This document shows positions 1 through 64,000 of a DNA stretch of 64,000 bases, in pieces. Position numbers and translations under genes: made by a program. The notes under the pieces were generated by a model that worked only from the letters and a program-made list of their open reading frames with translations, ran no database searches and was not told the origin of the DNA. Every line of letters starts with the position of its first letter. Positions within the stretch are counted from its first letter, which is position 1. Origin of the DNA: Blautia glucerasea (GTDB taxonomy: Bacteria > Bacillota > Clostridia > Lachnospirales > Lachnospiraceae); the NCBI RefSeq assembly GCF_013304385.1, contig NZ_JAAITU010000021.1, positions 1 to 64,000 on the forward strand. Direction: 5' to 3'.

Positions 1-6
1 GAAATA

Positions 7-46
7 CGAAAAAAAGCCCAATTCTTTTTTAGAATCAGACTTTTTC
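7..46. other. Imperfect hairpin at a junction interrupting virB6-like gene
   Basis: The stretch has an inverted repeat with outer arms AAAAAG/CTTTTT and inner arms ATTCT/AGAAT around a T-run. Directly after it the virB6-like reading frame begins abruptly, with an in-frame stop at 30-32. It could be the end of an inserted element or a terminator carried by one. What inserted lies outside the window. Confidence 0.4.
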
Positions 47-47
47 A

Positions 48-245
48 GTGCCCTTGTTTGCATTGGCGTTCCAGGCATTTCTAATCATGGTGTGCGTGGG
101 AATCTACTCTGTTTTGGTACAGAGTATCGCCACGGACGGAAATATCTCAGGCGCGATATGGGCCTGCATGGGCTACACGGTCCTGCTGTGCTTCGCCCTG
201 TTCAAGACCGGCAGCCTCTCTAAGAGCCTGTTCGGAGCGCATTAA
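48..245 (+). pseudogene. VirB6/TrbL-like conjugation protein, C-terminal remnant
   Basis: The 65 readable residues contain two hydrophobic segments and end in FKTGSLSKSLFGAH. This resembles the conserved C-terminus of the CD1112-type VirB6/TrbL-like membrane proteins that sit directly before prgI in these ICEs; full family members are near 290 residues. In the same frame there is a TAG at 30-32 and the family sequence is not continued upstream. The open frame can start only at GTG 48, with no evident ribosome site. I read it as the 3' end of a gene broken by an insertion or rearrangement. If so, the inner-membrane channel component of this secretion system may be lost unless another copy exists. 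Confidence 0.7.
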
Positions 246-259
246 GGAGGCTTGATAAA

Positions 260-694
260 TTGGCGTATGTAACCATTCCAAAGGATTTGACGAAAGTAAA
301 ATCCAAAGTGCTGTTTGGACTTACCAAACGGCAGCTTATATGTTTCGGAGCGGCGGCACTCATCGGAGTACCGCTTTTCTTTTTGCTCAGACGCACGGCC
401 AGCAACAGTGCCGCCGCGTTCTGCATGATTATCGTCATGCTCCCGTTCTTTCTGCTTGCCATGTATGAGCGGCACGGTCAACCCCTGGAGGTGGTGGCCG
501 GACAGGTCATCCGCTGTATGTTCCTGCGGACGAAGGAACGGCCTTACCAGACAAACAATTTCTATGCAGCCCTGGAGCGGCAGGCCCAGGCGGAAAAGGA
601 GGTGAAAGCCATTGTTCAGAAAGCGAAAGCCAAAGCCGCAGGCACGACAGGCGGCAAAACCCGCGGTAAAGCTGACCGCCGCAGAAAAGCGTGA
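260..694 (+). CDS. PrgI family conjugation protein (VirB3-like position)
   Basis: A 144-aa protein opening MAYVTIPKDLTKVK, the usual start of PrgI family proteins (PF12666). Two hydrophobic segments follow at about residues 26-44 and 53-70, then a basic C-terminal tail rich in Lys, Arg and Ala. The start is TTG at 260, with AAGGAGG at 244-250. PrgI proteins are small membrane proteins of Gram-positive type IV secretion systems, encoded between the VirB6-like protein and the VirB4 ATPase, exactly as here. The 3' end overlaps virB4 by 83 bases in another frame, suggesting translational coupling. Confidence 0.88.
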   Translation: MAYVTIPKDLTKVKSKVLFGLTKRQLICFGAAALIGVPLFFLLRRTASNSAAAFCMIIVMLPFFLLAMYERHGQPLEVVAGQVIRCMFLRTKERPYQTNNFYAALERQAQAEKEVKAIVQKAKAKAAGTTGGKTRGKADRRRKA

Positions 695-3041
695 GATCAG
701 CCGTATCCTGGAAACTGCCAGAGGCGACGGCAAGGTACATTCCGCGCAGGATACTTTACCTTTCCGCCAGATGTACCCGGACGGACTGTGCAAGCTGGAC
801 GATCACACCTGGTCGAAGTGTATCGAGTTCGAGGATGTGAATTATCAGCTTGCGAAACCTGACGATCAAACGGCGATTTTTGAAGCCCTCTGCGATATGT
901 ATAACGCCCATGACGCTTCTATCGGGATGCAGCTCTCCCTTGTGAGCCGCCGCATGAACCGGGAGGATTTTGTGAAGCGTATCGAGATCGCGGCGCAGGG
1001 AGATCACTTCGACCATATCCGTGAGCTTTACACGCAAATGCTCCGCAAGCAGCTTGAACGGGGCAACAACGGTCTTATCAAAACAAAGTACCTGACCCTC
1101 ACCATCGAGGCACGGGACAGCAAAACCGCACGGGCACGATTTTCCCGAATCGTCATGGACGCCCTCAACCATTTCAAGGTCATGGGCGCTCTGGCAAAGG
1201 AGCTTGGCGGCAAGGAGTGGCTGGAAATGCTCCACGGCATCCTGCACCCGGACGGGGAACGGTTTGCCTTTGAATGGAGCTGGCTTGCCCCTTCCGGCCT
1301 GTCGGTTCAGGATTTTATCGCACCTTCTTCTTTCCGCTTCGGAGAAGCACGGAAGTTCACGATGGCGGATAAATTCTGTGCCGTGTCCTTTCTGCAGATC
1401 AGCGCACCGGAAATGGATGACCGTATGCTCACTGAACTGCTGGATACGGACAGCGGGCTGCTTGTCAGCCTCCATATCCGCAGCATGGATCAGAACGAGG
1501 CGATCAAAACGGTCAAGCGGAAGATCACCGACATTGACAGTATGAAGATCGACGCGCAGAAAAAGGCGGTGCGGGAAGGTTTCGATATGGATATCATCCC
1601 CACTGATCTTGCCACCTACGCAGGCGAGGCAAAGAATATCCTCCGTGATCTGCAAAGCAGAAATGAGCGAATGTTCCTAATGACCTTCCTGGTGGTGAAC
1701 TTTGCGGACAGCAAGCAAAAGCTGGAGAATGACCTTCTCCGTGCGGCAAGCGTGGCGCAGAAATATAACTGCTCCCTGGTGCAGCTGGACTTTCAGCAGG
1801 AGGACGGCTTCGTGTCGGCTCTGCCCCTGGGTGTCAACCGCATTAAGATACAGCGCGGACTTACCACTTCGGCGGTGGCGGTGTTCGTTCCCTTCACCAC
1901 GCAGGAGATTTTCCACGGCGGCGAAGCTCTTTACTACGGGCTCAATGCCACTTCCGGCAACATGATCCTTGCTGACCGCAAAAAGCTGAAAACGCCCAAC
2001 GGCATGATCTTAGGTACGCCCGGCAGCGGCAAGAGTTTTTCCGCAAAGCGTTCCATCGTGGGTGTGTTCCTGAATACAAAGGACGATATCTTGATCTGCG
2101 ACCCGGAGGCGGAATATTTTCCGCTGGTGAACCGGCTGGAAGGCCAGGTCATCAAAATCTCTCCAACCAGCACGCAGTATGTGAACCCTATGGATATCAA
2201 CCTCAATTACAGCGAGGATGATAACCCGCTGGCGTTGAAATCTGACTTTATCCTGTCGTTCTGTGAACTGGCGGCAGGCGGCCGGAACGGTCTGGAGCCA
2301 GTGGAAAAGACGGTCATTGACCGTGCCGTGCGGATCGTGTACCGCCCCTATATTGCAGACCCTCGCCCGGAGAATATGCCGCTGCTGGAAGATTTGTATG
2401 ACGAGATCAAGCGGCAGCCGGAGCCGGAGGCGCAGCGGATCGCGGCAGCGTTGGAACTGTATGTGCATGGCAGTCTGAATGTTTTTAACCACCGTACCAA
2501 CGTGGATATCAACAACCGCATTGTCTGCTTCGATATCAAGGAGCTGGGAAAGCAGCTCAAAAGCCTGGGTATGCTGGTGATCCAGGATCAGGTGTGGAAC
2601 CGTGTTTCCCAAAACCGGGATCAGGGCAAATCCACCTGGTACTTCGTAGACGAGTTCCACCTTCTGCTGCGGGGCGAGGTTGGTTCCTGGAGCGTGGAGA
2701 TTTGGAAACGCTTTCGCAAATGGGGCGGTATCCCCACGGGAATTACGCAGAACATCAAGGACCTGCTTTCCTCCCCGGAGATCGAGAACATCTTTGAAAA
2801 CAGCGATTTTGTATACCTTCTGAACCAGGCCAGCGGAGACAGGAAAATCCTCTGCGAGCGCCTGAATATCTCCAACCAGCAGGCGGCGCATATCAGCAAC
2901 GCAGGCCCCGGCGAGGGGCTGATCTTCTTCGGCAATGTGATCCTGCCTTTTGTGGATGACTTCCCGAAGGACAATGAACTTTACAGCATTATGACAACAA
3001 AACTTGGTGAAACCGGGAAAGGAGGCGCGGCGCATGAATGA
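612..3041 (+). CDS. VirB4-family conjugation ATPase
   Basis: The 809-aa protein has a Walker A motif GTPGSGKS near residues 468-475 and a Walker B stretch WYFVDEFHLLL near 676-686, followed by the TQN-containing segment of TraE/VirB4 ATPases. The length fits the family. VirB4 energises assembly of, and transport through, the type IV secretion channel at the inner face of the membrane. The start is TTG at 612 behind AAAGGAGGTG at 595-604; it lies inside prgI, and the pair is likely translationally coupled. The next small gene follows with an 8-base overlap. The frame is intact. Confidence 0.95.
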   Translation: MFRKRKPKPQARQAAKPAVKLTAAEKREISRILETARGDGKVHSAQDTLPFRQMYPDGLCKLDDHTWSKCIEFEDVNYQLAKPDDQTAIFEALCDMYNAHDASIGMQLSLVSRRMNREDFVKRIEIAAQGDHFDHIRELYTQMLRKQLERGNNGLIKTKYLTLTIEARDSKTARARFSRIVMDALNHFKVMGALAKELGGKEWLEMLHGILHPDGERFAFEWSWLAPSGLSVQDFIAPSSFRFGEARKFTMADKFCAVSFLQISAPEMDDRMLTELLDTDSGLLVSLHIRSMDQNEAIKTVKRKITDIDSMKIDAQKKAVREGFDMDIIPTDLATYAGEAKNILRDLQSRNERMFLMTFLVVNFADSKQKLENDLLRAASVAQKYNCSLVQLDFQQEDGFVSALPLGVNRIKIQRGLTTSAVAVFVPFTTQEIFHGGEALYYGLNATSGNMILADRKKLKTPNGMILGTPGSGKSFSAKRSIVGVFLNTKDDILICDPEAEYFPLVNRLEGQVIKISPTSTQYVNPMDINLNYSEDDNPLALKSDFILSFCELAAGGRNGLEPVEKTVIDRAVRIVYRPYIADPRPENMPLLEDLYDEIKRQPEPEAQRIAAALELYVHGSLNVFNHRTNVDINNRIVCFDIKELGKQLKSLGMLVIQDQVWNRVSQNRDQGKSTWYFVDEFHLLLRGEVGSWSVEIWKRFRKWGGIPTGITQNIKDLLSSPEIENIFENSDFVYLLNQASGDRKILCERLNISNQQAAHISNAGPGEGLIFFGNVILPFVDDFPKDNELYSIMTTKLGETGKGGAAHE

Positions 3042-3303
3042 TGAAAAATATGTGATTGGTAGCGGAAGTTTTCGGCTTCTGATCGGTGATTTGTATGATC
3101 TCTATTGTTATCATTTCAGTTTGACCCGCAGACTGGCGGAGGCTGCGGACGAAAAGGCACTTTTGAAAATCCAGAAAAGCGTGTCCGGCTATGAGCGCAG
3201 GATGAAGCGCCTTTGCAGGCGTTGGGGTCTACCCACGGATGATACGCCCTGGGCCTACGATACAATGGAGAAATCCATCCGGGAGCGGATGCTCCATGAA
3301 TAA
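3034..3303 (+). CDS. Small conserved-position ICE protein, unknown function
   Basis: The 89-aa product (MNDEKYVIGSGSF...) has no motif I recognise. It is soluble, rich in Arg, Tyr and Glu, and predicted helical in its second half. ATG 3034 is preferred over the upstream in-frame start because GGAGG sits at 3020-3024, about nine bases before it. It overlaps the 3' end of virB4 and the 5' end of the methyltransferase gene, so all three appear to be one translationally coupled transcript. Position alone suggests a role accessory to conjugation. Confidence 0.7.
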   Translation: MNDEKYVIGSGSFRLLIGDLYDLYCYHFSLTRRLAEAADEKALLKIQKSVSGYERRMKRLCRRWGLPTDDTPWAYDTMEKSIRERMLHE

Positions 3304-4318
3304 CCTGACCCATGTGAGCCTGTTTTCCGGCATTGGCGGTCTGGACCTGGCGGCGGAGGCTGCCGGGTTTGAAACTGTCTGCCAGTGCGAGTGGGCGGAT
3401 TTTCCGCACTCCGTCCTCTCCGCACGATGGCCGGATGTTCCCAGGTTCCGGGATATTACTACTTTTACGAAGGAGGCGTTTTTTGAAAAAACAGGACTTG
3501 AAACAGTTACCGTTATCTCAGGCGGCTTTCCCTGTCAGCCCTTCTCCACCGCCGGAAAACGGAAGGGCTTTGCGGATGAACGCTACCTGTGGCCGGAAAT
3601 GTGCCGCGTTATTACCGAGCTGCGGCCCCGTTGGGTGCTTGGGGAAAATGTTGCTGGCTTCATCAATATGGGGCTCGACAAAACGATCTTTGACCTGGCA
3701 AAAGCGGGATACGCTGTTCTCCCATTCGTATTTCCGGCTTGCGGTGTCGGCGCATGGCATGAGCGCCAGCGAACTTTTATCGTCGCGGCTGATGTTTCCC
3801 ACACCCCTTGCCTCCGACAACAACACCGCCAGGGACGCGGCAAGCCTGGATGTGTTCCTGTCGGACAATGGGATATTCCGCAAGAGGAACCGAAACGGGG
3901 CGATCTGGAGCCTGAGCCTGTCGGCGGCGGTATTCTATCTGACCCCGGTGGCGTCGGACGGTTTCCGCTCAACCTTGAAGCTGTCGGCCTTCGATCCGGC
4001 GAAGAAGGACGGGAACCTGTCGGCGCAGATCATCTCCCAGGAGCGGCCGGTGTCCGAAACGGCGGCGCTGAATCCGGATTGGGTGGAATGGCTCATGGGC
4101 TTCCCGAAAGGATGGACGGACGTATCCTCTGGGCCGCCGAACCGGAAGGAATCCCCCGCATGACCGAGCGCATGGATGACCGGGCGCTGCGGCTGAAAAC
4201 ATTGGGAAATGCGGTCTGCCCGCCCCAGGCCTATCCCATTTTCCGCTATATCGCCATGATCGAGAATGGCACCTGCGGTGACTTCTGCCCCTATGGAAAG
4301 GAAGGTGACTGCCTATGA
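3296..4318 (+). CDS. C5-cytosine DNA methyltransferase, with apparent internal frame switch
   Basis: The N-terminal part is a standard C5-MTase: motif I SLFSGIGGLDLA, motif IV GGFPCQPFS with the catalytic Cys, motif VI ENVAGF and motif VIII QRTFIVA. The C-terminus has motif X, LKTLGNAVCPPQAYPIF. The frame stays open for 340 residues. However, about 3,790-4,125 reads as a typical target-recognition region in the frame one base later (MFPTPLASD..., LTPVASD, LNPDWVEWLMGFPKGWTD), and G/C third positions favour that frame there. The annotated frame may therefore hold two compensating indels. On an ICE, the enzyme would modify the element against host restriction. ATG 3296 is chosen because motif I follows immediately. 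Confidence 0.85.
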   Translation: MNNLTHVSLFSGIGGLDLAAEAAGFETVCQCEWADFPHSVLSARWPDVPRFRDITTFTKEAFFEKTGLETVTVISGGFPCQPFSTAGKRKGFADERYLWPEMCRVITELRPRWVLGENVAGFINMGLDKTIFDLAKAGYAVLPFVFPACGVGAWHERQRTFIVAADVSHTPCLRQQHRQGRGKPGCVPVGQWDIPQEEPKRGDLEPEPVGGGILSDPGGVGRFPLNLEAVGLRSGEEGREPVGADHLPGAAGVRNGGAESGLGGMAHGLPERMDGRILWAAEPEGIPRMTERMDDRALRLKTLGNAVCPPQAYPIFRYIAMIENGTCGDFCPYGKEGDCL

Positions 4319-6294
4319 GGGAACTGAAAGCGACCGATAAGATCACGCAGAAAATGACCCGTGACGGTGCGGTATCGGAAAACCTTGCCACGGGCGAGGT
4401 GAAACATATCAGCAGCCGAGAGCCGGAAACGGAGCTGTCTGTTTCTTCGGAAGAATCCGCTGGCGCTGCGGCTGACCTTGCCTTGCGTGCGGCGGAACAC
4501 CATGAGAAGAAAAGCGCACGAACGGCGGAAAAGGCTGACACCCAGGCGGTGCGGGATGGTTCTGCTGCAAGGCAGCACCCGTCCTCCCGTCTGCAATTCA
4601 CCGAGGAAGAACGCGCCGATCCCACACTTGGAAAGTACATCGACCATTCCGACCGTGCGGCGGACAGGCTGGACGCGGCAAAGGCCGCTATCCCCACAAA
4701 GAAAGTTCTCCGTACCGAGCGTGTTTTTGACGAGACAGCCGGAAAAGGCAAAACGCAGCTTCACTTTGAAGAAGTGGAGAAACGCCCCAACGGACGCCTG
4801 CGGCACAATCCGCTTTCTCGGACGGTCCATGAGATCGTCCACGCCGCCCATGCGAAGGTGCATGAGGTGGAACAGGAAAATGTGGGTGTTGAGGCTGGAC
4901 ACAAGGGCGAGGTGCTGACGGAACGCGGGCTTGCCTACGGAAAAGGCAAAGTCCGTGCCGCCGTCCACCATCACCGCACAAAGCCCTGGCGTGACGCGGC
5001 GAAGGCAGAGCAGGCTTCTTTTAAGGCAAACGCCGACTACCTTTACCAAAAGGCACTGCATGATGATCCTGCATTGGCAGCTTCTAACCCGGTATCCCGC
5101 TTTCTGCAGAAACAGCGGATCAAGCGGAACTATGCAAAGGAGCTGCGGCAGGCGGAGAAAACCGCAAAGAACACAGCAGCTACGGCGAAAAGTGCGGCGC
5201 AGAAAGCAAAGGACGCCTTCAAGGAAACATTCCTCTACATCAAGCATCATAGCCGGGCGGTGCTGTTGGTGATCGGCATTGGTGCCTGTGTTGCTCTGCT
5301 GTTTGGCGGGGTATCTTCCTGTTCCATGATGGCAGGCTCCGGCATAGGTAGCGTATTTACTTCCTCTTATCTCTCCGAGGACGCGGATATGCTGGCTGCA
5401 GAGGCGGCCTACTGCGAACTGGAGCAGGAGCTTCAATATGAACTGGACCACTATGAGGCTCTGCACCCCGGATATGACGAATACCGTTTTGATCTGGACG
5501 AGATCGAACATGACCCTTATGTGCTGATCTCCATTCTCACGGCGTTCCATGAAGGGGTGTTCACCATCGACGCGGTTCAGGCGGAGCTGCAAATGCTCTT
5601 TGAAAAGCAGTACATCCTGACGCAGACCGTGGAAGTGGAGGTGCGCTATCGGACGGAGACACGGACAGACAGCGAAGGAAACGACTATGACGTGGAAGTA
5701 CCATACAACTACTATATTTGCAATGTGAAGCTGGAAAACTTCGACCTTTCCCATGTGCCGGTCTACATCATGGACGAAGAAACGCTTTCCCTGTATGCGG
5801 TCTATATGGCGACGCTGGGGAACCGGGAAGATTTGTTTCCCAGCTCCGGCTATGTAGACAAGTACACCAAACCGCCCACCACCTACGATATCCCGCCTTC
5901 CGCACTGGAAGATGAAACCTTTGCAGCGCTCATTACCGAGGCGGAGAAGTACATCGGATATCCCTATGTCTGGGGCGGCAGCAATCCGAACACTTCTTTT
6001 GATTGCTCCGGCTTCGTATCCTGGGTGCTGACACAAAGCGGTGTCTGCAATACGGGCAGGCTGGGAGCCCAGGGGCTCTACAACATTTCCACCCCGGTAT
6101 CCTCTGCCAACGCAAGACCCGGCGACCTGATCTTTTTCGTCGGCACTTACGATACACCGGGCGTTTCCCATGTGGGTATCTATGTGGGCGGCGGAAAAAT
6201 GCTGCATTGCGGCGACCCCATTCAGTATGCAGATATCAACACAAGCTACTGGCAATCCCACTTTTACGCTTTCGGGCGACCGCCCTACAACTAA
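4315..6294 (+). CDS. CD1108-family mobile element protein with NlpC/P60 peptidase domain
   Basis: The 659-aa protein begins with a long charged, Ala-rich N-terminal part (1-310, probably cytoplasmic and coiled). One membrane segment follows at about 314-336, then an extracellular region. A C-terminal NlpC/P60 domain runs from about 545 to 659, with catalytic Cys near 564 (FDCSGF) and His near 619 (VSHVGIYVG). Such proteins hydrolyse peptidoglycan stem peptides and open the wall for the conjugation channel, in the role of VirB1-like enzymes. The start ATG overlaps the methyltransferase stop as ATGA, so the genes are coupled. The antisense strand is also open over most of this length, but only as a codon-bias shadow. 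Confidence 0.9.
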   Translation: MRELKATDKITQKMTRDGAVSENLATGEVKHISSREPETELSVSSEESAGAAADLALRAAEHHEKKSARTAEKADTQAVRDGSAARQHPSSRLQFTEEERADPTLGKYIDHSDRAADRLDAAKAAIPTKKVLRTERVFDETAGKGKTQLHFEEVEKRPNGRLRHNPLSRTVHEIVHAAHAKVHEVEQENVGVEAGHKGEVLTERGLAYGKGKVRAAVHHHRTKPWRDAAKAEQASFKANADYLYQKALHDDPALAASNPVSRFLQKQRIKRNYAKELRQAEKTAKNTAATAKSAAQKAKDAFKETFLYIKHHSRAVLLVIGIGACVALLFGGVSSCSMMAGSGIGSVFTSSYLSEDADMLAAEAAYCELEQELQYELDHYEALHPGYDEYRFDLDEIEHDPYVLISILTAFHEGVFTIDAVQAELQMLFEKQYILTQTVEVEVRYRTETRTDSEGNDYDVEVPYNYYICNVKLENFDLSHVPVYIMDEETLSLYAVYMATLGNREDLFPSSGYVDKYTKPPTTYDIPPSALEDETFAALITEAEKYIGYPYVWGGSNPNTSFDCSGFVSWVLTQSGVCNTGRLGAQGLYNISTPVSSANARPGDLIFFVGTYDTPGVSHVGIYVGGGKMLHCGDPIQYADINTSYWQSHFYAFGRPPYN

Positions 6295-6320
6295 AAAACG
6301 ATATGGAGGTAATTTGATTT

Positions 6321-6593
6321 ATGGCAACGACACAGAAGATCCGCAATGACATTGCGAAAACCAAAGAAAAGATCACGGAGCAGCAGAAACGCCTTCGTGC
6401 GCTGGAGGCTCAGCTTGCGGAGGAAGAAAATCTGGAAATCGTCCGCATGGTGAAAGCCGTGAAGATGGACAACAAGGAACTGACTGCCTTCCTGAAAGCC
6501 TATGCCAGCGGTATGATCTCCCTGCCGGAAGGTATGCTGCAGGAGGGCAACACCGAGAATGAGGAAACGGAGGGATACGAAGATGAAGCATAA
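6321..6593 (+). CDS. DUF4315 family protein
   Basis: The 90-aa protein is almost wholly alpha-helical. Residues 1-40 form a Lys/Glu/Gln-rich coiled coil ([20 protein letters not shown]), followed by a short region on which the helix continues and an acidic tail. It matches DUF4315, which is always found between the NlpC/P60 protein and the DUF4366 protein in these ICEs. The ribosome site GGAGG is at 6305-6309. The function is unknown; a structural or adaptor role at the secretion apparatus is possible. The 3' end overlaps the next gene by 11 bases. Confidence 0.85.
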
Positions 6594-7659
6594 CTTTATG
6601 ACAAAAATGGTATCGGCTCTTTTGGCGGTGGTGCTCAGCACTGCCGCTTTTTCTGTCACCGCCTTTGCCAGCGGCGGCGAGGAAACCACGGAGCCCGTGG
6701 CTGAACAGGAAACGGCTGGGGATGTCTCTGATCTACTTTCCGCTCTGGCAGGCAGCCGGGTCGCGGTATCCGTCACCGAGAACGGTATCCAGTTCAGTTC
6801 CGGCGAAAATGACTCTGAGCAGACCGGCATCGTCACCACGGGCGGCGGCAATCTGAATGTCCGCACGGGCGCCGGAATGGACTATACCGCCTTCGCCCAG
6901 CTTCCCAACGGAACGACCGTGAAGGTGATCGGCACGGACGGCGACTGGCTGAAGGTCATCCTGCCGGAAAAGGTCGGCTATGTCTATTCCGGCTACATGA
7001 CGGTAAGTGACGGCGAGGCTGGCTCCGGGGGAGGTTCTTTCTCTCTGGATGCGGAAACGCTGGAAAATCTGCTGGGGATGCTGGGCGGCGGTTTGAATGG
7101 CGGTGCTGCCCTGACGCCGGACGGGAACCTTTCGCTGATTGACGATATCGGCAGCCCTGCCACCAGTGGCAAGCAGTTTATTACAGTAGAAACGAAGAAC
7201 GGCAATGTGTTCTATCTCATTATCGACCGTGACGACGAGGGCGAGGAAACCGTGCATTTTCTGAACCAGGTGGATGAAGCCGACCTCATGGCGCTTACGG
7301 AGGATGGAGAAAAGGCGGAAACACCTATTGTCTGCACCTGTACGGAGAAGTGCCAGGCCGGAGCGGTCAATACCGCTTGCCCGGTCTGCGTAAAGAACCT
7401 CAGTGAATGTGTTGGCACAGAACAGAAAGCTGCGGAGCCCACCGAGCCGGAGAATCCGGAACCCGAAAAGAAAAGCAATACCGGGGCGATCCTGGCGGTG
7501 CTGCTGATCCTTGCAGCCGGAGGTGGTACGGCGGTCTATTTCCTGGTGCTGAAACCGAAGCAGGGAAAGAAAGTTCCCGCTGATCTGGATGATTTCGACC
7601 TGGAGGATGAAGAAGAATATCTGACCGAGGACGAGGAAACGGAGGAAAAGAATGAGTAA
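6583..7659 (+). CDS. DUF4366 surface protein with SH3b domain
   Basis: The 358-aa protein has an N-terminal signal sequence ([19 protein letters not shown]..., cleavage likely after AFA). A bacterial SH3 domain at about 88-142 includes [12 protein letters not shown] and GYVYSGYM. A Gly-rich linker leads to the DUF4366 core, with a Cys cluster (CTCTEKC...CPVC), and a C-terminal membrane segment ([16 protein letters not shown]) precedes an acidic cytoplasmic tail. SH3b domains commonly bind cell-wall peptides, so this is probably a wall-facing part of the conjugation machinery. ATG 6583 is favoured by GGAGG at 6570-6574 and by the signal peptide starting there. It overlaps topB by 8 bases. Confidence 0.88.
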
Positions 7660-9751
7660 ACTGATTATCGCGGAAAAACCGAGTGTGGCAAAATCTATCG
7701 CATCGGCCCTGGGTGCTTCATCCAGGGCCGATGGCTTTTATGAGGGCAACGGCCTTCTTGTGTCCTGGTGCGTGGGTCACCTGGTATCCCCGATGGATGC
7801 GGGCAGCTATGACGAGCGTTTCAAGAAATGGCGCTATGATGATCTTCCCATTCTGCCGGAGCCATTTCGCTATGTGCTGGCACCAGGCAAGGAGGATGCT
7901 TTTGAAAATCTCCGTGTCCTGATGAACCGCCCCGATGTGGATACCATCGTCAATGCCTGTGACGCCGGGCGTGAAGGGGAGCTGATCTTCCGGCTGGTGT
8001 ATGAAATGGCTGGATGCCGCAAGCCAATTCTTCGTCTCTGGATTTCTTCGATGGAGGACAGCGCTATCCGGGAGGGTTTTTCTGATTTGCGCCCCGGCGC
8101 CGACTATGAAGCCCTGTATCAATCCGCACTCTGCCGCCAGAAAGCGGATTGGCTGGTGGGGATCAACGCCACTCGTCTTTTCTCCGTTCTCTATCACCGC
8201 ACCTTGAATGTGGGGCGTGTCCAGACACCCACATTGGCAATGCTGGCGGAGCGTGACGCAAAGATCACGCTGTTCCACAAAGAGAAATATCATCTGCTTC
8301 GCCTGACGCTGGACGGAGCCGAGGCGGTGTCGGAGAAGTTCACCGATCCAACGGAGGCGGAACAGGCAGCGGCCATGTGCAAGGGTGCGGCCGTCACCTG
8401 TACTTCCGTCACGAAGGAGCAGAAGAAGGAACAGCCGCCGAAGCTCTATGATCTTACCACCTTGCAGCGGGAGGCGAACCGCCTGTTCGGATACACGGCG
8501 AAGCAGACCCTTGACTACGCCCAGAGCCTCTACGAAAAGAAGCTGCTGACCTATCCCCGCACGGACAGCCGGTATCTGACCTCCGACATGGCGGAAACAG
8601 CCTCCTGCGTCATCCATCTGGCGGCGAACGTGCCGCCCTTTGATAGCTGCAGTAACTTCTTCCCGCTGGTAGAGTCCATGATCTCCGACAAGGATGTATC
8701 CGACCACCACGCCATTATCCCCACATTGGAGATCGAGAAAGCGGATATCCCCGCCCTGTCCCTGGGCGAGCGTGAGCTGCTTCTTCTGGTCTGCTGCCGT
8801 CTGCTGTGCGCATCGGCGGAGCCCTATGTGTATGAGGCGGTCACGGCTGCCTTTGGCTGCGGCGGCCATTCCTTCACCGCAAAGGGTAGGCGCGTCCTCT
8901 CCGAGGGCTGGCGGGAGATCGACCACATTTTCCGTACCTCCCTGAAAGAAAAGCCTGTTGATGGGGACGGCGGCACGCTCCCGGACTTCACCGAAGGGCA
9001 GACTTTTGACGGTGCGGAGGTTTCCGTTACCGAGCATTTCACCCAGCCGCCGAAGCCCTACACCGAAGATACCCTTCTGTCCGCTATGGAGAACGCAGGC
9101 AAGGACGATATCCCCGACGAGGCAGAGCGAAAAGGTCTTGGCACGCCTGCGACCAGGGCGGCTATCATCGAAAAACTGGTGGCAGCCGGATTTGTGGAGC
9201 GCAAGGGCAAGAGCCTGATCCCCACAAAAGCCGGTATCAACCTTGTCACGGTCCTGCCGGAGCCGCTGACCTCTCCCATGCTGACGGCGGAGTGGGAGCA
9301 GAAATTGACGGAGATCGCAAAGGGCGGCGCTGACCCGGATATCTTCATGGACGGTATCCGCACGATGGTTCAGGAGATTGTGTCCACCTATTCCTGCATT
9401 TCCGAGGATGGCAAAAAGCTGTTTGCCCCGGAGAAGGATGTGATAGGCACCTGCCCCCGCTGTGGTCAGCCGGTCTATGAGGGCAAGAAAAACTTTGCGT
9501 GTTCGGATCGGTCCTGCGGTTTTGTCCTCTGGAAAAATGACCGCTTCTGGACGAGCCGCAAGAAGGAGCTGACAAAGAAGATGGCGGCGGACCTTCTGAA
9601 AAAGGGCCGCACCAATGTCAAGGGAATGTGGTCTGAAAAGAAGCAGGCTGCTTATGACGCCGCGGTGATCCTGGACGACACGGGCGGCAAGTACATCAAT
9701 TTCAAGCTGGAATTTCCGAAAAGAAAGGTTGGTGCTGATGGCAGAAAATAA
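7652..9751 (+). CDS. topB: DNA topoisomerase III (type IA)
   Basis: The 699-aa protein starts with the Toprim motif [15 protein letters not shown]. Further on it has the acidic [10 protein letters not shown] stretch, [17 protein letters not shown], and the active-site Tyr in [18 protein letters not shown]-terminal zinc ribbon carries CPRCG...CSDRSCGF. Type IA topoisomerases relax negatively supercoiled DNA and decatenate by passing single strands. ICE copies probably help resolve DNA during processing and transfer. ATG 7652 overlaps the DUF4366 stop. The enzyme appears intact. Confidence 0.96.
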
Positions 9752-10217
9752 GACTTTGGAACATTTACCCGAAGTGAGGGCGGCGGTGGCTGCCCTCTCC
9801 CCGGAGGACCGGGAACTGCTGGCGGCGGTGCAGGCATCGCCTTTCAAGCTGGCAGCGCCGGAGCAGTTCAAGGAGTTTGCGGCCAACATCGACTATTTCG
9901 TGTTTGAGCCCAATATCCACGATTTGAACGATCTGGGCTGGCGGTATCTGGCACAGCACATGGATATGCTGCTGCCCCCAGAACTTCTGAAAGCAATCGA
10001 CCCTGTTCCTTTTGGCAAGTACGCCATGCAGGAGGAACAGGGCCATTTTACGGAACACGGATATATTTCTCTTTCCGGCGACGAGTGGGTGCATGAACGC
10101 CCTGCGGAGCCGGAGAAAAAGCCCTCCATCCGGGAACGGCTGGAACAGGGCAAGAAAGAATGTGCGGAGAAAAACAAGGCGCAGCCCCACAAGGAAAAGT
10201 CTGCGCCGGAACTGTAA
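9738..10217 (+). CDS. Small ArdA-like protein with KPSIRERLE tail
   Basis: The 159-aa protein has an acidic middle (PNIHDLNDLGWRYLAQHM, then MQEEQGHFTEHGYI). This closely parallels the second half of the ArdA-type domain encoded by the next gene (PNIEDYDDLGRYYIEELD, EESGTFTDQGYV). It therefore looks like a partial ArdA-like domain, a DNA-mimic fold known to block type I restriction enzymes; whether this short version is active is unknown. The C-terminus has KKPSIRERLEQGKKECAE, a tail also found on the next protein. ATG 9738 follows GTG and CTG codons and overlaps topB by 14 bases. Confidence 0.72.
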   Translation: MAENKTLEHLPEVRAAVAALSPEDRELLAAVQASPFKLAAPEQFKEFAANIDYFVFEPNIHDLNDLGWRYLAQHMDMLLPPELLKAIDPVPFGKYAMQEEQGHFTEHGYISLSGDEWVHERPAEPEKKPSIRERLEQGKKECAEKNKAQPHKEKSAPEL

Positions 10218-10229
10218 GGAGGTGCTGAT

Positions 10230-12056
10230 ATGCCATATTACGATCACAACAAGGATTATCCCTTTGCCGCCTTTATCACCAATCTTGGGAAGTACAATGA
10301 GGGCGAGCTTGTGGGCGAGTGGGTGAAGTTTCCCACCACCGCCGAAGAATTGAAGGAAGTGTTTAAGCGGATCGGAATCGGCCAGAAGGATGACTTCGGC
10401 CAGCCCTATGAAGAATGGTTCATCACGGACTATGACTGCTATGTGGACGGTCTTTACAGTAAGCTGGGTGAATATGAAAATCTGGACGAGCTGAATTATC
10501 TGGCATCGAAGCTGGATGAAATGAGCGAAAGCGAATACGCACAGTTTCAGGCCGGTATGGAAATGGGCGACCATTGCGGCAGCCTGCAGGAGATCATCAA
10601 CCTGACGGAAAATCTGGACTGCTATGAGGTTTATCCCAATATTGAGGACTATGACGATTTGGGACGCTATTACATCGAAGAACTGGACGTTATGCAGGTG
10701 CCAGAGCATTTGCAGAATTACATCGACTATGAGGCCTACGGCCGGGACGTTGCGTTGGAGGAAAGCGGCACCTTCACGGATCAGGGCTATGTGCGTGATA
10801 CGGGTGACAGTTTCCATGAGTATTATGACGGCGAGCGTGGCAGCATCCCTGACGAGTACCGGGTGATGACTTTCCAAGACGATCTTCCCGAAGAAGAAAA
10901 ATCCGAGTGGGCTATGGATATCGCCTTTGACATGGACGAGTTTTTTCGTCAGAACGATTCACAGTATGCGGCGGAGCACCCGGAGGCACACGCCGCAAAG
11001 GAAGAACTGTATGAAAATCTGATGGCCGGACGCATTTCCGCTTTGGATGAAAAGCTGGCAGCGCTGGGGCAGACGCAGGAGGACTATCTTCCTTCGGAGA
11101 TTGAAAAGTTCAAGGACGCCACGTGCTATGAGGAATTTCTTGATTTTGATCCGGCGGAGGTCAAGGACGCTTTGGATGACCCGGAGAAGTCCCATGCGGA
11201 TGAAATGCTGTCCGCTGCGGAGAAGGTTGCCTCGGAAAAGATGACTGTGCTTGTAGTGGAGCCTATGAAGGAACCCTATGTGAAGGAGATTGACCCCGAT
11301 CTCCATTCCCTGCAGGCGGAGGTCGGCGGAGACATTGGCGCAACTTATCCCTATTCTGACCCGGTGGCGCTGGTTTGCAATGATGAAGGAAAGCTCATAG
11401 GGCTTGATCTGAACCGTGGGCTGCGGGATGAAAATGGAGAAATTTATGATATCGTAGCAGGGACTTTCCTGGTGGTTGGACTTGGTGAGGAAGATTTTGC
11501 GTCCCTGTCCCCGGAACTGATTCAGAAATACACGGAACAGTTCAAAACGCCGGAACGATTTATGCAGATCAATGGCAATATCGTTGTTCTCCCTGTCCCG
11601 GCAGATAAGCAAGACCTCGCTTATCTGCCAGACCGTTTTGAAACTGGCGAGCGTGTGCAGACACCGAGGGGTAGCTTTCAGGTGACGGCTATGAGCCGGG
11701 AGCAGATGGAGGCAGCCGGTTATGGCGTCCACCATATTTCCAATGATGGAAAGTATCTTATCATGGGAAACGGTACACGGGCCTTTGCCGTGGCAGCGGA
11801 ACAGCCGGAAAAGGATAATCCCCTCCGCACAGCGGAAATGACATTGGAGGATGACTACGGCATGATCGACGGCGTTATCAACAACGGCAGACGCGGCGAA
11901 GAATTGGAAAAAGCCCAGGGGTACGCAGAGCGGACGACGCCGGAGAAGCCTTCCATCCGTGAGCGGTTGGAGGACGCCAAACGGGAATGTGCCGAGCATA
12001 AACCCCAGGAGGGCAAGAAGCCCGGTCGTGATGTGCCGGAGCATGACTGCCTATGA
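10230..12056 (+). CDS. ArdA antirestriction / DUF3846 / YodL-DUF4316 fusion
   Basis: The 608-aa acidic protein is built of several parts. Residues 1-195 are ArdA-like (ITNLGKYNEGELVGEWVKFP, YCYxDxYD-type acidic repeats). A helical linker follows. Residues ~334-450 look like DUF3846 (MTVLVVEPMKEPYVKEI...GLDLNRGLRDENGEIYDI). Residues ~480-600 look like YodL/DUF4316 (ETGERVQTPRGSFQVTAM, EMTLEDDYGMIDGVINNG), ending in KPSIRERLEDAKRECAE. ArdA mimics B-form DNA and inhibits type I restriction, protecting incoming single-stranded or newly replicated ICE DNA; here it complements the methyltransferase encoded upstream. The ribosome site AAGGAGG is at 10,217-10,223. Domain borders are by eye. Confidence 0.85.
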   Translation: MPYYDHNKDYPFAAFITNLGKYNEGELVGEWVKFPTTAEELKEVFKRIGIGQKDDFGQPYEEWFITDYDCYVDGLYSKLGEYENLDELNYLASKLDEMSESEYAQFQAGMEMGDHCGSLQEIINLTENLDCYEVYPNIEDYDDLGRYYIEELDVMQVPEHLQNYIDYEAYGRDVALEESGTFTDQGYVRDTGDSFHEYYDGERGSIPDEYRVMTFQDDLPEEEKSEWAMDIAFDMDEFFRQNDSQYAAEHPEAHAAKEELYENLMAGRISALDEKLAALGQTQEDYLPSEIEKFKDATCYEEFLDFDPAEVKDALDDPEKSHADEMLSAAEKVASEKMTVLVVEPMKEPYVKEIDPDLHSLQAEVGGDIGATYPYSDPVALVCNDEGKLIGLDLNRGLRDENGEIYDIVAGTFLVVGLGEEDFASLSPELIQKYTEQFKTPERFMQINGNIVVLPVPADKQDLAYLPDRFETGERVQTPRGSFQVTAMSREQMEAAGYGVHHISNDGKYLIMGNGTRAFAVAAEQPEKDNPLRTAEMTLEDDYGMIDGVINNGRRGEELEKAQGYAERTTPEKPSIRERLEDAKRECAEHKPQEGKKPGRDVPEHDCL

Positions 12057-12250
12057 GCCGAAGCAAGAAATGGCGGTTGGAATGGGCGTTCTTCCTGGGT
12101 GACAACGGCAGGCGGCAGTATAACCATATCTGTAAAAAATGTGTTCACGGCTGCAAGCAGAGTTTCCGGGCGTGTCTGGTCGCTTGTCCGCATTACAGTT
12201 CCAAACGATCTAAAATTTGTGAAGATAAGGGTGGAAAAACCGCAGAATAA
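12053..12250 (+). CDS. Small Cys-rich ICE protein, unknown
   Basis: The 65-aa basic protein has six cysteines grouped as CKKCVHGC and CLVACPHY plus a later Cys, which suggests metal binding (zinc-knuckle-like). The start overlaps the preceding stop as ATGA, which argues for a real, coupled gene. It is the last gene of the long plus-strand transfer operon; the terminator at 12,361 follows. Function unknown; a nucleic-acid-binding role is only a guess from the basic, Cys-rich composition. Confidence 0.65.
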   Translation: MSRSKKWRLEWAFFLGDNGRRQYNHICKKCVHGCKQSFRACLVACPHYSSKRSKICEDKGGKTAE

Positions 12251-12677
12251 TTCCCTGTATCCGTATTTTCAAAGGGAGCCTTTATGATTTCTCATGTGTC
12301 GGTCTGCTTGCTGGCACATGAAAAAAATGCTTGATTTCAAACACTTTCTGTCACGCAAAACGGGAGTACAGCTTTTCGGTTCGTCCGATCGGCTGTACTC
12401 CCGCTTTTTCTTTTTAATCAAATTATTTGAACAGGGGTACAAACTGTACCTCAGTTAGAGAAGGATTTCCATAGTATTTTTTTAGGATTGGATAGGAAAG
12501 GATGGATAGCCGCCGCAGTAGGCGTTGTGGGAATGTGCGTAAACTGTCAGAATTGCGAGGCTGTGGGAAAGCTGTTTGCAGGCCTGTGGGAAAAGGCTTG
12601 TCTTTTTCCATCAGGTTGTGAATGGTTTTTCCATCGGCACGAGCGGCAGTTTTCCATATTTCCATGACGCAAGAAAA
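12251..12677. other. Intergenic stretch with terminator and TGTGGGAA repeats
   Basis: This stretch separates two convergent transcripts. It holds the strong terminator described at 12,361-12,416 and three direct copies of TGTGGGAA at 12,526, 12,562 and 12,585. An 80-codon minus-strand open frame at 12,423-12,665 has only a weak ribosome site and composition unlike its neighbours; I do not call it. Confidence 0.5.
12361..12416. terminator. Strong (bidirectional) terminator
   Basis: Perfect 12-bp arms CGGGAGTACAGC (12,361-12,372) and GCTGTACTCCCG (12,392-12,403) are followed by CTTTTTCTTTTT. An A-rich run precedes it, so it may also stop minus-strand transcripts. It closes the plus-strand transfer operon. 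Confidence 0.9.
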
Positions 12678-13010
12678 TCATCCAACGATCAGCCGGTATA
12701 CCGTCAGCGGCACATACCACACTGCCACGATCAATCGCCATGCCAGAACGAAACCACCAATCACACCGCCGATAATAAAGTTCAGTGCAAACAGGGCAAT
12801 CCCTCCACCCAGGGAGCCGCCGCCCGGCACGATCCAGAGGCACATCCGATGGAGGCCAAACGGCAGCCCGCAGAGTATCCAGAGCCATACATAGTCAAGC
12901 TCTCCGTTCTTCACGCAGGCGGATTTGAAGATACAATACAGGATCAGTGCCACGGTTACGGGCAATACGCTTTTGAAGAAAAATGCTTTGATTGCTTCGC
13001 TTCTTGTCAT
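12678..13010 (-). CDS. Small four-helix membrane protein (DUF6050-like)
   Basis: The 110-aa protein has about four hydrophobic segments: SVLPVTVALILYCIF, VWLWILCGLPFGL, a Gly-rich loop with IALFALNFIIGGVIGG, and LIVAVWYVPLTVYRL. It resembles small membrane proteins called DUF6050 in ICEs. Start 13,010 is chosen over the longer version because AGGAGG lies directly upstream (complement of 13,018-13,024). It is encoded downstream of the relaxase on the same strand, and may be co-transcribed with mobC and the relaxase gene. Function unknown. Confidence 0.7.
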   Translation of the reverse strand: MTRSEAIKAFFFKSVLPVTVALILYCIFKSACVKNGELDYVWLWILCGLPFGLHRMCLWIVPGGGSLGGGIALFALNFIIGGVIGGFVLAWRLIVAVWYVPLTVYRLIVG

Positions 13011-13081
13011 CGGTAAAACCTCCTTCCGCAGTTCCATTATACAGGATGCCGGGAGCTGCGCCCAGCGTCTTTCAAAGAAAT

Positions 13082-14425
13082 TTATTCAAGTTCATGCCGC
13101 CGCTGTTGTTCCTGTTCCTTTGGAACGGCCAGAAGCGCATCCACATTTTGCTTGACGGTCTCGTATTCCTGGGCTTCGGTTCTTGCGGTTTTGTACTCGG
13201 CAAGAAGGCGTTCCTTTTCTGCGCTGAGATTTGCAAGCTCCGTTTTCATGCTTTCTGTTGTCGGCAGCGGTACAGCACCCAGCCGTTTCAATTCTCTGGC
13301 GGCGGCTTCAAAAAGGATGATCTCGCTCTCATGCCCCCGCAGGAACTTTTCTTTATCATTCGATTTACGGTATCGGTCATAAAGCGGCTTTAGCTGACGG
13401 TAAGTTCCGGCATGCTTCATCACAAGGGCAAGTTCGGCACTTCTACTTTCTATCCGCTTGATCTCTGCATGAGCGGTATCCCTTCGTGCGGATATTGCGG
13501 TCAATTTGCTTTCCAGTTCTCCATAACTGCTTATCCCGTGCTCGGTCAGGAAATTCATGGTCTTGGCGGCCTGTTTCAGATTGTTCAGCTTCGCCCAATG
13601 GGTGAAGCCTGCGTTCTGCTGTGCCTTGATGTTATTCTGGATATCAATGAGCAGACTGATCTTTCCGTCCTGCCGTTTCGGTTGGCGGGAAGGTCTGGAG
13701 CGTGCGGCAATCCGGTCGGCAAGGGCTTCTTCGGTGTAGTCCACACCCAGGGTTTTCAGACGGGTGAACCGTTCCTGATCCGGTGCTCTGGCAGAGATAT
13801 ACTTGCCTCGCTTGATCTCATAACCTTCTCTCCGCAGGCGACGAAGCAGTTCTTCCAGATCGGAACAGGCTGGCAGAAGTCGGTCAATGGCAGCTTTCAA
13901 CTTTGCCTTATAGCTGGTGCCGTTCTGCGCAGCCTGATGTTCAATATAGCTCTTGCCCTTGTCCTGTCCGGGGATGATGACAGACAGACCGTGTTCCTTG
14001 CAAAGCCGGTCCGAAGTGCGGCGGATATAGTGATAACTCCGCTTGTTGGAATGATAGTGCTTGTGATCCGTGAAGCTGACCGCATTGAAAATCAGATGGT
14101 TATGGACGTGCTCCTTGTCTATGTGGGTGGTCAGCACAAATTCATACTTGCCGCCCAAGATTTCTTTTGCAAGTTCCATGCCTATTTCATGGGCCTGTTC
14201 CGGCGTAACCTCCCCAGGCTGAAAGGCTTGGATCAGGTGGCGGCCCAGATTTGTTCCCTTGTCGATGGCATGGCGGCGGGTCCAGGCAAATTCGATATCC
14301 GCAGTTTCGGCGGCACAGCCATAGGAGGATACAAGCAGTTTTCCGTCCGTCTTTTTCGGGTTGCAGATATAGTCAATGGCTGCTTTCAGCGTTGACTTGA
14401 TAGGATGCGTCTTTGTAACTGCCAT
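13082..14425 (-). CDS. Relaxase / mobilization nuclease (PF03432 type)
   Basis: The 447-aa protein opens MAVTKTHPIKSTLKAAIDYI, with the likely nicking Tyr at 19. Its metal-binding His cluster is HIDKEHVHNH at 101-110, and helical DNA-binding and coiled-coil segments follow. PF03432 relaxases nick one strand at oriT, stay covalently attached by the Tyr and pilot the strand through the type IV channel. The gene overlaps mobC by 40 bases in another frame, the usual MobC-relaxase arrangement. The putative oriT lies just upstream of mobC. The length is normal for this ICE family. Confidence 0.94.
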   Translation of the reverse strand: MAVTKTHPIKSTLKAAIDYICNPKKTDGKLLVSSYGCAAETADIEFAWTRRHAIDKGTNLGRHLIQAFQPGEVTPEQAHEIGMELAKEILGGKYEFVLTTHIDKEHVHNHLIFNAVSFTDHKHYHSNKRSYHYIRRTSDRLCKEHGLSVIIPGQDKGKSYIEHQAAQNGTSYKAKLKAAIDRLLPACSDLEELLRRLRREGYEIKRGKYISARAPDQERFTRLKTLGVDYTEEALADRIAARSRPSRQPKRQDGKISLLIDIQNNIKAQQNAGFTHWAKLNNLKQAAKTMNFLTEHGISSYGELESKLTAISARRDTAHAEIKRIESRSAELALVMKHAGTYRQLKPLYDRYRKSNDKEKFLRGHESEIILFEAAARELKRLGAVPLPTTESMKTELANLSAEKERLLAEYKTARTEAQEYETVKQNVDALLAVPKEQEQQRRHELE

Positions 14426-14715
14426 ATCTCGTCCAGCCTTTCCCGTATCTCATCCATGTCAGCTTGATACGCATGACCTCCGGCGTTGATTCGCTTGGCG
14501 ATCTGATTGATGTTCCGACCAATGGCGGAAAGCTCTTTGGTGAACGCCTTGATATCTGCGGTGTCCGTATAGATGATATACCCGTCAATCGCCATCTTGC
14601 GGAGGTAGGCACCATATCTGCGTGTGGGTAACTGGCTCATTTTTTCGTCTATGAGCCGCTTTTCGTCCTCCGTAACATAGAATTTCATTTGGATATTCCG
14701 CTTTCGGTTTGCCAT
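14386..14715 (-). CDS. mobC: MobC-like relaxosome accessory protein
   Basis: The 109-aa basic protein starts MANRKRNIQMKFYVTEDE, a ribbon-helix-helix-like beginning. It contains the conserved AIGRNINQIAKRINAGG segment of MobC proteins (PF05713 type). MobC binds near oriT and helps the relaxase open and nick DNA. Start 14,715 is chosen because GGAGGCGGC lies just upstream on the minus strand and because upstream in-frame residues look non-coding. It is translated first and coupled to the relaxase. Confidence 0.88.
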   Translation of the reverse strand: MANRKRNIQMKFYVTEDEKRLIDEKMSQLPTRRYGAYLRKMAIDGYIIYTDTADIKAFTKELSAIGRNINQIAKRINAGGHAYQADMDEIRERLDEIWQLQRRILSSQR

Positions 14716-14749
14716 GCGCCGCCTCCGTTCTTTATAAGGGTTTGGGACT

Positions 14750-14830
14750 ATCCCAACAAGCAATTTTGAATTTTCGGGCAAGGGACCTGAAAATCTCAAA
14801 ATTCGCAAGCGGGTACTCGCTTGCTGTGCT
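14750..14830. other. Candidate oriT region
   Basis: Directly upstream of mobC are two inverted repeats. One is an imperfect pair, TTTTGAATTTTCGGG at 14,764-14,778 with CCTGAAAATCTCAAAA at 14,786-14,801. The other is a perfect GCAAGC/GCTTGC pair at 14,805-14,824. Such repeats beside mobC are the usual setting of oriT and its nic site. The nick position was not determined. Confidence 0.55.
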
Positions 14831-14933
14831 TGCTACCGTATCTTATCCCTACTTATAAAGCGTTTCGGAAGTCCCCAAATACCCGCAAAAGAGCATAAAA
14901 TAAGAGCCGCTCTACAAACTGGTAAAGCGACTC

Positions 14934-15278
14934 TTATTCGTTCATCTTGATTGCCCCATCAATGGTTGCTTCCACAATAGGAAGATACTTCTCTGGGCAG
15001 AGTGCCAACTTGTGGCTAACTCGTTGACGCAGCTTGCTTTCTTCTCGCATGACCTCTGGATTGAAATATCGTTCCATCGGCAAGCCGCAGATTTTTACAA
15101 GCTGAATGATAACCGGCAAACTTGGAATCGTTTGCTCTAATTCGATATTGGCAAGATAGCGCGGATCAACATGTATCTGCTCTGCCAACACTCTGCGAGA
15201 CATATTCAAAGCCTCCCGCGCGGCTTTTATATCTGCACCAAAGGTTTCAAAGCCAGGGCAGTCTTTAACTTTTGCCAT
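14934..15278 (-). CDS. XRE-family helix-turn-helix regulator
   Basis: The 114-aa protein has a HTH_3 domain at about 10-66, with IKAAREALNMSRRVLAEQ followed by VDPRYLANIELEQTIPSL. A helical tail then ends in YLPIVEATIDGAIKMNE. Cro/cI-type regulators bind palindromes as dimers. This one sits between the putative oriT/mobC block and the divergent araC gene, so it could control transfer genes or the cargo operon. The start is at 15,278, and the frame is intact. Confidence 0.85.
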   Translation of the reverse strand: MAKVKDCPGFETFGADIKAAREALNMSRRVLAEQIHVDPRYLANIELEQTIPSLPVIIQLVKICGLPMERYFNPEVMREESKLRQRVSHKLALCPEKYLPIVEATIDGAIKMNE

Positions 15279-15329
15279 TCAACATCACCCACATACATTT
15301 TATATTTCATAGTTTGCACATGGAATGAT

Positions 15330-15359
15330 TTGATATGTATCGCACCTACATTTTATAAT
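15330..15359 (+). promoter_or_regulatory. Promoter candidate for the araC-type gene
   Basis: TTGATA at 15,330-15,335 and TATAAT at 15,354-15,359 with an 18-bp spacer. It would give a leader of about 80 bases containing the palindrome at 15,415. Confidence 0.55.
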
Positions 15360-15414
15360 TCTTTGTTATGCCATGCTCTCCTTGACTGATTACCAAATAT
15401 GAAGTATTATATGC

Positions 15415-15428
15415 TTAGTCTCGACTAA
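15415..15428. promoter_or_regulatory. Palindromic operator candidate TTAGTC-TC-GACTAA
   Basis: A 14-bp perfect palindrome lies in the leader of the araC-type gene, 21 bases before its ATG. Its form resembles TTAGG-type DtxR/MntR-family boxes, and a DtxR-type gene ends this cargo block, so metal-dependent repression is plausible but not shown. Confidence 0.4.
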
Positions 15429-15448
15429 CTTAAAAAGGAGGGCGCACA

Positions 15449-16414
15449 ATGACAAATCAATACATGACAAAGCTGTACCATGATCTGCTCTCCAACTCTC
15501 CGCAGACAGTGACAATAGATATTCCGGCTGATATGGGAACAGGCCAGATTTCACAGGTTGTTACAAAGCAAGGTGCTGTTGTATCCGACTGGAAAATGAA
15601 CTATTTTTCAGATATGAATGTGCAGGGTGTAAGCTGCGAAGATTATATTCAACTTCTATTTTGCTTCAATGATGGCGTATCGTGGAATATTGCAGATGCG
15701 CGTCAAAGTGTCAGCATACAGAAGGGCGAATCCTGTATTTATCGAGGACATGGTAAGATGGAATACCTGTGTTATTCCGGAAAGACAGATTTCCTTTTCA
15801 AAAATATAAAAATTCCCATGCCCTATTTCCACAAAATTTTGAGTGACTACTTTGAAGATAGTGAGATAGATGCTTATGAGAAAAAGTTATTGACTGAAAT
15901 TTCAAAAGTGAGCGTTACCCCGTATATGGAACACATTTTTGCGGAGGTAAAAGATTTTTCGCAATATCGTGGCGGTTTAGGGTATCTATTCTTGGAAAGC
16001 AAAGTTTTTGAATTGCTGTCTGTGTATTTGAGTGAAGTATTGGAACTCAATATTCTTTCGTCGAGCTATATCAGCATTTCCAAAAGTGACAGGGACTCGA
16101 TTACCGAGGCAAAACGGATCATCGACAGCCAGCTTGCCCTGGCTCCGAGCTGCGAGGAATTGGCGCGGCAGGTCAATATCAGCACTTCAAAATTGACGAA
16201 GGGCTTTTCCTCCCTGTTCGGAACATCGGTTCATGCGTATGTCATCGACCAGCGGTTAGAAAAGGCGGCAAGCCTGCTGTTAGAAAGTAATTTGAATGTC
16301 AGCCAGGTGGCTATACTGGTGGGATATTCAAAAGCGAGCAATTTCGCAGCGGCGTTCAAAAGGAAATACGGAGTGAATCCGAAAAACTATAAAGCAGAAG
16401 CTACGATTGGATAA
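15449..16414 (+). CDS. AraC-family regulator (PchR/YbtA-like)
   Basis: The 321-aa protein has an unassigned N-terminal sensing domain (1-210) and a C-terminal AraC DNA-binding domain with two HTHs. The first is in CEELARQVNISTSKLTKGF, the second in NVSQVAILVGYSKASNFAAA. The C-terminus, with ...FKRKYGVNPKNY, is of the PchR/YbtA type that activates siderophore uptake genes when the ferri-siderophore is bound. AAAAAGGAGGG at 15,432-15,442 gives the start. The gene precedes an ECF/ABC transport operon whose promoter carries two AraC-like direct repeats, so it is most likely its activator. The ligand is unknown. Confidence 0.88.
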   Translation: MTNQYMTKLYHDLLSNSPQTVTIDIPADMGTGQISQVVTKQGAVVSDWKMNYFSDMNVQGVSCEDYIQLLFCFNDGVSWNIADARQSVSIQKGESCIYRGHGKMEYLCYSGKTDFLFKNIKIPMPYFHKILSDYFEDSEIDAYEKKLLTEISKVSVTPYMEHIFAEVKDFSQYRGGLGYLFLESKVFELLSVYLSEVLELNILSSSYISISKSDRDSITEAKRIIDSQLALAPSCEELARQVNISTSKLTKGFSSLFGTSVHAYVIDQRLEKAASLLLESNLNVSQVAILVGYSKASNFAAAFKRKYGVNPKNYKAEATIG

Positions 16415-16429
16415 ATGCAAAAATACTGA

Positions 16430-16458
16430 TTTTGGGTAGAATAAAATTGGTTTTGGGT
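16430..16458 (+). promoter_or_regulatory. Direct repeats TTTTGGGT, 21 bp apart (AraC site candidate)
   Basis: Copies at 16,430-16,437 and 16,451-16,458 lie on the same face of the helix, two turns apart. The second abuts the -35 hexamer of the downstream promoter. That is the classic layout of AraC-family activator sites. Confidence 0.6.
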
Positions 16459-16486
16459 TGGAATCGTGGGCGCAAATTGCTATTAT
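16458..16486 (+). promoter_or_regulatory. Promoter candidate of the ECF operon
   Basis: TTGGAA (16,458-16,463), a 17-bp spacer and TATTAT (16,481-16,486). The weak -35 overlapping the direct repeat fits an activator-dependent promoter. Confidence 0.55.
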
Positions 16487-16487
16487 A

Positions 16488-16526
16488 TGTGGTGTGGTTA
16501 GAGGAAGCTAACCACACCACATTTTC
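16488..16526 (+). terminator. Hairpin with 14-bp perfect arms (terminator or attenuator)
   Basis: TGTGGTGTGGTTAG (16,488-16,501) pairs with CTAACCACACCACA (16,508-16,521), then TTTTCATTTT. It ends the araC transcript. It also lies at the very start of the ECF transcript, where it could act as a 5' protective or attenuating hairpin. Confidence 0.7.
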
Positions 16527-16550
16527 ATTTTCTCAGAGGAGGATACTGGT

Positions 16551-17147
16551 ATGAGTTCCCAGAAAAAAAGTTCCCGGCTTGAGGGAAAAGATTTAATTAC
16601 TATCGGCATCTACACCGTCATCTATGTCGTGATTGTTATGCTGGTGGCGATGCTTGGCTTTATCCCCATTTTTATTCCGCTGATGGCGGTACTGTGCCCT
16701 TTGATTGGCGGCATCCCCTATATGCTGTATGTTACAAAGGCTAAAAAATTCGGGATGACTGCAATCATGGGTTTCCTGATTGGCCTAATCATGGTGTTCT
16801 TCGGCAACGGCTATCTTACTATGGTAACTGGTCTCGTTGGCGGCCTGTTGGCCGACGTGATCCTGAAAAAGGCGGACTACAAAAGTGCAAAGAGTACAGT
16901 TCTTTCCTGCGGCGTGTTCAGCATCTGGGTGTTTGGCAACTTTGCTCCCATTTTCCTGAACCGTGAAAGCTATATGGTAATGTTGACTGAAGGATACGGC
17001 GCTGAATATGCAGCTACCCTTAATACATATATGCCTATGTGGATTGCGCCTATTCTGCTGGTTGCCTGCTTTGTGTTTGGCCTTGTCGGAGGTGTGATTG
17101 GGAAAGCTATTTGCAAAAAGCACTTCCAGCGTGCCGGTATTGCATAA
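16551..17147 (+). CDS. ECF transporter S component (MptD/Trep_Strep type)
   Basis: The 198-aa protein has five or six membrane segments, including TIGIYTVIYVVIVMLVAMLG, a Gly/Pro-rich loop and ILLVACFVFGLVGGVIGKA near the C-terminus. It resembles the Trep_Strep (MptD-like) putative S components of energy-coupling-factor importers. The S component binds the substrate; T and A components follow at once (the next start overlaps this stop), so this is a dedicated ECF system. AGAGGAGG at 16,536-16,542 precedes the ATG. The substrate is unknown; the context points to a metal or metal chelate. Confidence 0.8.
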   Translation: MSSQKKSSRLEGKDLITIGIYTVIYVVIVMLVAMLGFIPIFIPLMAVLCPLIGGIPYMLYVTKAKKFGMTAIMGFLIGLIMVFFGNGYLTMVTGLVGGLLADVILKKADYKSAKSTVLSCGVFSIWVFGNFAPIFLNRESYMVMLTEGYGAEYAATLNTYMPMWIAPILLVACFVFGLVGGVIGKAICKKHFQRAGIA

Positions 17148-17899
17148 TGGCGCGGGAAATTCTGCTCAGCAAAAAAACAGAACAAGGGTTACGGCTCGAT
17201 CCGCGTACAAAACTGTTGCTCATCTTCATCATAAGCATTTTTGTCATGGGTGGAACAGGCGGAGAAGCTATGGGGCTGATCCGCCTTGTTCTTTGTACGG
17301 TTCCGGCTATATTGCTGCTTACCTCGAAACAATGTGCAAAAGCTGTGGGCTATATTGCTGTGTTTTCTGCTTTTTATGCTGTTCAAATTTATGTTTTACC
17401 GCACCTTACGGGAATATTGAATTTCCTCGTTCTGTTTACAACAGGATTCTTCTGCCGAATCCTTCCCAGTGTTGCGATTGCTGCCTATGCAGTGAAAACA
17501 ACAACGGTCAGTGAATTGATTTCCGGCATGGAAAGAATCCATATGCCTAAAGAAGTGACGATCCCCTTAACGGTCATGTTCCGCTTCTTTCCAACTGTCT
17601 TTCAGGAGTCAGAAGCAATCAGTGACGCTATGAAAATGCGTGGGATTAAACTTGGAGGGAAAAAATCTTCAAAAATATTGGAGTATAAGCTGATCCCGAT
17701 GATTACCTGCTCCGTGAAAATCGGTGAGGAACTTTCCGCTGCGGCAATTACCCGTGGCCTCGGTGCTCCTGTCAAACGCACAAACATTTGCCAGCTTAAA
17801 TTCAATTTTGCCGATGTGGTGCTGATCTTGTTTTGTTGCTTTGTAGTGTTTTGGGCGATTGCTTCCCCGATAATTTCCGCAGGAGGGATTTTGCCATGA
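17147..17899 (+). CDS. ECF transporter T component (CbiQ/EcfT family)
   Basis: The 250-aa membrane protein has an N-terminal RLDPRTKLLLIF segment typical of EcfT/CbiQ, four or five hydrophobic helices, and coupling motifs containing MKMRGIKL and ITRGLGAP (the Ala-Arg-Gly-type signatures that contact the ATPases). It links the S component to the ATPases in energy-coupling-factor importers. ATG 17,147 overlaps the preceding stop (TAATG) and its own stop overlaps the ATPase start (ATGA), so translation of the set is coupled. Confidence 0.9.
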   Translation: MAREILLSKKTEQGLRLDPRTKLLLIFIISIFVMGGTGGEAMGLIRLVLCTVPAILLLTSKQCAKAVGYIAVFSAFYAVQIYVLPHLTGILNFLVLFTTGFFCRILPSVAIAAYAVKTTTVSELISGMERIHMPKEVTIPLTVMFRFFPTVFQESEAISDAMKMRGIKLGGKKSSKILEYKLIPMITCSVKIGEELSAAAITRGLGAPVKRTNICQLKFNFADVVLILFCCFVVFWAIASPIISAGGILP

Positions 17900-19362
17900 T
17901 AGATTTTCAAAATGTTTCTTTTTCTTATGGTGAAGAATCCAGCGGCGGAGGGATTAGAAATGTCAATCTCACCATAAACACAGGGGAATTTGTTTTACTC
18001 ACGGGAGAATCCGGCTGTGGGAAAACAACGATTACCCGTTTGGTAAACGGGCTGGTGCCTCATTATTACGAGGGCAATTTAGAGGGTGATGTCCTTCTGG
18101 ACGGAAAAAGCGTATCAGATACGCCGCTTTATGACTTGGCTGCTATGGTGGGATCTGTATTCCAGAATCCCAAAAGTCAGTTTTTCAACGTGGATACGGA
18201 TAGTGAATTAGCCTTTGCCTGTGAAAATTTAGGCTATCCCCAGGAAGATATCCTGAAAAGGATTGACCGTACAGTTTCCGATTATCATATTGAAGATTTG
18301 ATGGGGCGAAGCGTGTTTGCTCTGTCCGGGGGCGAAAAGCAAAAAATAGCCTGTGCTTCATCAAGTGTATTGCTACCGGGAATTATGGTCCTTGACGAAC
18401 CATCTTCTAATCTGGATATGGCTGCTATTGATGACCTGCGGCAGGTCTTGAGCCTCTGGAAAAAGCAGGGCAAAACAATTCTGATTGCAGAACACCGCCT
18501 TTACTACCTTCACGATCTTGCAGATCGTGTGCTGTATGTAAAAGATGGGGAGATTGAACGGGAATACACGCCTGCTGAATTTGACAGTTTATCGGATAGC
18601 ACTCGAAAAGAAATGGGGCTGCGGCCGTTTTCTCTCTCGAAGTTGAAACCCGCGAATCGGTATCAGGCGCATACAGCTAAACTGATGGAATTTCAAAATT
18701 TCTGCTTTGCGTATAAAAAGCGGGAACCGGAAAGCCTCCATATTCCGAGTGCTGAACTGCCTGTTGGAGAAACGATTGCCATTATCGGCCTGAATGGCGC
18801 TGGAAAATCTACTTTGGCCCGCTGTATTTGCGGACTGGAAAAGAAGTGTGGCCTTTTGCAGGTTGACGGGAAAACCCTTGATTGGAAAGCCCGGCTCAAA
18901 CATTGCTACATGGTAATGCAGGATACCAGCCATCAGCTATTTACCGAAAGCGTGATGGATGAAGTGCTTCTGAGCATGGACAACGAGGATGAAACTGTTG
19001 CAGATGAAATCCTTAAACAGTTTGATCTGCTGGAATATAAAGACAGGCACCCGCTTTCTCTTTCCGGCGGGCAAAAACAGCGGGTAGCGATCGCATCTGC
19101 CATTGTGAGTAACCGGGAGATCATTGTGTTTGACGAACCAACCAGCGGGCTTGATCTCAAACATATGTGGGAAGTTGCGCGGAGTTTGAAGTCACTCGCG
19201 GATCAGGGCAAAACGCTTCTTGTTATTACGCATGATCCGGAGTTGGTGATGGCGGGATGTTCGTATGTAGTCCATATGGAAAAAGGGCAAATAAAAGAAA
19301 GCTATCCATTGGACGAATCCGGCAGTAAAAAGGTTTTGGATTTTTTCCGAATCCGCCAGTGA
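17896..19362 (+). CDS. ECF transporter double ATPase (EcfA-EcfA' fusion)
   Basis: The 488-aa protein has two ABC ATPase domains in one chain. The first has Walker A GESGCGKTT and signature LSGGEKQ with DEPSSNLD. The second has GLNGAGKST, signature LSGGQKQRVAIA and DEPTSGLD. A fused A-A' pair is common with MptD/YkoE-type S components. It powers import with the two proteins encoded just upstream. ATG 17,896 overlaps the T-component stop. Both nucleotide sites look intact. Confidence 0.92.
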   Translation: MIDFQNVSFSYGEESSGGGIRNVNLTINTGEFVLLTGESGCGKTTITRLVNGLVPHYYEGNLEGDVLLDGKSVSDTPLYDLAAMVGSVFQNPKSQFFNVDTDSELAFACENLGYPQEDILKRIDRTVSDYHIEDLMGRSVFALSGGEKQKIACASSSVLLPGIMVLDEPSSNLDMAAIDDLRQVLSLWKKQGKTILIAEHRLYYLHDLADRVLYVKDGEIEREYTPAEFDSLSDSTRKEMGLRPFSLSKLKPANRYQAHTAKLMEFQNFCFAYKKREPESLHIPSAELPVGETIAIIGLNGAGKSTLARCICGLEKKCGLLQVDGKTLDWKARLKHCYMVMQDTSHQLFTESVMDEVLLSMDNEDETVADEILKQFDLLEYKDRHPLSLSGGQKQRVAIASAIVSNREIIVFDEPTSGLDLKHMWEVARSLKSLADQGKTLLVITHDPELVMAGCSYVVHMEKGQIKESYPLDESGSKKVLDFFRIRQ

Positions 19363-19417
19363 ATTTTAGAAATTATGAATGTCAGGGCCGCCTTGACTGG
19401 ACAGAAAGATAATGATA

Positions 19418-19451
19418 AGAGGCCGCTTTACTTTGGCGGCCTCTTGTTTTT
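19418..19451 (+). terminator. Terminator after the ECF genes
   Basis: AGAGGCCGC and GCGGCCTCT arms around TTTACTTTG, then TGTTTTT. It separates the ECF genes from the ABC pair, probably allowing partial read-through or separate control. Confidence 0.85.
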
Positions 19452-19488
19452 GAAGCACAGACAGTACGGCTCAATATAAGGAGGGCTT

Positions 19489-21273
19489 ATGTTCAAAAAA
19501 ATCTTTGAGTACGCAGGGCCATATAAGAAAAATATGTATGTGGCCACGGTTGTCGTACTGGTCAGCGTTCTTATGGGCGTCCTGCCTTTTGTGCTGGCCT
19601 ATCAGGTCATTTCACCATTGGTTATGGGCGATTCTGTTGAGACAGAATTTGTTTTATTGCGTGTTATAGGGGTTTTGATCTGTCTTGTTTTGCAGGCGGT
19701 TTTATATGGATGGGGATTATCAATTTCTCATAAAGCAGCATATAACACATTGTTCCGGCTGCGGGTATCTCTGCAAGAGAAGTTTGAGAAACTTCCCCTT
19801 GGCATTGTGGAGGAAAAAGGGACAGGGACAATCAAAAAGCTGTTTGTCGATGATGTGGACAGCTTGGAATTGCTCCTTGCTCATTCAGTCCCGGAGGGTA
19901 TCGCAAATTTGCTGATCCCGCTGGTGATTTATGTTGCTATGTTTTGTGCGGACTGGAAACTGGCTCTTATGTCTTTGGCCTCTATCCCGATCAGCCTGCT
20001 CTCCATGGTCATTATGTACTCTGTTGGAATGAAGCGCATGGGTCCCTACTATCAGTCTGCACAGAAAATGAACAACACGATCATTGAGTACATCAATGGT
20101 ATGGAGGTTGTCAAGGTTTTCAACCGGGAGAGTGAATCTTACGAGAACTTCCGCAAGGATGTAACGGACTATCGGGATTATACCTTGGCATGGTATAAGG
20201 CCGCCTGGCCCTGGATGGCGATATACGGAAGTCTGCTGCCCTGCACTGTTATTCTGACTTTGCCTCTTGGGGCATGGTTTGTTCTCTGTGGCATAAGCAC
20301 TTTACCTGATTTGATTTTAGTCCTCTGCCTTTCCCTCAGCATTGGGATTCCTCTCCTGAAAGCACTGGGCTTTATGGAGACGATTCCGAATCTGAATTAT
20401 AAGATCACGGCACTTGAACAGATGTTAAATGCGGCACCGCTGCAAGCTGCTGAGGATGATTTCCACGGACAGGATTTTAACATTTCTTACGATCATGTTT
20501 CCTTTGCGTATCAAACGACACAGCCTGGCCCAGATGGGAAACCGATAATAGCGGAAAACGAAGTCCTCCACGATATTACCCTTGTGGCAAAAGCAGGACA
20601 AAAAACTGCCCTGGTTGGTGAATCCGGTTCTGGCAAGAGCACCCTTGCAAAACTGTTGATCCACTACTATGACCCGCAGAAAGGGAGCATTTCCATTGGC
20701 GGGCAGAAACTTTGTGATATGAGCCTGGAGGCATTGAACAGCCGCATTTCCTATGTGGCTCAGGATCAGTACCTGTTTAACACCTCCCTGCTGGAAAATA
20801 TCCGTCTTGGACGTTTGGATGCTACCGATGAGGAAGTAATGGAGGCGGCGAAGAAAGCCCAGTGTATGGAGTTTCTGGAAAAGCTGCCGCAAGGTATTCA
20901 CTCCATGGCGGGCGATGCGGGGAAAATGCTTTCCGGGGGGCAGCGCCAGCGAATTTCCCTGGCGCGAGCAATATTGAAGGATGCCCCGATTGTAGTGCTT
21001 GACGAGGCCACGGCCTATGCTGATCCAGAAAATGAGGAAAAAATGGAGGCTGCTATTGCGGAGCTGGTGAAGGGAAAAACCTTGGTAGTTATCGCTCACA
21101 AACTTCCCGCTATAATGAACGCAGATCAAATATGCGTTATGGATCACGGAAAGATGGTGGCAACCGGAAAACATCAGGAGCTGATTCAAGCTTGCCCAGA
21201 ATACCAAAAGTTGTGGAAAGCGGCTCAGGACAGCGCCGAGTGGAAAGTATCTACTGCAAAGGAGGGAAGATAA
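19489..21273 (+). CDS. ABC half-transporter, YbtP/IrtA-like
   Basis: The 594-aa protein has an N-terminal six-helix ABC membrane domain (about 1-310) and a C-terminal ATPase: Walker A GESGSGKST, signature LSGGQRQR, Walker B VVLDEATAYADPENE. The ADPENE ending after the Walker B Glu is characteristic of siderophore importers of exporter fold (YbtP, IrtA) rather than of drug exporters, which usually have ALD. AAGGAGGG at 19,478-19,485 sets the start. It is followed immediately by a second half-transporter gene, so a heterodimer is expected. Confidence 0.85.
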   Translation: MFKKIFEYAGPYKKNMYVATVVVLVSVLMGVLPFVLAYQVISPLVMGDSVETEFVLLRVIGVLICLVLQAVLYGWGLSISHKAAYNTLFRLRVSLQEKFEKLPLGIVEEKGTGTIKKLFVDDVDSLELLLAHSVPEGIANLLIPLVIYVAMFCADWKLALMSLASIPISLLSMVIMYSVGMKRMGPYYQSAQKMNNTIIEYINGMEVVKVFNRESESYENFRKDVTDYRDYTLAWYKAAWPWMAIYGSLLPCTVILTLPLGAWFVLCGISTLPDLILVLCLSLSIGIPLLKALGFMETIPNLNYKITALEQMLNAAPLQAAEDDFHGQDFNISYDHVSFAYQTTQPGPDGKPIIAENEVLHDITLVAKAGQKTALVGESGSGKSTLAKLLIHYYDPQKGSISIGGQKLCDMSLEALNSRISYVAQDQYLFNTSLLENIRLGRLDATDEEVMEAAKKAQCMEFLEKLPQGIHSMAGDAGKMLSGGQRQRISLARAILKDAPIVVLDEATAYADPENEEKMEAAIAELVKGKTLVVIAHKLPAIMNADQICVMDHGKMVATGKHQELIQACPEYQKLWKAAQDSAEWKVSTAKEGR

Positions 21274-23022
21274 ATGTTTGCATTGATTTCAAGAATCCTG
21301 AACCTCTCCGGGAGGTATAAAAGCCGTATTCAGGCTGCATTTCTATGTGCATTTGTCGAGTCCATTCTCTCCAAAATGCCGATCTTCATGGCGTTTATTG
21401 TCTTTGCCGGGTTTGCTGATAATACGCTGACTGGAAAGACCTGTCTGTTTGTCGGACTTGGATTATTAGCTGTTGTAGTGGTTCAGACAGTGGTTCACTA
21501 TTTGAGCGACCGTCTGCAAAGTGCCGCTGGATTTATGATCTTTGCTGATAAACGGATGGAGTTGGGAAATCATTTAAGAAAAATGCCGATGGGTTACTTT
21601 ACATCGGGGAATATTGGCAAAATCAGCTCTGTTCTCAGTACGGATATGGTTTTCATTGAGGAAGTTTCTATGAGTACCATTGGCAACATGATGAGCTATA
21701 TGCTGTCTACTTTGGTTTTAGCTGTTTTTATGTTCGTACTGGATTGGAGACTTGGGCTGATTGCGGTAATCATTACCTTGCTGGCATCGCTGGTTGCAAA
21801 ATATATGAATAAGGTTTCCTTCAAGGAGGCTGTCGGGCGTCAAAACCAAAGCGAGAATTTGACGGATGCGGTCTTGTCTTTTGCTGAAGGAATTGGGGTT
21901 ATCAAAAGTTACAATCTGCTCGGAGAAAAATCTGACGAATTAACGGAAAACTTCAAAAAATCAAGGGATGTCAATACGAAGTTTGAGCAGAAAATGACAC
22001 CGTGGACCACTGGCTTAAACATTCTCTATGGCGTGGGTATTGCCGCTATCTTCGGTTTATCCGTTTTTTTACATCAGGAAGGCGTACTCTCCCTGGCTTA
22101 TCTTTTGGGCGTGCTGCTGTTTGTCTTTGATCTCTTTGGACCTCTGAAAGCTCTTTATGGAGAAGCAACCCGACTGACCGTGATGAATGCCGCATTAGAC
22201 CGCATTGAAGCTGTTTTGGACGAGCCCGAACTTCCCGATAACGGAAATCAACATATTCTGTCACAGGCACAGCCGGATCAGCCAGAAGTACAATTTAGCG
22301 ATGTGGCCTTCGCCTATCAGGACAAGGAAGTCCTGCACAACATCAGCTTCTCTATGCAGAAGAATACCATGACCGCACTTGTGGGACCGTCTGGCGGTGG
22401 CAAATCCACGATTGCGAACCTTCTGGCGCGGCTGTGGGATGTGAAATCCGGCAAAGTGACAATCCGTGGTACAGATATTCGGGATGTACCTCTCGCCGAA
22501 CTGATGGAACAGATCAGCATGGTTTTCCAGAGGGTGTACTTGTTCCAGGATACCATTTACAACAATATCAGCATGGGTAAACCGGACGCTACCGAGGAAG
22601 AAGTCTATGAGGCTGCAAAAAAAGCCCGCTGCTATGATTTTATCATGGCGCTGCCAGATGGATTCCAGACAGTCATCGGTGAAGGCGGCGCTACTCTGTC
22701 CGGCGGCGAAAAGCAAAGAATCTCTATCGCCCGCTGCATTTTGAAGGACGCACCGATTGTCATTTTGGATGAAGCGACTGCAAGTGTTGATACCGATAAT
22801 GAAAGCTATATCCAGGAGGCAATCAATGAACTGGTAAAGGGTAAAACATTGCTTGTGATTGCACACCGCCTGAATACCATCCGTCAGGCAGATCAGATTT
22901 TGGTGATCTCCGATGGACGGATCAGCGAACAGGGAACCCATGACGAGCTTATGGCAAAAGCCGGGATTTATCAGGATTTTGTAAATATCCGTAAAAAGTC
23001 CTCCGGCTGGAGCCTTGCATAA
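21274..23022 (+). CDS. ABC half-transporter, YbtQ/IrtB-like
   Basis: The 582-aa protein has a six-helix membrane domain, then an ATPase with GPSGGGKST, LSGGEKQRIS and DEATASVDTDNE. It starts at the base following the stop of the first half-transporter, so the two are translated together and should pair. IrtAB/YbtPQ-type heterodimers import ferri-siderophores despite their exporter fold. With the PchR-like AraC regulator and a DtxR-type repressor in the same block, import of a metal-chelate is the best reading. Drug export remains an alternative. Confidence 0.85.
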   Translation: MFALISRILNLSGRYKSRIQAAFLCAFVESILSKMPIFMAFIVFAGFADNTLTGKTCLFVGLGLLAVVVVQTVVHYLSDRLQSAAGFMIFADKRMELGNHLRKMPMGYFTSGNIGKISSVLSTDMVFIEEVSMSTIGNMMSYMLSTLVLAVFMFVLDWRLGLIAVIITLLASLVAKYMNKVSFKEAVGRQNQSENLTDAVLSFAEGIGVIKSYNLLGEKSDELTENFKKSRDVNTKFEQKMTPWTTGLNILYGVGIAAIFGLSVFLHQEGVLSLAYLLGVLLFVFDLFGPLKALYGEATRLTVMNAALDRIEAVLDEPELPDNGNQHILSQAQPDQPEVQFSDVAFAYQDKEVLHNISFSMQKNTMTALVGPSGGGKSTIANLLARLWDVKSGKVTIRGTDIRDVPLAELMEQISMVFQRVYLFQDTIYNNISMGKPDATEEEVYEAAKKARCYDFIMALPDGFQTVIGEGGATLSGGEKQRISIARCILKDAPIVILDEATASVDTDNESYIQEAINELVKGKTLLVIAHRLNTIRQADQILVISDGRISEQGTHDELMAKAGIYQDFVNIRKKSSGWSLA

Positions 23023-23036
23023 AGGAGACAATAGTG

Positions 23037-23399
23037 ATGATTCATGCGTCCGGAGAGGATTATCTGGAGGCTGTGCTGGTTCTTCAAAAGAAGCAGGGCA
23101 TGGTCCGCTCCATTGATCTTGCCCGGCACATGGGCTTTTCAAAGGCGAGTATCAGTCATGCGGTGGGCGTTCTGCGGGATGGCGGCTTTCTGACAATGGA
23201 CGAGGATGGATTTCTCCACCTGACCGATATAGGCCGGGAGGTGGCAGAGAAAATCTATGAACGCCATTGCTTTTTTACAAAGCACTTTATATCCATAGGC
23301 GTTGATCCTGAAACGGCGGAGGCTGATGCCTGCCGAATCGAACACGATATTAGTGCAGAAACCTATGAACGACTGAAAGAATCTATCACGAAAGAATAA
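23037..23399 (+). CDS. DtxR/MntR-type metal-dependent repressor (short)
   Basis: The 120-aa protein has a winged HTH (EDYLEAVLVLQKKQGMVRSI, SKASISHAVGVLRDGGFL) followed by the helical dimerisation and metal-binding segment (ERHCFFTKHFISIGVDPE, CRIEHDISAETYERLK). These match the DtxR/MntR pattern of His, Cys and Glu ligands. It lacks the SH3-like third domain, as MntR does. AAAGGAG at 23,021-23,027 suits either GTG 23,034 or ATG 23,037. As the last gene of the cargo block, it probably represses the uptake genes when metal is plentiful. Confidence 0.88.
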   Translation: MIHASGEDYLEAVLVLQKKQGMVRSIDLARHMGFSKASISHAVGVLRDGGFLTMDEDGFLHLTDIGREVAEKIYERHCFFTKHFISIGVDPETAEADACRIEHDISAETYERLKESITKE

Positions 23400-23561
23400 T
23401 TACATAGCGCATGAACCTGCCCCGATTAAGGGGAAAGAAAAAAACCGTTGGTTGGGGCAGGTGATTTTGCGCGCCTATTTTAAGCTATTACCCTAACGGC
23501 GGTTTTGAGAAATCAGAGCCGCCGTTTCTTTGCGTTTACACAAACCAATGACGACTTGCAG

Positions 23562-23611
23562 GGACACGGTAGCCGATTGGAGGTTATTTTGCCGTGTCCT
23601 TTTCTCTTTTT
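23562..23611 (+). terminator. Terminator downstream of the cargo block
   Basis: GGACACGG (23,562-23,569) pairs with CCGTGTCC (23,592-23,599), with TTTTCTCTTTTT following. Confidence 0.65.
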
Positions 23612-23723
23612 CGCAGTATCCATGATCTGCACCAGTTAAAAAAAGCATAGCCCCTCCATCGAAGCAGTCCGGCTTTGGATATGAACTATACCATGTAAGC
23701 AATCTTCTTCATAAAACATTTCT

Positions 23724-23766
23724 GCGCCCTGCAGGTCCGTTGCGACTTGCTGGGCGCTTTTTGCTG
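23724..23766 (+). terminator. Second terminator before the sigma-like gene
   Basis: GCGCCC (23,724-23,729) pairs with GGGCGC (23,752-23,757), with inner TGCA/TGC pairing possible, then TTTTTGCTGTTTT. Confidence 0.6.
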
Positions 23767-23912
23767 TTTTCCGAGGACAAGCCCGCCTCGAAAAAATTTT
23801 TTGAGAAATTTTCAAAAAGGAGGCTTTTAGCGGGTAGCGAGCGGCTTTGCGTTCGCCTTGTTAGCGGAAAGGGAGAAACCCACCTCATTCCCCCAGGAAA
23901 GGGGGTGAAAAG

Positions 23913-24347
23913 ATGGATATGATCCCCCGCAATAACTATGGCGAGCGGTGCCAGTTCGATGCTTACTGCAAGCTGGTACTGTACCATGAGGCAATCGACT
24001 ACCTCCGGGAAATGCAGAGGCGCCGTGACAGGGAACTGTCATTCAGCGACCTTCCGCAGATGGAGATGGACAAGCTCTGCGTTGTAGATCATTACCCCAG
24101 TGACAGGTTTACATTCTCGTCCCACGGGTATGACCTACATATTGAAAACGAGCTTGTGGCTGATGCCTTCGCCGGTTTGCCTGTTCAGGAGCAGAGTATT
24201 TTGATCCTGCATTTTGTTCTGGACCTGCCGGATCAGGAGGTTGGCCGCCTTGTTGGAATGTCTCGCAGCGCCGTTCAGCGGCGAAGGGCAAAATCATTGA
24301 CCGAGCTGCGGATCAAGTTGGCCGCACTCATGCCGAAGGGAGGTTGA
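23913..24347 (+). CDS. Sigma-70 region-4-like regulator of the ICE
   Basis: The 144-aa protein has a C-terminal sigma region 4 HTH (FAGLPVQEQSILILHFVLDL followed by VGRLVGMSRSAVQRRRAKS). Its N-terminal part lacks a clear region 2. Proteins of this size, paired with a HTH_16 protein, precede the recombinase in many CTn-type elements and are thought to regulate excision or transfer; the exact role is not established. GGGGGTG at 23,901-23,907 precedes the ATG. The next gene starts five bases after the stop. Confidence 0.87.
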   Translation: MDMIPRNNYGERCQFDAYCKLVLYHEAIDYLREMQRRRDRELSFSDLPQMEMDKLCVVDHYPSDRFTFSSHGYDLHIENELVADAFAGLPVQEQSILILHFVLDLPDQEVGRLVGMSRSAVQRRRAKSLTELRIKLAALMPKGG

Positions 24348-24351
24348 AGGT

Positions 24352-24588
24352 ATGAAGAAACCCACTTACAAGGGCAAGGAGCTTCTTCCTCTTTCGGTGA
24401 TCGACGCCGCCCGTGACGGGGACTCTCAGGCTGTGGATCAGGTACTCCGGTATTATGAGGGCTATATCAATAAGCTCTGCACCCGGACGCTTTACGATTC
24501 TGACGGCCAGTCCCATGTCCGGGTGGACGAGTACATGAAGCGCCGATTGGAGATCAAGCTCATTCATTCCATTGTCAGCATGAGTTGA
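24352..24588 (+). CDS. HTH_16-type helix-turn-helix protein
   Basis: The 78-aa protein MKKPTYKGKELLPLSVIDAA... matches HTH_16 (PF12645) regulators of conjugative transposons: AARDGDSQAVDQVLRYYEGY followed by LEIKLIHSIVSM. It resembles sigma region 2 in outline, so it may work with the preceding region-4 protein as a split sigma factor; that is an inference. GGAGG at 24,340-24,344 lies within the end of the upstream gene, suggesting coupling. Confidence 0.85.
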   Translation: MKKPTYKGKELLPLSVIDAARDGDSQAVDQVLRYYEGYINKLCTRTLYDSDGQSHVRVDEYMKRRLEIKLIHSIVSMS

Positions 24589-25016
24589 CAAGCCCGGTCT
24601 GAAAGCAGAAACAGCTTACCCTTTCCCTGTTTCTCTCTTTCGTGGCTGGAGGCAGCACCTTGACAAAGAAAGCCCGTTGGGAAGCCTCCGGCGCAGCATA
24701 AGGCAGACGGATACATTCCTGTCTGTGCCGAGCCATACGGCCGGTGCGCCATGACCCTGTTGCAAGTCCGCAGGACGGGACCCCTACTAAACAGGCGAGC
24801 GATTATAACCAGGCCGCAAAACAAGCGTGGCAGCTTGTGGGCGATGAAGCACAGGCAGGGTTAAAGATACTCGCGCATTGAACGCCCGCAAAGCATTGTG
24901 CGCCGCACCCATCAGCATGGGCCGGGGTGAGACTCCCGTGGAGCTGTGCCAACAGCCGTCCGTTTTCTGTCTCTTTTGATGCAAGAAATGGTTTTGTATT
25001 TGAAAGGGTGAACTAT
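24589..25016. other. Gene-free, GC-rich, probably structured region
   Basis: No convincing protein gene is present on either strand. Several hairpins are possible, for example GGCAGAC/GTCTGTGCC around 24,701-24,729 and CCGTCC/GGACGG-type pairing around 24,765-24,780. Open frames on the minus strand here have no ribosome sites. It could hold a structured RNA or recombinase/excision sites. Confidence 0.45.
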
Positions 25017-25184
25017 ATGCAAAACGAAGTAAGAACCGCGCCGCAGATGGTGCGTGAATATAAAATTGGGAATACAACTTATGTTGTGAAATCCCATTCC
25101 AGACCTGACGCCACGGAGGACGCCGTTTCCAAAGTGAAGCGTCTGATACGGAATGACCTCCGAAAAAATACTGCAAACAAATAG
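25017..25184 (+). CDS. tnpW: TnpW family transposon-encoded protein
   Basis: The 55-aa protein has the beta-strand-rich core EYKIGNTTYVVKSHSRPDAT followed by a helix with VKRLIRNDL, as in TnpW of Tn4451-type elements. It is encoded directly before the recombinase, as in that family. Its role is unknown. ATG 25,017 follows GAAAGGGTG at 25,002-25,010; the longer upstream reading looks non-coding. Confidence 0.82.
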   Translation: MQNEVRTAPQMVREYKIGNTTYVVKSHSRPDATEDAVSKVKRLIRNDLRKNTANK

Positions 25185-25251
25185 AAAAAGGCAGCAGACA
25201 GCTTCCAGGCAGCGCGGTATAATTGAGTTAGGAAAAGCATTGTCTGTTTGA

Positions 25252-26973
<1,722 letters not shown>

Positions 26974-26997
26974 TAATCCTAAATCTTAAAAACATCC

Positions 26998-27207
26998 TTA
27001 CGAAAACCTTGTTAAAGAAGGACTTTTAGGATATTTGCTGTTGATCCATGTAAGAGGAACTGAAGAATCCGAAATATATGGACCAAAGATGCGACAGCCA
27101 TCCTCTTGGATCAGCATTTTGTGTCTGGAATCCAGGGAAAATTCACGAAATGTTTTACCACTTTTCTTCAAAAAATTTTTCAGTTGTTTGATTTCGATTT
27201 CACTCAT
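26998..27207 (-). pseudogene. Chromosomal gene fragment cut at the ICE end
   Basis: A 69-codon frame (MSEIEIKQLKNFLKKSGKTF...) starts with a good ribosome site (GAGGTG on the minus strand at 27,217-27,222) and reads like the beginning of a soluble protein. It stops abruptly within about 50 bases of the presumed ICE end. I take it as the 5' part of a chromosomal gene whose remainder would lie beyond the ICE left end, outside the window. No family was recognised. It could instead be an intact small protein. Confidence 0.5.
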
Positions 27208-27273
27208 TGTAATCTTTCACCTCTCTATAACTGGCATAAGCTGTAGATACTATTGTTTATTATAATTAATATA

Positions 27274-27432
27274 ATTGGAAAAACCAATCTATATATTGAA
27301 TTATATATAAAAAATTGGAAAATGCAAATAAAAATGCAAAAAACAATATAATTCTCCGATATTAACAAATAAAAAGATGCAATTTTATGCAAAAATATTG
27401 GAAAAGTATGTTGACACATTGGAAAAACCAAT
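27274..27432. promoter_or_regulatory. Operator palindrome ATTGGAAAAACCAAT, two copies plus half-sites
   Basis: The perfect 15-bp palindrome ATTGG-AAAAA-CCAAT occurs at 27,274-27,288 and 27,418-27,432. Half-sites ATTGGAAAA are at 27,314 and 27,397. The second palindrome fills the promoter spacer. The DeoR-type repressor encoded at 31,006 is the obvious candidate binder. Confidence 0.8.
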
Positions 27433-27439
27433 ATATAAT
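27411..27439 (+). promoter_or_regulatory. Rhamnose operon promoter
   Basis: TTGACA (27,411-27,416), a 17-bp spacer and TATAAT (27,434-27,439): a consensus promoter whose spacer is almost entirely the operator palindrome. Bound repressor would exclude RNA polymerase. Confidence 0.88.
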
Positions 27440-27490
27440 CAGACTCAAGAAATGAGGCAAGCAAAAACGAAAAATAATGGAGGAAGTAAT

Positions 27491-28978
27491 GTGGATGAAC
27501 CTATTTTGAAAATGCAGGGAATTGAAAAAAGGTTTCCAGGGGTTATAGCACTTCATAATGCTTCATTGAATGTACGGAAAGGTCAGATTATGGCTTTGCT
27601 GGGTGAAAATGGAGCCGGTAAAAGTACATTGATGAAGGTTTTGACAGGCGTTTATAAAAGGGATAGCGGAACCATTGTCTACAAAGGAAAACAGGTGGAA
27701 TACCAGAATACCAGACAGGCCATGAATGATGGAATCGCAATTATCCATCAGGAACTTACCTTGATTCCTAAGATGACTATTTATGAAAATATTTTTATGG
27801 GAAGCGAAAAGACTAAAGGCCTGGGAATTGCAGATAAAAAATACATGATACAGAAAAGCCGGGAACTGCTTCGTATATTGAATATGGATTTGAATCCGGA
27901 AAAAAGAATTGAAACATTGTCCATTGCCCAGCAACAGATGGTTGAAATCGCAAAAGTGCTTTTATATGATGCACAAGTGATTGTTATGGACGAACCTACA
28001 GATGTGCTTCCAGATGAAGAAGTGGATAGTTTATTCCGGGTACTTGAGGATCTGAAGAAAAGAGGCAAGGCTATTATTTATATTAGCCACCGTCTGAAAG
28101 AAATCTTCCAGATTTGTGACATGGTAACAGTGATGAGGGATGGGGAATTTATTGGGGAGAAGTCGGTAAGTGAGATCACCAATGAGTCACTGGTAAGTAT
28201 GATGGTAGGAAGAAAGCTGGATGAACAGTTTCCACATGTGGAAGTACAAAAGGGGGAAGAAGTTCTGAAGGTGGAGCGGATTTCCAACGAATATGTGCAT
28301 AACATTTCTCTTTCTGTACATGCCGGGGAAATCGTAGGGATCGTAGGGCTGGTAGGAGCAGGCCGGACGGAGCTTGCAAAGACCATATACGGCTGTTATC
28401 CATATCAGGAAGGCCAGGTCTGTGTAAAGAACCGGAAAGTGCCGAAAGGCTCCATCAAGCAGGCAATTCATTCAGGGCTTTATTATATGACAGAAGACAG
28501 GAAAAGAGACGGCCTTGTGATGCTTTTGGATGTACGGACAAATATGACATTGTCTTCCCTGAAAAAAATATCCAGGTGCTTTACTGTATTGAAAAAAACA
28601 GAGAAAGAAGCTGCTGAAGATTTTAGGCAGAGAACTAGGGTAAAAACCCCATCCATTTTTCAACTTGTGAGAAATCTGTCAGGTGGAAACCAACAGAAAG
28701 TAATCCTTGCAAAGGCGCTGATGACTGAGCCAGATGTACTGATCCTGGACGAACCTACAAGAGGGATTGACGTAGGAGCAAAAAAAGAAATATATAACCT
28801 GATCAATGAATTGAAAGAAAAGAATAAGGCAATTGTGATCATTTCTTCAGAGATGCCAGAAATCCTGGGAATGAGTGACCGGATCATTGTTATGAATGAA
28901 GGCTATATCAAGGGGGAATTATCCAGGCAGGAAGCTTCTCAGGAAAAAATCATGCATATGATCCTGGATCAGGCATGA
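27491..28978 (+). CDS. Sugar ABC importer ATPase (RbsA/MglA family; rhamnose)
   Basis: The 495-aa protein has two ABC domains, as in RbsA/MglA/RhaT-type importers. The first has Walker A GENGAGKST, signature LSIAQQQMVEIAK and Walker B VIVMDEPTDVLPDEE. The second has a degenerate GLVGAGRTE and intact LSGGNQQKV with DEPTRGIDVG. Start GTG 27,491 is chosen because the promoter at 27,411-27,439 would lie inside any longer frame and GGAGGA is at 27,479-27,484. The DVLPDEE after the first Walker B departs from the usual SSLT/AALT form. With the permease and binding protein encoded downstream it imports a sugar, most likely L-rhamnose. Confidence 0.9.
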   Translation: MDEPILKMQGIEKRFPGVIALHNASLNVRKGQIMALLGENGAGKSTLMKVLTGVYKRDSGTIVYKGKQVEYQNTRQAMNDGIAIIHQELTLIPKMTIYENIFMGSEKTKGLGIADKKYMIQKSRELLRILNMDLNPEKRIETLSIAQQQMVEIAKVLLYDAQVIVMDEPTDVLPDEEVDSLFRVLEDLKKRGKAIIYISHRLKEIFQICDMVTVMRDGEFIGEKSVSEITNESLVSMMVGRKLDEQFPHVEVQKGEEVLKVERISNEYVHNISLSVHAGEIVGIVGLVGAGRTELAKTIYGCYPYQEGQVCVKNRKVPKGSIKQAIHSGLYYMTEDRKRDGLVMLLDVRTNMTLSSLKKISRCFTVLKKTEKEAAEDFRQRTRVKTPSIFQLVRNLSGGNQQKVILAKALMTEPDVLILDEPTRGIDVGAKKEIYNLINELKEKNKAIVIISSEMPEILGMSDRIIVMNEGYIKGELSRQEASQEKIMHMILDQA

Positions 28979-28993
28979 GGAAAGGTGTGGAAA

Positions 28994-29959
28994 ATGAGTA
29001 AAAGTAAAAAAGAATATATCAAAATATTGGGAAGATACAGAATGTTTCTGATTCTGATTTTTGCAGCAGTGATTCTGGGAATCATAGAACCAAAGTTTTT
29101 AACGGTATCAAACTTTTCCAATATTTTCAAACAGATCGCAACAAATGCCATTCTTGCAGCAGGAATGACCTTTGTAATCCTTACAGGAGGAATTGATATT
29201 TCAGTAGGAGCAACTCTGGCTTTTGTTGGGGCAGTAACCATAAACATGATTGGAAGCGGTGTGAATCTGGGAATTACCCTGATTACAGGACTGGCATTTG
29301 GAGCGGTGATAGGTGCTTTTAATGGTATTTTCGTATCACAGATGCAGCTTCAGCCAATGATTGTTACATTGGCTACTCAGTCTATTTTTCGGGGACTTAC
29401 CTATATCATTACAAAAGGCTCTCCCATTCCACTTGATCTTTCATCCAAAAGTGGGCTGGGATATAAATGGATTTATGGAGGTCTGATAGCAAATTCAATC
29501 CCATTTTCTTTTGTACTGGTATTTCTTGTATACATAGTTTCTTACTATCTGCTAAACAAAGCAACTTATGGAAGACATATTTATGCAGTAGGAGGTAGTG
29601 AGGAAGCTGCAAAGCTTTCCGGAATCAATACAAAACTGACAATGATACTGGCATATGTAGCTTGTGGAGTAATGGCGGCAATTGCTGGGATCATCATATC
29701 TGCCAGAGTGGCATCCGCACAGCCTAATGCAGGTGAAACATATGAAATGGATGCAATTGCAGCCGTTGTAATCGGCGGTACATCATTACGAGGAGGGGAG
29801 GGACATGTTGGATTTACCATTATAGGTGCCATTATTATCGGAATGCTGAATAATTTTTTAAATCTGATGGGTGTGGATACCTATTATCAGGTAGTTGTAA
29901 AGGGTGTGGTAATTCTTTTGGCAGTATTGGCAGATGCAAAAACGGGGAAAAAGGCATAA
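28994..29959 (+). CDS. Sugar ABC importer permease (RbsC family)
   Basis: The 321-aa protein has about eight to ten membrane segments and the BPD_transp_2 signature region (AGMTFVILTGGIDISVGATL, then GRHIYAVGGSEEAAKLSGIN, the cytoplasmic loop contacting the ATPase). It forms the membrane channel of the importer. ATG 28,994 is preferred over GTG 28,985 by AGGAAAGG spacing. Only one permease gene is present, so it should act as a homodimer, unlike the two-permease rhamnose importers of rhizobia. Confidence 0.92.
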   Translation: MSKSKKEYIKILGRYRMFLILIFAAVILGIIEPKFLTVSNFSNIFKQIATNAILAAGMTFVILTGGIDISVGATLAFVGAVTINMIGSGVNLGITLITGLAFGAVIGAFNGIFVSQMQLQPMIVTLATQSIFRGLTYIITKGSPIPLDLSSKSGLGYKWIYGGLIANSIPFSFVLVFLVYIVSYYLLNKATYGRHIYAVGGSEEAAKLSGINTKLTMILAYVACGVMAAIAGIIISARVASAQPNAGETYEMDAIAAVVIGGTSLRGGEGHVGFTIIGAIIIGMLNNFLNLMGVDTYYQVVVKGVVILLAVLADAKTGKKA

Positions 29960-29981
29960 AAATTTAAAAGGAGAAGGTATC

Positions 29982-30920
29982 ATGAATAAAAAATTAATGA
30001 AAAAACTTACAGCAATCGGTGTTGCAGCAGCAATGACAGTTCCATGTGGAGCAGTGATGGCAGAGGAAAGCAAGGATACAGAGAAAAAGGATGTTCTGAT
30101 CGGTCTTCTTGTTTATAATGATAAAAATGAATTTATCCAGAAGCTGATTGATGGTGCCCAGAAAAAATGTGATGAATATGGATATGAACTGGTGGAATAT
30201 GGCGCTGATAAGGATGCTGCAAAAGAAATGACCAACATGGAAGACCTTCTGTCATTGAATCCGGATGTGATTCTTTATAATCCTGTGGATTCCGATGCAG
30301 CAGGAGCCACTCTTGCTCTTGCCAACGATGCCGGGATCCCGGTTATTACTGTTGACCGTGTGGCAAATTCAGGAGAAGTGATCTCTCATCTTGCATCCGA
30401 CAATGTATATGGCGGAAAGATTGCAGGAGAGTACATTGTAGAACAGCTTGGCGATGATGGCGGTGAAGTAGTGGAGATCCAGGGACAGGCAGGAACTTCT
30501 GCTGCCCGTGACAGAGGACAGGGCTTCCATGAAGCGGTTGATGATGTGGAAGGCATTGATGTAGTTGTCAGTGATATCGGTAACTGGGATAAAGCAGAAG
30601 GTATGACCATTATGGAAAATGCACTGCAGGCACATCCTGATATTAAGGCAGTATTTGCCCACAATGATACAATGGCAATGGGCGCAATGGAAGCATGCCA
30701 GGCAGCAGGCAGAGAAGATATTGTGATCGTTGGTTTTGATGCAGATGACGATGCAGTACAGGCAGTAAAAGATGGAAAACTGGCAGGAACTGTAGCACAA
30801 CAGCCAGAGCTTATGGGAACAGGAGGCGTGGATCTGGCTCATGATTATCTGGAAGGAAAAGAGATTGAGGAGTCTACAGCGATTGAAGTAACTCTGATCA
30901 CCAAAGACACAGCAGAATAA
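29982..30920 (+). CDS. Periplasmic-binding-protein-type sugar-binding protein
   Basis: The 312-aa protein has a signal sequence (MNKKLMKKLTAIGVAAAMTV..., likely cut after VMA). The mature part is a type-1 periplasmic binding fold of the ribose/rhamnose kind: VLIGLLVYNDKNEFIQKLID, then PVITVDRVANSGEVISH and GFDADDDAVQAVKDGKL. No clear lipobox is seen (the Cys at PCGA is off-pattern), which is unusual in a Gram-positive cell where such proteins are normally lipid-anchored. AAAGGAGAAGG at 29,967-29,977 sets the start. It captures the sugar for the importer encoded just upstream. Confidence 0.9.
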   Translation: MNKKLMKKLTAIGVAAAMTVPCGAVMAEESKDTEKKDVLIGLLVYNDKNEFIQKLIDGAQKKCDEYGYELVEYGADKDAAKEMTNMEDLLSLNPDVILYNPVDSDAAGATLALANDAGIPVITVDRVANSGEVISHLASDNVYGGKIAGEYIVEQLGDDGGEVVEIQGQAGTSAARDRGQGFHEAVDDVEGIDVVVSDIGNWDKAEGMTIMENALQAHPDIKAVFAHNDTMAMGAMEACQAAGREDIVIVGFDADDDAVQAVKDGKLAGTVAQQPELMGTGGVDLAHDYLEGKEIEESTAIEVTLITKDTAE

Positions 30921-31005
30921 TCTGAAAAAATGGTTGCTTTTCTGTTTTATTTAGATTACCTTAAAAAAGACAACCAGTATAATATACAGTGTAAACAGGA
31001 GGCGT

Positions 31006-31794
31006 ATGATGAATAAAACAGAAAGGCACCAGATAATCCTGGATTATATGCATAAAAATGGTAAAAAAGGAGAAATCGAGGAGCTTGTAAAAACCTGTGG
31101 CGTGACCAATGAAACCATCCGTAAGGATCTGATCCAGCTGGAAAAAAAGAATCTGATAAGGAGAGTCCTTGGAGGGGCGGTACTGGTAGAAGAATTTGAT
31201 GAGAAACCATTTAATAATCGCTACTGGGAGAAACTGGATCTGAAAAACCAGATTGCTGCCGCCGCTGTTTCACTGATTAATGACAGGGATTTTATCGCAC
31301 TGGATTCCGGGACGACCACATTCTGTCTGGCAAAAAAGCTTCAGAAGAATGTTACAGTGTTGACCAATTCACTGGATATTGCCAGGGAGCTTGCTGTGGC
31401 AGAGGGAGTCAGATGCTTTGTAGCAGGTGGAGAACTAAGGGAAAGAAACATGTCTATGACAGGGGAAACAACGGAGAAGATCGTTGGCAGTTACAGGGTA
31501 AGCAAATGCTTTCTTACCAGTGAAGGAGTAGGTCTTGGATATGGGATGATGGATGCCCATGAGTCTGAAAGCAGGGTAAAACGGGCAATGATGTCATCCG
31601 CAGAGAAGATTTATCTTCTTGCAGACCATACCAAGTTTTCCATCCTTACCCCGATCGTAACAGCACCCCTGGAAAGACTGACAGGAATTATTACAGATTC
31701 ACAGATTGATCCGAAAATCGTAAATGCATATGAAAAAGCCGGGATACCAATGATTGTTGCAGATCCAGATGGAAGTGAAAAACAGCTGGAATAG
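31006..31794 (+). CDS. DeoR-family repressor of the rhamnose operon
   Basis: The 262-aa protein has an N-terminal DeoR HTH (RHQIILDYMHKNGKKGEIEE followed by VTNETIRKDLIQLEKKNLIRR). Its sugar-phosphate-sensing DeoRC domain includes DSGTTTFCLAKKL, VLTNSLDIARELA and LADHTKFS. DeoR repressors usually respond to a phosphorylated intermediate; rhamnulose-1-phosphate would be logical here. It probably binds the ATTGGAAAAACCAAT sites before the operon. A second possible promoter with TATAAT at 30,978-30,983 could give the repressor its own transcript. Either ATG 31,006 or 31,009 could be the start; AGGAGG lies at 30,996-31,001. Confidence 0.9.
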   Translation: MMNKTERHQIILDYMHKNGKKGEIEELVKTCGVTNETIRKDLIQLEKKNLIRRVLGGAVLVEEFDEKPFNNRYWEKLDLKNQIAAAAVSLINDRDFIALDSGTTTFCLAKKLQKNVTVLTNSLDIARELAVAEGVRCFVAGGELRERNMSMTGETTEKIVGSYRVSKCFLTSEGVGLGYGMMDAHESESRVKRAMMSSAEKIYLLADHTKFSILTPIVTAPLERLTGIITDSQIDPKIVNAYEKAGIPMIVADPDGSEKQLE

Positions 31795-31813
31795 ACAGAA
31801 AGGATATGAATGA

Positions 31814-33010
31814 ATGGATAGGACCGGATTTGAAATACTGGCAGAAAAACTGGAAAAAAACGGAATTGATGTGGAATGGGTGCTAAGGGAACTGGATCAG
31901 CTTCTTGTGGAGGTTCCTTCCTGGGGATTTTCAAAATCAGGAACCAGATTTTTCTCTTTTGAACAAAAGGGAGATGCAAGGGACTTTTTTGAGAGAGTGG
32001 ATGACTGTGAACAGGTTCTGAAATACACAGGAAAAGGCGGACAGATCTGTATGCATATTCCGTGGGATCAGTGTGATTATAAAGCTGCCAGGGAATATGT
32101 GGAAGAAAAGGGGATGACCTTTGGAACTTTAAATACAAATATGTTCCAGGACAATGATTTTAGGCTCGGCACACTTGCAAATTCAGATAAAAAGATACGT
32201 AAAAAGACCGTAGATACACTGAACCACTGTATTGATGTAGCCCATACAGTTGGTGCTAAATCCCTGAATGTGTGGACCATTGACGGGAGTGACATTCCAG
32301 GACAGAATGATTACAGAATGCGTAGAAAATGGATGCTGGAATCCTTGAAAGAAGGCTATGACCATGCAGTGTCCTGTGGCGTTCAGTATAATATTGAATA
32401 TAAACTGTTTGAACCATCTTCCTACCATATGGATATTCCGGACTGGGGTACAGCCTTATATTATGCGTCCAGACTTGGGGAGCAGGCGAAAGTAACCGTA
32501 GATCTTGGACATCATGCTTTCGGTGTAAATGTGGCACAGATTGTTTCCCTTCTCATTGATGAGCAGCGTCTGGGAGCTTTCCATTTAAACGATAATGTTT
32601 GTGCAGATGATGACCTGATCCCGGGAACCATCAATCCATTAAGGCTTTTTGCAATTGAAAATGAAATCGTTGCAGGGATTTGTGAAAAAGAAACAGAAAG
32701 CTCTGCAAGAAGTGTATTACAGGGACTGGACATCAGTTTTTATATTGAACCAAAGGTAGAAGCCATGATCCTTTCCGTGGTAAATCTTCAGACAGCCTAT
32801 GCAAAAGCCCTTCTGGTAAACAGGAAAAAGCTTCAGCAGCTGCAGCTGGATAATGATATCCTGGGGGCAAATCAGTGCCTGATGCAGGCTTATCATACAG
32901 ATGTAAGTCTTCTTCTTGAGGAGTGGCGGAACCGTCATGGGATCCAGGGTGATCCATATACAAATTATATTCATTCTGAATATTTTGCAGACAGAAAGAA
33001 AAGAGGATAA
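31814..33010 (+). CDS. rhaI: L-rhamnose isomerase, RhaI type
   Basis: The 398-aa TIM-barrel isomerase resembles the Pseudomonas-type L-rhamnose isomerase: VPSWGFSKSGTRFFSFE, DDCEQVL, MHIPWDQCD, VDLGHHAFGVNVAQI, LGAFHLNDNVCADDDL. His, Asp and Glu metal ligands lie in these motifs. It interconverts L-rhamnose and L-rhamnulose using divalent metal in the cytoplasm. The gene lies between the repressor and rhamnulokinase genes. It differs from the RhaA form common in Firmicutes. Other 6-deoxy or ketose substrates are possible because this family is broad. Confidence 0.9.
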   Translation: MDRTGFEILAEKLEKNGIDVEWVLRELDQLLVEVPSWGFSKSGTRFFSFEQKGDARDFFERVDDCEQVLKYTGKGGQICMHIPWDQCDYKAAREYVEEKGMTFGTLNTNMFQDNDFRLGTLANSDKKIRKKTVDTLNHCIDVAHTVGAKSLNVWTIDGSDIPGQNDYRMRRKWMLESLKEGYDHAVSCGVQYNIEYKLFEPSSYHMDIPDWGTALYYASRLGEQAKVTVDLGHHAFGVNVAQIVSLLIDEQRLGAFHLNDNVCADDDLIPGTINPLRLFAIENEIVAGICEKETESSARSVLQGLDISFYIEPKVEAMILSVVNLQTAYAKALLVNRKKLQQLQLDNDILGANQCLMQAYHTDVSLLLEEWRNRHGIQGDPYTNYIHSEYFADRKKRG

Positions 33011-33027
33011 GGAAGCAGGAACAGGAT

Positions 33028-34524
33028 ATGGACAGGAAAAAATACGTATTGTCCTTTGATCTTGGTGCTTCCAGCGGAAGAGGAATCGTTTTTTCTTTTG
33101 ACGGAACAAGGATGGAGCAGATCTGCCAGCACAGGTTCGGCAATCAGGCAGTTTATCTGAACGGTACTGCTTACTGGGATTTTCTGTATCTGTATCAGAA
33201 TATCCTTGAGGCTATGATCCGTGTGGGGACACAGTATCCCATAAGCAGTATGGGGATTGATACATGGGGCCTTGATTACGGAGTGATTGACAGCTGCGGC
33301 AGACTGTCAGGCAATCCGGTATCCTATCGGGATAAAAGAGGGGCTGCAGGAGCAGATCTGCTTTTGCGGAAGATGACGGGGAAGGAACTGTATCAAAGGA
33401 CAGGAACCCAGTTTTTATGTGGCAATACAATCTATCAGTTATTTTATGAAATTCAGAAACATCCGGAGCAGTTAAATAACGCAGAAGCAGTTTTAATGAT
33501 CCCGGATCTGATCTCTTATTTTCTTACCGGCAAAAAGGGAGCGGAATACACTATCGCATCTACTACCCAATTGCTGGATATGAAATCAAAACAATGGAAT
33601 TTCCCTCTGATCAGTGAAATTGGATTAAGAAAAACACTTTTTTCGGATATAAAGTATCCGGGAGAGGATTCTTATACCCTTTTTTCAGAGATTCAGGACA
33701 GAACAGGGATGAAAGAGGCAAAACTGGTGACGGTGGCATCTCATGATACAGCTTCTGCTGTGCTGGCTGTTCCGGCAGCAGAAAAAGAAAATTTTATCTA
33801 TATCAGCAGTGGAACCTGGTCTGTGATCGGGATAGAAACCAGGGAACCTGTGATCAATGAAAAGGGATTTCTGGGGAATTTTACCAATGAAGGCGGATTT
33901 GGAAAAACGATCCGCTACTGCAGAAGCCTGACAGGAATGTGGCTGATACAGGAATGTATGCGGTGCTGGAAGGAACTGGGACAAACGATCACCTATGATC
34001 AGATGGGAGAGGGTCTGAAAGATACAGAAGAATTTATGTGCTTTATCTATCCGGAGAATGAAGCCTTCCAGAAACAGTGTGATATGCCAAAGGCTATCCA
34101 GGAGTATTGCCGGAAGACAGGACAGAAAGTGCCACAGTCACAGGCACAGATCGCAAGATGTATTTATGAAAGTCTGGCAATGAACTACCTGGAAACTGTG
34201 GAAATATTAAAGGAGCAGAAAAAAGCGGATTATGCCAGGATCTATATTGTGGGAGGAGGATCCCAGGCTGCGTTCCTGAACCAGTGTGTGGCCAATGCCA
34301 CAGGAATGCAGGTGGCAGCAGGAATCTCGGAGGCAACCTCCTATGGTAATGCATTTGCCCAGCTGTATCATGCAGGAGAATTTCATTCCCAGTGGGAATT
34401 TCGGGAAATGTTGAAAAGAGAAGAAAATATCCGATATTATGAACCGGAAAACAAGGATGTCTGGAAGCTTATGTACGAAAGATACAGACGGGTAATAAAG
34501 AATGACGGAGGGCAGAGGATTTGA
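33028..34524 (+). CDS. rhaB: Rhamnulokinase (FGGY family)
   Basis: The 498-aa FGGY-family kinase has the N-terminal nucleotide loop FDLGASSGRGI at about 8-18, the substrate region MGIDTWGLDYGVID, SHDTASAV and ISSGTWSVIGIE, and a C-terminal phosphate loop YIVGGGSQAAFLNQ. The combination fits rhamnulokinase. It phosphorylates L-rhamnulose at C1 with ATP. The ATG at 33,028 follows GGAAGCAGGAACAGG. The stop overlaps the TTG start of the next gene (TTGA). Confidence 0.93.
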   Translation: MDRKKYVLSFDLGASSGRGIVFSFDGTRMEQICQHRFGNQAVYLNGTAYWDFLYLYQNILEAMIRVGTQYPISSMGIDTWGLDYGVIDSCGRLSGNPVSYRDKRGAAGADLLLRKMTGKELYQRTGTQFLCGNTIYQLFYEIQKHPEQLNNAEAVLMIPDLISYFLTGKKGAEYTIASTTQLLDMKSKQWNFPLISEIGLRKTLFSDIKYPGEDSYTLFSEIQDRTGMKEAKLVTVASHDTASAVLAVPAAEKENFIYISSGTWSVIGIETREPVINEKGFLGNFTNEGGFGKTIRYCRSLTGMWLIQECMRCWKELGQTITYDQMGEGLKDTEEFMCFIYPENEAFQKQCDMPKAIQEYCRKTGQKVPQSQAQIARCIYESLAMNYLETVEILKEQKKADYARIYIVGGGSQAAFLNQCVANATGMQVAAGISEATSYGNAFAQLYHAGEFHSQWEFREMLKREENIRYYEPENKDVWKLMYERYRRVIKNDGGQRI

Positions 34525-36257
34525 GAAAAATCATGAATAAAGCCGACAGATTTGTTTATGAATTGTGCAATGGCATTGCAATGACAAATCCGCTGGTTAC
34601 AAATGATGAGCGATATAAGATAATCAGAAGAAAAGATCTGGATCCCGGCAAGGTTACATTGATCAGTGGAGGCGGCAGCGGTCATGAACCGGCACATGCC
34701 GGATATGTAGGAAAAGGTATGCTGGATGCAGCTGTATGCGGAGACATTTTTGCATCCCCTACCCAGATCCAGGTATATAAGGCGATTGAAGAAACAAGAA
34801 GTGAAAAAGGTACTTTGCTGATCATAAAAAACTACAGCGGGGATCTTATGAACTTTAAAAATGGTGCGGCCCTGGCAGAAGAAGAGGGGATAGAAGTAAA
34901 ATATGTAGTTGTAAGTGATGATATTGCTGTGAAGGACAGCCTATATACAGTAGGACAGCGTGGCGTGGCAGGAACTGTGCTGGTGCATAAGATTGCAGGA
35001 GCTGCTGCAGAAGAAGGTTGTTCCCTGGAGGAAGTACAGAAAATTGCAGCACATGCAGCAGATTCTGTAAAATCGATTGGTTTTGCATTTTCTTCCTGTG
35101 TGGTTCCTGCAAAAGGCTCTCCTACCTTCCAGATCTGTGACGGTGAAATGGAGTATGGCGTAGGGATCCATGGAGAACCCGGGATCCAGAGGGAAACATC
35201 TGTTACCAGCAGGGAACTGGCAGCACGTATGACCAGCCAGCTTCTTAAGGCGCTTAATATGGAAAATAAGGGAGAGATCGCCATTTTGGTAAATGGCTTT
35301 GGCGGAACGGCACTGCAGGAACTGTACGTACTTGCCAATGATGTGCGAAGAGAACTGGATCAGTATGAAAATCTTACAGTGTACCGAAGTTTTGTTGGAA
35401 ACTATATGACCAGTATTGATATGATGGGGGCATCTCTTACCATTATGAAGCTGGATGAATCTTTAAAGCATTATCTGGACTGTGAATCCTGTGCGCCTGC
35501 TTTTCGTGTGGACGGGCCTGTGCCAGTGATCCCTTTCAGGGAAACGGATCTTACTGTAACAGAGGCACAGGTTTTTGAAACAGAAGACTCCTGGAAGTAT
35601 GTGGGAGAACAGGTATCTCCTGAAAATATAAAATATATGGTTGCTCAGATGGGACAGTGTATCATTGACCATGAGGTGCCTTTCTGTACCATTGATTCTT
35701 ATGCCGGAGACGGGGACTTTGGGGCAAGCGTGGCAAAGGGATTCAGACAGCTGAGAAACGAATGGCTGATGCTGAAAGAGAAAGACACCATAGAAGGTTT
35801 TCTGAAAGCCTGCGGAATGATCATTATTGAGTATTGCGGAGGAGCTTCCGGACCAATTTGGGGTTCTGCCTTTATGGGAGCTGGAAAATGGGCAAAAGGA
35901 AAAGTATCTCTGTCTTTGGATGAGTTCGGCGAAATGATGGAAGAAGTAGTAAGAAGCATTCAGAGAACCGGAGAAAAATCCTTTGGCAGAGGTGCAGTTG
36001 TCGGTGATAAAACTTTGATCGATGCACTGGTCCCTTATGCAGATACACTTGTTGCATGCGGAAAAAAACAGATGGATATAAAAGAAGCTTTTAAGGAGGC
36101 ATCTGCGGCAGCTGTGAAAGGAGCAAAGGAAACGGAAAAGATTGTGGCAAGAATGGGGAGAGCCGGTGTGGTAGGAGAGAGAAGTCTTGGACATCCGGAT
36201 GCAGGTGCTTATGCCCTTGGTGTTATATTCAGTTGGATTACGGAGGCGTTAAAGTAA
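34521..36257 (+). CDS. Dihydroxyacetone-kinase-family protein (DhaK-DhaL fusion)
   Basis: The 578-aa protein has an N-terminal DhaK domain (GGGSGHEPAHAGYVGKGMLD, then GIHGEPG with the His that binds the ketone covalently). A C-terminal DhaL nucleotide domain follows (DSYAGDGDFGASVAKG, GASGPIWGSAFMGAG, VGDKTLIDAL). The single-chain form is typical of ATP-dependent rather than PTS-dependent kinases. The exact substrate is uncertain: dihydroxyacetone, or a tetrulose such as erythrulose. TTG 34,521 is used because GGAGGG lies at 34,507-34,512 and it overlaps the rhaB stop; ATG 34,533 is the alternative. Confidence 0.88.
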   Translation: MRKIMNKADRFVYELCNGIAMTNPLVTNDERYKIIRRKDLDPGKVTLISGGGSGHEPAHAGYVGKGMLDAAVCGDIFASPTQIQVYKAIEETRSEKGTLLIIKNYSGDLMNFKNGAALAEEEGIEVKYVVVSDDIAVKDSLYTVGQRGVAGTVLVHKIAGAAAEEGCSLEEVQKIAAHAADSVKSIGFAFSSCVVPAKGSPTFQICDGEMEYGVGIHGEPGIQRETSVTSRELAARMTSQLLKALNMENKGEIAILVNGFGGTALQELYVLANDVRRELDQYENLTVYRSFVGNYMTSIDMMGASLTIMKLDESLKHYLDCESCAPAFRVDGPVPVIPFRETDLTVTEAQVFETEDSWKYVGEQVSPENIKYMVAQMGQCIIDHEVPFCTIDSYAGDGDFGASVAKGFRQLRNEWLMLKEKDTIEGFLKACGMIIIEYCGGASGPIWGSAFMGAGKWAKGKVSLSLDEFGEMMEEVVRSIQRTGEKSFGRGAVVGDKTLIDALVPYADTLVACGKKQMDIKEAFKEASAAAVKGAKETEKIVARMGRAGVVGERSLGHPDAGAYALGVIFSWITEALK

Positions 36258-36259
36258 AT

Positions 36260-37081
36260 ATGGAGATGAAAAAAATACGCTTTTTCAGGGATTTGATCCG
36301 TATGGCCTGTGATGGATGGCAGCTTGGCTGGCATGAATATCACGGGGGAAATATTACCTATCGAATGAATAAGCAGGAAGCAGAACAGGTACAGCCCTTT
36401 TTGACAGAAGATTCTCCATGGGTGGAAATGGAGGAAGGCTTTTCTGTTCTGGGAGACAGCTTCTTTGTTGTTACAGGCAGCGGGGAATGCTTCAGAGATG
36501 CATCAGAGTATCCGGAAGAGGTTTTTGGAATCGTAAAGCTGAATGAAAAAGGAACCGCCTATAAGGTGTTGTGGGGACTGACCGGAAATGGGGGAAAACC
36601 AACCAGTGAATTTATGCCTCATCTGTTTATACATGAAACAAAGGTGCAGATTGGGGAAGAATATAACAGGATCGTTTATCATGCCCATCCGAAAAAGGCT
36701 ATTATCCTTACCAGCATACTGGAGCATGACAGCAGAAAAATCACTAGGGCATTGTGGGATATGGAGCCGGAGTGCCCCATGACATTTCCAAAAGGGATCG
36801 GAATCATCGACTGGTGTGTACCGGGAACAGTGCAGCTGGCTCAAAAAACCGGTGAACTGATGAAAAAATATAATGTGGTTCTTTGGAGCCAGCATGGAAT
36901 CCTGGTATCCGCAGCAGACTGTAATGAAACCATCGGGATTGTTCATACGGTAGAGAAATCATCAGATATGTATCTGGAGATTCGGAAATATAAAGAAGAA
37001 CCGGTTGGCGTGGTAACAGATGAGCAGTATAGAAAACTGGCAGAAGTGTTTCACCTGGATCTGCCTGAGGAATATATTTAG
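36260..37081 (+). CDS. rhaD: Rhamnulose-1-phosphate aldolase
   Basis: The 273-aa class II aldolase of the RhaD/FucA family has HEYHGGNITYRM near the N-terminus, VTGSGECFRD, and zinc ligands in VYHAHPKKAIILTS and WSQHGILVSA, with a Glu near residue 120. It cleaves L-rhamnulose-1-phosphate to DHAP and L-lactaldehyde. The length is normal for the family. The ATG lies two bases after the preceding stop; ACGGAGG at 36,239-36,245 could serve it, with ATG 36,266 as an alternative. It is the last gene of the operon, followed by a terminator. Confidence 0.93.
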   Translation: MEMKKIRFFRDLIRMACDGWQLGWHEYHGGNITYRMNKQEAEQVQPFLTEDSPWVEMEEGFSVLGDSFFVVTGSGECFRDASEYPEEVFGIVKLNEKGTAYKVLWGLTGNGGKPTSEFMPHLFIHETKVQIGEEYNRIVYHAHPKKAIILTSILEHDSRKITRALWDMEPECPMTFPKGIGIIDWCVPGTVQLAQKTGELMKKYNVVLWSQHGILVSAADCNETIGIVHTVEKSSDMYLEIRKYKEEPVGVVTDEQYRKLAEVFHLDLPEEYI

Positions 37082-37085
37082 TAAG

Positions 37086-37125
37086 ATAGACCACTTTAGG
37101 GAAAAATCCTGAGGTGGTCTTTTTA
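37086..37125 (+). terminator. Rhamnose operon terminator
   Basis: AGACCAC (37,088-37,094) pairs with GTGGTCT (37,114-37,120), inner AGG/CCT, followed by TTTTT. Confidence 0.88.
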
Positions 37126-37202
37126 TCTGCAAATTTGTGAATTTAATCTTGAAAAAGTGAGGAAAATGTGCTAACCTGTATTCCTGTGTGTTTATTCTAA
37201 AT

Positions 37203-37337
37203 ACGAATGACCGCCACAGCCGCACAGAAATAAGGCGGATTCGTAAACTCAGGAGAGTCTCTTCAAAAAAATCCGAGGAAGAGCGCCGAAGGTGTACGCA
37301 GCAGTAAAGCTGTCATTCTCTCAGGCAAAAGGATGGA
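37203..37337 (+). ncRNA. Glycine riboswitch
   Basis: The aptamer core is clear: GGAGAG at 37,252-37,257, GCGCCGAAGG at 37,283-37,292 and CTCTCAGGCAAAAGGA at 37,318-37,333. A stem ACGAAT...CCGCC / GGCGG...TTCGT (37,203-37,245) precedes it. This is one complete aptamer, with the 5' part possibly a relict or ghost aptamer, as in single-aptamer glycine switches. It directly precedes the AgcS-type symporter gene and its 3' edge abuts the ribosome site GGATGGAGG, so glycine probably controls translation start. Sodium:alanine/glycine symporters are known targets of this switch. Confidence 0.93.
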
Positions 37338-37346
37338 GGAAAAATT

Positions 37347-38756
37347 ATGTTTACACAAATCAACAACTTTATCACATGGTTTGACGGAGTCGTATGGGGA
37401 CTTCCGCTGATCATTCTGATCCTGATCACAGGATTTCTTTTAACCGTTCGGTTAGGTGTTTTACAGGTAAGGCATTTGGGAAAAGCCCTGAAATTCATGG
37501 TAAAAAATGAAGAAGGCGGCGAAGGTGAAGTTACCAGCTTTGGAGCCCTTTGCACAGCATTGTCTGCAACCATCGGTACAGGGAATATTGTAGGTGTTGC
37601 CACTGCAATTGCAGCAGGAGGACCGGGAGCTTTGTTCTGGATGATCGTAGCAGCATTCTTCGGAATGGCAACAAAGTATGCGGAAGGCTTGCTGGCAATC
37701 AAATATCGAACCATCGATAAAGATGGCCATGTACTTGGAGGCCCATTTTATTATATCGAAAATGGTATGGGCAAACAGTGGAGATGGCTTGCCAAGATTT
37801 TTGCATTTTTCGGGGCTGGAGTTGGACTGTTTGGCATTGGTACTTTTACCCAGGTAAATGGTATTGCGTCTGCAGTTAAGAATTTCTTTGACCCGGATAC
37901 AGTACATACTGTTTCGATCCTGGGAAGAGATTATTCCTGGGCAACAGTGATCGCATGTCTGATCCTTACGGTATGTGTAGGACTGGTTGTACTTGGCGGG
38001 ATCAAACGTATTGCAAATGTATCACAGGTCATTGTGCCTTTTATGGCAGTTTTATATGTGGCACTTGCATTGATCATTGTTATTACAAATATTACGGCTG
38101 TACCTGCAGCCATTGCCCAGATCGTAAAAACAGCCTTTTCAGGAAGTGCCCTGGCAGGCGGAGCGATGGGAACTATGGTTGTAGCTATGCAGAAGGGTAT
38201 TGCCAGAGGAATCTTTTCAAATGAATCCGGTCTTGGAAGTGCACCGATCGCAGCAGCTGCGGCACAGACAAAGGAGCCTGTACGTCAGGGTCTGGTATCT
38301 ATGACAGGTACATTTATTGATACGATTGTGATCTGTACCATGACAGGACTTGCCATTGTTATGACAGGAACCTGGAATACAGGACTGGAAGGCGTAGAGA
38401 TCACCACTGCAGCTTTCCAAAAGGGTTTGCCATTCCCTCCACAGGTGGCATCCTTTGCATTGATGATTTGTCTGGTATTCTTTGCGTTTACCACGATCCT
38501 GGGTTGGGATTACTATGGAGAGCGGTGTCTGGAATATTTATTTAACAGGAATCAGGGAGCAGTAAAGACTTATCGTTTACTTTACATCATCTGTGTATTT
38601 ATCGGACCATATATGACAGTTGCGGCAGTATGGAATATTGCGGATATTTTCAATGCACTGATGGCCTTCCCCAATCTGATCGCTTTGCTTGCATTAAGCG
38701 GTGTGGTAGTAAGGGAAACCAAGGATTTCTTTAAACGTCACAAAAATTACGAATAA
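37347..38756 (+). CDS. Sodium:alanine/glycine symporter (AgcS family)
   Basis: The 469-aa membrane protein has about eleven hydrophobic segments and the AgcS family stretches FGALCTALSATIGTGNIVGV and ATKYAEGLLAIKYR, and later GIARGIFSNESGLGSAPIAA. It couples amino-acid uptake or efflux to Na+ or H+. The glycine riboswitch upstream argues that glycine is the physiological substrate. It is a single-gene transcript closed by the terminator at 38,771. Confidence 0.95.
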   Translation: MFTQINNFITWFDGVVWGLPLIILILITGFLLTVRLGVLQVRHLGKALKFMVKNEEGGEGEVTSFGALCTALSATIGTGNIVGVATAIAAGGPGALFWMIVAAFFGMATKYAEGLLAIKYRTIDKDGHVLGGPFYYIENGMGKQWRWLAKIFAFFGAGVGLFGIGTFTQVNGIASAVKNFFDPDTVHTVSILGRDYSWATVIACLILTVCVGLVVLGGIKRIANVSQVIVPFMAVLYVALALIIVITNITAVPAAIAQIVKTAFSGSALAGGAMGTMVVAMQKGIARGIFSNESGLGSAPIAAAAAQTKEPVRQGLVSMTGTFIDTIVICTMTGLAIVMTGTWNTGLEGVEITTAAFQKGLPFPPQVASFALMICLVFFAFTTILGWDYYGERCLEYLFNRNQGAVKTYRLLYIICVFIGPYMTVAAVWNIADIFNALMAFPNLIALLALSGVVVRETKDFFKRHKNYE

Positions 38757-38770
38757 ATATCAAAATATAT

Positions 38771-38803
38771 AAAACAGGGGGCTGCTGCAGCCCTCTGTTT
38801 TGT
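38771..38803 (+). terminator. Terminator after the symporter gene
   Basis: AAAACAGGGGGCTG and CAGCCCTCTGTTTT form a near-perfect hairpin ending in T's; symmetrical, so it may work on both strands. Confidence 0.88.
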
Positions 38804-38835
38804 GCATATGGCGTTCTCCTTTTCTGTTTTGCATT

Positions 38836-38893
38836 CCAATACTGTAATCGTAAGATCTGCTTTTCCAACACTGTAATCGTAATATTGTCTTTT
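38836..38893. repeat. Tandem 29-bp direct repeat
   Basis: Two adjoining units share CCAA-ACTGTAATCGTAA and a TTTT end (38,836-38,864 and 38,865-38,893). They abut the -35 of the degV promoter, so they may bind a regulator. Confidence 0.65.
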
Positions 38894-38919
38894 ACAAAAT
38901 AAATGATCTATGGTAGAAT
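38891..38919 (+). promoter_or_regulatory. degV promoter candidate
   Basis: TTTACA (38,891-38,896), 17-bp spacer, TAGAAT (38,914-38,919), about 50 bases before the ATG. Confidence 0.65.
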
Positions 38920-38968
38920 AATTCTGATTCTAAATTATATTGAAAAGAAAAACGTGAAGGAGAAAATC

Positions 38969-39847
38969 ATGAGCGAATATATAATTATGACAGATACTTC
39001 CGCAGATATTCCGGAAGTAATACTTGCAGAAGGTCACATTCAGCTTATTCCCATGGCGTTTGAATTGAATGGAGAAGAGCGGGTACATTCTGATCCGGGA
39101 AAATGGGACAGTAAGGAATTCTATGGTAAACTGCGTGATGGCGGACAGGGCAAGACCTCACAGATTCCTCCTATGGTTTATACAGAATATTTTGAAAAGA
39201 TCTTAAAAGAAGGAAAAGACATTCTGTATCTTTCTCTTTCAGGCGGACTTACATCTACCTGGCAAAGCTCAAAGCTTGCTGCCACTGACCTGATGGAAGA
39301 GTATCCGGACAGGAAGATTTCCTGCGTAGATTCCCATGCAGCTACAGGAGGGCAGGGGATCCTTACCCTGATCGCAAGGAAAAATCAGGAAAAGGGCATG
39401 AGCCTGGAGGAGAATACCGCCTGGCTGGAAGAAAACAGAAATAATATCTGCCACTGGTTTACTGTAGATGATCTGGACTTTCTGAAGCGAGGAGGCAGGA
39501 TCTCACCGGCAATTGCCTGGATCGGCGGCAAATTAAAGATCAAGCCTGTTCTTCGGATCGCTGAGGACGGGACTCTTGCTATTATGGAAAAGGTAAGAGG
39601 GTCAAAAGCAGCCCTGAATTATATTTCCGGTAAATATACATCTATTCCGGAAAATTATGATCCTGAGTATCCATATGTATTCCTTTGCCATGGGGATGCA
39701 CAGGAGCAGGCAGAAAAGTTAAAGGCAGACATTCTTGCAGCAATGCCCCAGGCACAGGTTGTGATCATGCCAATGAGCCCTATTATTGGCGTACATACAG
39801 GACCGGGCGTTCAGGCTGTGATCTATTATGGGAAGAACCGGGTCTGA
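38969..39847 (+). CDS. DegV family fatty-acid-binding protein
   Basis: The 292-aa protein begins IIMTDTSADIPEVI, the DegV opening, and has SQIPPMVYTEYFEKIL, SLSGGLTSTWQSSKLA and the FLKRGGRIS stretch of the family. DegV/FakB proteins bind fatty acids and present them to the kinase FakA; no fakA gene is nearby. ATG 38,969 follows GAAGGAG at 38,956-38,962. It is convergent with the deacetylase gene; their stop codons are adjacent. Confidence 0.93.
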   Translation: MSEYIIMTDTSADIPEVILAEGHIQLIPMAFELNGEERVHSDPGKWDSKEFYGKLRDGGQGKTSQIPPMVYTEYFEKILKEGKDILYLSLSGGLTSTWQSSKLAATDLMEEYPDRKISCVDSHAATGGQGILTLIARKNQEKGMSLEENTAWLEENRNNICHWFTVDDLDFLKRGGRISPAIAWIGGKLKIKPVLRIAEDGTLAIMEKVRGSKAALNYISGKYTSIPENYDPEYPYVFLCHGDAQEQAEKLKADILAAMPQAQVVIMPMSPIIGVHTGPGVQAVIYYGKNRV

Positions 39848-40678
39848 TCATAGATCCTGAAGACTGCCAAAGGAATAACCCATGGCTTCCCATCGGGTAA
39901 GAAGTTCATCAAGAATATCAGCATTTGTAGAAGAGGTACTGTGAAGCAGCACGATGGCACCAGGATGGATGCGTCCAAGCAGCTTTTCAAAGGTCTCTTC
40001 TTTTGTTGGCTGTTTGTCCTGATACCAGTCTACATAGGCAAGACTCCAGAAAAAGGTTTTATACCCCAGTTCTTTTGCCATGGAAAGATTGACAGGACTG
40101 TAGATTCCTCTTGGAGGCCGGTAATATTTTGGCATAGAGGATCCGGTGGCTGATTGGTAAAGTTTTTCTACATCCTGAAGTTCTTTTTGGAATCCTTGCA
40201 TGGATGAAATGAAAGACATATCCGGGTGGGTCATGGTATGATTTCCAATGGTGTGGCCTGCCTGGATCATTTTTTTTAACAGATCCGGATGATCTGAAAT
40301 AAAGTTTCCCACCACAAAAAAAGCTGCAGATACCTGGTGTTTTTTCAGGGCTTCCAGAATCTTTGGCATATTACCATTTTCATAACCGCAGTCGAAAGTA
40401 AGATATATGATTTTTTCTTCTGTGTCTGCAGCATAGTAAGCATTATATTTTTTCAATTCTTCTATGGAAGCATTCCCAATAGGACGTTTCCCCTTTTCCT
40501 GAAAGCTTAAACCCCAGCTGGTGTTTTCGGAGGATGCACTGACGCTGCCGTAGTCAGGCAGTAACTGTCCAGTGGTTTTGCCTAGCAGAGAGCCGGTACA
40601 GAAGGCTGCTGCAAAAAGAATCAGGATCATAAGATGGACTTTTGAGATGGGAAAAAATTTTAAACGGAAATTTTTCAT
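39848..40678 (-). CDS. Polysaccharide deacetylase (PdaA-like)
   Basis: The 276-aa protein has an N-terminal membrane anchor (HLMILILFAAAFCTGSLLG) and a NodB-homology domain: TFDCGYENGN (catalytic and metal Asp; PdaA has the same Cys-Gly-type substitution), metal ligands in TIGNHTMTHPDM, YYRPPRGIYS and a C-terminal LLHSTS. PdaA-type enzymes de-N-acetylate muramic acid in spore cortex and allow muramic lactam formation, which suggests a spore-forming host. The gene is transcribed leftwards, beyond the putative RNA at 40,735-41,008, whose terminator separates them. Confidence 0.9.
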   Translation of the reverse strand: MKNFRLKFFPISKVHLMILILFAAAFCTGSLLGKTTGQLLPDYGSVSASSENTSWGLSFQEKGKRPIGNASIEELKKYNAYYAADTEEKIIYLTFDCGYENGNMPKILEALKKHQVSAAFFVVGNFISDHPDLLKKMIQAGHTIGNHTMTHPDMSFISSMQGFQKELQDVEKLYQSATGSSMPKYYRPPRGIYSPVNLSMAKELGYKTFFWSLAYVDWYQDKQPTKEETFEKLLGRIHPGAIVLLHSTSSTNADILDELLTRWEAMGYSFGSLQDL

Positions 40679-40734
40679 AGAACCTCAGAAGAAAAGATTT
40701 GTATCAGTTTATGAGAAATAGTAAAAAATATGTG

Positions 40735-41008
40735 AAAAAATAAGAGCCATCCGTCTTAATAACCGATGACTCTTAGGAGTGTTCACTGTCCAATGGAATG
40801 TACCTCACTTTCAAAATTTAATAAAACAATTCAGGTATTTCGCTTAAGTTCTTGGTGGACCGTACCTTCCTTTCTTAGAATATAGGAAAATCAATTCTTA
40901 TTTCGGTGGTCTGTACCTCACTTTCCTGGAGTTTATTTGAATAACATTTCTACGTTTCTGGGGGAATCACTCCTTTTCTATTTATTATGTTTCCCTTTTG
41001 TTTTATGC
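40735..41008 (-). ncRNA. Candidate ~270-nt non-coding RNA
   Basis: A consensus promoter drives leftward transcription, and a strong terminator ends it about 270 bases on, before the pdaA-like ATG. No frame with a ribosome site is present. The end segments pair (AGGAGTG at 40,968-40,974 minus with CACTCCT at 40,775-40,781), enclosing 200 bases. Inside are three repeats with the minus-strand core GAAAGTGAGGTAC (or GAAAGGAAGGTAC), at 40,905-40,929, 40,854-40,875 and 40,792-40,812. The closed long stem resembles 6S RNA in outline but no 6S, SRP, tmRNA or RNase P motif was recognised. A regulatory leader of pdaA is the alternative. Confidence 0.6.
40742..40774 (-). terminator. Terminator of the candidate RNA
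   Basis: On the minus strand AAGAGTCATCGG pairs with CCGTC...GGATGGCTCTT (AAGAGYCATC arms), followed by ATTTTTTC. Confidence 0.8.
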
Positions 41009-41014
41009 GTTTAC

Positions 41015-41043
41015 TATAACAGAATATTTTGCATATGTCAATA
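41015..41043 (-). promoter_or_regulatory. Consensus promoter for the candidate RNA
   Basis: Minus strand TTGACA (complement of 41,038-41,043), 17-bp spacer, TATAGT (complement of 41,015-41,020). A sigma-A-type promoter with a start expected near 41,008. Confidence 0.8.
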
Positions 41044-41227
41044 GAAAAATAGAAAAATAAATAAAAAATACAATAAATAAAAGACTATAAAGAGATAATA
41101 TTTAAAAAAAACTGAAAATTTATACAATTAACCAGAGGATATTTGGAAAATATTGAAATGAAAATCAAAAGACCAGGCAGAAATGGGAGAGCCAGGTGAA
41201 GATTGTAAGAAGTGTACGAACAGGATG

Positions 41228-41256
41228 TTGCGATTTGGGAAGAATAAGGGTATAAT
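41228..41256 (+). promoter_or_regulatory. Promoter of the M24 peptidase gene
   Basis: TTGCGA (41,228-41,233), 17-bp spacer, TATAAT (41,251-41,256), leader about 32 bases. Confidence 0.75.
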
Positions 41257-41294
41257 AGCAAGCGTATTTGACAGAGATAAGGGAGGAACAGATT

Positions 41295-42365
41295 ATGTTA
41301 GATCAAATTCTGAAAGACAGACAGGTTCAGGCAATTCTGATCACAGACCCATATAATATGCGCCATGTAAGCGGATTCAGAGGAGGAGAAGGTGCCCTTT
41401 ATATTTCAGGCACCCAGACTGTTCTGATCACAGATTCCAGATATACTGAAGCAGCAGCAAAGGAAAGCAGTTTTACCGTGCTCCAGGAGTCTAATCAGCA
41501 TAAAAGAGAAGAAATCCTGAAAGAGTGTATAGAAAAAGAGCAGGTACAGGGGGATTTTGCTTTGGGCTATGAAGACCAGTCAATGCTTTGCTGTGATTTT
41601 GCAAAATTAACAAAAGCATTGCCGGTTCAGTGCTGGGTACCCCTTGAAAGCAGCATCAATGACCTGAGACAGGTGAAGACCCAGGAAGAGATCCAATACC
41701 TGAAAATGGCTGAGGAGATTGGCGACAGAGCATTTGCAAGGCTTCTGCCTCTTTTGAAGCCAGGAATGACAGAGCTGGAGGCAGCTGCTGAGTTGGAATA
41801 CCTTATGAAACAGGAAGGGGCAGAGGATCTCAGCTTTAATACCATCGTGGCTTCAGGACTGAACAGCTCTATGCCTCACGCTATTCCAGGTACAAAGAAA
41901 TTTGAAAAAGGCGATTTTATCACCTTTGATTTCGGATGCAAATATAAGGGATATTGTTCAGATATGACCCGTACAGTAGTCCTTGGAAAAGCAAGTGACA
42001 AACAGAAAGAGATCTATAATGTTGTTCTGAAAGCGCAGCTGGCCGGACTGGATGCATTAAAGGCCGGCAAATCCGGAGCAAGTGTAGACAAAGTTGCCAG
42101 GGATATTATTGCAGATGCAGGTTACGGAGAGTATTTTGGACATGGACTGGGACACAGCGTAGGACTTTTCATCCATGAGAATCCAAGGCTTTCTCCGTCT
42201 GATGACACCATTCTTAAGGAGAATATGATCGAAACCGTAGAGCCAGGGATCTATGTACCTGGTTTTGGAGGCGTAAGGATCGAAGATATGGTGGTTGTTA
42301 CAAAAGAAGGTCATATAAATCTGGCCCACTCACCAAAGGAACTGATCGAGTTACCAGTAGAATAG
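41295..42365 (+). CDS. Xaa-Pro aminopeptidase-like M24 metallopeptidase
   Basis: The 356-aa protein has a creatinase-N-like first half and an M24 pita-bread domain. Metal ligands are visible as Asp in FDFGCKYKGYCSDMTRT, His in GHGLGHSVGL, and Glu in ETVEPGIYVPG and GVRIEDMVVV. Such enzymes remove the N-terminal residue before proline from peptides in the cytoplasm. ATG 41,295 is chosen by GGGAGG at 41,281-41,286; the promoter at 41,228 rules out much longer forms. Often found near efp in Firmicutes, but not here. Confidence 0.93.
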   Translation: MLDQILKDRQVQAILITDPYNMRHVSGFRGGEGALYISGTQTVLITDSRYTEAAAKESSFTVLQESNQHKREEILKECIEKEQVQGDFALGYEDQSMLCCDFAKLTKALPVQCWVPLESSINDLRQVKTQEEIQYLKMAEEIGDRAFARLLPLLKPGMTELEAAAELEYLMKQEGAEDLSFNTIVASGLNSSMPHAIPGTKKFEKGDFITFDFGCKYKGYCSDMTRTVVLGKASDKQKEIYNVVLKAQLAGLDALKAGKSGASVDKVARDIIADAGYGEYFGHGLGHSVGLFIHENPRLSPSDDTILKENMIETVEPGIYVPGFGGVRIEDMVVVTKEGHINLAHSPKELIELPVE

Positions 42366-42387
42366 AACATATACCGAGGAGATTATT

Positions 42388-42792
42388 ATGTTAAAACAGT
42401 TGTCTATTTTCGCAGAAAACGTAAAAGGTGCCATGCACAAAATGACACAGATCCTTCAGGAGAATGATATCAATATTCTTGGATCTGTTACCAATGACAG
42501 TGCTGAGTATGGTATTGTACGTATGGTGGTATCGGATCCGGACAAGGCTGGCAAGGCATTGACAGAAGCAGGATTTCTGTGTAAGCTTACCGATGTCCTG
42601 GGGATCGAGGTTAAGGATGAAGTGGGAAATCTTAACAATCTTCTTCAGAGTTTTCTTGACAGCAATGTAAATATTGATTATCTGTACCTGTCCTTTAACA
42701 GGGACACAGGACGCCCCATTATGATCCTTCATGTAGAGGATATTATGGAGGTAGAAGCCTGCCTGAAAAGCAAAGGATTTATTTCCCTTTAA
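42388..42792 (+). CDS. Tandem ACT-domain protein
   Basis: The 134-aa protein has two ACT-like halves: MLKQLSIFAENVKGAMHKMT (1-65) and VGNLNNLLQSFLDSNVNIDY (70-134). It has no catalytic domain. ACT pairs bind amino acids; stand-alone versions like this are presumed regulators or sensors. It follows the M24 peptidase gene by 22 bases with GAGGAG at 42,376-42,381 and probably shares its transcript. The ligand is unknown. Confidence 0.88.
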   Translation: MLKQLSIFAENVKGAMHKMTQILQENDINILGSVTNDSAEYGIVRMVVSDPDKAGKALTEAGFLCKLTDVLGIEVKDEVGNLNNLLQSFLDSNVNIDYLYLSFNRDTGRPIMILHVEDIMEVEACLKSKGFISL

Positions 42793-42889
42793 GCTGCAGT
42801 CAAAATGGAAATGTGATAAAAGGATCTGCTTTGAATAGAAAATGCTGTTACAGGAAAAACTACCTTCATAAATATCAGGAGGTAAAAAC

Positions 42890-44209
42890 ATGTTACGGTA
42901 TCTTCCTATCAGAAAGATTCACGCAAGACAAGTACTGGATTCCAGAGGCAATCCTACGGTAGAAGTAGAAGTTACAGTAGGAGAAGGTGTGATTGGGATC
43001 AATGGATATACAGCAAGAGCAATGGTACCTTCAGGAGCATCTACAGGGAAATTTGAAGCTGTAGAGCTAAGGGATCAGGAAAAAGACAAATATCTGGGGC
43101 TGGGTGTGGAGAAAGCAGTCCAAAATGTGAATACGAAGATTGCTGAAGCAGTTCTGGGAGAGAATGCCTTAAATCAGATGTACATTGACCAGATCTTGCA
43201 GTACACAGACGGGACAGACAACAAGGGGAATCTGGGGGCAAATGCTACACTTGGAGTATCCATGGCAGTAGCAAGGGCAAGTGCCATGGCCATGAGGATT
43301 CCCCTTTATCAATATCTGGGAGGCTGTCATGCCAGCCGGCTGCCTGTGCCTATGATGAATATCCTGAATGGGGGCTGTCACGCAGACAATACGGTGGATC
43401 TGCAGGAATTTATGATCATGCCCCTTGGGACGGACTGCTTTCCGGAAGCATTGCGGATGAGTGCAGAAATATATCAGCATTTGAAATGTATCCTCAGGCA
43501 GAGAAATATGAATACTGGAGTGGGCGACGAAGGCGGTTTTGCACCGGATGTGAAGGACTCCAGGCAGGTTCTGGAGCTGATCATGGAGGCCATTGAAAAA
43601 AGTGGTTATCAGCCGGGCAAAGAGATTGGAATCGCAATTGATGCGGCTGCCAGTGAATTGTATGATGAAGAAAGAGGAGTTTATGTTTTCCCTGGCGAAA
43701 GTCAGATGACAGGGGAAGAAGTATTACGGGACAGTGGAGAGATGATCCATTATTATCAGACGCTGGCTCAGGATTTCCCTGTTGTGTCTCTGGAGGATGG
43801 ACTTCATGAGGATGACTGGGAAGGCTGGAAGAATTTGACAAAGGCTCTGGGAAGCCATCTTCAGCTGGTAGGAGATGATCTTTTTGTTACCAATATTAAA
43901 AGACTTGGCTGTGGGATCCGTCTGGATGCTGCCAATGCGATTCTGATCAAAGTGAATCAGATCGGAACGGTAACAGAAGCCCTGGATGCTGTGGAAATGG
44001 CTCATCGTGCAGGATATCGTTCTGTCATATCCCACCGTTCCGGGGAAACTGAGGACCCTTTTATTGCCGATCTGGCAGTGGCAACAGGAGCGGGGCAGAT
44101 CAAAACAGGAGCACCATGCAGATCTGAGCGGAATGCCAAATACAATCAGCTTCTTCGGATCCATGAGCATCTGGGTGGACTGGCAATCTATCAGAATCCA
44201 TTTTCTTGA
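42890..44209 (+). CDS. eno: Enolase (divergent member)
   Basis: The 439-aa protein has the full enolase set: [33 protein letters not shown], the metal Asp in [31 protein letters not shown], catalytic Lys in [10 protein letters not shown] and SHRSGETED. It converts 2-phosphoglycerate to phosphoenolpyruvate. Several usually constant spots differ: NGGCHADN for [17 protein letters not shown] for EDTTIADLA and [13 protein letters not shown] for GAPSRSERVAKYN. It may be a paralogue or a lineage-specific form. AGGAGG at 42,877-42,882 gives the start. Confidence 0.94.
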
Positions 44210-44269
44210 TCTGTTTGTATGTTTTCAGTAATTTTAACAAAACATTATAAAAACATTTTGGAAAAACAG

Positions 44270-44298
44270 TTGAAATCCCACTTTACCTATGATACAAT
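44270..44298 (+). promoter_or_regulatory. secG promoter
   Basis: TTGAAA (44,270-44,275), 17-bp spacer, TACAAT (44,293-44,298). Confidence 0.7.
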
Positions 44299-44328
44299 GA
44301 AAAACAGTTGATTAGGAGGTGTAACAGA

Positions 44329-44565
44329 GTGGAGATTTTAAGAACGATATTGACAGTTATTTTTGCTATAGATTGTATTGCCCTTACCGTAGTAGTCCTG
44401 ATGCAGGAAGGAAAGTCTCAGGGCCTGGGCGCAATTGCAGGAGCAGCAGATACCTACTGGGGAAAGAATAAGGGACGTACCATGGAAGGCGGCCTTGTTA
44501 AAGCTACTTCTCTGATGGGAGTTCTGTTCTTTGTGCTTACTGTAGTTCTGAACCTGAATTTCTAA
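44329..44565 (+). CDS. secG: Preprotein translocase subunit SecG
   Basis: The 78-aa protein has two membrane segments (LTVIFAIDCIALTVVVLMQ and TSLMGVLFFVLTVVLNL) separated by the Gly-rich EGKSQGLGAIAG loop, as in SecG. It supports SecYEG-driven protein export. GTG 44,329 is chosen because AGGAGGTG lies at 44,312-44,319. The order secG-rnr-smpB is common in Firmicutes and supports the call. Confidence 0.93.
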   Translation: MEILRTILTVIFAIDCIALTVVVLMQEGKSQGLGAIAGAADTYWGKNKGRTMEGGLVKATSLMGVLFFVLTVVLNLNF

Positions 44566-44643
44566 GCATATTCCAGTGACAGGACAAGCCGCAGGTTTTA
44601 CAGCTTTATGCTGTGGACATTGTGTATAAGTTAGTAAATGGGA

Positions 44644-44676
44644 AAGGCTGTTGCATATTACAACAGCCTTTTTTTT
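44644..44676 (+). terminator. Terminator/attenuator between secG and rnr
   Basis: GGCTGTTG (44,646-44,653) and CAACAGCC (44,661-44,668) with eight T's. Only 16 bases before the rnr start, so rnr needs read-through or a promoter downstream of secG. Confidence 0.88.
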
Positions 44677-44691
44677 ATCAAAGGAGATATT

Positions 44692-46956
44692 TTGAGCGGA
44701 AGAAATAATACAGACAAAAGGAAAAAATTCATACTGGAATTAATGGGAGATCCTGTCTACAAGCCTATGCGGCTGAGGGAAATGGCCTCTTTGCTTGGCC
44801 TGTCAAAGGAAGAAAAAAGAGAATTATGGCAGGTGCTGGATGAACTGGAGCAGGAGGGCAAGGCACAGCAGGACAAAAAAGGCAGGTATTTCAAAGTATC
44901 CGGTAAAAAGAAAAAAAACAAGATCAGGGAAAAAGATTCAAAAGCTGCAAAAGAATGGAGCGGCGGAAAAGAAAAAAAACGGGTTAAAAAAAGACTGACA
45001 GAAAATCATTTCCAGGAAGATCTTGCGGATATGCCCAGGTATGAAGGGACATTTATCGGGCACAATAAAGGCTTTGGCTTTGTAGAAACCGAAGAACTGG
45101 AAGAGGATATATATATTCCGGAGGAAAATACAGGAACAGCTATGCACCAGGACCGGGTAGTGGTAGTTGTGACCAAGGAGCCGGAGGATGGAAAACGTAG
45201 GGAAGGCGCTGTTGTGAAGATCCTGGAGCGGGGTACTATCCAGATTGTAGGTACGTATCAGAATAACCGGGATTATGGCTTTGTTCTCAGTGATAATCCC
45301 AGATTTTCCAAAGATATTTTTATTCCCAAGAAGGATTCCAAGGGAGTCCGGGATGGAGATAAGGTGGTTGTTCAGATCACAGATTACGGCACTAAGAACA
45401 AAAGCCCGGAAGGTAAGGTGATCGAGGATCTGGGGAGTATGAAAGCGCCAGGGACAGACATCCTGGCTATTGTGAAAAGCTTTGGAATTCCAAGTGAATT
45501 TCCGGATAAGGTGCTGCGTCAGGCAGAACGTGTACCGGATCATGTGCTGGATGCAGACAGGGAGGGCAGGCTGGATCTGACCCATCTTCAGACGGTTACC
45601 ATTGACGGTGAGGATGCAAAGGATCTGGATGATGCGATTTCCCTGACAAAAGAGGGAGATATCTACCACCTGGGGGTACATATTGCAGATGTTAGCAATT
45701 ATGTGCAGGGCGGCAGTGCCTTGGACCGTGAAGCCTTGAAAAGGGGTACCAGTGTTTACCTGGCAGACCGTGTGGTGCCTATGCTTCCGGTACGGCTTTC
45801 TAATGGGATCTGCTCCCTGAATCAGGGACAGGACCGCCTTACGCTTTCCTGTCTGATGGATATTGATTCATCAGGAAAGCGGATTTCCTACCAGATCGCA
45901 GAGACTGTGATCCGTGTGGATGAGCGGATGAGTTACACAGATGTTAAGAATATTCTGGAGGATACGGATCCACAGGCAAAAGAAAGATATGCGTCGTTGA
46001 TTCCCATGTTTTTCCTTATGAAAGAACTTTCAGGGATCATCCGTGAAAGCAGACATCACAGAGGTTCCATTGATTTTGATTTTCCGGAAAGCAAGATCAT
46101 CCTGAATGCAGCAGGAAGGGCTATCGATGTAAAGCCTTATGAAGCTAATGTAGCTACCAGGATCATTGAAGACTTTATGCTGGTGGCAAATGAGACTGTG
46201 GCAGAAGAATACTGTAAAGAAGGAAAACCATTTGTTTACAGGACGCACGATAATCCGGATCCTGAAAAGGTGGAAAGTCTGCTGACCCTATTGCGTAATC
46301 AGGGAGTGGCTGTACAGAAGATGGGTCAGGAGATCACTCCCAAGGAGATACAGCAGATCCTGGAGCAGATCCAGGGGCTGGAGAATGAACCGCAGATTAG
46401 CCGTCTTACTCTTCGCACCATGAAGCAGGCCAGGTATACTACCCAATGCAGCGGTCATTTCGGATTGGCTGCAAAGTATTATTGCCATTTCACTTCTCCT
46501 ATCCGCAGATATCCGGATCTTCAGATCCACAGGATCATTAAAGATAATTTAAGGGGACGCCTGATCCGGGAAGGAAGGACGGAACATTATCAGGAGATCC
46601 TGGAGGATGTGGCACAGCAGTCCAGTGCCTGTGAACGCAGGGCTGATGAGGCAGAAAGGGAGTCTGATAAGCTGAAAAAGGCAGAATACATGTCCTATCA
46701 TCTGGGTGAAGAATATGAAGGGATCATTTCCGGTGTTACAGGCTGGGGCTTTTACGTGGAGCTTCCCAATACAGTAGAAGGACTTGTACATGTAAATACA
46801 TTGCGGGATGATTATTACACCTTTGACAAAGAAACTTATGAACTACGGGGAGACATGACCCGGAAGGTATACAGGCTGGGCCAGAAGGTAAAGGTCCGGG
46901 TAGCAGATGCAGATACATTTTTGAAGACTGTGGATTTTACAGTAGTCCATCCGTAA
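44692..46956 (+). CDS. rnr: Ribonuclease R
   Basis: The 754-aa protein has an N-terminal winged-helix region (1-65), a Lys-rich linker, two cold-shock/OB domains (~110-260), the RNB catalytic domain with GEDAKDLDDAISL metal Asp residues, and a C-terminal S1 domain (GEEYEGIISGVTGWGFYVEL). It degrades structured RNA 3' to 5' and works with SmpB-tmRNA in clearing stalled messages, consistent with smpB lying 25 bases downstream. TTG 44,692 is chosen because AAAGGAG lies at 44,680-44,686 and upstream in-frame codons belong to the terminator hairpin. Confidence 0.96.
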   Translation: MSGRNNTDKRKKFILELMGDPVYKPMRLREMASLLGLSKEEKRELWQVLDELEQEGKAQQDKKGRYFKVSGKKKKNKIREKDSKAAKEWSGGKEKKRVKKRLTENHFQEDLADMPRYEGTFIGHNKGFGFVETEELEEDIYIPEENTGTAMHQDRVVVVVTKEPEDGKRREGAVVKILERGTIQIVGTYQNNRDYGFVLSDNPRFSKDIFIPKKDSKGVRDGDKVVVQITDYGTKNKSPEGKVIEDLGSMKAPGTDILAIVKSFGIPSEFPDKVLRQAERVPDHVLDADREGRLDLTHLQTVTIDGEDAKDLDDAISLTKEGDIYHLGVHIADVSNYVQGGSALDREALKRGTSVYLADRVVPMLPVRLSNGICSLNQGQDRLTLSCLMDIDSSGKRISYQIAETVIRVDERMSYTDVKNILEDTDPQAKERYASLIPMFFLMKELSGIIRESRHHRGSIDFDFPESKIILNAAGRAIDVKPYEANVATRIIEDFMLVANETVAEEYCKEGKPFVYRTHDNPDPEKVESLLTLLRNQGVAVQKMGQEITPKEIQQILEQIQGLENEPQISRLTLRTMKQARYTTQCSGHFGLAAKYYCHFTSPIRRYPDLQIHRIIKDNLRGRLIREGRTEHYQEILEDVAQQSSACERRADEAERESDKLKKAEYMSYHLGEEYEGIISGVTGWGFYVELPNTVEGLVHVNTLRDDYYTFDKETYELRGDMTRKVYRLGQKVKVRVADADTFLKTVDFTVVHP

Positions 46957-46980
46957 AAATATAAGAAAGGGAGAGAGCCA

Positions 46981-47451
46981 ATGGCGAAGAAACCTGGGAT
47001 CAAACTGATCGCAAATAATAAAAAAGCCTTTCATGATTATTTTATAGAAGATACCTATGAAGCCGGGATCGCACTAGCTGGCACAGAGGTAAAATCTCTC
47101 CGAATGGGGAAATGCAGTATCAAAGAATCCTATGTTCGGTCAGAGAGAGGGGAGATGTTCATATATGGTATGAATATCAGTCCTTATGAAAAGGGGAATA
47201 TTTTCAATAAAGATCCTCTTCGTGTAAGGAAGCTTCTTCTGCACAGATACGAGATCAACAAGATCGAAGGAAAGCTGAAGGAGAAAGGCCTGACACTTGT
47301 ACCATTAAAGGTGTATTTTAAGAACAGCCTGGTGAAAGTGGAGATCGGAATGGCAAGAGGAAAGAAACTGTATGACAAACGTCAGGATATTGCAAAGAAA
47401 GACCAGAGACGAGAGGCTGAACGAGACTTTAAGGTAAAGAATCTGTACTGA
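46981..47451 (+). CDS. smpB: SsrA-binding protein SmpB
   Basis: The 156-aa protein has the SmpB landmarks [46 protein letters not shown] and the basic tail [20 protein letters not shown]. It binds tmRNA and positions it on stalled ribosomes. GAAAGGGAGAG at 46,965-46,975 precedes the ATG. The tmRNA gene itself was not found in the window. Confidence 0.97.
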
Positions 47452-47461
47452 TGGAGGCAGC

Positions 47462-47983
47462 ATGAAGAAAGCAGGATTCATGGAGAAAAATCAAATTCAG
47501 GATAAAGAGCGACGGATTCGTACTGTGGCAGATTCAAGGACAGAACAGGTACATTTGATCATGCATCAGCACTTAAATGCAGGCGGCCGTCTGTTTGGGG
47601 GAATGCTGATGCAGTGGGCAGATGAGGTGGCCAGTGTGGTAGCCATGCGTCATGCAGGCACCAACCGTGTGACCACAGCTGCCATTGATAATCTTCAGTT
47701 TAAAGAAGCAACCTATGAAGGAGAGCTTTTGGTACTGATCGGATATGTTACCTGTGTAGGTAATACCTCTATGGAAGTGGAAATCGATACGTATGTGGAA
47801 AGGTCAGATGGCATGCGCTATTCTGTGAACCGTGCATTTTTTGTCATGGTGGCAATGGACGAAAACGAGCATCCTATGCAGGTACCGGGGCTTAAGATCT
47901 GTACAGAGGCGGAAAAGGGCAGACATGAAGCAGGACTCCTTAGGAAAAATATGCGGAAGAACCGTATGAAGACAGGGTTTTAA
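47462..47983 (+). CDS. Acyl-CoA thioesterase, hotdog fold
   Basis: The 173-aa protein has a single hotdog domain of the YciA/BACH type: MHQHLNAGGRLFGGMLMQWA (the N/D-containing helix), ASVVAMRHAGTNRVTTAAID and VCVGNTSMEVEIDTYVE. It should hydrolyse acyl-CoA thioesters; chain length is not predictable. GGAGGC at 47,454-47,459 sets ATG 47,462. It closely follows smpB. Confidence 0.88.
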   Translation: MKKAGFMEKNQIQDKERRIRTVADSRTEQVHLIMHQHLNAGGRLFGGMLMQWADEVASVVAMRHAGTNRVTTAAIDNLQFKEATYEGELLVLIGYVTCVGNTSMEVEIDTYVERSDGMRYSVNRAFFVMVAMDENEHPMQVPGLKICTEAEKGRHEAGLLRKNMRKNRMKTGF

Positions 47984-48063
47984 CAGGGGTATTCAGTGAA
48001 AAGCACTTATCCCATTATAGAAACAAAAAGTCTAAAAATTGTATGAAATCCTGCCGGGGTTGG

Positions 48064-48091
48064 TTGACAAGATGGGGATACTCTGTAATAA
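48064..48091 (+). promoter_or_regulatory. Promoter of the lipoprotein gene
   Basis: TTGACA (48,064-48,069), 16-bp spacer, TAATAA(T) at 48,086. A small hairpin GTAACTG/CAGTTAC (48,116-48,142) follows in the leader. Confidence 0.55.
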
Positions 48092-48198
48092 TAAAATAGT
48101 ATTTTTACTGGATTTGTAACTGTGAGGATACAGAACAGTTACGATTTATGTCCAGATCTTTATTGTTTATGATCCAATTTTCGGGAGGAATATATATT

Positions 48199-49161
48199 AT
48201 GAAAAAACGTTATCTAATCCTGGCAGGGCTGCTTGTCTGTGTGGCAGCTGCAGCAGGATGTGGATGTGGAAAAAAGAGCAAAGACGATGGAAAACAGTCT
48301 GAGACGCAGGTAACAGTAGCACCTGCATCAGATGACCAGAAGAAAGACGGCTCTTCCGGCAGTGACACAGAACTGGTGGATATGGAGAAGAGCACTGATG
48401 AAGATATTACCAATATTATGGGAGAGAAGACAAGCACATCTTCCAAGGTGGTTGTGGTCAATAAGACAGGTTCTGAAGTTGCCAGGATCTATATCCGTCC
48501 TAATTCCGATGAGGATGATGACTGGGGCGATGATCTTGTGAACGGCATGTTTACTTTGAAGGACGGGGATAAGGCCCTGTACTACTTTGAGAAGAATGCC
48601 AAGGATGCATCTGGTAATACAGTTTCCAGCTATGACATCCGTATTTCTTATACAGATGAGAATAAGAGCGAGTGCTTCTTCAGAAAGATCCCGCTTCAGA
48701 ATATCAGCCAGATCACTTTGAAGATGGATGGCTCAGGAGATTCTTCTATTCCCTATGCTACTTACTTAACTGGCAGCAGCAAGAAGGAGACCTCCACACT
48801 TACAGAGGTTAAGAAGCGTCTGGGGCTGATCGATGATGATGGACAGAGTACAGATGGCAGTGGTAATGATACAGATGCCACACCCACTCCGGGAGTGACC
48901 TCTACACCGGCTGCTACTACTGCTCCTACCCCTACCCCGGATCCTAATAATACAGATCCTACAGACAATAGTGCCAGCGTGGCAGAGCAGTATATCGGGC
49001 AGTCCCTGGACAGTCTGATCGCAGCATGTGGGGAGCCACAGGGCAGTGACTATCAGAATGAACCGGAGACTGGAGAGACAGGCTACCATTATTATCCATC
49101 TTTTACAGTTTCTACTACTGTGGACGAGAGTGGGAATGAGATTGTTGCAGGTGTATGGTAA
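48199..49161 (+). CDS. Lipoprotein with TP-rich linker and SmpA/OmlA-like tail
   Basis: The 320-aa protein has a lipoprotein signal (MKKRYLILAGLLVCVAAAAG-C) followed by a charged linker. A conserved-looking beta-rich central domain (KVVVVNKTGSEVARIYIRPN, LQNISQITLKMDGSG) leads to a Thr/Pro-rich spacer. The C-terminal domain includes YIGQSLDSLIAACGEPQGSD, of the kind seen in BamE/SmpA-like folds. It is probably anchored on the outer face of the membrane. Function unknown. GGGAGG at 48,182-48,187 supports ATG 48,199. Confidence 0.8.
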   Translation: MKKRYLILAGLLVCVAAAAGCGCGKKSKDDGKQSETQVTVAPASDDQKKDGSSGSDTELVDMEKSTDEDITNIMGEKTSTSSKVVVVNKTGSEVARIYIRPNSDEDDDWGDDLVNGMFTLKDGDKALYYFEKNAKDASGNTVSSYDIRISYTDENKSECFFRKIPLQNISQITLKMDGSGDSSIPYATYLTGSSKKETSTLTEVKKRLGLIDDDGQSTDGSGNDTDATPTPGVTSTPAATTAPTPTPDPNNTDPTDNSASVAEQYIGQSLDSLIAACGEPQGSDYQNEPETGETGYHYYPSFTVSTTVDESGNEIVAGVW

Positions 49162-49248
49162 TAAGTACTGCCGGTTGGCAGGAGCAGGTTACGACGAGCA
49201 GAGTGAGCATTAACCAGAGAATAATCGAAGCAAAGGCAGGATTTTACA

Positions 49249-49950
49249 ATGGAAATGAAAAGAGTACTATTAAAATTAAGTGGTGAGGCACTGGCAGGCC
49301 CTAAGAAGACAGGCTTTGATGAGGCTACAGTGATCGGAGTTGCGAAGCAGATCCATCAGATCGTATCTGAAGGTCTTCAGGTAGGGATCGTGATCGGAGG
49401 CGGCAATTTCTGGCGCGGACGTACCAGCGGTGCCATGGAACGCAGCAAGGCAGACCAGATTGGTATGCTCGCTACTATCATGAACTGCATTTATGTATCC
49501 GATATCTGCAGATATGTAGGCCTTTCTACAGAGATTTATACGCCATTTACCTGTGGTGCATTTACCAAACTGTATTCCAAGGACAGCGTAGAGGAGAGCT
49601 TTGCACAGGGAAAGGTAGTATTTTTTGCCGGTGGTACAGGTCACCCTTATTTTTCTACAGATACAGCGACTGTGCTTCGTGCAGTGGAGATCAGCGCAGA
49701 TGCTATCCTTCTTGCAAAAGCAGTGGATGGTATTTATGACAGTGATCCCAAGGTAAATCCGGCTGCAGTGAAGTATGATGAGATTTCCATACAGGAAGTG
49801 GTTGATAAGAAGCTGGCAGCTATGGATCTTACTGCATCTATTATGTGTCTGGAGCAGAAGATGCCTATGCTGGTATTTGGCCTTGAGGAAGAGAACAGTA
49901 TTGTAAATACTGTTCATGGTAAATTCTCCGGTACAAAAGTAACCGTGTAG
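49249..49950 (+). CDS. pyrH: UMP kinase
   Basis: The 233-aa amino-acid-kinase-fold protein has the UMPK stretches RVLLKLSGEALAG, GIVIGGGNFWRG, RSKADQIGMLATIMNC, FFAGGTGHPYFSTDTA and AVDGIYDSDPKVNP. It makes UDP from UMP. It starts the pyrH-frr-uppS-cdsA-dxr-rseP block; frr follows 34 bases later. The usual upstream rpsB-tsf genes are absent here. Confidence 0.97.
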   Translation: MEMKRVLLKLSGEALAGPKKTGFDEATVIGVAKQIHQIVSEGLQVGIVIGGGNFWRGRTSGAMERSKADQIGMLATIMNCIYVSDICRYVGLSTEIYTPFTCGAFTKLYSKDSVEESFAQGKVVFFAGGTGHPYFSTDTATVLRAVEISADAILLAKAVDGIYDSDPKVNPAAVKYDEISIQEVVDKKLAAMDLTASIMCLEQKMPMLVFGLEEENSIVNTVHGKFSGTKVTV

Positions 49951-49984
49951 AAAATAGAGAATAACAGGAGAGGGAGATTGAACA

Positions 49985-50536
49985 ATGGATGAGAGAATTC
50001 AGAAATATGAGGACAAAATGAAAAAGACCCTGAGTGGTTTTGAGACAGAGCTTACAACGATCCGTGCAGGACGCGCTAATCCGCATATCCTTGATAAGCT
50101 GACAGTAGATTACTATGGAACACCTACCCCCCTTCAGCAGGTAGCCAATATTACCGTTCCTGAAGCACGTTTGATCCAGATCCAGCCATGGGAGAACAGT
50201 CTGATCAAGAAGATCGAGAAAGCTATTCTGTGTTCTGACCTGGGCCTGAATCCAAGTAATGACGGCAAGGTGATTCGTCTTCTTTTCCCGGAACTTACAG
50301 AGGACCGTCGTAAAGAGCTTGTCAAGGATGTTAAGAAGAAAGGGGAAGCAGCGAAGGTTGCTGTCCGCAATATCCGCAGGGATGCCAATGATGCCTTCAA
50401 GAAACTGAAAAAAGAAGATGTTTCTGAAGATGAAGTAAAGGAACTTGAAGAGAAAGTCCAGAAACTGACAGATAAGTATATCAAGGATGTAGATGCTGCA
50501 GTTGATAAGAAATCCAAAGAAATTATGACAGTATAA
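49985..50536 (+). CDS. frr: Ribosome recycling factor
   Basis: The 183-aa helical protein has [54 protein letters not shown] and the long C-terminal helix, all RRF landmarks. With EF-G it splits the post-termination ribosome. GAGAGGGAG at 49,969-49,977 sets the start. Confidence 0.97.
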
Positions 50537-50548
50537 GCACTATATATG

Positions 50549-50600
50549 GGAGGACTGCTGCAAATAAGGCATTGTCTGTTTGCGGCAGTCCTTTTGTGCA
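50549..50600 (+). terminator. Hairpin between frr and uppS (terminator/attenuator)
   Basis: GGACTGC(T)GC (50,552-50,561) pairs with GC(G)GCAGTCC (50,582-50,592), then TTTTGTG. It could reduce downstream expression of uppS. Confidence 0.65.
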
Positions 50601-50621
50601 GTCTTAAAAGAAGGAGAGAAT

Positions 50622-51338
50622 ATGAAAGTACCCAATCATGTTGCAATCATTCTGGATGGGAATGGCAGATGGGCGAAAGCAAAGGGCATGCCAAGAACTT
50701 ACGGGCATGTAAAAGGCTGTGCCAACCTGGAAACCATTTGTGATGATGTAAAAGACTTAGGAATCAAATATCTGACAGTATATGCGTTTTCCACAGAGAA
50801 CTGGAAGCGTTCCAGGGATGAGGTGGAAGCGCTGATGAAGCTTTTTAGAAGCTATCTGAAAAAGTGTGTGAAAATTGCAGAAAGAAATAAAATGCGGGTG
50901 AAGATCATAGGAGATACCTCTGTATTTGATGAAGTGATCCGGGAGAGGATCCACTACCTGGAAGAAGTATCTAAGGATTATGACGAACTGTATTTCCAGA
51001 TCGCACTGAATTATGGCAGCAGGGATGAGATTACCAGAGGTATGCGAAGGATGGCACAGGATGCTGCAGAAGGGAAGCTGATTCCGACACAGATTACAGA
51101 GGAAACCATAGAGGGATATCTGGATACTGCCGGAGTACCAGATCCGGACCTTCTGATCCGCACAAGCGGAGAACTGCGTCTGTCCAATTTTCTCTTATGG
51201 CAGCTGGCATATACAGAATTTTATTTTACAGAAGTTCCATGGCCGGATTTTGATAAACAAGAATTAATCAGAGCCATTGAGAAATATAATCAAAGAGACA
51301 GAAGATACGGTGGGGTAAAGGAGGAACAGCATGTTTAA
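50622..51338 (+). CDS. uppS: Undecaprenyl diphosphate synthase (UPP synthase)
   Basis: The 238-aa cis-prenyltransferase has the P-loop-like DGNGRWAK with the catalytic Asp near 18, then FSTENWKR, FQIALNYGSRDEI and the C-terminal LIRTSGELRLSNFLLWQ. It makes the C55 lipid carrier for cell-wall synthesis. ATG 50,622 is chosen by GAAGGAGAG at 50,609-50,617. The 3' end overlaps cdsA by 8 bases. Confidence 0.97.
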   Translation: MKVPNHVAIILDGNGRWAKAKGMPRTYGHVKGCANLETICDDVKDLGIKYLTVYAFSTENWKRSRDEVEALMKLFRSYLKKCVKIAERNKMRVKIIGDTSVFDEVIRERIHYLEEVSKDYDELYFQIALNYGSRDEITRGMRRMAQDAAEGKLIPTQITEETIEGYLDTAGVPDPDLLIRTSGELRLSNFLLWQLAYTEFYFTEVPWPDFDKQELIRAIEKYNQRDRRYGGVKEEQHV

Positions 51339-52122
51339 AACAAGACTTATAAGCGGGATCCTGCTGGTAGCAGTGGCACTTCTTACGATCATGAGCGGCA
51401 GTTACATACTGTTTTTTACCCTTCTCGGGATTTCCCTGATCGGTATGCAGGAATTATATAAGGCCATGCAGGTTCATAAAGAGAAGTTTACTCTTTTGGA
51501 GATCACAGGCTATGTGGGGGCTGTGGTATATTACATTGCCATGGCAGCAGACTATGAGAAATATGGCATGATGGGCTTGATCCTGGCATTGATCCTTCTG
51601 CTTTTTGTATATGTATTTACATATCCAAGATTTCATGCAGGAGAAGTAATGGAAGCCTTTTTCGGGATCGTCTATGTTGCGGTTATGCTTTCTTTTATTT
51701 ACCTTACCCGTAATCTTACAGATGGCAAGTATATTGTGTGGCTGATCTTCTTATGCTCCTGGGGATGCGACACCTGCGCTTACTGTACAGGTATGCTCAT
51801 CGGTAAGCACAAGATGGCTCCTGTACTAAGCCCTAAGAAATCGGTGGAAGGAGCTGTAGGAGGTGTGGCAGGAGCCGCACTTCTGGGTGCATTATATGCA
51901 GCAGCCACTGGTGGTAAAGTGGCAGAGTATGCCCTGATTTGCGCGGTTGGAGCGCTGATCTCCATGGTAGGCGATCTGGCTGCTTCTGCCATCAAGAGAA
52001 ATCAGGGAATCAAGGATTACGGCAAACTGATCCCGGGACATGGAGGAATCCTTGACCGTTTTGACAGTGTGATCATTACTGCACCGGTAATCTATTATCT
52101 GGCAACCCTGATCCTGGGCTGA
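51331..52122 (+). CDS. cdsA: Phosphatidate cytidylyltransferase
   Basis: The 263-aa polytopic membrane protein has the CTP-transferase signature near its end (SAIKRNQGIKDYGKLIPGHG followed by GILDRFDSVI). Earlier it has CDTCAYCTGMLIGKHK and LSPKKSVEGAVGG. It makes CDP-diacylglycerol. It overlaps uppS by 8 bases, so the two are translationally coupled. Confidence 0.96.
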   Translation: MFKTRLISGILLVAVALLTIMSGSYILFFTLLGISLIGMQELYKAMQVHKEKFTLLEITGYVGAVVYYIAMAADYEKYGMMGLILALILLLFVYVFTYPRFHAGEVMEAFFGIVYVAVMLSFIYLTRNLTDGKYIVWLIFLCSWGCDTCAYCTGMLIGKHKMAPVLSPKKSVEGAVGGVAGAALLGALYAAATGGKVAEYALICAVGALISMVGDLAASAIKRNQGIKDYGKLIPGHGGILDRFDSVIITAPVIYYLATLILG

Positions 52123-52151
52123 TCCATATAGGAAGAGAGGATGCACTTTTT

Positions 52152-53294
52152 ATGAAAAAAATAGCAATTTTAGGTTCTACCGGATCTATAGGCACCCAGA
52201 CATTGGATGTAGTCCGGGGCAATAAAGATATACAGGTTCTTGGTATCAGCGCAGGGAGAAATATCCTTAAGCTGGAAGAACAGGTACGGGAGTTCCATCC
52301 CAGGCTGGTAGCTGTATGGGATGAACAGGCTGCAAAAGACCTGCAGATACGGATCGCAGATCTGCCTGTAGAAGTGGTTTCGGGTATGGACGGTCTGCTT
52401 CAGCTGGCAAGGATGGATGAGACAGATATACTTGTGACGGCTGTGGTAGGGATGATCGGGATCCGTCCTACTATGGAAGCCATCTGTGCAGGAAAAGACA
52501 TTGCACTTGCCAATAAAGAGACCCTGGTAACGGCCGGGCATCTGATCATGCCCCTTGCAAAGGAAAAGGGAGTACAGATCCTGCCGGTAGACAGTGAGCA
52601 CAGTGCCATTTTTCAGGCTATTCATGGAGAAAACAAAAAAGAGATCCATAAGCTTCTGATCACAGCCTCCGGCGGACCTTTCAGAGGAAGGAAACGGGAA
52701 GATCTGCAGCAGGTGACTGTGGCAGATACATTAAAACACCCTAACTGGGTTATGGGACAGAAGATCACAGTAGATTCAGCAACCCTGGTGAATAAAGGAC
52801 TTGAGGTAATGGAAGCAAGATGGCTGTTTGATATGGATCTTGATCATATTCAGGTAGTGGTACAGCCTCAAAGTATTATCCATTCCATGGTTGAATTTAA
52901 AGATGGGGCAGTGATGGCACAGCTTGGGACACCGGATATGCGCCTGCCCATCCAGTATGCCCTGTATTATCCTGAGAGACGTTATCTGGATGGGGAACGC
53001 CTTGACTTCCATAAACTCAGGCAGATCACCTTTGAAGAACCGGATATGGATACGTTCCTGGGGCTTCCTATGGCAATCCAGGCAGCGCAGGCTGGAGGCA
53101 GCATGCCTACTGTCTTTAATGCAGCCAATGAGCTGGCAGTGAAGCTATTTCTTCAGGAAAAGATCCGTTTTCTGGATATTTATCAGATTATCGGGCAGTC
53201 TATGGGAAGACATAAAGTGATCCAGCATCCGGATCTGGATCAGATCCTGGCTGTGGAAAAAGAAACCTATCAGTGGATTGAAAGCAGGTGGTAG
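52152..53294 (+). CDS. dxr: 1-deoxy-D-xylulose-5-phosphate reductoisomerase
   Basis: The 380-aa protein has the NADPH loop LGSTGSIGTQTLDV, ANKETLVTAGHLIMP, the metal and substrate stretches PVDSEHSAIFQ and ITASGGPFRG, and PNWVMGQKITVDSATLVNKG, with a normal length. It commits to the MEP isoprenoid pathway, which feeds UppS encoded upstream. GAAGAGAGG at 52,132-52,140 precedes the ATG. Confidence 0.97.
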   Translation: MKKIAILGSTGSIGTQTLDVVRGNKDIQVLGISAGRNILKLEEQVREFHPRLVAVWDEQAAKDLQIRIADLPVEVVSGMDGLLQLARMDETDILVTAVVGMIGIRPTMEAICAGKDIALANKETLVTAGHLIMPLAKEKGVQILPVDSEHSAIFQAIHGENKKEIHKLLITASGGPFRGRKREDLQQVTVADTLKHPNWVMGQKITVDSATLVNKGLEVMEARWLFDMDLDHIQVVVQPQSIIHSMVEFKDGAVMAQLGTPDMRLPIQYALYYPERRYLDGERLDFHKLRQITFEEPDMDTFLGLPMAIQAAQAGGSMPTVFNAANELAVKLFLQEKIRFLDIYQIIGQSMGRHKVIQHPDLDQILAVEKETYQWIESRW

Positions 53295-53295
53295 A

Positions 53296-54582
53296 TTGAA
53301 GATCATTCTGGCAATCATTATTTTCAGTGCAATTGTATTGTTTCATGAGTTGGGACATTTTCTGCTGGCAAAGAAAAATGGGATCGTAGTTACAGAGTTT
53401 TCCCTGGGAATGGGGCCAAGGCTTGTAAGTACGGTAAAGGGAGGTACCAGGTATTCTCTAAAGCTGCTTCCTCTTGGCGGATCCTGTGCCATGCTGGGGG
53501 AGGATATGGAGGATGACCGGCCTGGCACTTTCAATGCGGCATCTGTCTGGGGACGGATCGCAGTGGTGGCAGCAGGTCCTGTTTTCAATTTTATTTTGGC
53601 ATTTGTACTTTCGGTGATCATGGTTTCTCTGGCAGGATATGACCCTGCAGAGGTACTGGATGTAAAGACTGAATCTTCAGCAGAGAAGGCAGGTCTTAAG
53701 ACAGGAGATGTGATCACGGAATATGAAGGATATACCATTGATCTATCCAGGGATCTGTACCTGTATACGTATTTTAATCCTGCACAGGAAGATAAGACCG
53801 TACACATGACGGTAGATCGTGACGGTCAGGAGATCAATCTGGCCTTTAAGCCGGATGTATCTGTCAGGTATCTGCTTGGCTTTAACAGAAGCGATGCTTC
53901 CTCTATGGAGGTGGAATCCCTGATCCAGGGAATGCCTTTGGAGGAAGCAGGTCTTCAGGCAGGGGATGTGATCACATCCATTAACGGGGTTAAAGTGGCA
54001 GACGGAGATGAATACCAGGCATATATTGATGAGCATCCGCTTTCCGACGAGCCTGTACAGATCACTTATGAGCGAAATGGACTGGAATATGATGCCACCA
54101 TTACGCCAAGGGAATACCGTACCCCGGATCTTGGATTTTCCTATAATGCAGGCTATCAGAAGACAAAAGGGATGGCTGTATTGAAATACAGTGCCTATGA
54201 AGTAAAATATCTGATCCGCTCTACCATTATGAGCCTGAAAGAGCTGGTCACCGGACACCTGGGAATCAAGGATCTGAGCGGACCAGTAGGTGTGGTGGAT
54301 GCCATCGGTACCACCTATGAACAAAGCAAAAAAGAAGGAACACTTGCAGTATGGGTAAACATGATCTATATGGCAATCTTTCTTTCTGCAAACCTGGGGG
54401 TTATGAACCTGCTTCCTATCCCTGCACTGGATGGAGGAAGGCTTATCTTCCTGGTGATTGAAGCAGTGCGGAAAAAGCCGGTGAACCGCCAGGTGGAAGG
54501 GATGGTTCATTTTGCCGGGCTGATGCTCCTTATGCTTTTGATGGTGGTAGTGATGTATAATGATCTTCTGAAGATTTTTTAA
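53296..54582 (+). CDS. rseP: Site-2 protease RseP/RasP
   Basis: The 428-aa zinc membrane protease has HELGH at 17-21 in the first membrane helix. It also has a PDZ-like central region (two internal similar stretches SAEKAGLKTGDVITEYEG and EEAGLQAGDVITSINGV, pointing to two PDZ domains) and NLLPIPALDGGR near 370-381 supplying the third metal ligand. It performs intramembrane cleavage of anti-sigma factors and signal-peptide remnants. TTG 53,296 is chosen by AGGTGG at 53,285-53,290 and because it directly follows the dxr stop. Its stop overlaps the convergent maturase stop. Confidence 0.95.
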   Translation: MKIILAIIIFSAIVLFHELGHFLLAKKNGIVVTEFSLGMGPRLVSTVKGGTRYSLKLLPLGGSCAMLGEDMEDDRPGTFNAASVWGRIAVVAAGPVFNFILAFVLSVIMVSLAGYDPAEVLDVKTESSAEKAGLKTGDVITEYEGYTIDLSRDLYLYTYFNPAQEDKTVHMTVDRDGQEINLAFKPDVSVRYLLGFNRSDASSMEVESLIQGMPLEEAGLQAGDVITSINGVKVADGDEYQAYIDEHPLSDEPVQITYERNGLEYDATITPREYRTPDLGFSYNAGYQKTKGMAVLKYSAYEVKYLIRSTIMSLKELVTGHLGIKDLSGPVGVVDAIGTTYEQSKKEGTLAVWVNMIYMAIFLSANLGVMNLLPIPALDGGRLIFLVIEAVRKKPVNRQVEGMVHFAGLMLLMLLMVVVMYNDLLKIF

Positions 54583-56369
54583 AGAAGGATAATATCTGAT
54601 ATGTTGGTCAGATATTGTTTTAAAGGCATTTCCTGGATGCCACGGGTACTCATTCCTTCAAATATTACATGTTTGTTTTTTATTCCATATACAAGCAGAT
54701 ATTCTATACCGCCGGCTTTCTTATCTCTTTTATGAACAGATATTCCAGGGATAGGAAAGTCTTCTGCGGTAACAGAAAGATCCATTTGGTAGGATTCTGC
54801 AGAAGGAATGCGCTGTCTCATTTTCTGAAGAACCAGGTTTCCTTCTGTAGTGGATTCTACAGGATTGATATCTTTGATCAACTCTTCATAGGATAGTGGT
54901 TTGCCAAGGACGGTTGACCATTTTACCAGTGCCCACAAAGCGGTATTTGTAGTTGTATAATTGGATATCTGAAAAGAGTATTCTACGAATTTTTGGTAGT
55001 TTTCTGGCTGTGTTCGTTTCAGATGCTCCAGAAAGGCGTAACTGAGTTTGTTCAGCCGTATGTTCAGTTGGCAGCTTTTGGAATTGGTGGTATACATATT
55101 GCCATACTGAAGATAGGAATTGGCGTAGCATTCGCCTCCACAGGCCTGGTGAAAATCACAGGCTTTACATGCTGGGATTTTGTCTTTAGGACGTTCCCAG
55201 TATTTTTTTACCAAATCCGGACGTACGCCTTCCGCCAGGCTCCCGATACAGAAATCTTTTGAACCCATCATAACGCTGCATGAATAGAATTTTCCGTCAG
55301 GACCGCAGATAATACGGTTTTTACCCATTTCACAGCGGAAAGGAGCGCTGCCGCCTTTCCGCAGATTTTGCGAGATCAGGATGCCGAAAACATCAGCACC
55401 ATTGATCAGCTTTATCAGATAGTCAAAATTCCCCTGCTTTAACTGGAACAATACATTTTCGCACAGTTTCTCGTAATGCAGCAAAAGCTCATCTATATCA
55501 AAGTGATCGAAATCGTAGGCAGATCCGGAATATTCCCGGATATAGCGCATGCTGATACAGTCTACATTTGGAAGCTGATAAAGTTCATCAAAGATTTCAT
55601 CCACCTTCTGGTTTAAAGGGGTGATAGTGGAAGCAATGCCGAATTTTTTGTTTTGAAACAATTCCAGACTCTTTTTTACATCCTGGAAAGTGCCTTTCCC
55701 ATTTTTGTATATCCGGTTATTGTCATTGGTTTCCTGTCCGCCATCAAGGCTTGTTCCAAGAAGAATCATGGATTCATTTTCAAAATAATCAGCCATTTCC
55801 CGAGTCATCAATGTGAGATTGGAGCAGAACATGATCTCGATGGCTTTTCCGATTTCCTGTCTCTTTTCTTTACAGTATTCTGTTACCTGACGAATCAAAT
55901 CGAACTTCAGCAAAGGCTCTCCGGAGCCGCTGAAATCAAAAATATATTTGCAGCCGTAGGGAGCATATTCGTAAAGCATATAATCAATAGCTTTTTTGAT
56001 GGTATCAAAGCTCAATTCCTGGTTGTCCAGATAATCAGAGTGTCCAAAGCAGTATTTACAGTTCAGGTTGCATTTCCTGGATGGATGAAAACACAAGGTA
56101 AACTGTCCAAGCTCCAGTTCATTTCTAATTTCTGATTCTGAATAGTGAGTCAGATTTCCAATGCGTTTTTCTATGGATGTTCTTGAAAAAACGGAGTATT
56201 CTTCCGGAGATTCTTTCTTCAAAAAGCAATCCAGTTCTTTCCATGTCCATTGATATTCACAATCTGTCATTGCACAATCAGGGCGCAGACCAAAGTAATA
56301 ATTGACAGCAGGCAGATAAAGGATTTTCTCATTCAGGGCTGTATAAATAATTGCTTTATATGTTTTCAT
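54579..56369 (-). CDS. Radical SAM/SPASM peptide maturase with C39-like tail
   Basis: The 596-aa protein has an N-terminal region (1-95), then a radical SAM domain with the cluster motif CNLNCKYC at 100-107, FSGSGEPLL and GTSLDGGQETND. The SPASM region contains CGPDGKFYSCSVM, CKACDFHQACGGECYANS and a later Cys. Residues ~470-596 look like a C39 peptidase fold without its catalytic residues (see findings). It should modify the precursor encoded upstream through C-C or thioether bonds. Start 56,369 is chosen by GGAGG upstream on the minus strand. It overlaps the transporter by 14 bases, so the two genes are translated together. Confidence 0.93.
   Translation of the reverse strand: MKTYKAIIYTALNEKILYLPAVNYYFGLRPDCAMTDCEYQWTWKELDCFLKKESPEEYSVFSRTSIEKRIGNLTHYSESEIRNELELGQFTLCFHPSRKCNLNCKYCFGHSDYLDNQELSFDTIKKAIDYMLYEYAPYGCKYIFDFSGSGEPLLKFDLIRQVTEYCKEKRQEIGKAIEIMFCSNLTLMTREMADYFENESMILLGTSLDGGQETNDNNRIYKNGKGTFQDVKKSLELFQNKKFGIASTITPLNQKVDEIFDELYQLPNVDCISMRYIREYSGSAYDFDHFDIDELLLHYEKLCENVLFQLKQGNFDYLIKLINGADVFGILISQNLRKGGSAPFRCEMGKNRIICGPDGKFYSCSVMMGSKDFCIGSLAEGVRPDLVKKYWERPKDKIPACKACDFHQACGGECYANSYLQYGNMYTTNSKSCQLNIRLNKLSYAFLEHLKRTQPENYQKFVEYSFQISNYTTTNTALWALVKWSTVLGKPLSYEELIKDINPVESTTEGNLVLQKMRQRIPSAESYQMDLSVTAEDFPIPGISVHKRDKKAGGIEYLLVYGIKNKHVIFEGMSTRGIQEMPLKQYLTNISDIILL
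54591..54621 (+). terminator. Terminator of rseP inside the convergent maturase gene
   Basis: Perfect 9-bp arms AATATCTGA (54,591-54,599) and TCAGATATT (54,608-54,616), then GTTTT. It lies within the last codons of the minus-strand maturase. Confidence 0.7.
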
Positions 56370-58557
56370 CGAATCCTCCAAGTAGATCCGGCTGTGTATG
56401 TGAATGATCCTGTACTTCATTCCACAGCCTGTAATAATAATATTTGTTTTGCAGAAGCTGAACATGTGTGCCTTCTTCCACCAGAGAACCATTATCAAAT
56501 ACATAGATCCAATCACAGTTTTTTACTGTGGTCAGCCTGTGAGCAATCTGGATCAATGTCATATGATTGGCACATTCTGACAGGGCACGTCCGATCATCT
56601 TTTCTGAAATATTGTCCAGGCTGCTTGTGGCTTCATCCATGATCAGAACTTGAGGCTTCCCAAGAAGTGCCCGGGCAATGGAAATCCGTTGTTTCTGACC
56701 GCCGGAAAGATTTTTTCCGTTTTCCTCAATCAGGGTTTCAAAGCCAAGAGGCAGAGAATTAGCCATTTCCTGTATGCCGCATAATTCGCAGATGTGGTTG
56801 AAATCACTTTCTTCAATATCCTCACGACCGTTTAGCAGATTTTCGCGAAGAGAACCATTTTGCAGGAAAACATCTTGGGAAAGATACAGAATCTTTTTAC
56901 GCAGTTCCGGTTTATAAATGGTGTTCATATCAACATCGTTGTAGAAAATAGTTTGATCAGATGTCTGAAAAAGACCTACCAGAAGCTTTGCCAGAGTTGT
57001 TTTTCCTGATCCGGAATTTCCGACAAAACCGATTTTTTGTCCCTGTGTTATGGTTAGTGATACATTTTTCAGAACGGGCTTCCTTGTACCGTAAGAGAAA
57101 GTAAGATCCTGAACGCGGATCCGTTTAAAATCAGGCAGTGGCTGTACATGCGCCGGTTTTTCTGCATCGTATTCACATCTGTAATCCAGAACTTCTCCAA
57201 CACGGTTTACGGATACAACGGCAGCCTGAATGGTAGGCTGCAGATTGATCAGATTTGTAACCGGCCCGATAAAATATCCTAACAGGGCATTAAAGGTGAT
57301 CAGTTCACCAATGGAAAGATTTCCCTTTAGCACGCCGGCTGTGCCTACCCACAGGATGGCAACACCTCCAAGGGAAGAAATGGTAGAGATCAGGGTGCTT
57401 TCACTAAGTGAGATCATTCCGATATGGAAATTTTTTTTCAGAAGATCCTTGTACATACCGCTTACTTTGTCAAAATGCCGTTTTTCATTATTAAAGGATT
57501 TTATGGTTTCTATGCCGTTTACACTTTCGATAAAGCGTGAAGTGACCTTTGCATTGTCGTCCAGGATCTGACGGTTCATTTTCATTAATGGCCCTGTATA
57601 TAGAAAAACAATCAGAGCATACACAGCCATCATAATGAAGGCCACCAGAAACATTTGAGGATTATATCTGCACAGGATCACTGCACCGGCAATTGCCATA
57701 AATGCATCTAAAAAAACACCTACGGTTGCTTCCGAAATCAGGCTTTGTACACTTCCAATGTCACTGAACCTGGATATGATATCTCCTGTATCCCGCATGG
57801 TGTAAAAACGCATGGGAAGAAGCAGTGTATGGTAATAATATCCGAGAGTCAGTTGGGTATCCAGTCGTTGTTCGTATTTGATCATGATAATACTTCGGAT
57901 AACACTTAAAAGAATCTGAGCCAAATAGAGAATAATAATGCCCAGGGAAACCTGCGTCAGATAGGAAAAAGACGCAGAAGGTACGATTTTGTCCATGATC
58001 GTCTGATAATAGTATGAGGTTATTACACCAATGCCTGTGCAGATCACAGACAGAAGGATAATCAGAAATATGGAGCTTTTTTGAGCCAGAATCAGGCGGC
58101 AAAAGCTTAATAGATTGTTTTTTTCATGATTACCTGTCACAGAATCATCGGACGGAGCAGTCAGAAGAAGAAAACCTGTCCAGTTTTTTAAAAATTGATC
58201 TTTTTTACATGTAAGGATTCCTTTTGCAGGATCACACAGCTTTATGCTGTCTTTTTTTACTTTCAGCACCACTACATAATGGAGAAGCCCATCATCGGTG
58301 ATCATATGAGCAACGGCTGGATAGGGAAGATCAGGTGTCAGTCCGTCCGGAGTCATGTTCAGAGCACGGTATTGGTAATGGTAATGGGCAAGTCCACGGA
58401 TAAGACCGGAGGCAGAGGTACCTTCCCGGTCTGTACCGCAAATATCTTTTAATTCGCTTATGGATATTTTAAGACCGTAATACTTGAAAATGCTAAGAAG
58501 ACAGGCTGGTCCACAGTCTGCCTTATCATTTTGTAATATTGGTGTGAAACGTTTCAT
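56356..58557 (-). CDS. C39 peptidase-containing ABC transporter (PCAT)
   Basis: The 733-aa protein has an N-terminal C39 Cys-protease domain with triad C15 (KADCGPAC), H93 (LLHYVVV) and D109 (LCDPAKG). A six-helix ABC membrane domain (~155-460) and a C-terminal ATPase (GNSGSGKTT, LSGGQKQR, DEATSSLD) follow. PCATs cut the leader after a Gly-Gly motif and export the core peptide. The precursor encoded upstream has NGG at 25-27, a suitable site. The gene lies downstream of the terminator hairpin at 58,595 in the same operon. Confidence 0.95.
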   Translation of the reverse strand: MKRFTPILQNDKADCGPACLLSIFKYYGLKISISELKDICGTDREGTSASGLIRGLAHYHYQYRALNMTPDGLTPDLPYPAVAHMITDDGLLHYVVVLKVKKDSIKLCDPAKGILTCKKDQFLKNWTGFLLLTAPSDDSVTGNHEKNNLLSFCRLILAQKSSIFLIILLSVICTGIGVITSYYYQTIMDKIVPSASFSYLTQVSLGIIILYLAQILLSVIRSIIMIKYEQRLDTQLTLGYYYHTLLLPMRFYTMRDTGDIISRFSDIGSVQSLISEATVGVFLDAFMAIAGAVILCRYNPQMFLVAFIMMAVYALIVFLYTGPLMKMNRQILDDNAKVTSRFIESVNGIETIKSFNNEKRHFDKVSGMYKDLLKKNFHIGMISLSESTLISTISSLGGVAILWVGTAGVLKGNLSIGELITFNALLGYFIGPVTNLINLQPTIQAAVVSVNRVGEVLDYRCEYDAEKPAHVQPLPDFKRIRVQDLTFSYGTRKPVLKNVSLTITQGQKIGFVGNSGSGKTTLAKLLVGLFQTSDQTIFYNDVDMNTIYKPELRKKILYLSQDVFLQNGSLRENLLNGREDIEESDFNHICELCGIQEMANSLPLGFETLIEENGKNLSGGQKQRISIARALLGKPQVLIMDEATSSLDNISEKMIGRALSECANHMTLIQIAHRLTTVKNCDWIYVFDNGSLVEEGTHVQLLQNKYYYYRLWNEVQDHSHTQPDLLGGFDENI

Positions 58558-58594
58558 GATGGTATCCTTCCAAATTATTTATGCAACAGAAAAA

Positions 58595-58624
58595 TGAGAG
58601 CCGGATGTGTATCCGGCTCTCATT
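58595..58624 (-). terminator. Attenuating hairpin between precursor and transporter genes
   Basis: Perfect 13-bp arms ATGAGAGCCGGAT and ATCCGGCTCTCAT around GTGT. There is no long T-run on the minus strand, so partial read-through is expected. This is the usual way to make precursor in excess. Confidence 0.75.
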
Positions 58625-58637
58625 GAATTGTGATAAA

Positions 58638-58973
58638 TTAACTTGGCCATTTACCATATTTCTGATAGTATGCAGCGTCGGGTAATCTTGAATTGTCATT
58701 GGGGTTTTTACTTTGTGTTCCATAGTAATAGTACGGGTTTGAACTCCGGATGACCTGATTGTAGACTGCAAGTGGAGCTGTAGCTTCACCGACCCGACGG
58801 GAACACTGGCAATAACCGTATTTTCCACCAGCATAAGCATCTAAGGAAGCCAGTTCTCTTCCATTGCATATGAAACGAACATGCACACGGCATCCGCCGT
58901 TGACTTCGTCCAACTGATCAGCAGCTGCTTCTTTTGCGTTTACCTGGATCGCATCCAAATTAATCTTTTTCAT
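58638..58973 (-). CDS. Double-glycine RiPP precursor, 111 aa
   Basis: The leader (1-27) is MKKINLDAIQVNAKEAAADQ plus LDEVNGG. The 84-residue core has four Cys (28, 36, 55, 57), a Tyr/Asn/Pro-rich stretch with four consecutive Tyr, and a C-terminal KYGKW (K105-W109, a KxxxW spacing) before PS. A second Gly-Gly at 49-50 exists. AGGAGG lies nine bases before ATG 58,973; the upstream in-frame extension looks non-coding. Together with the C39 transporter and radical SAM maturase genes it forms a RiPP locus. The core is long for the known Cys-rich classes, and I could not place it in one. Confidence 0.82.
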   Translation of the reverse strand: MKKINLDAIQVNAKEAAADQLDEVNGGCRVHVRFICNGRELASLDAYAGGKYGYCQCSRRVGEATAPLAVYNQVIRSSNPYYYYGTQSKNPNDNSRLPDAAYYQKYGKWPS

Positions 58974-59006
58974 TGCGTTTTTCCTCCTGTTAATGAATTC
59001 ATGAGA

Positions 59007-59036
59007 ATGATAGCATAATTTACAGAATATTGTCAA
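59007..59036 (-). promoter_or_regulatory. RiPP operon promoter
   Basis: Minus strand TTGACA (complement of 59,031-59,036), 18-bp spacer, TATCAT (complement of 59,007-59,012), about 30 bases before the precursor ATG. Confidence 0.7.
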
Positions 59037-59222
59037 TAAATTAAAAAAATGAAACATATATTTCTGCGATACTGACAAAATTAAATGATAATAATTGTAT
59101 ATTATAACTAAAAAGGTTTGTTGCGGTATGATATTTATAAAACGGAAAAATAATTAGAAAATCGGAACAAGATCCTGCTTTGTTTCATATGCTAATCTGA
59201 AAAGCATTTTTTGAGGGACTAT

Positions 59223-59924
59223 ATGGGGGCAGTTTCAAAAATTCATGCCATGGAAGAAAATATAGACAAGGGAAAGCTTCAGGTAACAATAAGATCAGGG
59301 ACAGACAATCATCCGGTAGAAAATGCGTTAGTCAGAATATCCTATACCGGTGACCCGGACAGCTTTGTTGAAGAGGTACGCACAGACGAATCCGGTCAGA
59401 CACCGGTACTGGAATTAAAGTCTCCGCCTTTGGAATACAGTATGAGTGCAGACCAGGAAAAGCAGCCATATGCAGAGTATACTGTACAGGTAGAAGCAGA
59501 AGGATATGAAAAGGAAGAGGTGGCCGGAACAGAAGTGCTGCCAAAAGTACTGGCAAAACAGCCGGTTCTTCTGGCAGCACGGAATATAACTGATTCTTAT
59601 CAGAGGATTGTGATACCCCCTCATACATTGTTCGGGGATTATCCGCCTAAGATTGAAGAGGCAGAAGTAAAGCCAATAGAGGAATCCGGTGAGATCGTTC
59701 TTAGCAAAGTGGTAATTCCGGAATACGTTGTGGTTCATGACGGACCAGCCAATGACCCATCAGCATCCAATTATTATGTTCGGTACAGAGACTATATAAA
59801 AAATGTGGCAAGCAGTGAAATCTATGCCACCTGGCCGGACGATACCATCCGGGCAAATGTGCTGGCTATCATGTCATTTACATTAAACCGTGTATATACG
59901 GAATGGTACCGGAATAAACAGTGA
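59223..59924 (+). pseudogene. SleC-like spore cortex-lytic protein, N-terminal fragment
   Basis: The 233 readable residues start with a beta-sandwich region (KLQVTIRSGTDNHPVENALV...). They end in a stretch typical of SleC-like peptidoglycan-binding proteins of Clostridia (IPEYVVVHDGPANDPSA, YRDYIKNVASSEIYATWPDD and NRVYTEWYRNK). Full-length relatives continue for about 200 residues with the catalytic part and binding repeats; here a stop comes straight after NKQ, and no continuation was found in other frames. GAGGGA sits before ATG 59,223. I infer a 3' truncation; a short functional variant is less likely. Confidence 0.65.
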
Positions 59925-60095
59925 TTCATGACTGAGGCTGGGTGATCATGCCAGAACCGGCTACAAAATGCTTTGATCATAAATGCCAGGGGCAGAAATT
60001 AGTTCTGATCCTGGTTTGCGTTATCTGTTTTTTACATTGCGAAAAACACGTACATGTTTTATACTGAAACTGTAAAGAAAGGAGGAATGGATTAT

Positions 60096-60437
60096 ATGCC
60101 ACAGACGATTCATACTCTGTTGATTCAATATTTATCAGAAGTACAAAAGATATATGGAACACATTTGAAGAGTGTAATTTTATATGGATCTTATGCTAGG
60201 GGAGATTATACATCGGAGTCGGATATAGATATTATGATTTTGGTGGATCTTTCAGAGGAAGAGATGGATGCCTATTCAGATGCTTTGGCTGAAGTAGGAT
60301 TTGAGTACAATGTGCAATATAATATATGGATGATGCCGGTGGTGAAAAACAAGCAGCATTTTTATCATTGGGTGTCTTCTTATCCATTTTACTCTAATGT
60401 ACAGAAGGAAGGGGTTGTTTTGTATGAAGCAGCCTGA
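60096..60437 (+). CDS. MNT-type minimal nucleotidyltransferase (antitoxin)
   Basis: The 113-aa protein has the pol-beta-like motif GSYARGDYTSESDIDIMI with GS and D-x-D. In HEPN-MNT modules this enzyme neutralises the HEPN toxin, in known cases by AMPylating it. ATG 60,096 is preferred over 60,087 because GGAGGA at 60,081-60,086 would be too close to the latter. The HEPN gene starts 14 bases before its end. Confidence 0.9.
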   Translation: MPQTIHTLLIQYLSEVQKIYGTHLKSVILYGSYARGDYTSESDIDIMILVDLSEEEMDAYSDALAEVGFEYNVQYNIWMMPVVKNKQHFYHWVSSYPFYSNVQKEGVVLYEAA

Positions 60438-60831
60438 TTCTATTGATATGGGAACGAAAATGGATGTAGTAAAGCATCGTTTGAATGTGGCAAAGGAGGA
60501 TTTGCAGACAGCGCAGCTTACATTTGAAGCTGGGCAGTATCGTGGCGCCAATAACAGAGCATATTACAGTATATTCCATACAATTTGTGCCATACTTGCG
60601 AAAGAAGGTGTTGCTTTTAAGCGTCATAAAGATACGTTAAGTTATTTTAATAAAAATTATGTGAAGCCTGGGATTTTTCCACATGATTTAGGAAGAAAAA
60701 TCGTAAAGGCAGAAGAGATTCGACATGCAAGTGATTATGATACATTTTATATAGCATCAAAGGCTGTGACTGCAGAGCAGATTGAAACAGCTGAAAAGAT
60801 ACTTAAATTGGCAGAAGAATATTTATTATAA
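60424..60831 (+). CDS. HEPN-domain toxin
   Basis: The 135-aa helical HEPN protein has the RNase-like R-x6-H motif in NNRAYYSIFHTICAILA and a C-terminal long helix (TAEQIETAEKILKLAEEYLL). HEPN proteins paired with MNT act as RNA-cutting toxins; the pair with the overlapping MNT gene is the well-known type VII toxin-antitoxin arrangement. GAAGGAAGGGG at 60,401-60,411 may serve the start. The intact R-x6-H suggests potential activity. Confidence 0.9.
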   Translation: MKQPDSIDMGTKMDVVKHRLNVAKEDLQTAQLTFEAGQYRGANNRAYYSIFHTICAILAKEGVAFKRHKDTLSYFNKNYVKPGIFPHDLGRKIVKAEEIRHASDYDTFYIASKAVTAEQIETAEKILKLAEEYLL

Positions 60832-60868
60832 GTACAGGGGTCAGGAGTGTTCTGACCTCTGTACTTAT
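60830..60868. terminator. Symmetrical terminator between HEPN and AEC genes
   Basis: AAGTACAGGGGTCAG (from 60,829) pairs with CTGACCTCTGTACTT (60,852-60,866), loop GAGTGTT. It overlaps the HEPN stop and probably serves both convergent genes. Confidence 0.8.
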
Positions 60869-60870
60869 AT

Positions 60871-61582
60871 TTAACCAATAAAAGACTCAAACAAACCCAC
60901 CATGATTGGCATGGTGATGATAGACAGCAAGGTGGTAAGAACATATAAAGAACTGGAATAGGCAGCATCCTTGTCATATAGCAGAGCCATGGAAGTAACA
61001 GTGGCGCAGGCCGGAGTAATGGCCGCAAGATATACAGTCAGCAGGAAGATGGATATGGAAAAGAAACAGAATGAGTCCGATCAGAATTGAAAGGATATTC
61101 ACATTCAAAAGAATCTTTTTCCAATCCGTTTTTTCTGTTTTACACAACATTCCTTTACAGTGAGTCCATAGCAAAACCAGCTGAAAAGTCATGAAGGCAC
61201 TGGAATAAATAATATAGTCCTGTCCCTGCAGCGCCTGTACCAGTGGGAAAATCAGGATTCCGGCGTTAGGGTAAATAATATTTGCCTGCTCGATCGCATT
61301 CAGATGTAATGCACCATGCAATGGGATATTTGCTAAAAGAAAAAGAATATGGATACCAATGGCAGTTGCAAAGGCAAATACCAGATTTTTTTGTATATCC
61401 GGGGTGAAATCGACCTGAAAAGCATTCAGGATCACGCAGGGGATTACCAGATATACAAGGACAACGGAAAGGCATTTGCTGTCCTGGGATTTTACAAGCC
61501 TTAACTTTACAATTGCATATCCCATAAACATGATAAGAAATAATTTTGCAATTTCCTTTGCAAGTAAAATACTGATTTCCAT
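60871..61582 (-). pseudogene. AEC family transporter (auxin efflux carrier type), deleted and frameshifted
   Basis: The first 184 residues (MEISILLAKEIAKLFLIMFM...) are a normal AEC N-terminal half with five hydrophobic segments, including YPNAGILIFPLVQALQG. After HIHLP the frame turns to non-family sequence and stops at about 60,974. In another frame directly following, family-like C-terminal sequence appears (LLTVYLAAITPACATVTSMA, LSIITMPIMVGLFESFIG) and ends at 60,871. About 60-70 residues of the usual middle are missing between them. So a deletion near 61,045-61,060 fused the two parts out of frame. Confidence 0.8.
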
Positions 61583-61783
61583 ATCCCTGAATTCCTCTTA
61601 AAGCGATTGAAATTTCTGAATTTTCAAAGACTATTATATTGAGGGGAATGATTTTTGTAAAGTAAAAAGGGGCTTTTTCCAAGATTTGGAAAATCTTTTC
61701 TGAAACGACAGAAGAAGTGATAGGGTAAGAGTATATGCTTAATGTCCCTCTGATATGCTGATATATTTTATAATGTAAGTGAA

Positions 61784-61820
61784 AGAGCGTTTTTCTGGTA
61801 TTGAAATAGAAAAACGCTCT
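61784..61820 (-). terminator. Terminator after the XRE gene
   Basis: Perfect arms AGAGCGTTTTTCT (61,784-61,796) and AGAAAAACGCTCT (61,808-61,820), symmetrical. Confidence 0.85.
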
Positions 61821-61847
61821 TACTGGTATTATATAAAATGAAACAAA

Positions 61848-62174
61848 TTATAACTGTTGTTCTGAAAGCCATGTAAGAAAATTACGGGCAAGTGATAACT
61901 GCCTGGAGTTCATGTTGCGAAGCAGTTCACTGATATTTTTCCATTCATCGCCATATGTTTGCATAGTTCCAACAAGAAATTCATCGGGTGTTGTATCCAG
62001 AGCTAAAGCAAGGCGCATAATTACTTCAACAGAGGGAATAGAAATGCTGCGTTCAATATTGGAAAGATATTTCTGACTGAGATCTGCTTTTTCTTCTACC
62101 TCGGACTGTTTTAATCCGAGTTCCTTCCGCCGGTGGGCAATTCTTTTACCTATTTCTTTATAATTTAAATCCAT
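61848..62174 (-). CDS. XRE-family regulator
   Basis: The 108-aa protein has a Cro/cI HTH at about 8-62: IAHRRKELGLKQSEVEEKAD followed by SQKYLSNIERSISIPSVEV. A C-terminal helical part contains WKNISELLRNMNSRQLSLAR. GGAGGT lies just upstream of the start on the minus strand. The target is unknown; it is flanked by a deleted transporter and small unknown genes. It appears intact. Confidence 0.88.
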   Translation of the reverse strand: MDLNYKEIGKRIAHRRKELGLKQSEVEEKADLSQKYLSNIERSISIPSVEVIMRLALALDTTPDEFLVGTMQTYGDEWKNISELLRNMNSRQLSLARNFLTWLSEQQL

Positions 62175-62413
62175 GCATACCTCCTGTTTTTTATTTCTAT
62201 GATATGTGAATTAAAAAAATGATAAACCGATTAATAAATGAAAATTCGACTTTACATACGAAAAATAAAGTAGTATAATAAGAGACAACAAAAATTGCAG
62301 GAAGTCAGGATATGTTGACAGACTATTTTGAAAGAATACAGTTTGTTGATATGGTTTCGTGATTTTCTGTCAATTGGTGTAAAATTATAAACTATATTGA
62401 AGGAGGAAAAAAC

Positions 62414-62587
62414 ATGGCATGTCCAGAACTTGTTGACAATGTATCAGGAGATTCTACCGATCGTTCATGGTATCCGTACAGATGTGCACTGACAGGGGCG
62501 AAGATCAGCAGTGATAAATGTTATAAACGCTGTGAGTATTCATCTGATTATGAAAAATGTCCGGCATACAAAAGGGAGTACAAGTAA
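62414..62587 (+). CDS. 57-aa Cys-rich small protein, unknown
   Basis: The frame MACPELVDNVSGDSTDRSWY ... ends YKREYK and has five Cys at 3, 24, 36, 40 and 49. These are spaced like a metal- or cluster-binding small protein (CYKRCEYSSDYEKC). AAGGAGGA at 62,400-62,406 is an excellent ribosome site. It is too short for many gene finders. I do not recognise a family; there is no signal peptide or membrane segment. A small zinc-binding protein is a guess. Confidence 0.65.
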   Translation: MACPELVDNVSGDSTDRSWYPYRCALTGAKISSDKCYKRCEYSSDYEKCPAYKREYK

Positions 62588-62774
62588 AATTGAAAATATG
62601 GCGGGAAGCCTGTATGGATGTAGAGAAAATCTGTTTCCCGCCGTATTAAATCAGACACAAATATTGACATAAAGAAAATTGCTATTATGGAAACTGTAAT
62701 ATGTATGAAAAGAAATCTTAAATAAAGAATGCGTTATAATTTGTTGATGCACAAAAAAAGAAGGAAGGATAACA

Positions 62775-63110
62775 GTGGACAGAATCAAGAGTATTGTAAT
62801 TGGGATTTTCAGCTTAATATGGGTTTCCGGGATTTGGACAACAGCGGCAATGGGAACTGAGGAAGGCGGCGCAGGTGTAAATGGAATTCTTGCGTTTATA
62901 CTATGGGCTTTATGTATATTTCTGATAATAAAAGGAAGAGCAGTTGTAGCAGTTATAGCCAGCACAGTAATAATGATCATAATATCTATTCCCAAATTGA
63001 ACACTGCTGGTGTGAGTGGTGGATTTTGGGAAGTTTATACACCTGTAGCAGAGATTATTGCGGTAATCGTCATTATTAAAGTTATAATAGATACGATTAA
63101 TAAATATTAA
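62775..63110 (+). CDS. Small membrane protein, unknown
   Basis: The 111-aa protein has about four hydrophobic segments: IKSIVIGIFSLIWVSGIWTT, NGILAFILWALCIFLIIKG, AVVAVIASTVIMIIISIP and PVAEIIAVIVIIKVIIDTI. GTG start at 62,775 with AGAAGGAAGG at 62,758-62,767. The composition suggests a superinfection-immunity or DUF4064-like small membrane protein, but I cannot assign it. It is AT-rich like its neighbours. Confidence 0.65.
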   Translation: MDRIKSIVIGIFSLIWVSGIWTTAAMGTEEGGAGVNGILAFILWALCIFLIIKGRAVVAVIASTVIMIIISIPKLNTAGVSGGFWEVYTPVAEIIAVIVIIKVIIDTINKY

Positions 63111-63327
63111 AGGGTAAAGAAAAGGTATTTTTGAAAATGTGTGCAAAATTTGGGAGCATGTAATCATTTATATTTAATTTGTAAAATAATATAGGACATG
63201 GAAATCCTGCTTAGGATTTGAGATTGTTTTGAAATCAAATAAAAAACTGGCATTAAGATATGATGTAATTAATGGGGGCTGTCCTGAAAACGTAGTTGAG
63301 AGCGATAACCTATAAACAAGCATTCTA

Positions 63328-63357
63328 AATAAGCTCGCCTTTTGGGCGGGCTTATTT
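63328..63357 (-). terminator. Hairpin in the IS110 tail
   Basis: AAATAAGCTCGCC pairs with GGGCGGGCTTATTT around TTTT. It could end transposase transcription or be part of a bridge-RNA-type structure. Confidence 0.6.
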
Positions 63358-63386
63358 CCTTCTCTTAATTATACAGTTAAAGAGAT

Positions 63387-64000
63387 TCATTTCGGCTGAA
63401 TCATTACATTTACCCCTAACTTTTCTAATGTACGAATATTCCTATTGATTATCTTTTCTTGACTGATAACGGAATAGTAGTCCGCTCCAAGGTCATGATA
63501 AGGAACTTTCTCTTTTAGTATATGATAGATCGCGATTAATATGGTATGGGCTACTGCAATTAAAGCCCTTTTCCCACCTCTGCGCGCGGCAATTCTTTGA
63601 TAACGGGAGTAGAGATAACTTTGCTTGTTTCGTATTCCAGCACGAGCACATTCCACCAGCGTTGCTTTCAAATATTTATTTCCTTTCCGTATTCGTGTAC
63701 TCATCTTTTTTCCGGCGCTTTCCTTACACTCAGGCACAAGCCCCGCCCATGAGCTGAAACGGGATTCATTTTGAAAGTGCTCCATTTCCACACCAGTTTC
63801 CGCTAAAATTCGTTCTGCACTTTTTCTTCCAATCCCAGGCATATCATCCAAAGCTTCGATTGCCCAGTTTATGGATTCTGTTTTTTTTAATATCTGCATC
63901 TAAATCCATAATTAAAGCGGTCAGGCTTTCAATATGCCCAAGTTGATGTTTCAACATTTTTTGCTGATGTTCTGATATCCGTCCTTGTAGGGATTTCTGC
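63387..64000 (-). pseudogene. IS110-family transposase, frameshifted at an A8 run
   Basis: Residues readable from 63,899 down to 63,387 hold the C-terminal transposase_20 domain (DDMPGIGRKSAERILAETGV, SWAGLVPECKESAGKK, GNKYLKATLVECA). Upstream of 63,899 the same protein continues in another frame (HQLGHIESLTALIMDLDADI) with no stop. The two frames meet at eight A's (minus strand, near 63,886-63,893); with seven A's they would be continuous. The N-terminal DEDD domain lies outside the window. It could be a mutation, a read error, or a slippage site. Confidence 0.8.

Follow-up and report, generated by a model that had tools for sequence, protein, structure and literature searches.

A C39-peptidase-like domain without catalytic residues ends a radical SAM/SPASM peptide maturase of Blautia glucerasea

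The exporter HlyB carries a dead C39-like domain that is needed for substrate recruitment (PMC6363468, in part). In PCAT1, leader residues -7 and -12 join A55 and I59 in a hydrophobic knot, and leader residue -4 is contacted by G135 in PCAT1 and by I137 in LahT, where I137 pairs with V-4 (PMC6959990, in part). Leader recognition within RiPP enzymes, radical SAM maturases among them, is the role of the PqqD-like RRE, and CteB carries such a domain (PMC8326336, in part). Here we describe a radical SAM maturase that ends in a C39-like domain, for which we propose a role similar to that of the RRE, although the RRE is a winged-helix domain whereas this one has a different fold (C39) and is C-terminal.

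The locus lies in a 64,000-nucleotide stretch of the Blautia glucerasea contig NZ_JAAITU010000021.1, hereafter the window. Three consecutive genes on the minus strand encode a precursor peptide of 111 residues (58973-58638), a peptidase-containing ABC exporter of 733 residues (58557-56356; TIGR01193, 619 bits; PF03412, E 2.3e-34) and a radical SAM/SPASM peptide maturase of 596 residues (56369-54579; PF04055, E 2.7e-18), whose gene overlaps that of the exporter. The precursor, an open reading frame with AGGAGG 5' of its ATG, matches no Pfam or NCBIfam family at E <= 10; its leader comprises 27 residues (58973-58893, minus strand) and ends in Gly-Gly, and its core begins with Cys. The C39 domain of the exporter is N-terminal and, by alignment, intact, with C15, H93 and D109 in place.

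The maturase has the attributes of a radical SAM/SPASM RiPP enzyme. C100, C104 and C107 of its CxxxCxxC cluster motif are invariant across 14 aligned sequences, as are seven cysteines (C346, C364, C401, C404, C410, C414 and C433) in a SPASM-type auxiliary cluster region (residues 346-436; 55062-55334, minus strand), and a precursor peptide is encoded nearby both in the window and in all three of the relatives introduced below. Its top NCBIfam scores are to PapB-, QHNDH- and SCIFF-type maturases, and it falls below the cut-off of all 25 families listed (the best 25 of 63 matched), reaching 169.1 bits against a cut-off of 340 for the PapB type (NF047865) and 130 bits against 425 for the SCIFF type. 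The top PDB match of the AF2 model of the whole maturase is CteB (5wgg, E 6.3e-22), which occupies ranks 1-3; the next structural matches are anaerobic sulfatase-maturating enzymes, which are not known to carry an RRE. Judging from the resemblance to PapB and the Cys at core position 1, thioether formation would be our guess at the chemistry.

An earlier note, made from the sequence alone, had aligned the end of this maturase by eye with the C39 peptidase of the neighbouring exporter. The tail in question (residues 471-596; 54582-54959, minus strand) matches nothing in Pfam (E <= 10) or NCBIfam, so that the by-eye match required relatives for its support. Tails of this kind were found in at least four lineages: the window, Ruminococcus bromii 5AMG (locus L075, matching at 43%), Pseudoruminococcus massiliensis (L076, 42%) and one Lachnospiraceae MAG (L077, on contig G276:C67, 33%). 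Aligned by hhalign with nine exporter C39 domains, the four tails gave 97.6% over 134 columns and 97.0% over 126 columns, nearly end to end, at E values of about 1e-11 to 1e-10 that apply to a database of one. All 200 column-shuffled controls stayed below 50% (the highest-scoring gave 5.7%), the reversed tail gave 0.3%, and six maturase segments with starting points in columns 0-335 gave at most 0.8%; a control segment half overlapping the tail gave 23.7%.

Further routes led to the same family. The MAG tail clears the 22-bit cut-off of PF03412 itself (24.3 bits, E 3.1e-5), and the tails of R. bromii and P. massiliensis have no Pfam match at E <= 10. A tail profile run against 177,635 PDB sequences returned four matches at E <= 10, of which the first three are constructs of the C39 exporter PCAT1 (E 0.006, 0.034 and 0.096) and the fourth is unrelated (E 1.7). 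Across 391 genomes of the class, the tail has two non-self matches at E < 1e-3, both of them C39 exporters, and the two weaker matches that were inspected are unrelated. The AF2 model of the tail is of modest confidence (mean pLDDT 73.4, pTM 0.70), and the structure prediction that the earlier note had proposed as a check retrieved C39 domains at all of Foldseek ranks 1-16, the 16 chains belonging to PCAT1, ComA and HlyB (lowest E 1.7e-4, TM 0.71; ComA 5xe8, TM 0.73), with the dead domain of HlyB (PDB 3zua) at rank 16. The four routes (hhalign, Pfam, PDB profile and Foldseek) share the same four tail sequences. The evidence supports the view that the maturase tail is a C39-like domain without catalytic residues: hhalign and Foldseek both assign it to the C39 sequence and fold family, and one of the four tails passes the Pfam cut-off. 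There is no sign that it came from the exporter of its own cluster, as the window tail shares 23 of 132 positions with its own C39 domain and 16-25 of 129-134 with the others. As a side observation, the tail offers a handle for genome mining, given that Pfam and NCBIfam miss the window copy.

The loss of the catalytic residues, also proposed earlier, is borne out by the joint alignment. T476 (54942-54944) occupies the site of the catalytic Cys (C21 in PCAT1), E556 (54702-54704) that of the His (H99) and G572 (54654-54656), adjacent to E571, that of the Asp (D115), all on the minus strand, and the spacing between the Cys and His positions is preserved, at 80 residues in the tail against 78 in the exporter (C15 to H93). 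In the order window, R. bromii, P. massiliensis and MAG, which we keep throughout, C21 is replaced by T/S/P/S, H99 reads E/H/K/Q and D115 is replaced by G/E/E/K; thus the catalytic Cys and Asp are absent from all four tails and the His from three. The window tail also has Asn at the conserved C39 Gln position, and so retains neither the Cys-His-Asp triad nor the Gln of an active peptidase; it combines a C39 fold with a missing catalytic Cys, as non-catalytic C39-like domains do. As aligned, none of the four tails has the residues for the normal C39 reaction.

This architecture is rare. When genome contigs were scanned with a two-sequence alignment, three of the best 80 of 330 relatives had the tail; a scan of genome contigs with the window protein returned no relative. 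Searched against 397 genomes of the family, the tail alone matches itself and the MAG only, and the full two-sequence profile, which matches 89 of the 397 at E <= 1e-40, extends over its full length only in those same two. Among 64 genomes of the genus there are three matches at E <= 1e-40, the window's own and two that end before the tail, and the R. bromii family, represented by 250 genomes, has three at E <= 1e-60, in G846, in G847 and in one tail-less protein. A four-tail profile at E <= 0.01 found, across 398 genomes of the phylum, its own source and eight other matches; half of these eight are exporter C39 domains, and the remaining four, short or partial, are not. A first viral scan yielded four weak relatives, whose matches (residues 97-261, 96-233, 91-437 and 81-210) all end short of the tail, and two further viral scans yielded no relative; plasmid collections of 145 and 10 records had no place covering 80% of the query.

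The genomic company of the tail is consistent. All four tail-bearing loci found encode both a precursor of the double-Gly kind and a C39 exporter; in the MAG, exporter and maturase are separated by about 3 kb that contains other open reading frames. The survey of homologous maturases thus turned up no instance of what the earlier note had named as contrary evidence, a tail without a double-glycine precursor. Of 94 locus entries with a maturase match, 89 are tail-less and the other 5 have the tail, representing four lineages because one contig is present twice; a C39 open reading frame is nearby in 4/4 of the tail-bearing lineages against 1/89 of the tail-less entries (Fisher p 1.7e-6, a nominal value in that entries are related, may overlap between collections and vary in flank length). 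Because many tail-less relatives look SCIFF-type by eye, this contrast partly reflects family membership.

What the tail recognises is suggested by one pair of loci, those of R. bromii and P. massiliensis. Between their maturases, identity is 87/89 (98%) over residues 1-90 and 180/200 (90%) over the radical SAM domain, and falls to 46/91 (51%) over the SPASM region and 33/117 (28%) over the tail. The exporters are identical at 633/720 positions (88%), their C39 domains at 116/135 (86%), whereas the precursors share 28/82 (34%) and the lipoproteins 133/411 (32%). By blastn, DNA identity of 91% runs from inside AgrB to about maturase codon 298, and detection resumes only at the start of the exporter; the C-terminal half of the maturase, the precursor and the lipoprotein fall below detection, and a VirD4-like gene (assigned by eye; 87% protein identity) and most of AgrB are common to both. 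Within the maturase gene, DNA identity is 98% to codon ~80, about 75-88% to ~300 and 45-68% thereafter, a stepwise fall with no single sharp break. The simplest reading of these comparisons is that precursor, recognition half of the enzyme and lipoprotein may have been exchanged as a unit.

These data bear on an alternative in which the tail serves to dock the maturase on the exporter, for instance by standing in for one of its C39 domains, coupling modification to export and leaving the leader unbound. The presence of a C39 exporter near the maturase at every tail-bearing locus and the overlap of the two genes in the window fit such docking. However, between R. bromii and P. massiliensis it is with the precursor, and not with the conserved exporter, that the tail varies. 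This argues against exporter docking and favours a recognised partner that changes along with the precursor, and we consider docking unlikely. The pattern suggests that the C-terminal half of the maturase recognises the substrate, as far as protein and DNA comparisons can indicate.

Slightly less probable, in our judgement, is that the tail is the decaying remnant of a gene fusion and has no present role. The four tails are pairwise 16-30% identical, and the tail has the lowest identity of six compared regions in four of six pairs; the exceptions are the window-MAG pair, where the 437-470 linker (6/34) is lower by a small margin, and the P. massiliensis-MAG pair, where the N-domain, the 291-345 stretch and the linker all rank below the tail. 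Yet the tail is open to its full length in four lineages, at identities down to 16%, S591 and I593 of its last strand are invariant in all four tails, and the C39 fold can still be recognised from the model.

The positions through which active C39 domains contact leaders are partly retained. L514 (54828-54830, minus strand) lies at the site of I59, the 'hydrophobic knot' residue of PCAT1, which reads L/L/L/M in the four tails, and I593 (54591-54593, minus strand) lies at the -4 contact site (G135 in PCAT1, I137 in LahT), which is Ile in all four. The other knot residue, A55, is replaced by G/P/gap/P, so that two of the three contact positions examined are hydrophobic in every tail. In the leaders of the four loci, residue -4 is V, I, I and T, residue -7 is L, T, I and Q, and residue -12 is A, I, T and M, the latter two being clearly hydrophobic in two of four each. 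With the I59 site and the -4 contact conserved and the A55 site changed, the leader groove appears to be partly, not fully, preserved.

We think it probable that the tail is a pseudo-peptidase, a C39 domain without proteolysis that has been retained to grip the precursor, most likely by its double-Gly leader. Recognition of substrate or leader, as the earlier note proposed, gains indirect support from the double-Gly precursor and C39 exporter at all four loci, from the contact positions and from the co-divergence with the precursor. Against a leader-gripping role stand the altered A55 site and the inconstant hydrophobicity of leader residues -7 and -12; the low identity among tails would also be expected from relaxed constraint. 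Additionally, in R. bromii and P. massiliensis a C39 domain that is 86% identical serves both diverged leaders, so the divergence of the tail could track the core or another partner. Alternatively, the tail may be no leader-affinity domain but a clamp on the core peptide, or a gatekeeper that keeps the Gly-Gly site from being cut too early; its divergence together with the SPASM region and the core would suit such a function, the partial conservation of leader-contact positions speaks against it, and we regard it as no more credible than the remnant. That the tail is still enzymatic with another nucleophile is very improbable: Ser stands at the Cys site in two tails, within Asp-Ser-Gly in the MAG and Asp-Ser-Ser in R. 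bromii, which retains the His, but the window has T476, E556 and G572, P. massiliensis has P, K and E, and the catalytic Asp is missing from all four.

One part of the earlier interpretation is doubtful. The dead C39 domain had been taken to stand in place of the usual RRE, whereas the N-terminal domain of the maturase (residues 1-90; 56100-56369, minus strand) has a predicted RRE-like topology, with AF2 strands at residues 3-11, 14-19, 24-27 and 37-42 followed by helices at 43-53, 55-61, 66-72 and 78-87 (pLDDT 79-92 for residues 1-60 and 44-60 for residues 61-90). Pfam detects no RRE at this N-terminus, and hhalign of the tail-bearing N-termini against nine tail-less maturases gave 1%, no better than shuffles (best 1.3%). 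Given the RRE-like order of elements and the RRE-bearing CteB as best match of the model, we lean towards a dead C39 domain that was added, rather than one that took the place of an RRE.

If the tail is such a leader-gripping pseudo-peptidase, the double-Gly leader would sit in the dead C39 groove, where active C39 domains bind leaders, and the core would thereby be presented, uncut, to the radical SAM/SPASM active site. The conserved start of the leader (MKKIN-type) may simultaneously be held by the RRE-like N-terminal domain. The precursor would then pass to the exporter, whose live C39 domain would cleave after Gly-Gly, and the product would be exported. We infer leader binding, the leader instead of the core as ligand, and the order of modification before cleavage. 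We lean slightly towards a wider version, in which a leader peptidase domain became the substrate-recognition domain of the maturase and the same fold reads the precursor twice, first dead on the maturase and then live on the exporter, and in which the C-terminal half of the maturase, the precursor and the lipoprotein form an exchangeable specificity cassette set between conserved catalytic and export parts.

If true, this would mean that a radical SAM RiPP enzyme can recognise its substrate by means other than, or besides, the RRE, with a recognition domain derived from the type of protease by which the leader is subsequently removed, which would be unusual for the enzyme class. It would also explain how modification could come before cleavage when one leader is read by both activities. 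That the C-terminal half and the precursor have diverged jointly suggests that specificity resides in a modular unit.

In the literature searched, in which subscription journals are thinly covered, we found no radical SAM maturase with a C39-like domain. PapB and the ScfB/CteB-type ranthipeptide/SCIFF maturases share the radical SAM and SPASM core and are among the top NCBIfam or PDB matches, but the window protein scores far under the cut-offs of the PapB and SCIFF families and the ten aligned tail-less relatives stop before the tail. By sequence or structure, the tail is best matched by PCAT1 and ComA; PCAT1, LahT and ComA, however, are active Cys-His-Asp proteases, and the window tail is without the triad. 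An engineered fusion of the BovT C39 domain to BovM likewise joins C39 to a RiPP-modifying enzyme, although it is man-made, its protease is active and its partner is a lanthipeptide synthetase (PMC10885120, in part). Closest in kind is the HlyB-type domain, which has the C39 fold without the catalytic Cys and recruits substrate (PMC6363468, in part), but it resides on an ABC exporter and binds an unfolded type I substrate, whereas the window tail is located at the C-terminus of a radical SAM protein. Thus, we rate this locus as a new combination of known parts, a dead C39-like domain on a radical SAM maturase.

The lipoprotein-like extracellular solute-binding proteins of the Ruminococcus bromii 5AMG (L075) and Pseudoruminococcus massiliensis (L076) loci lie between precursor and exporter (L075 10198-11517, a PF01547 match; L076 10227-11567) and diverge between the two loci in parallel with the precursors. 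They are possibly immunity or binding proteins. Agr-type quorum-sensing genes adjoin both RiPP clusters (L075 5022-7984; L076 4594-7984), with AgrB identified by its Pfam match (PF04647) and AgrC and AgrA named from resemblance. Between the loci, AgrC (43% identity) and AgrA (52%) have diverged, as have the N-terminal 50 residues of AgrB (20/50), whereas each further 50-residue block of AgrB retains 92-100% identity. AgrC, AgrA and the AgrB N-terminus perhaps constitute a second exchanged cassette.

A similar cluster with a maturase lacking the C39-like tail (L176 2061-11679) contains a Gly-Gly-Cys precursor, a solute-binding lipoprotein and a C39 exporter. It also encodes an AMP-binding protein, at whose C-terminus a carrier domain scores below threshold, and a BtrH_N-like protein (PF14399, E 5e-7); by eye, the product of a further small ORF resembles a carrier protein. 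Its product may be an acylated RiPP. Elsewhere, radical SAM proteins adjoining PCAT1-like exporters (L046 1895-3367; L047 3-1460) carry, by eye, tetratricopeptide-like repeats at their C-termini.

Leaders of the precursors in the window (58638-58973), L075 (9824-10078), L076 (9847-10116) and L004 (14506-14661) have the segment M[KS]K[IV][NS][LI] in common at their N-termini. This segment is distant from the Gly-Gly site, beyond the -4 to -12 stretch contacted by C39 domains in the published studies consulted, PMC6959990 among them.
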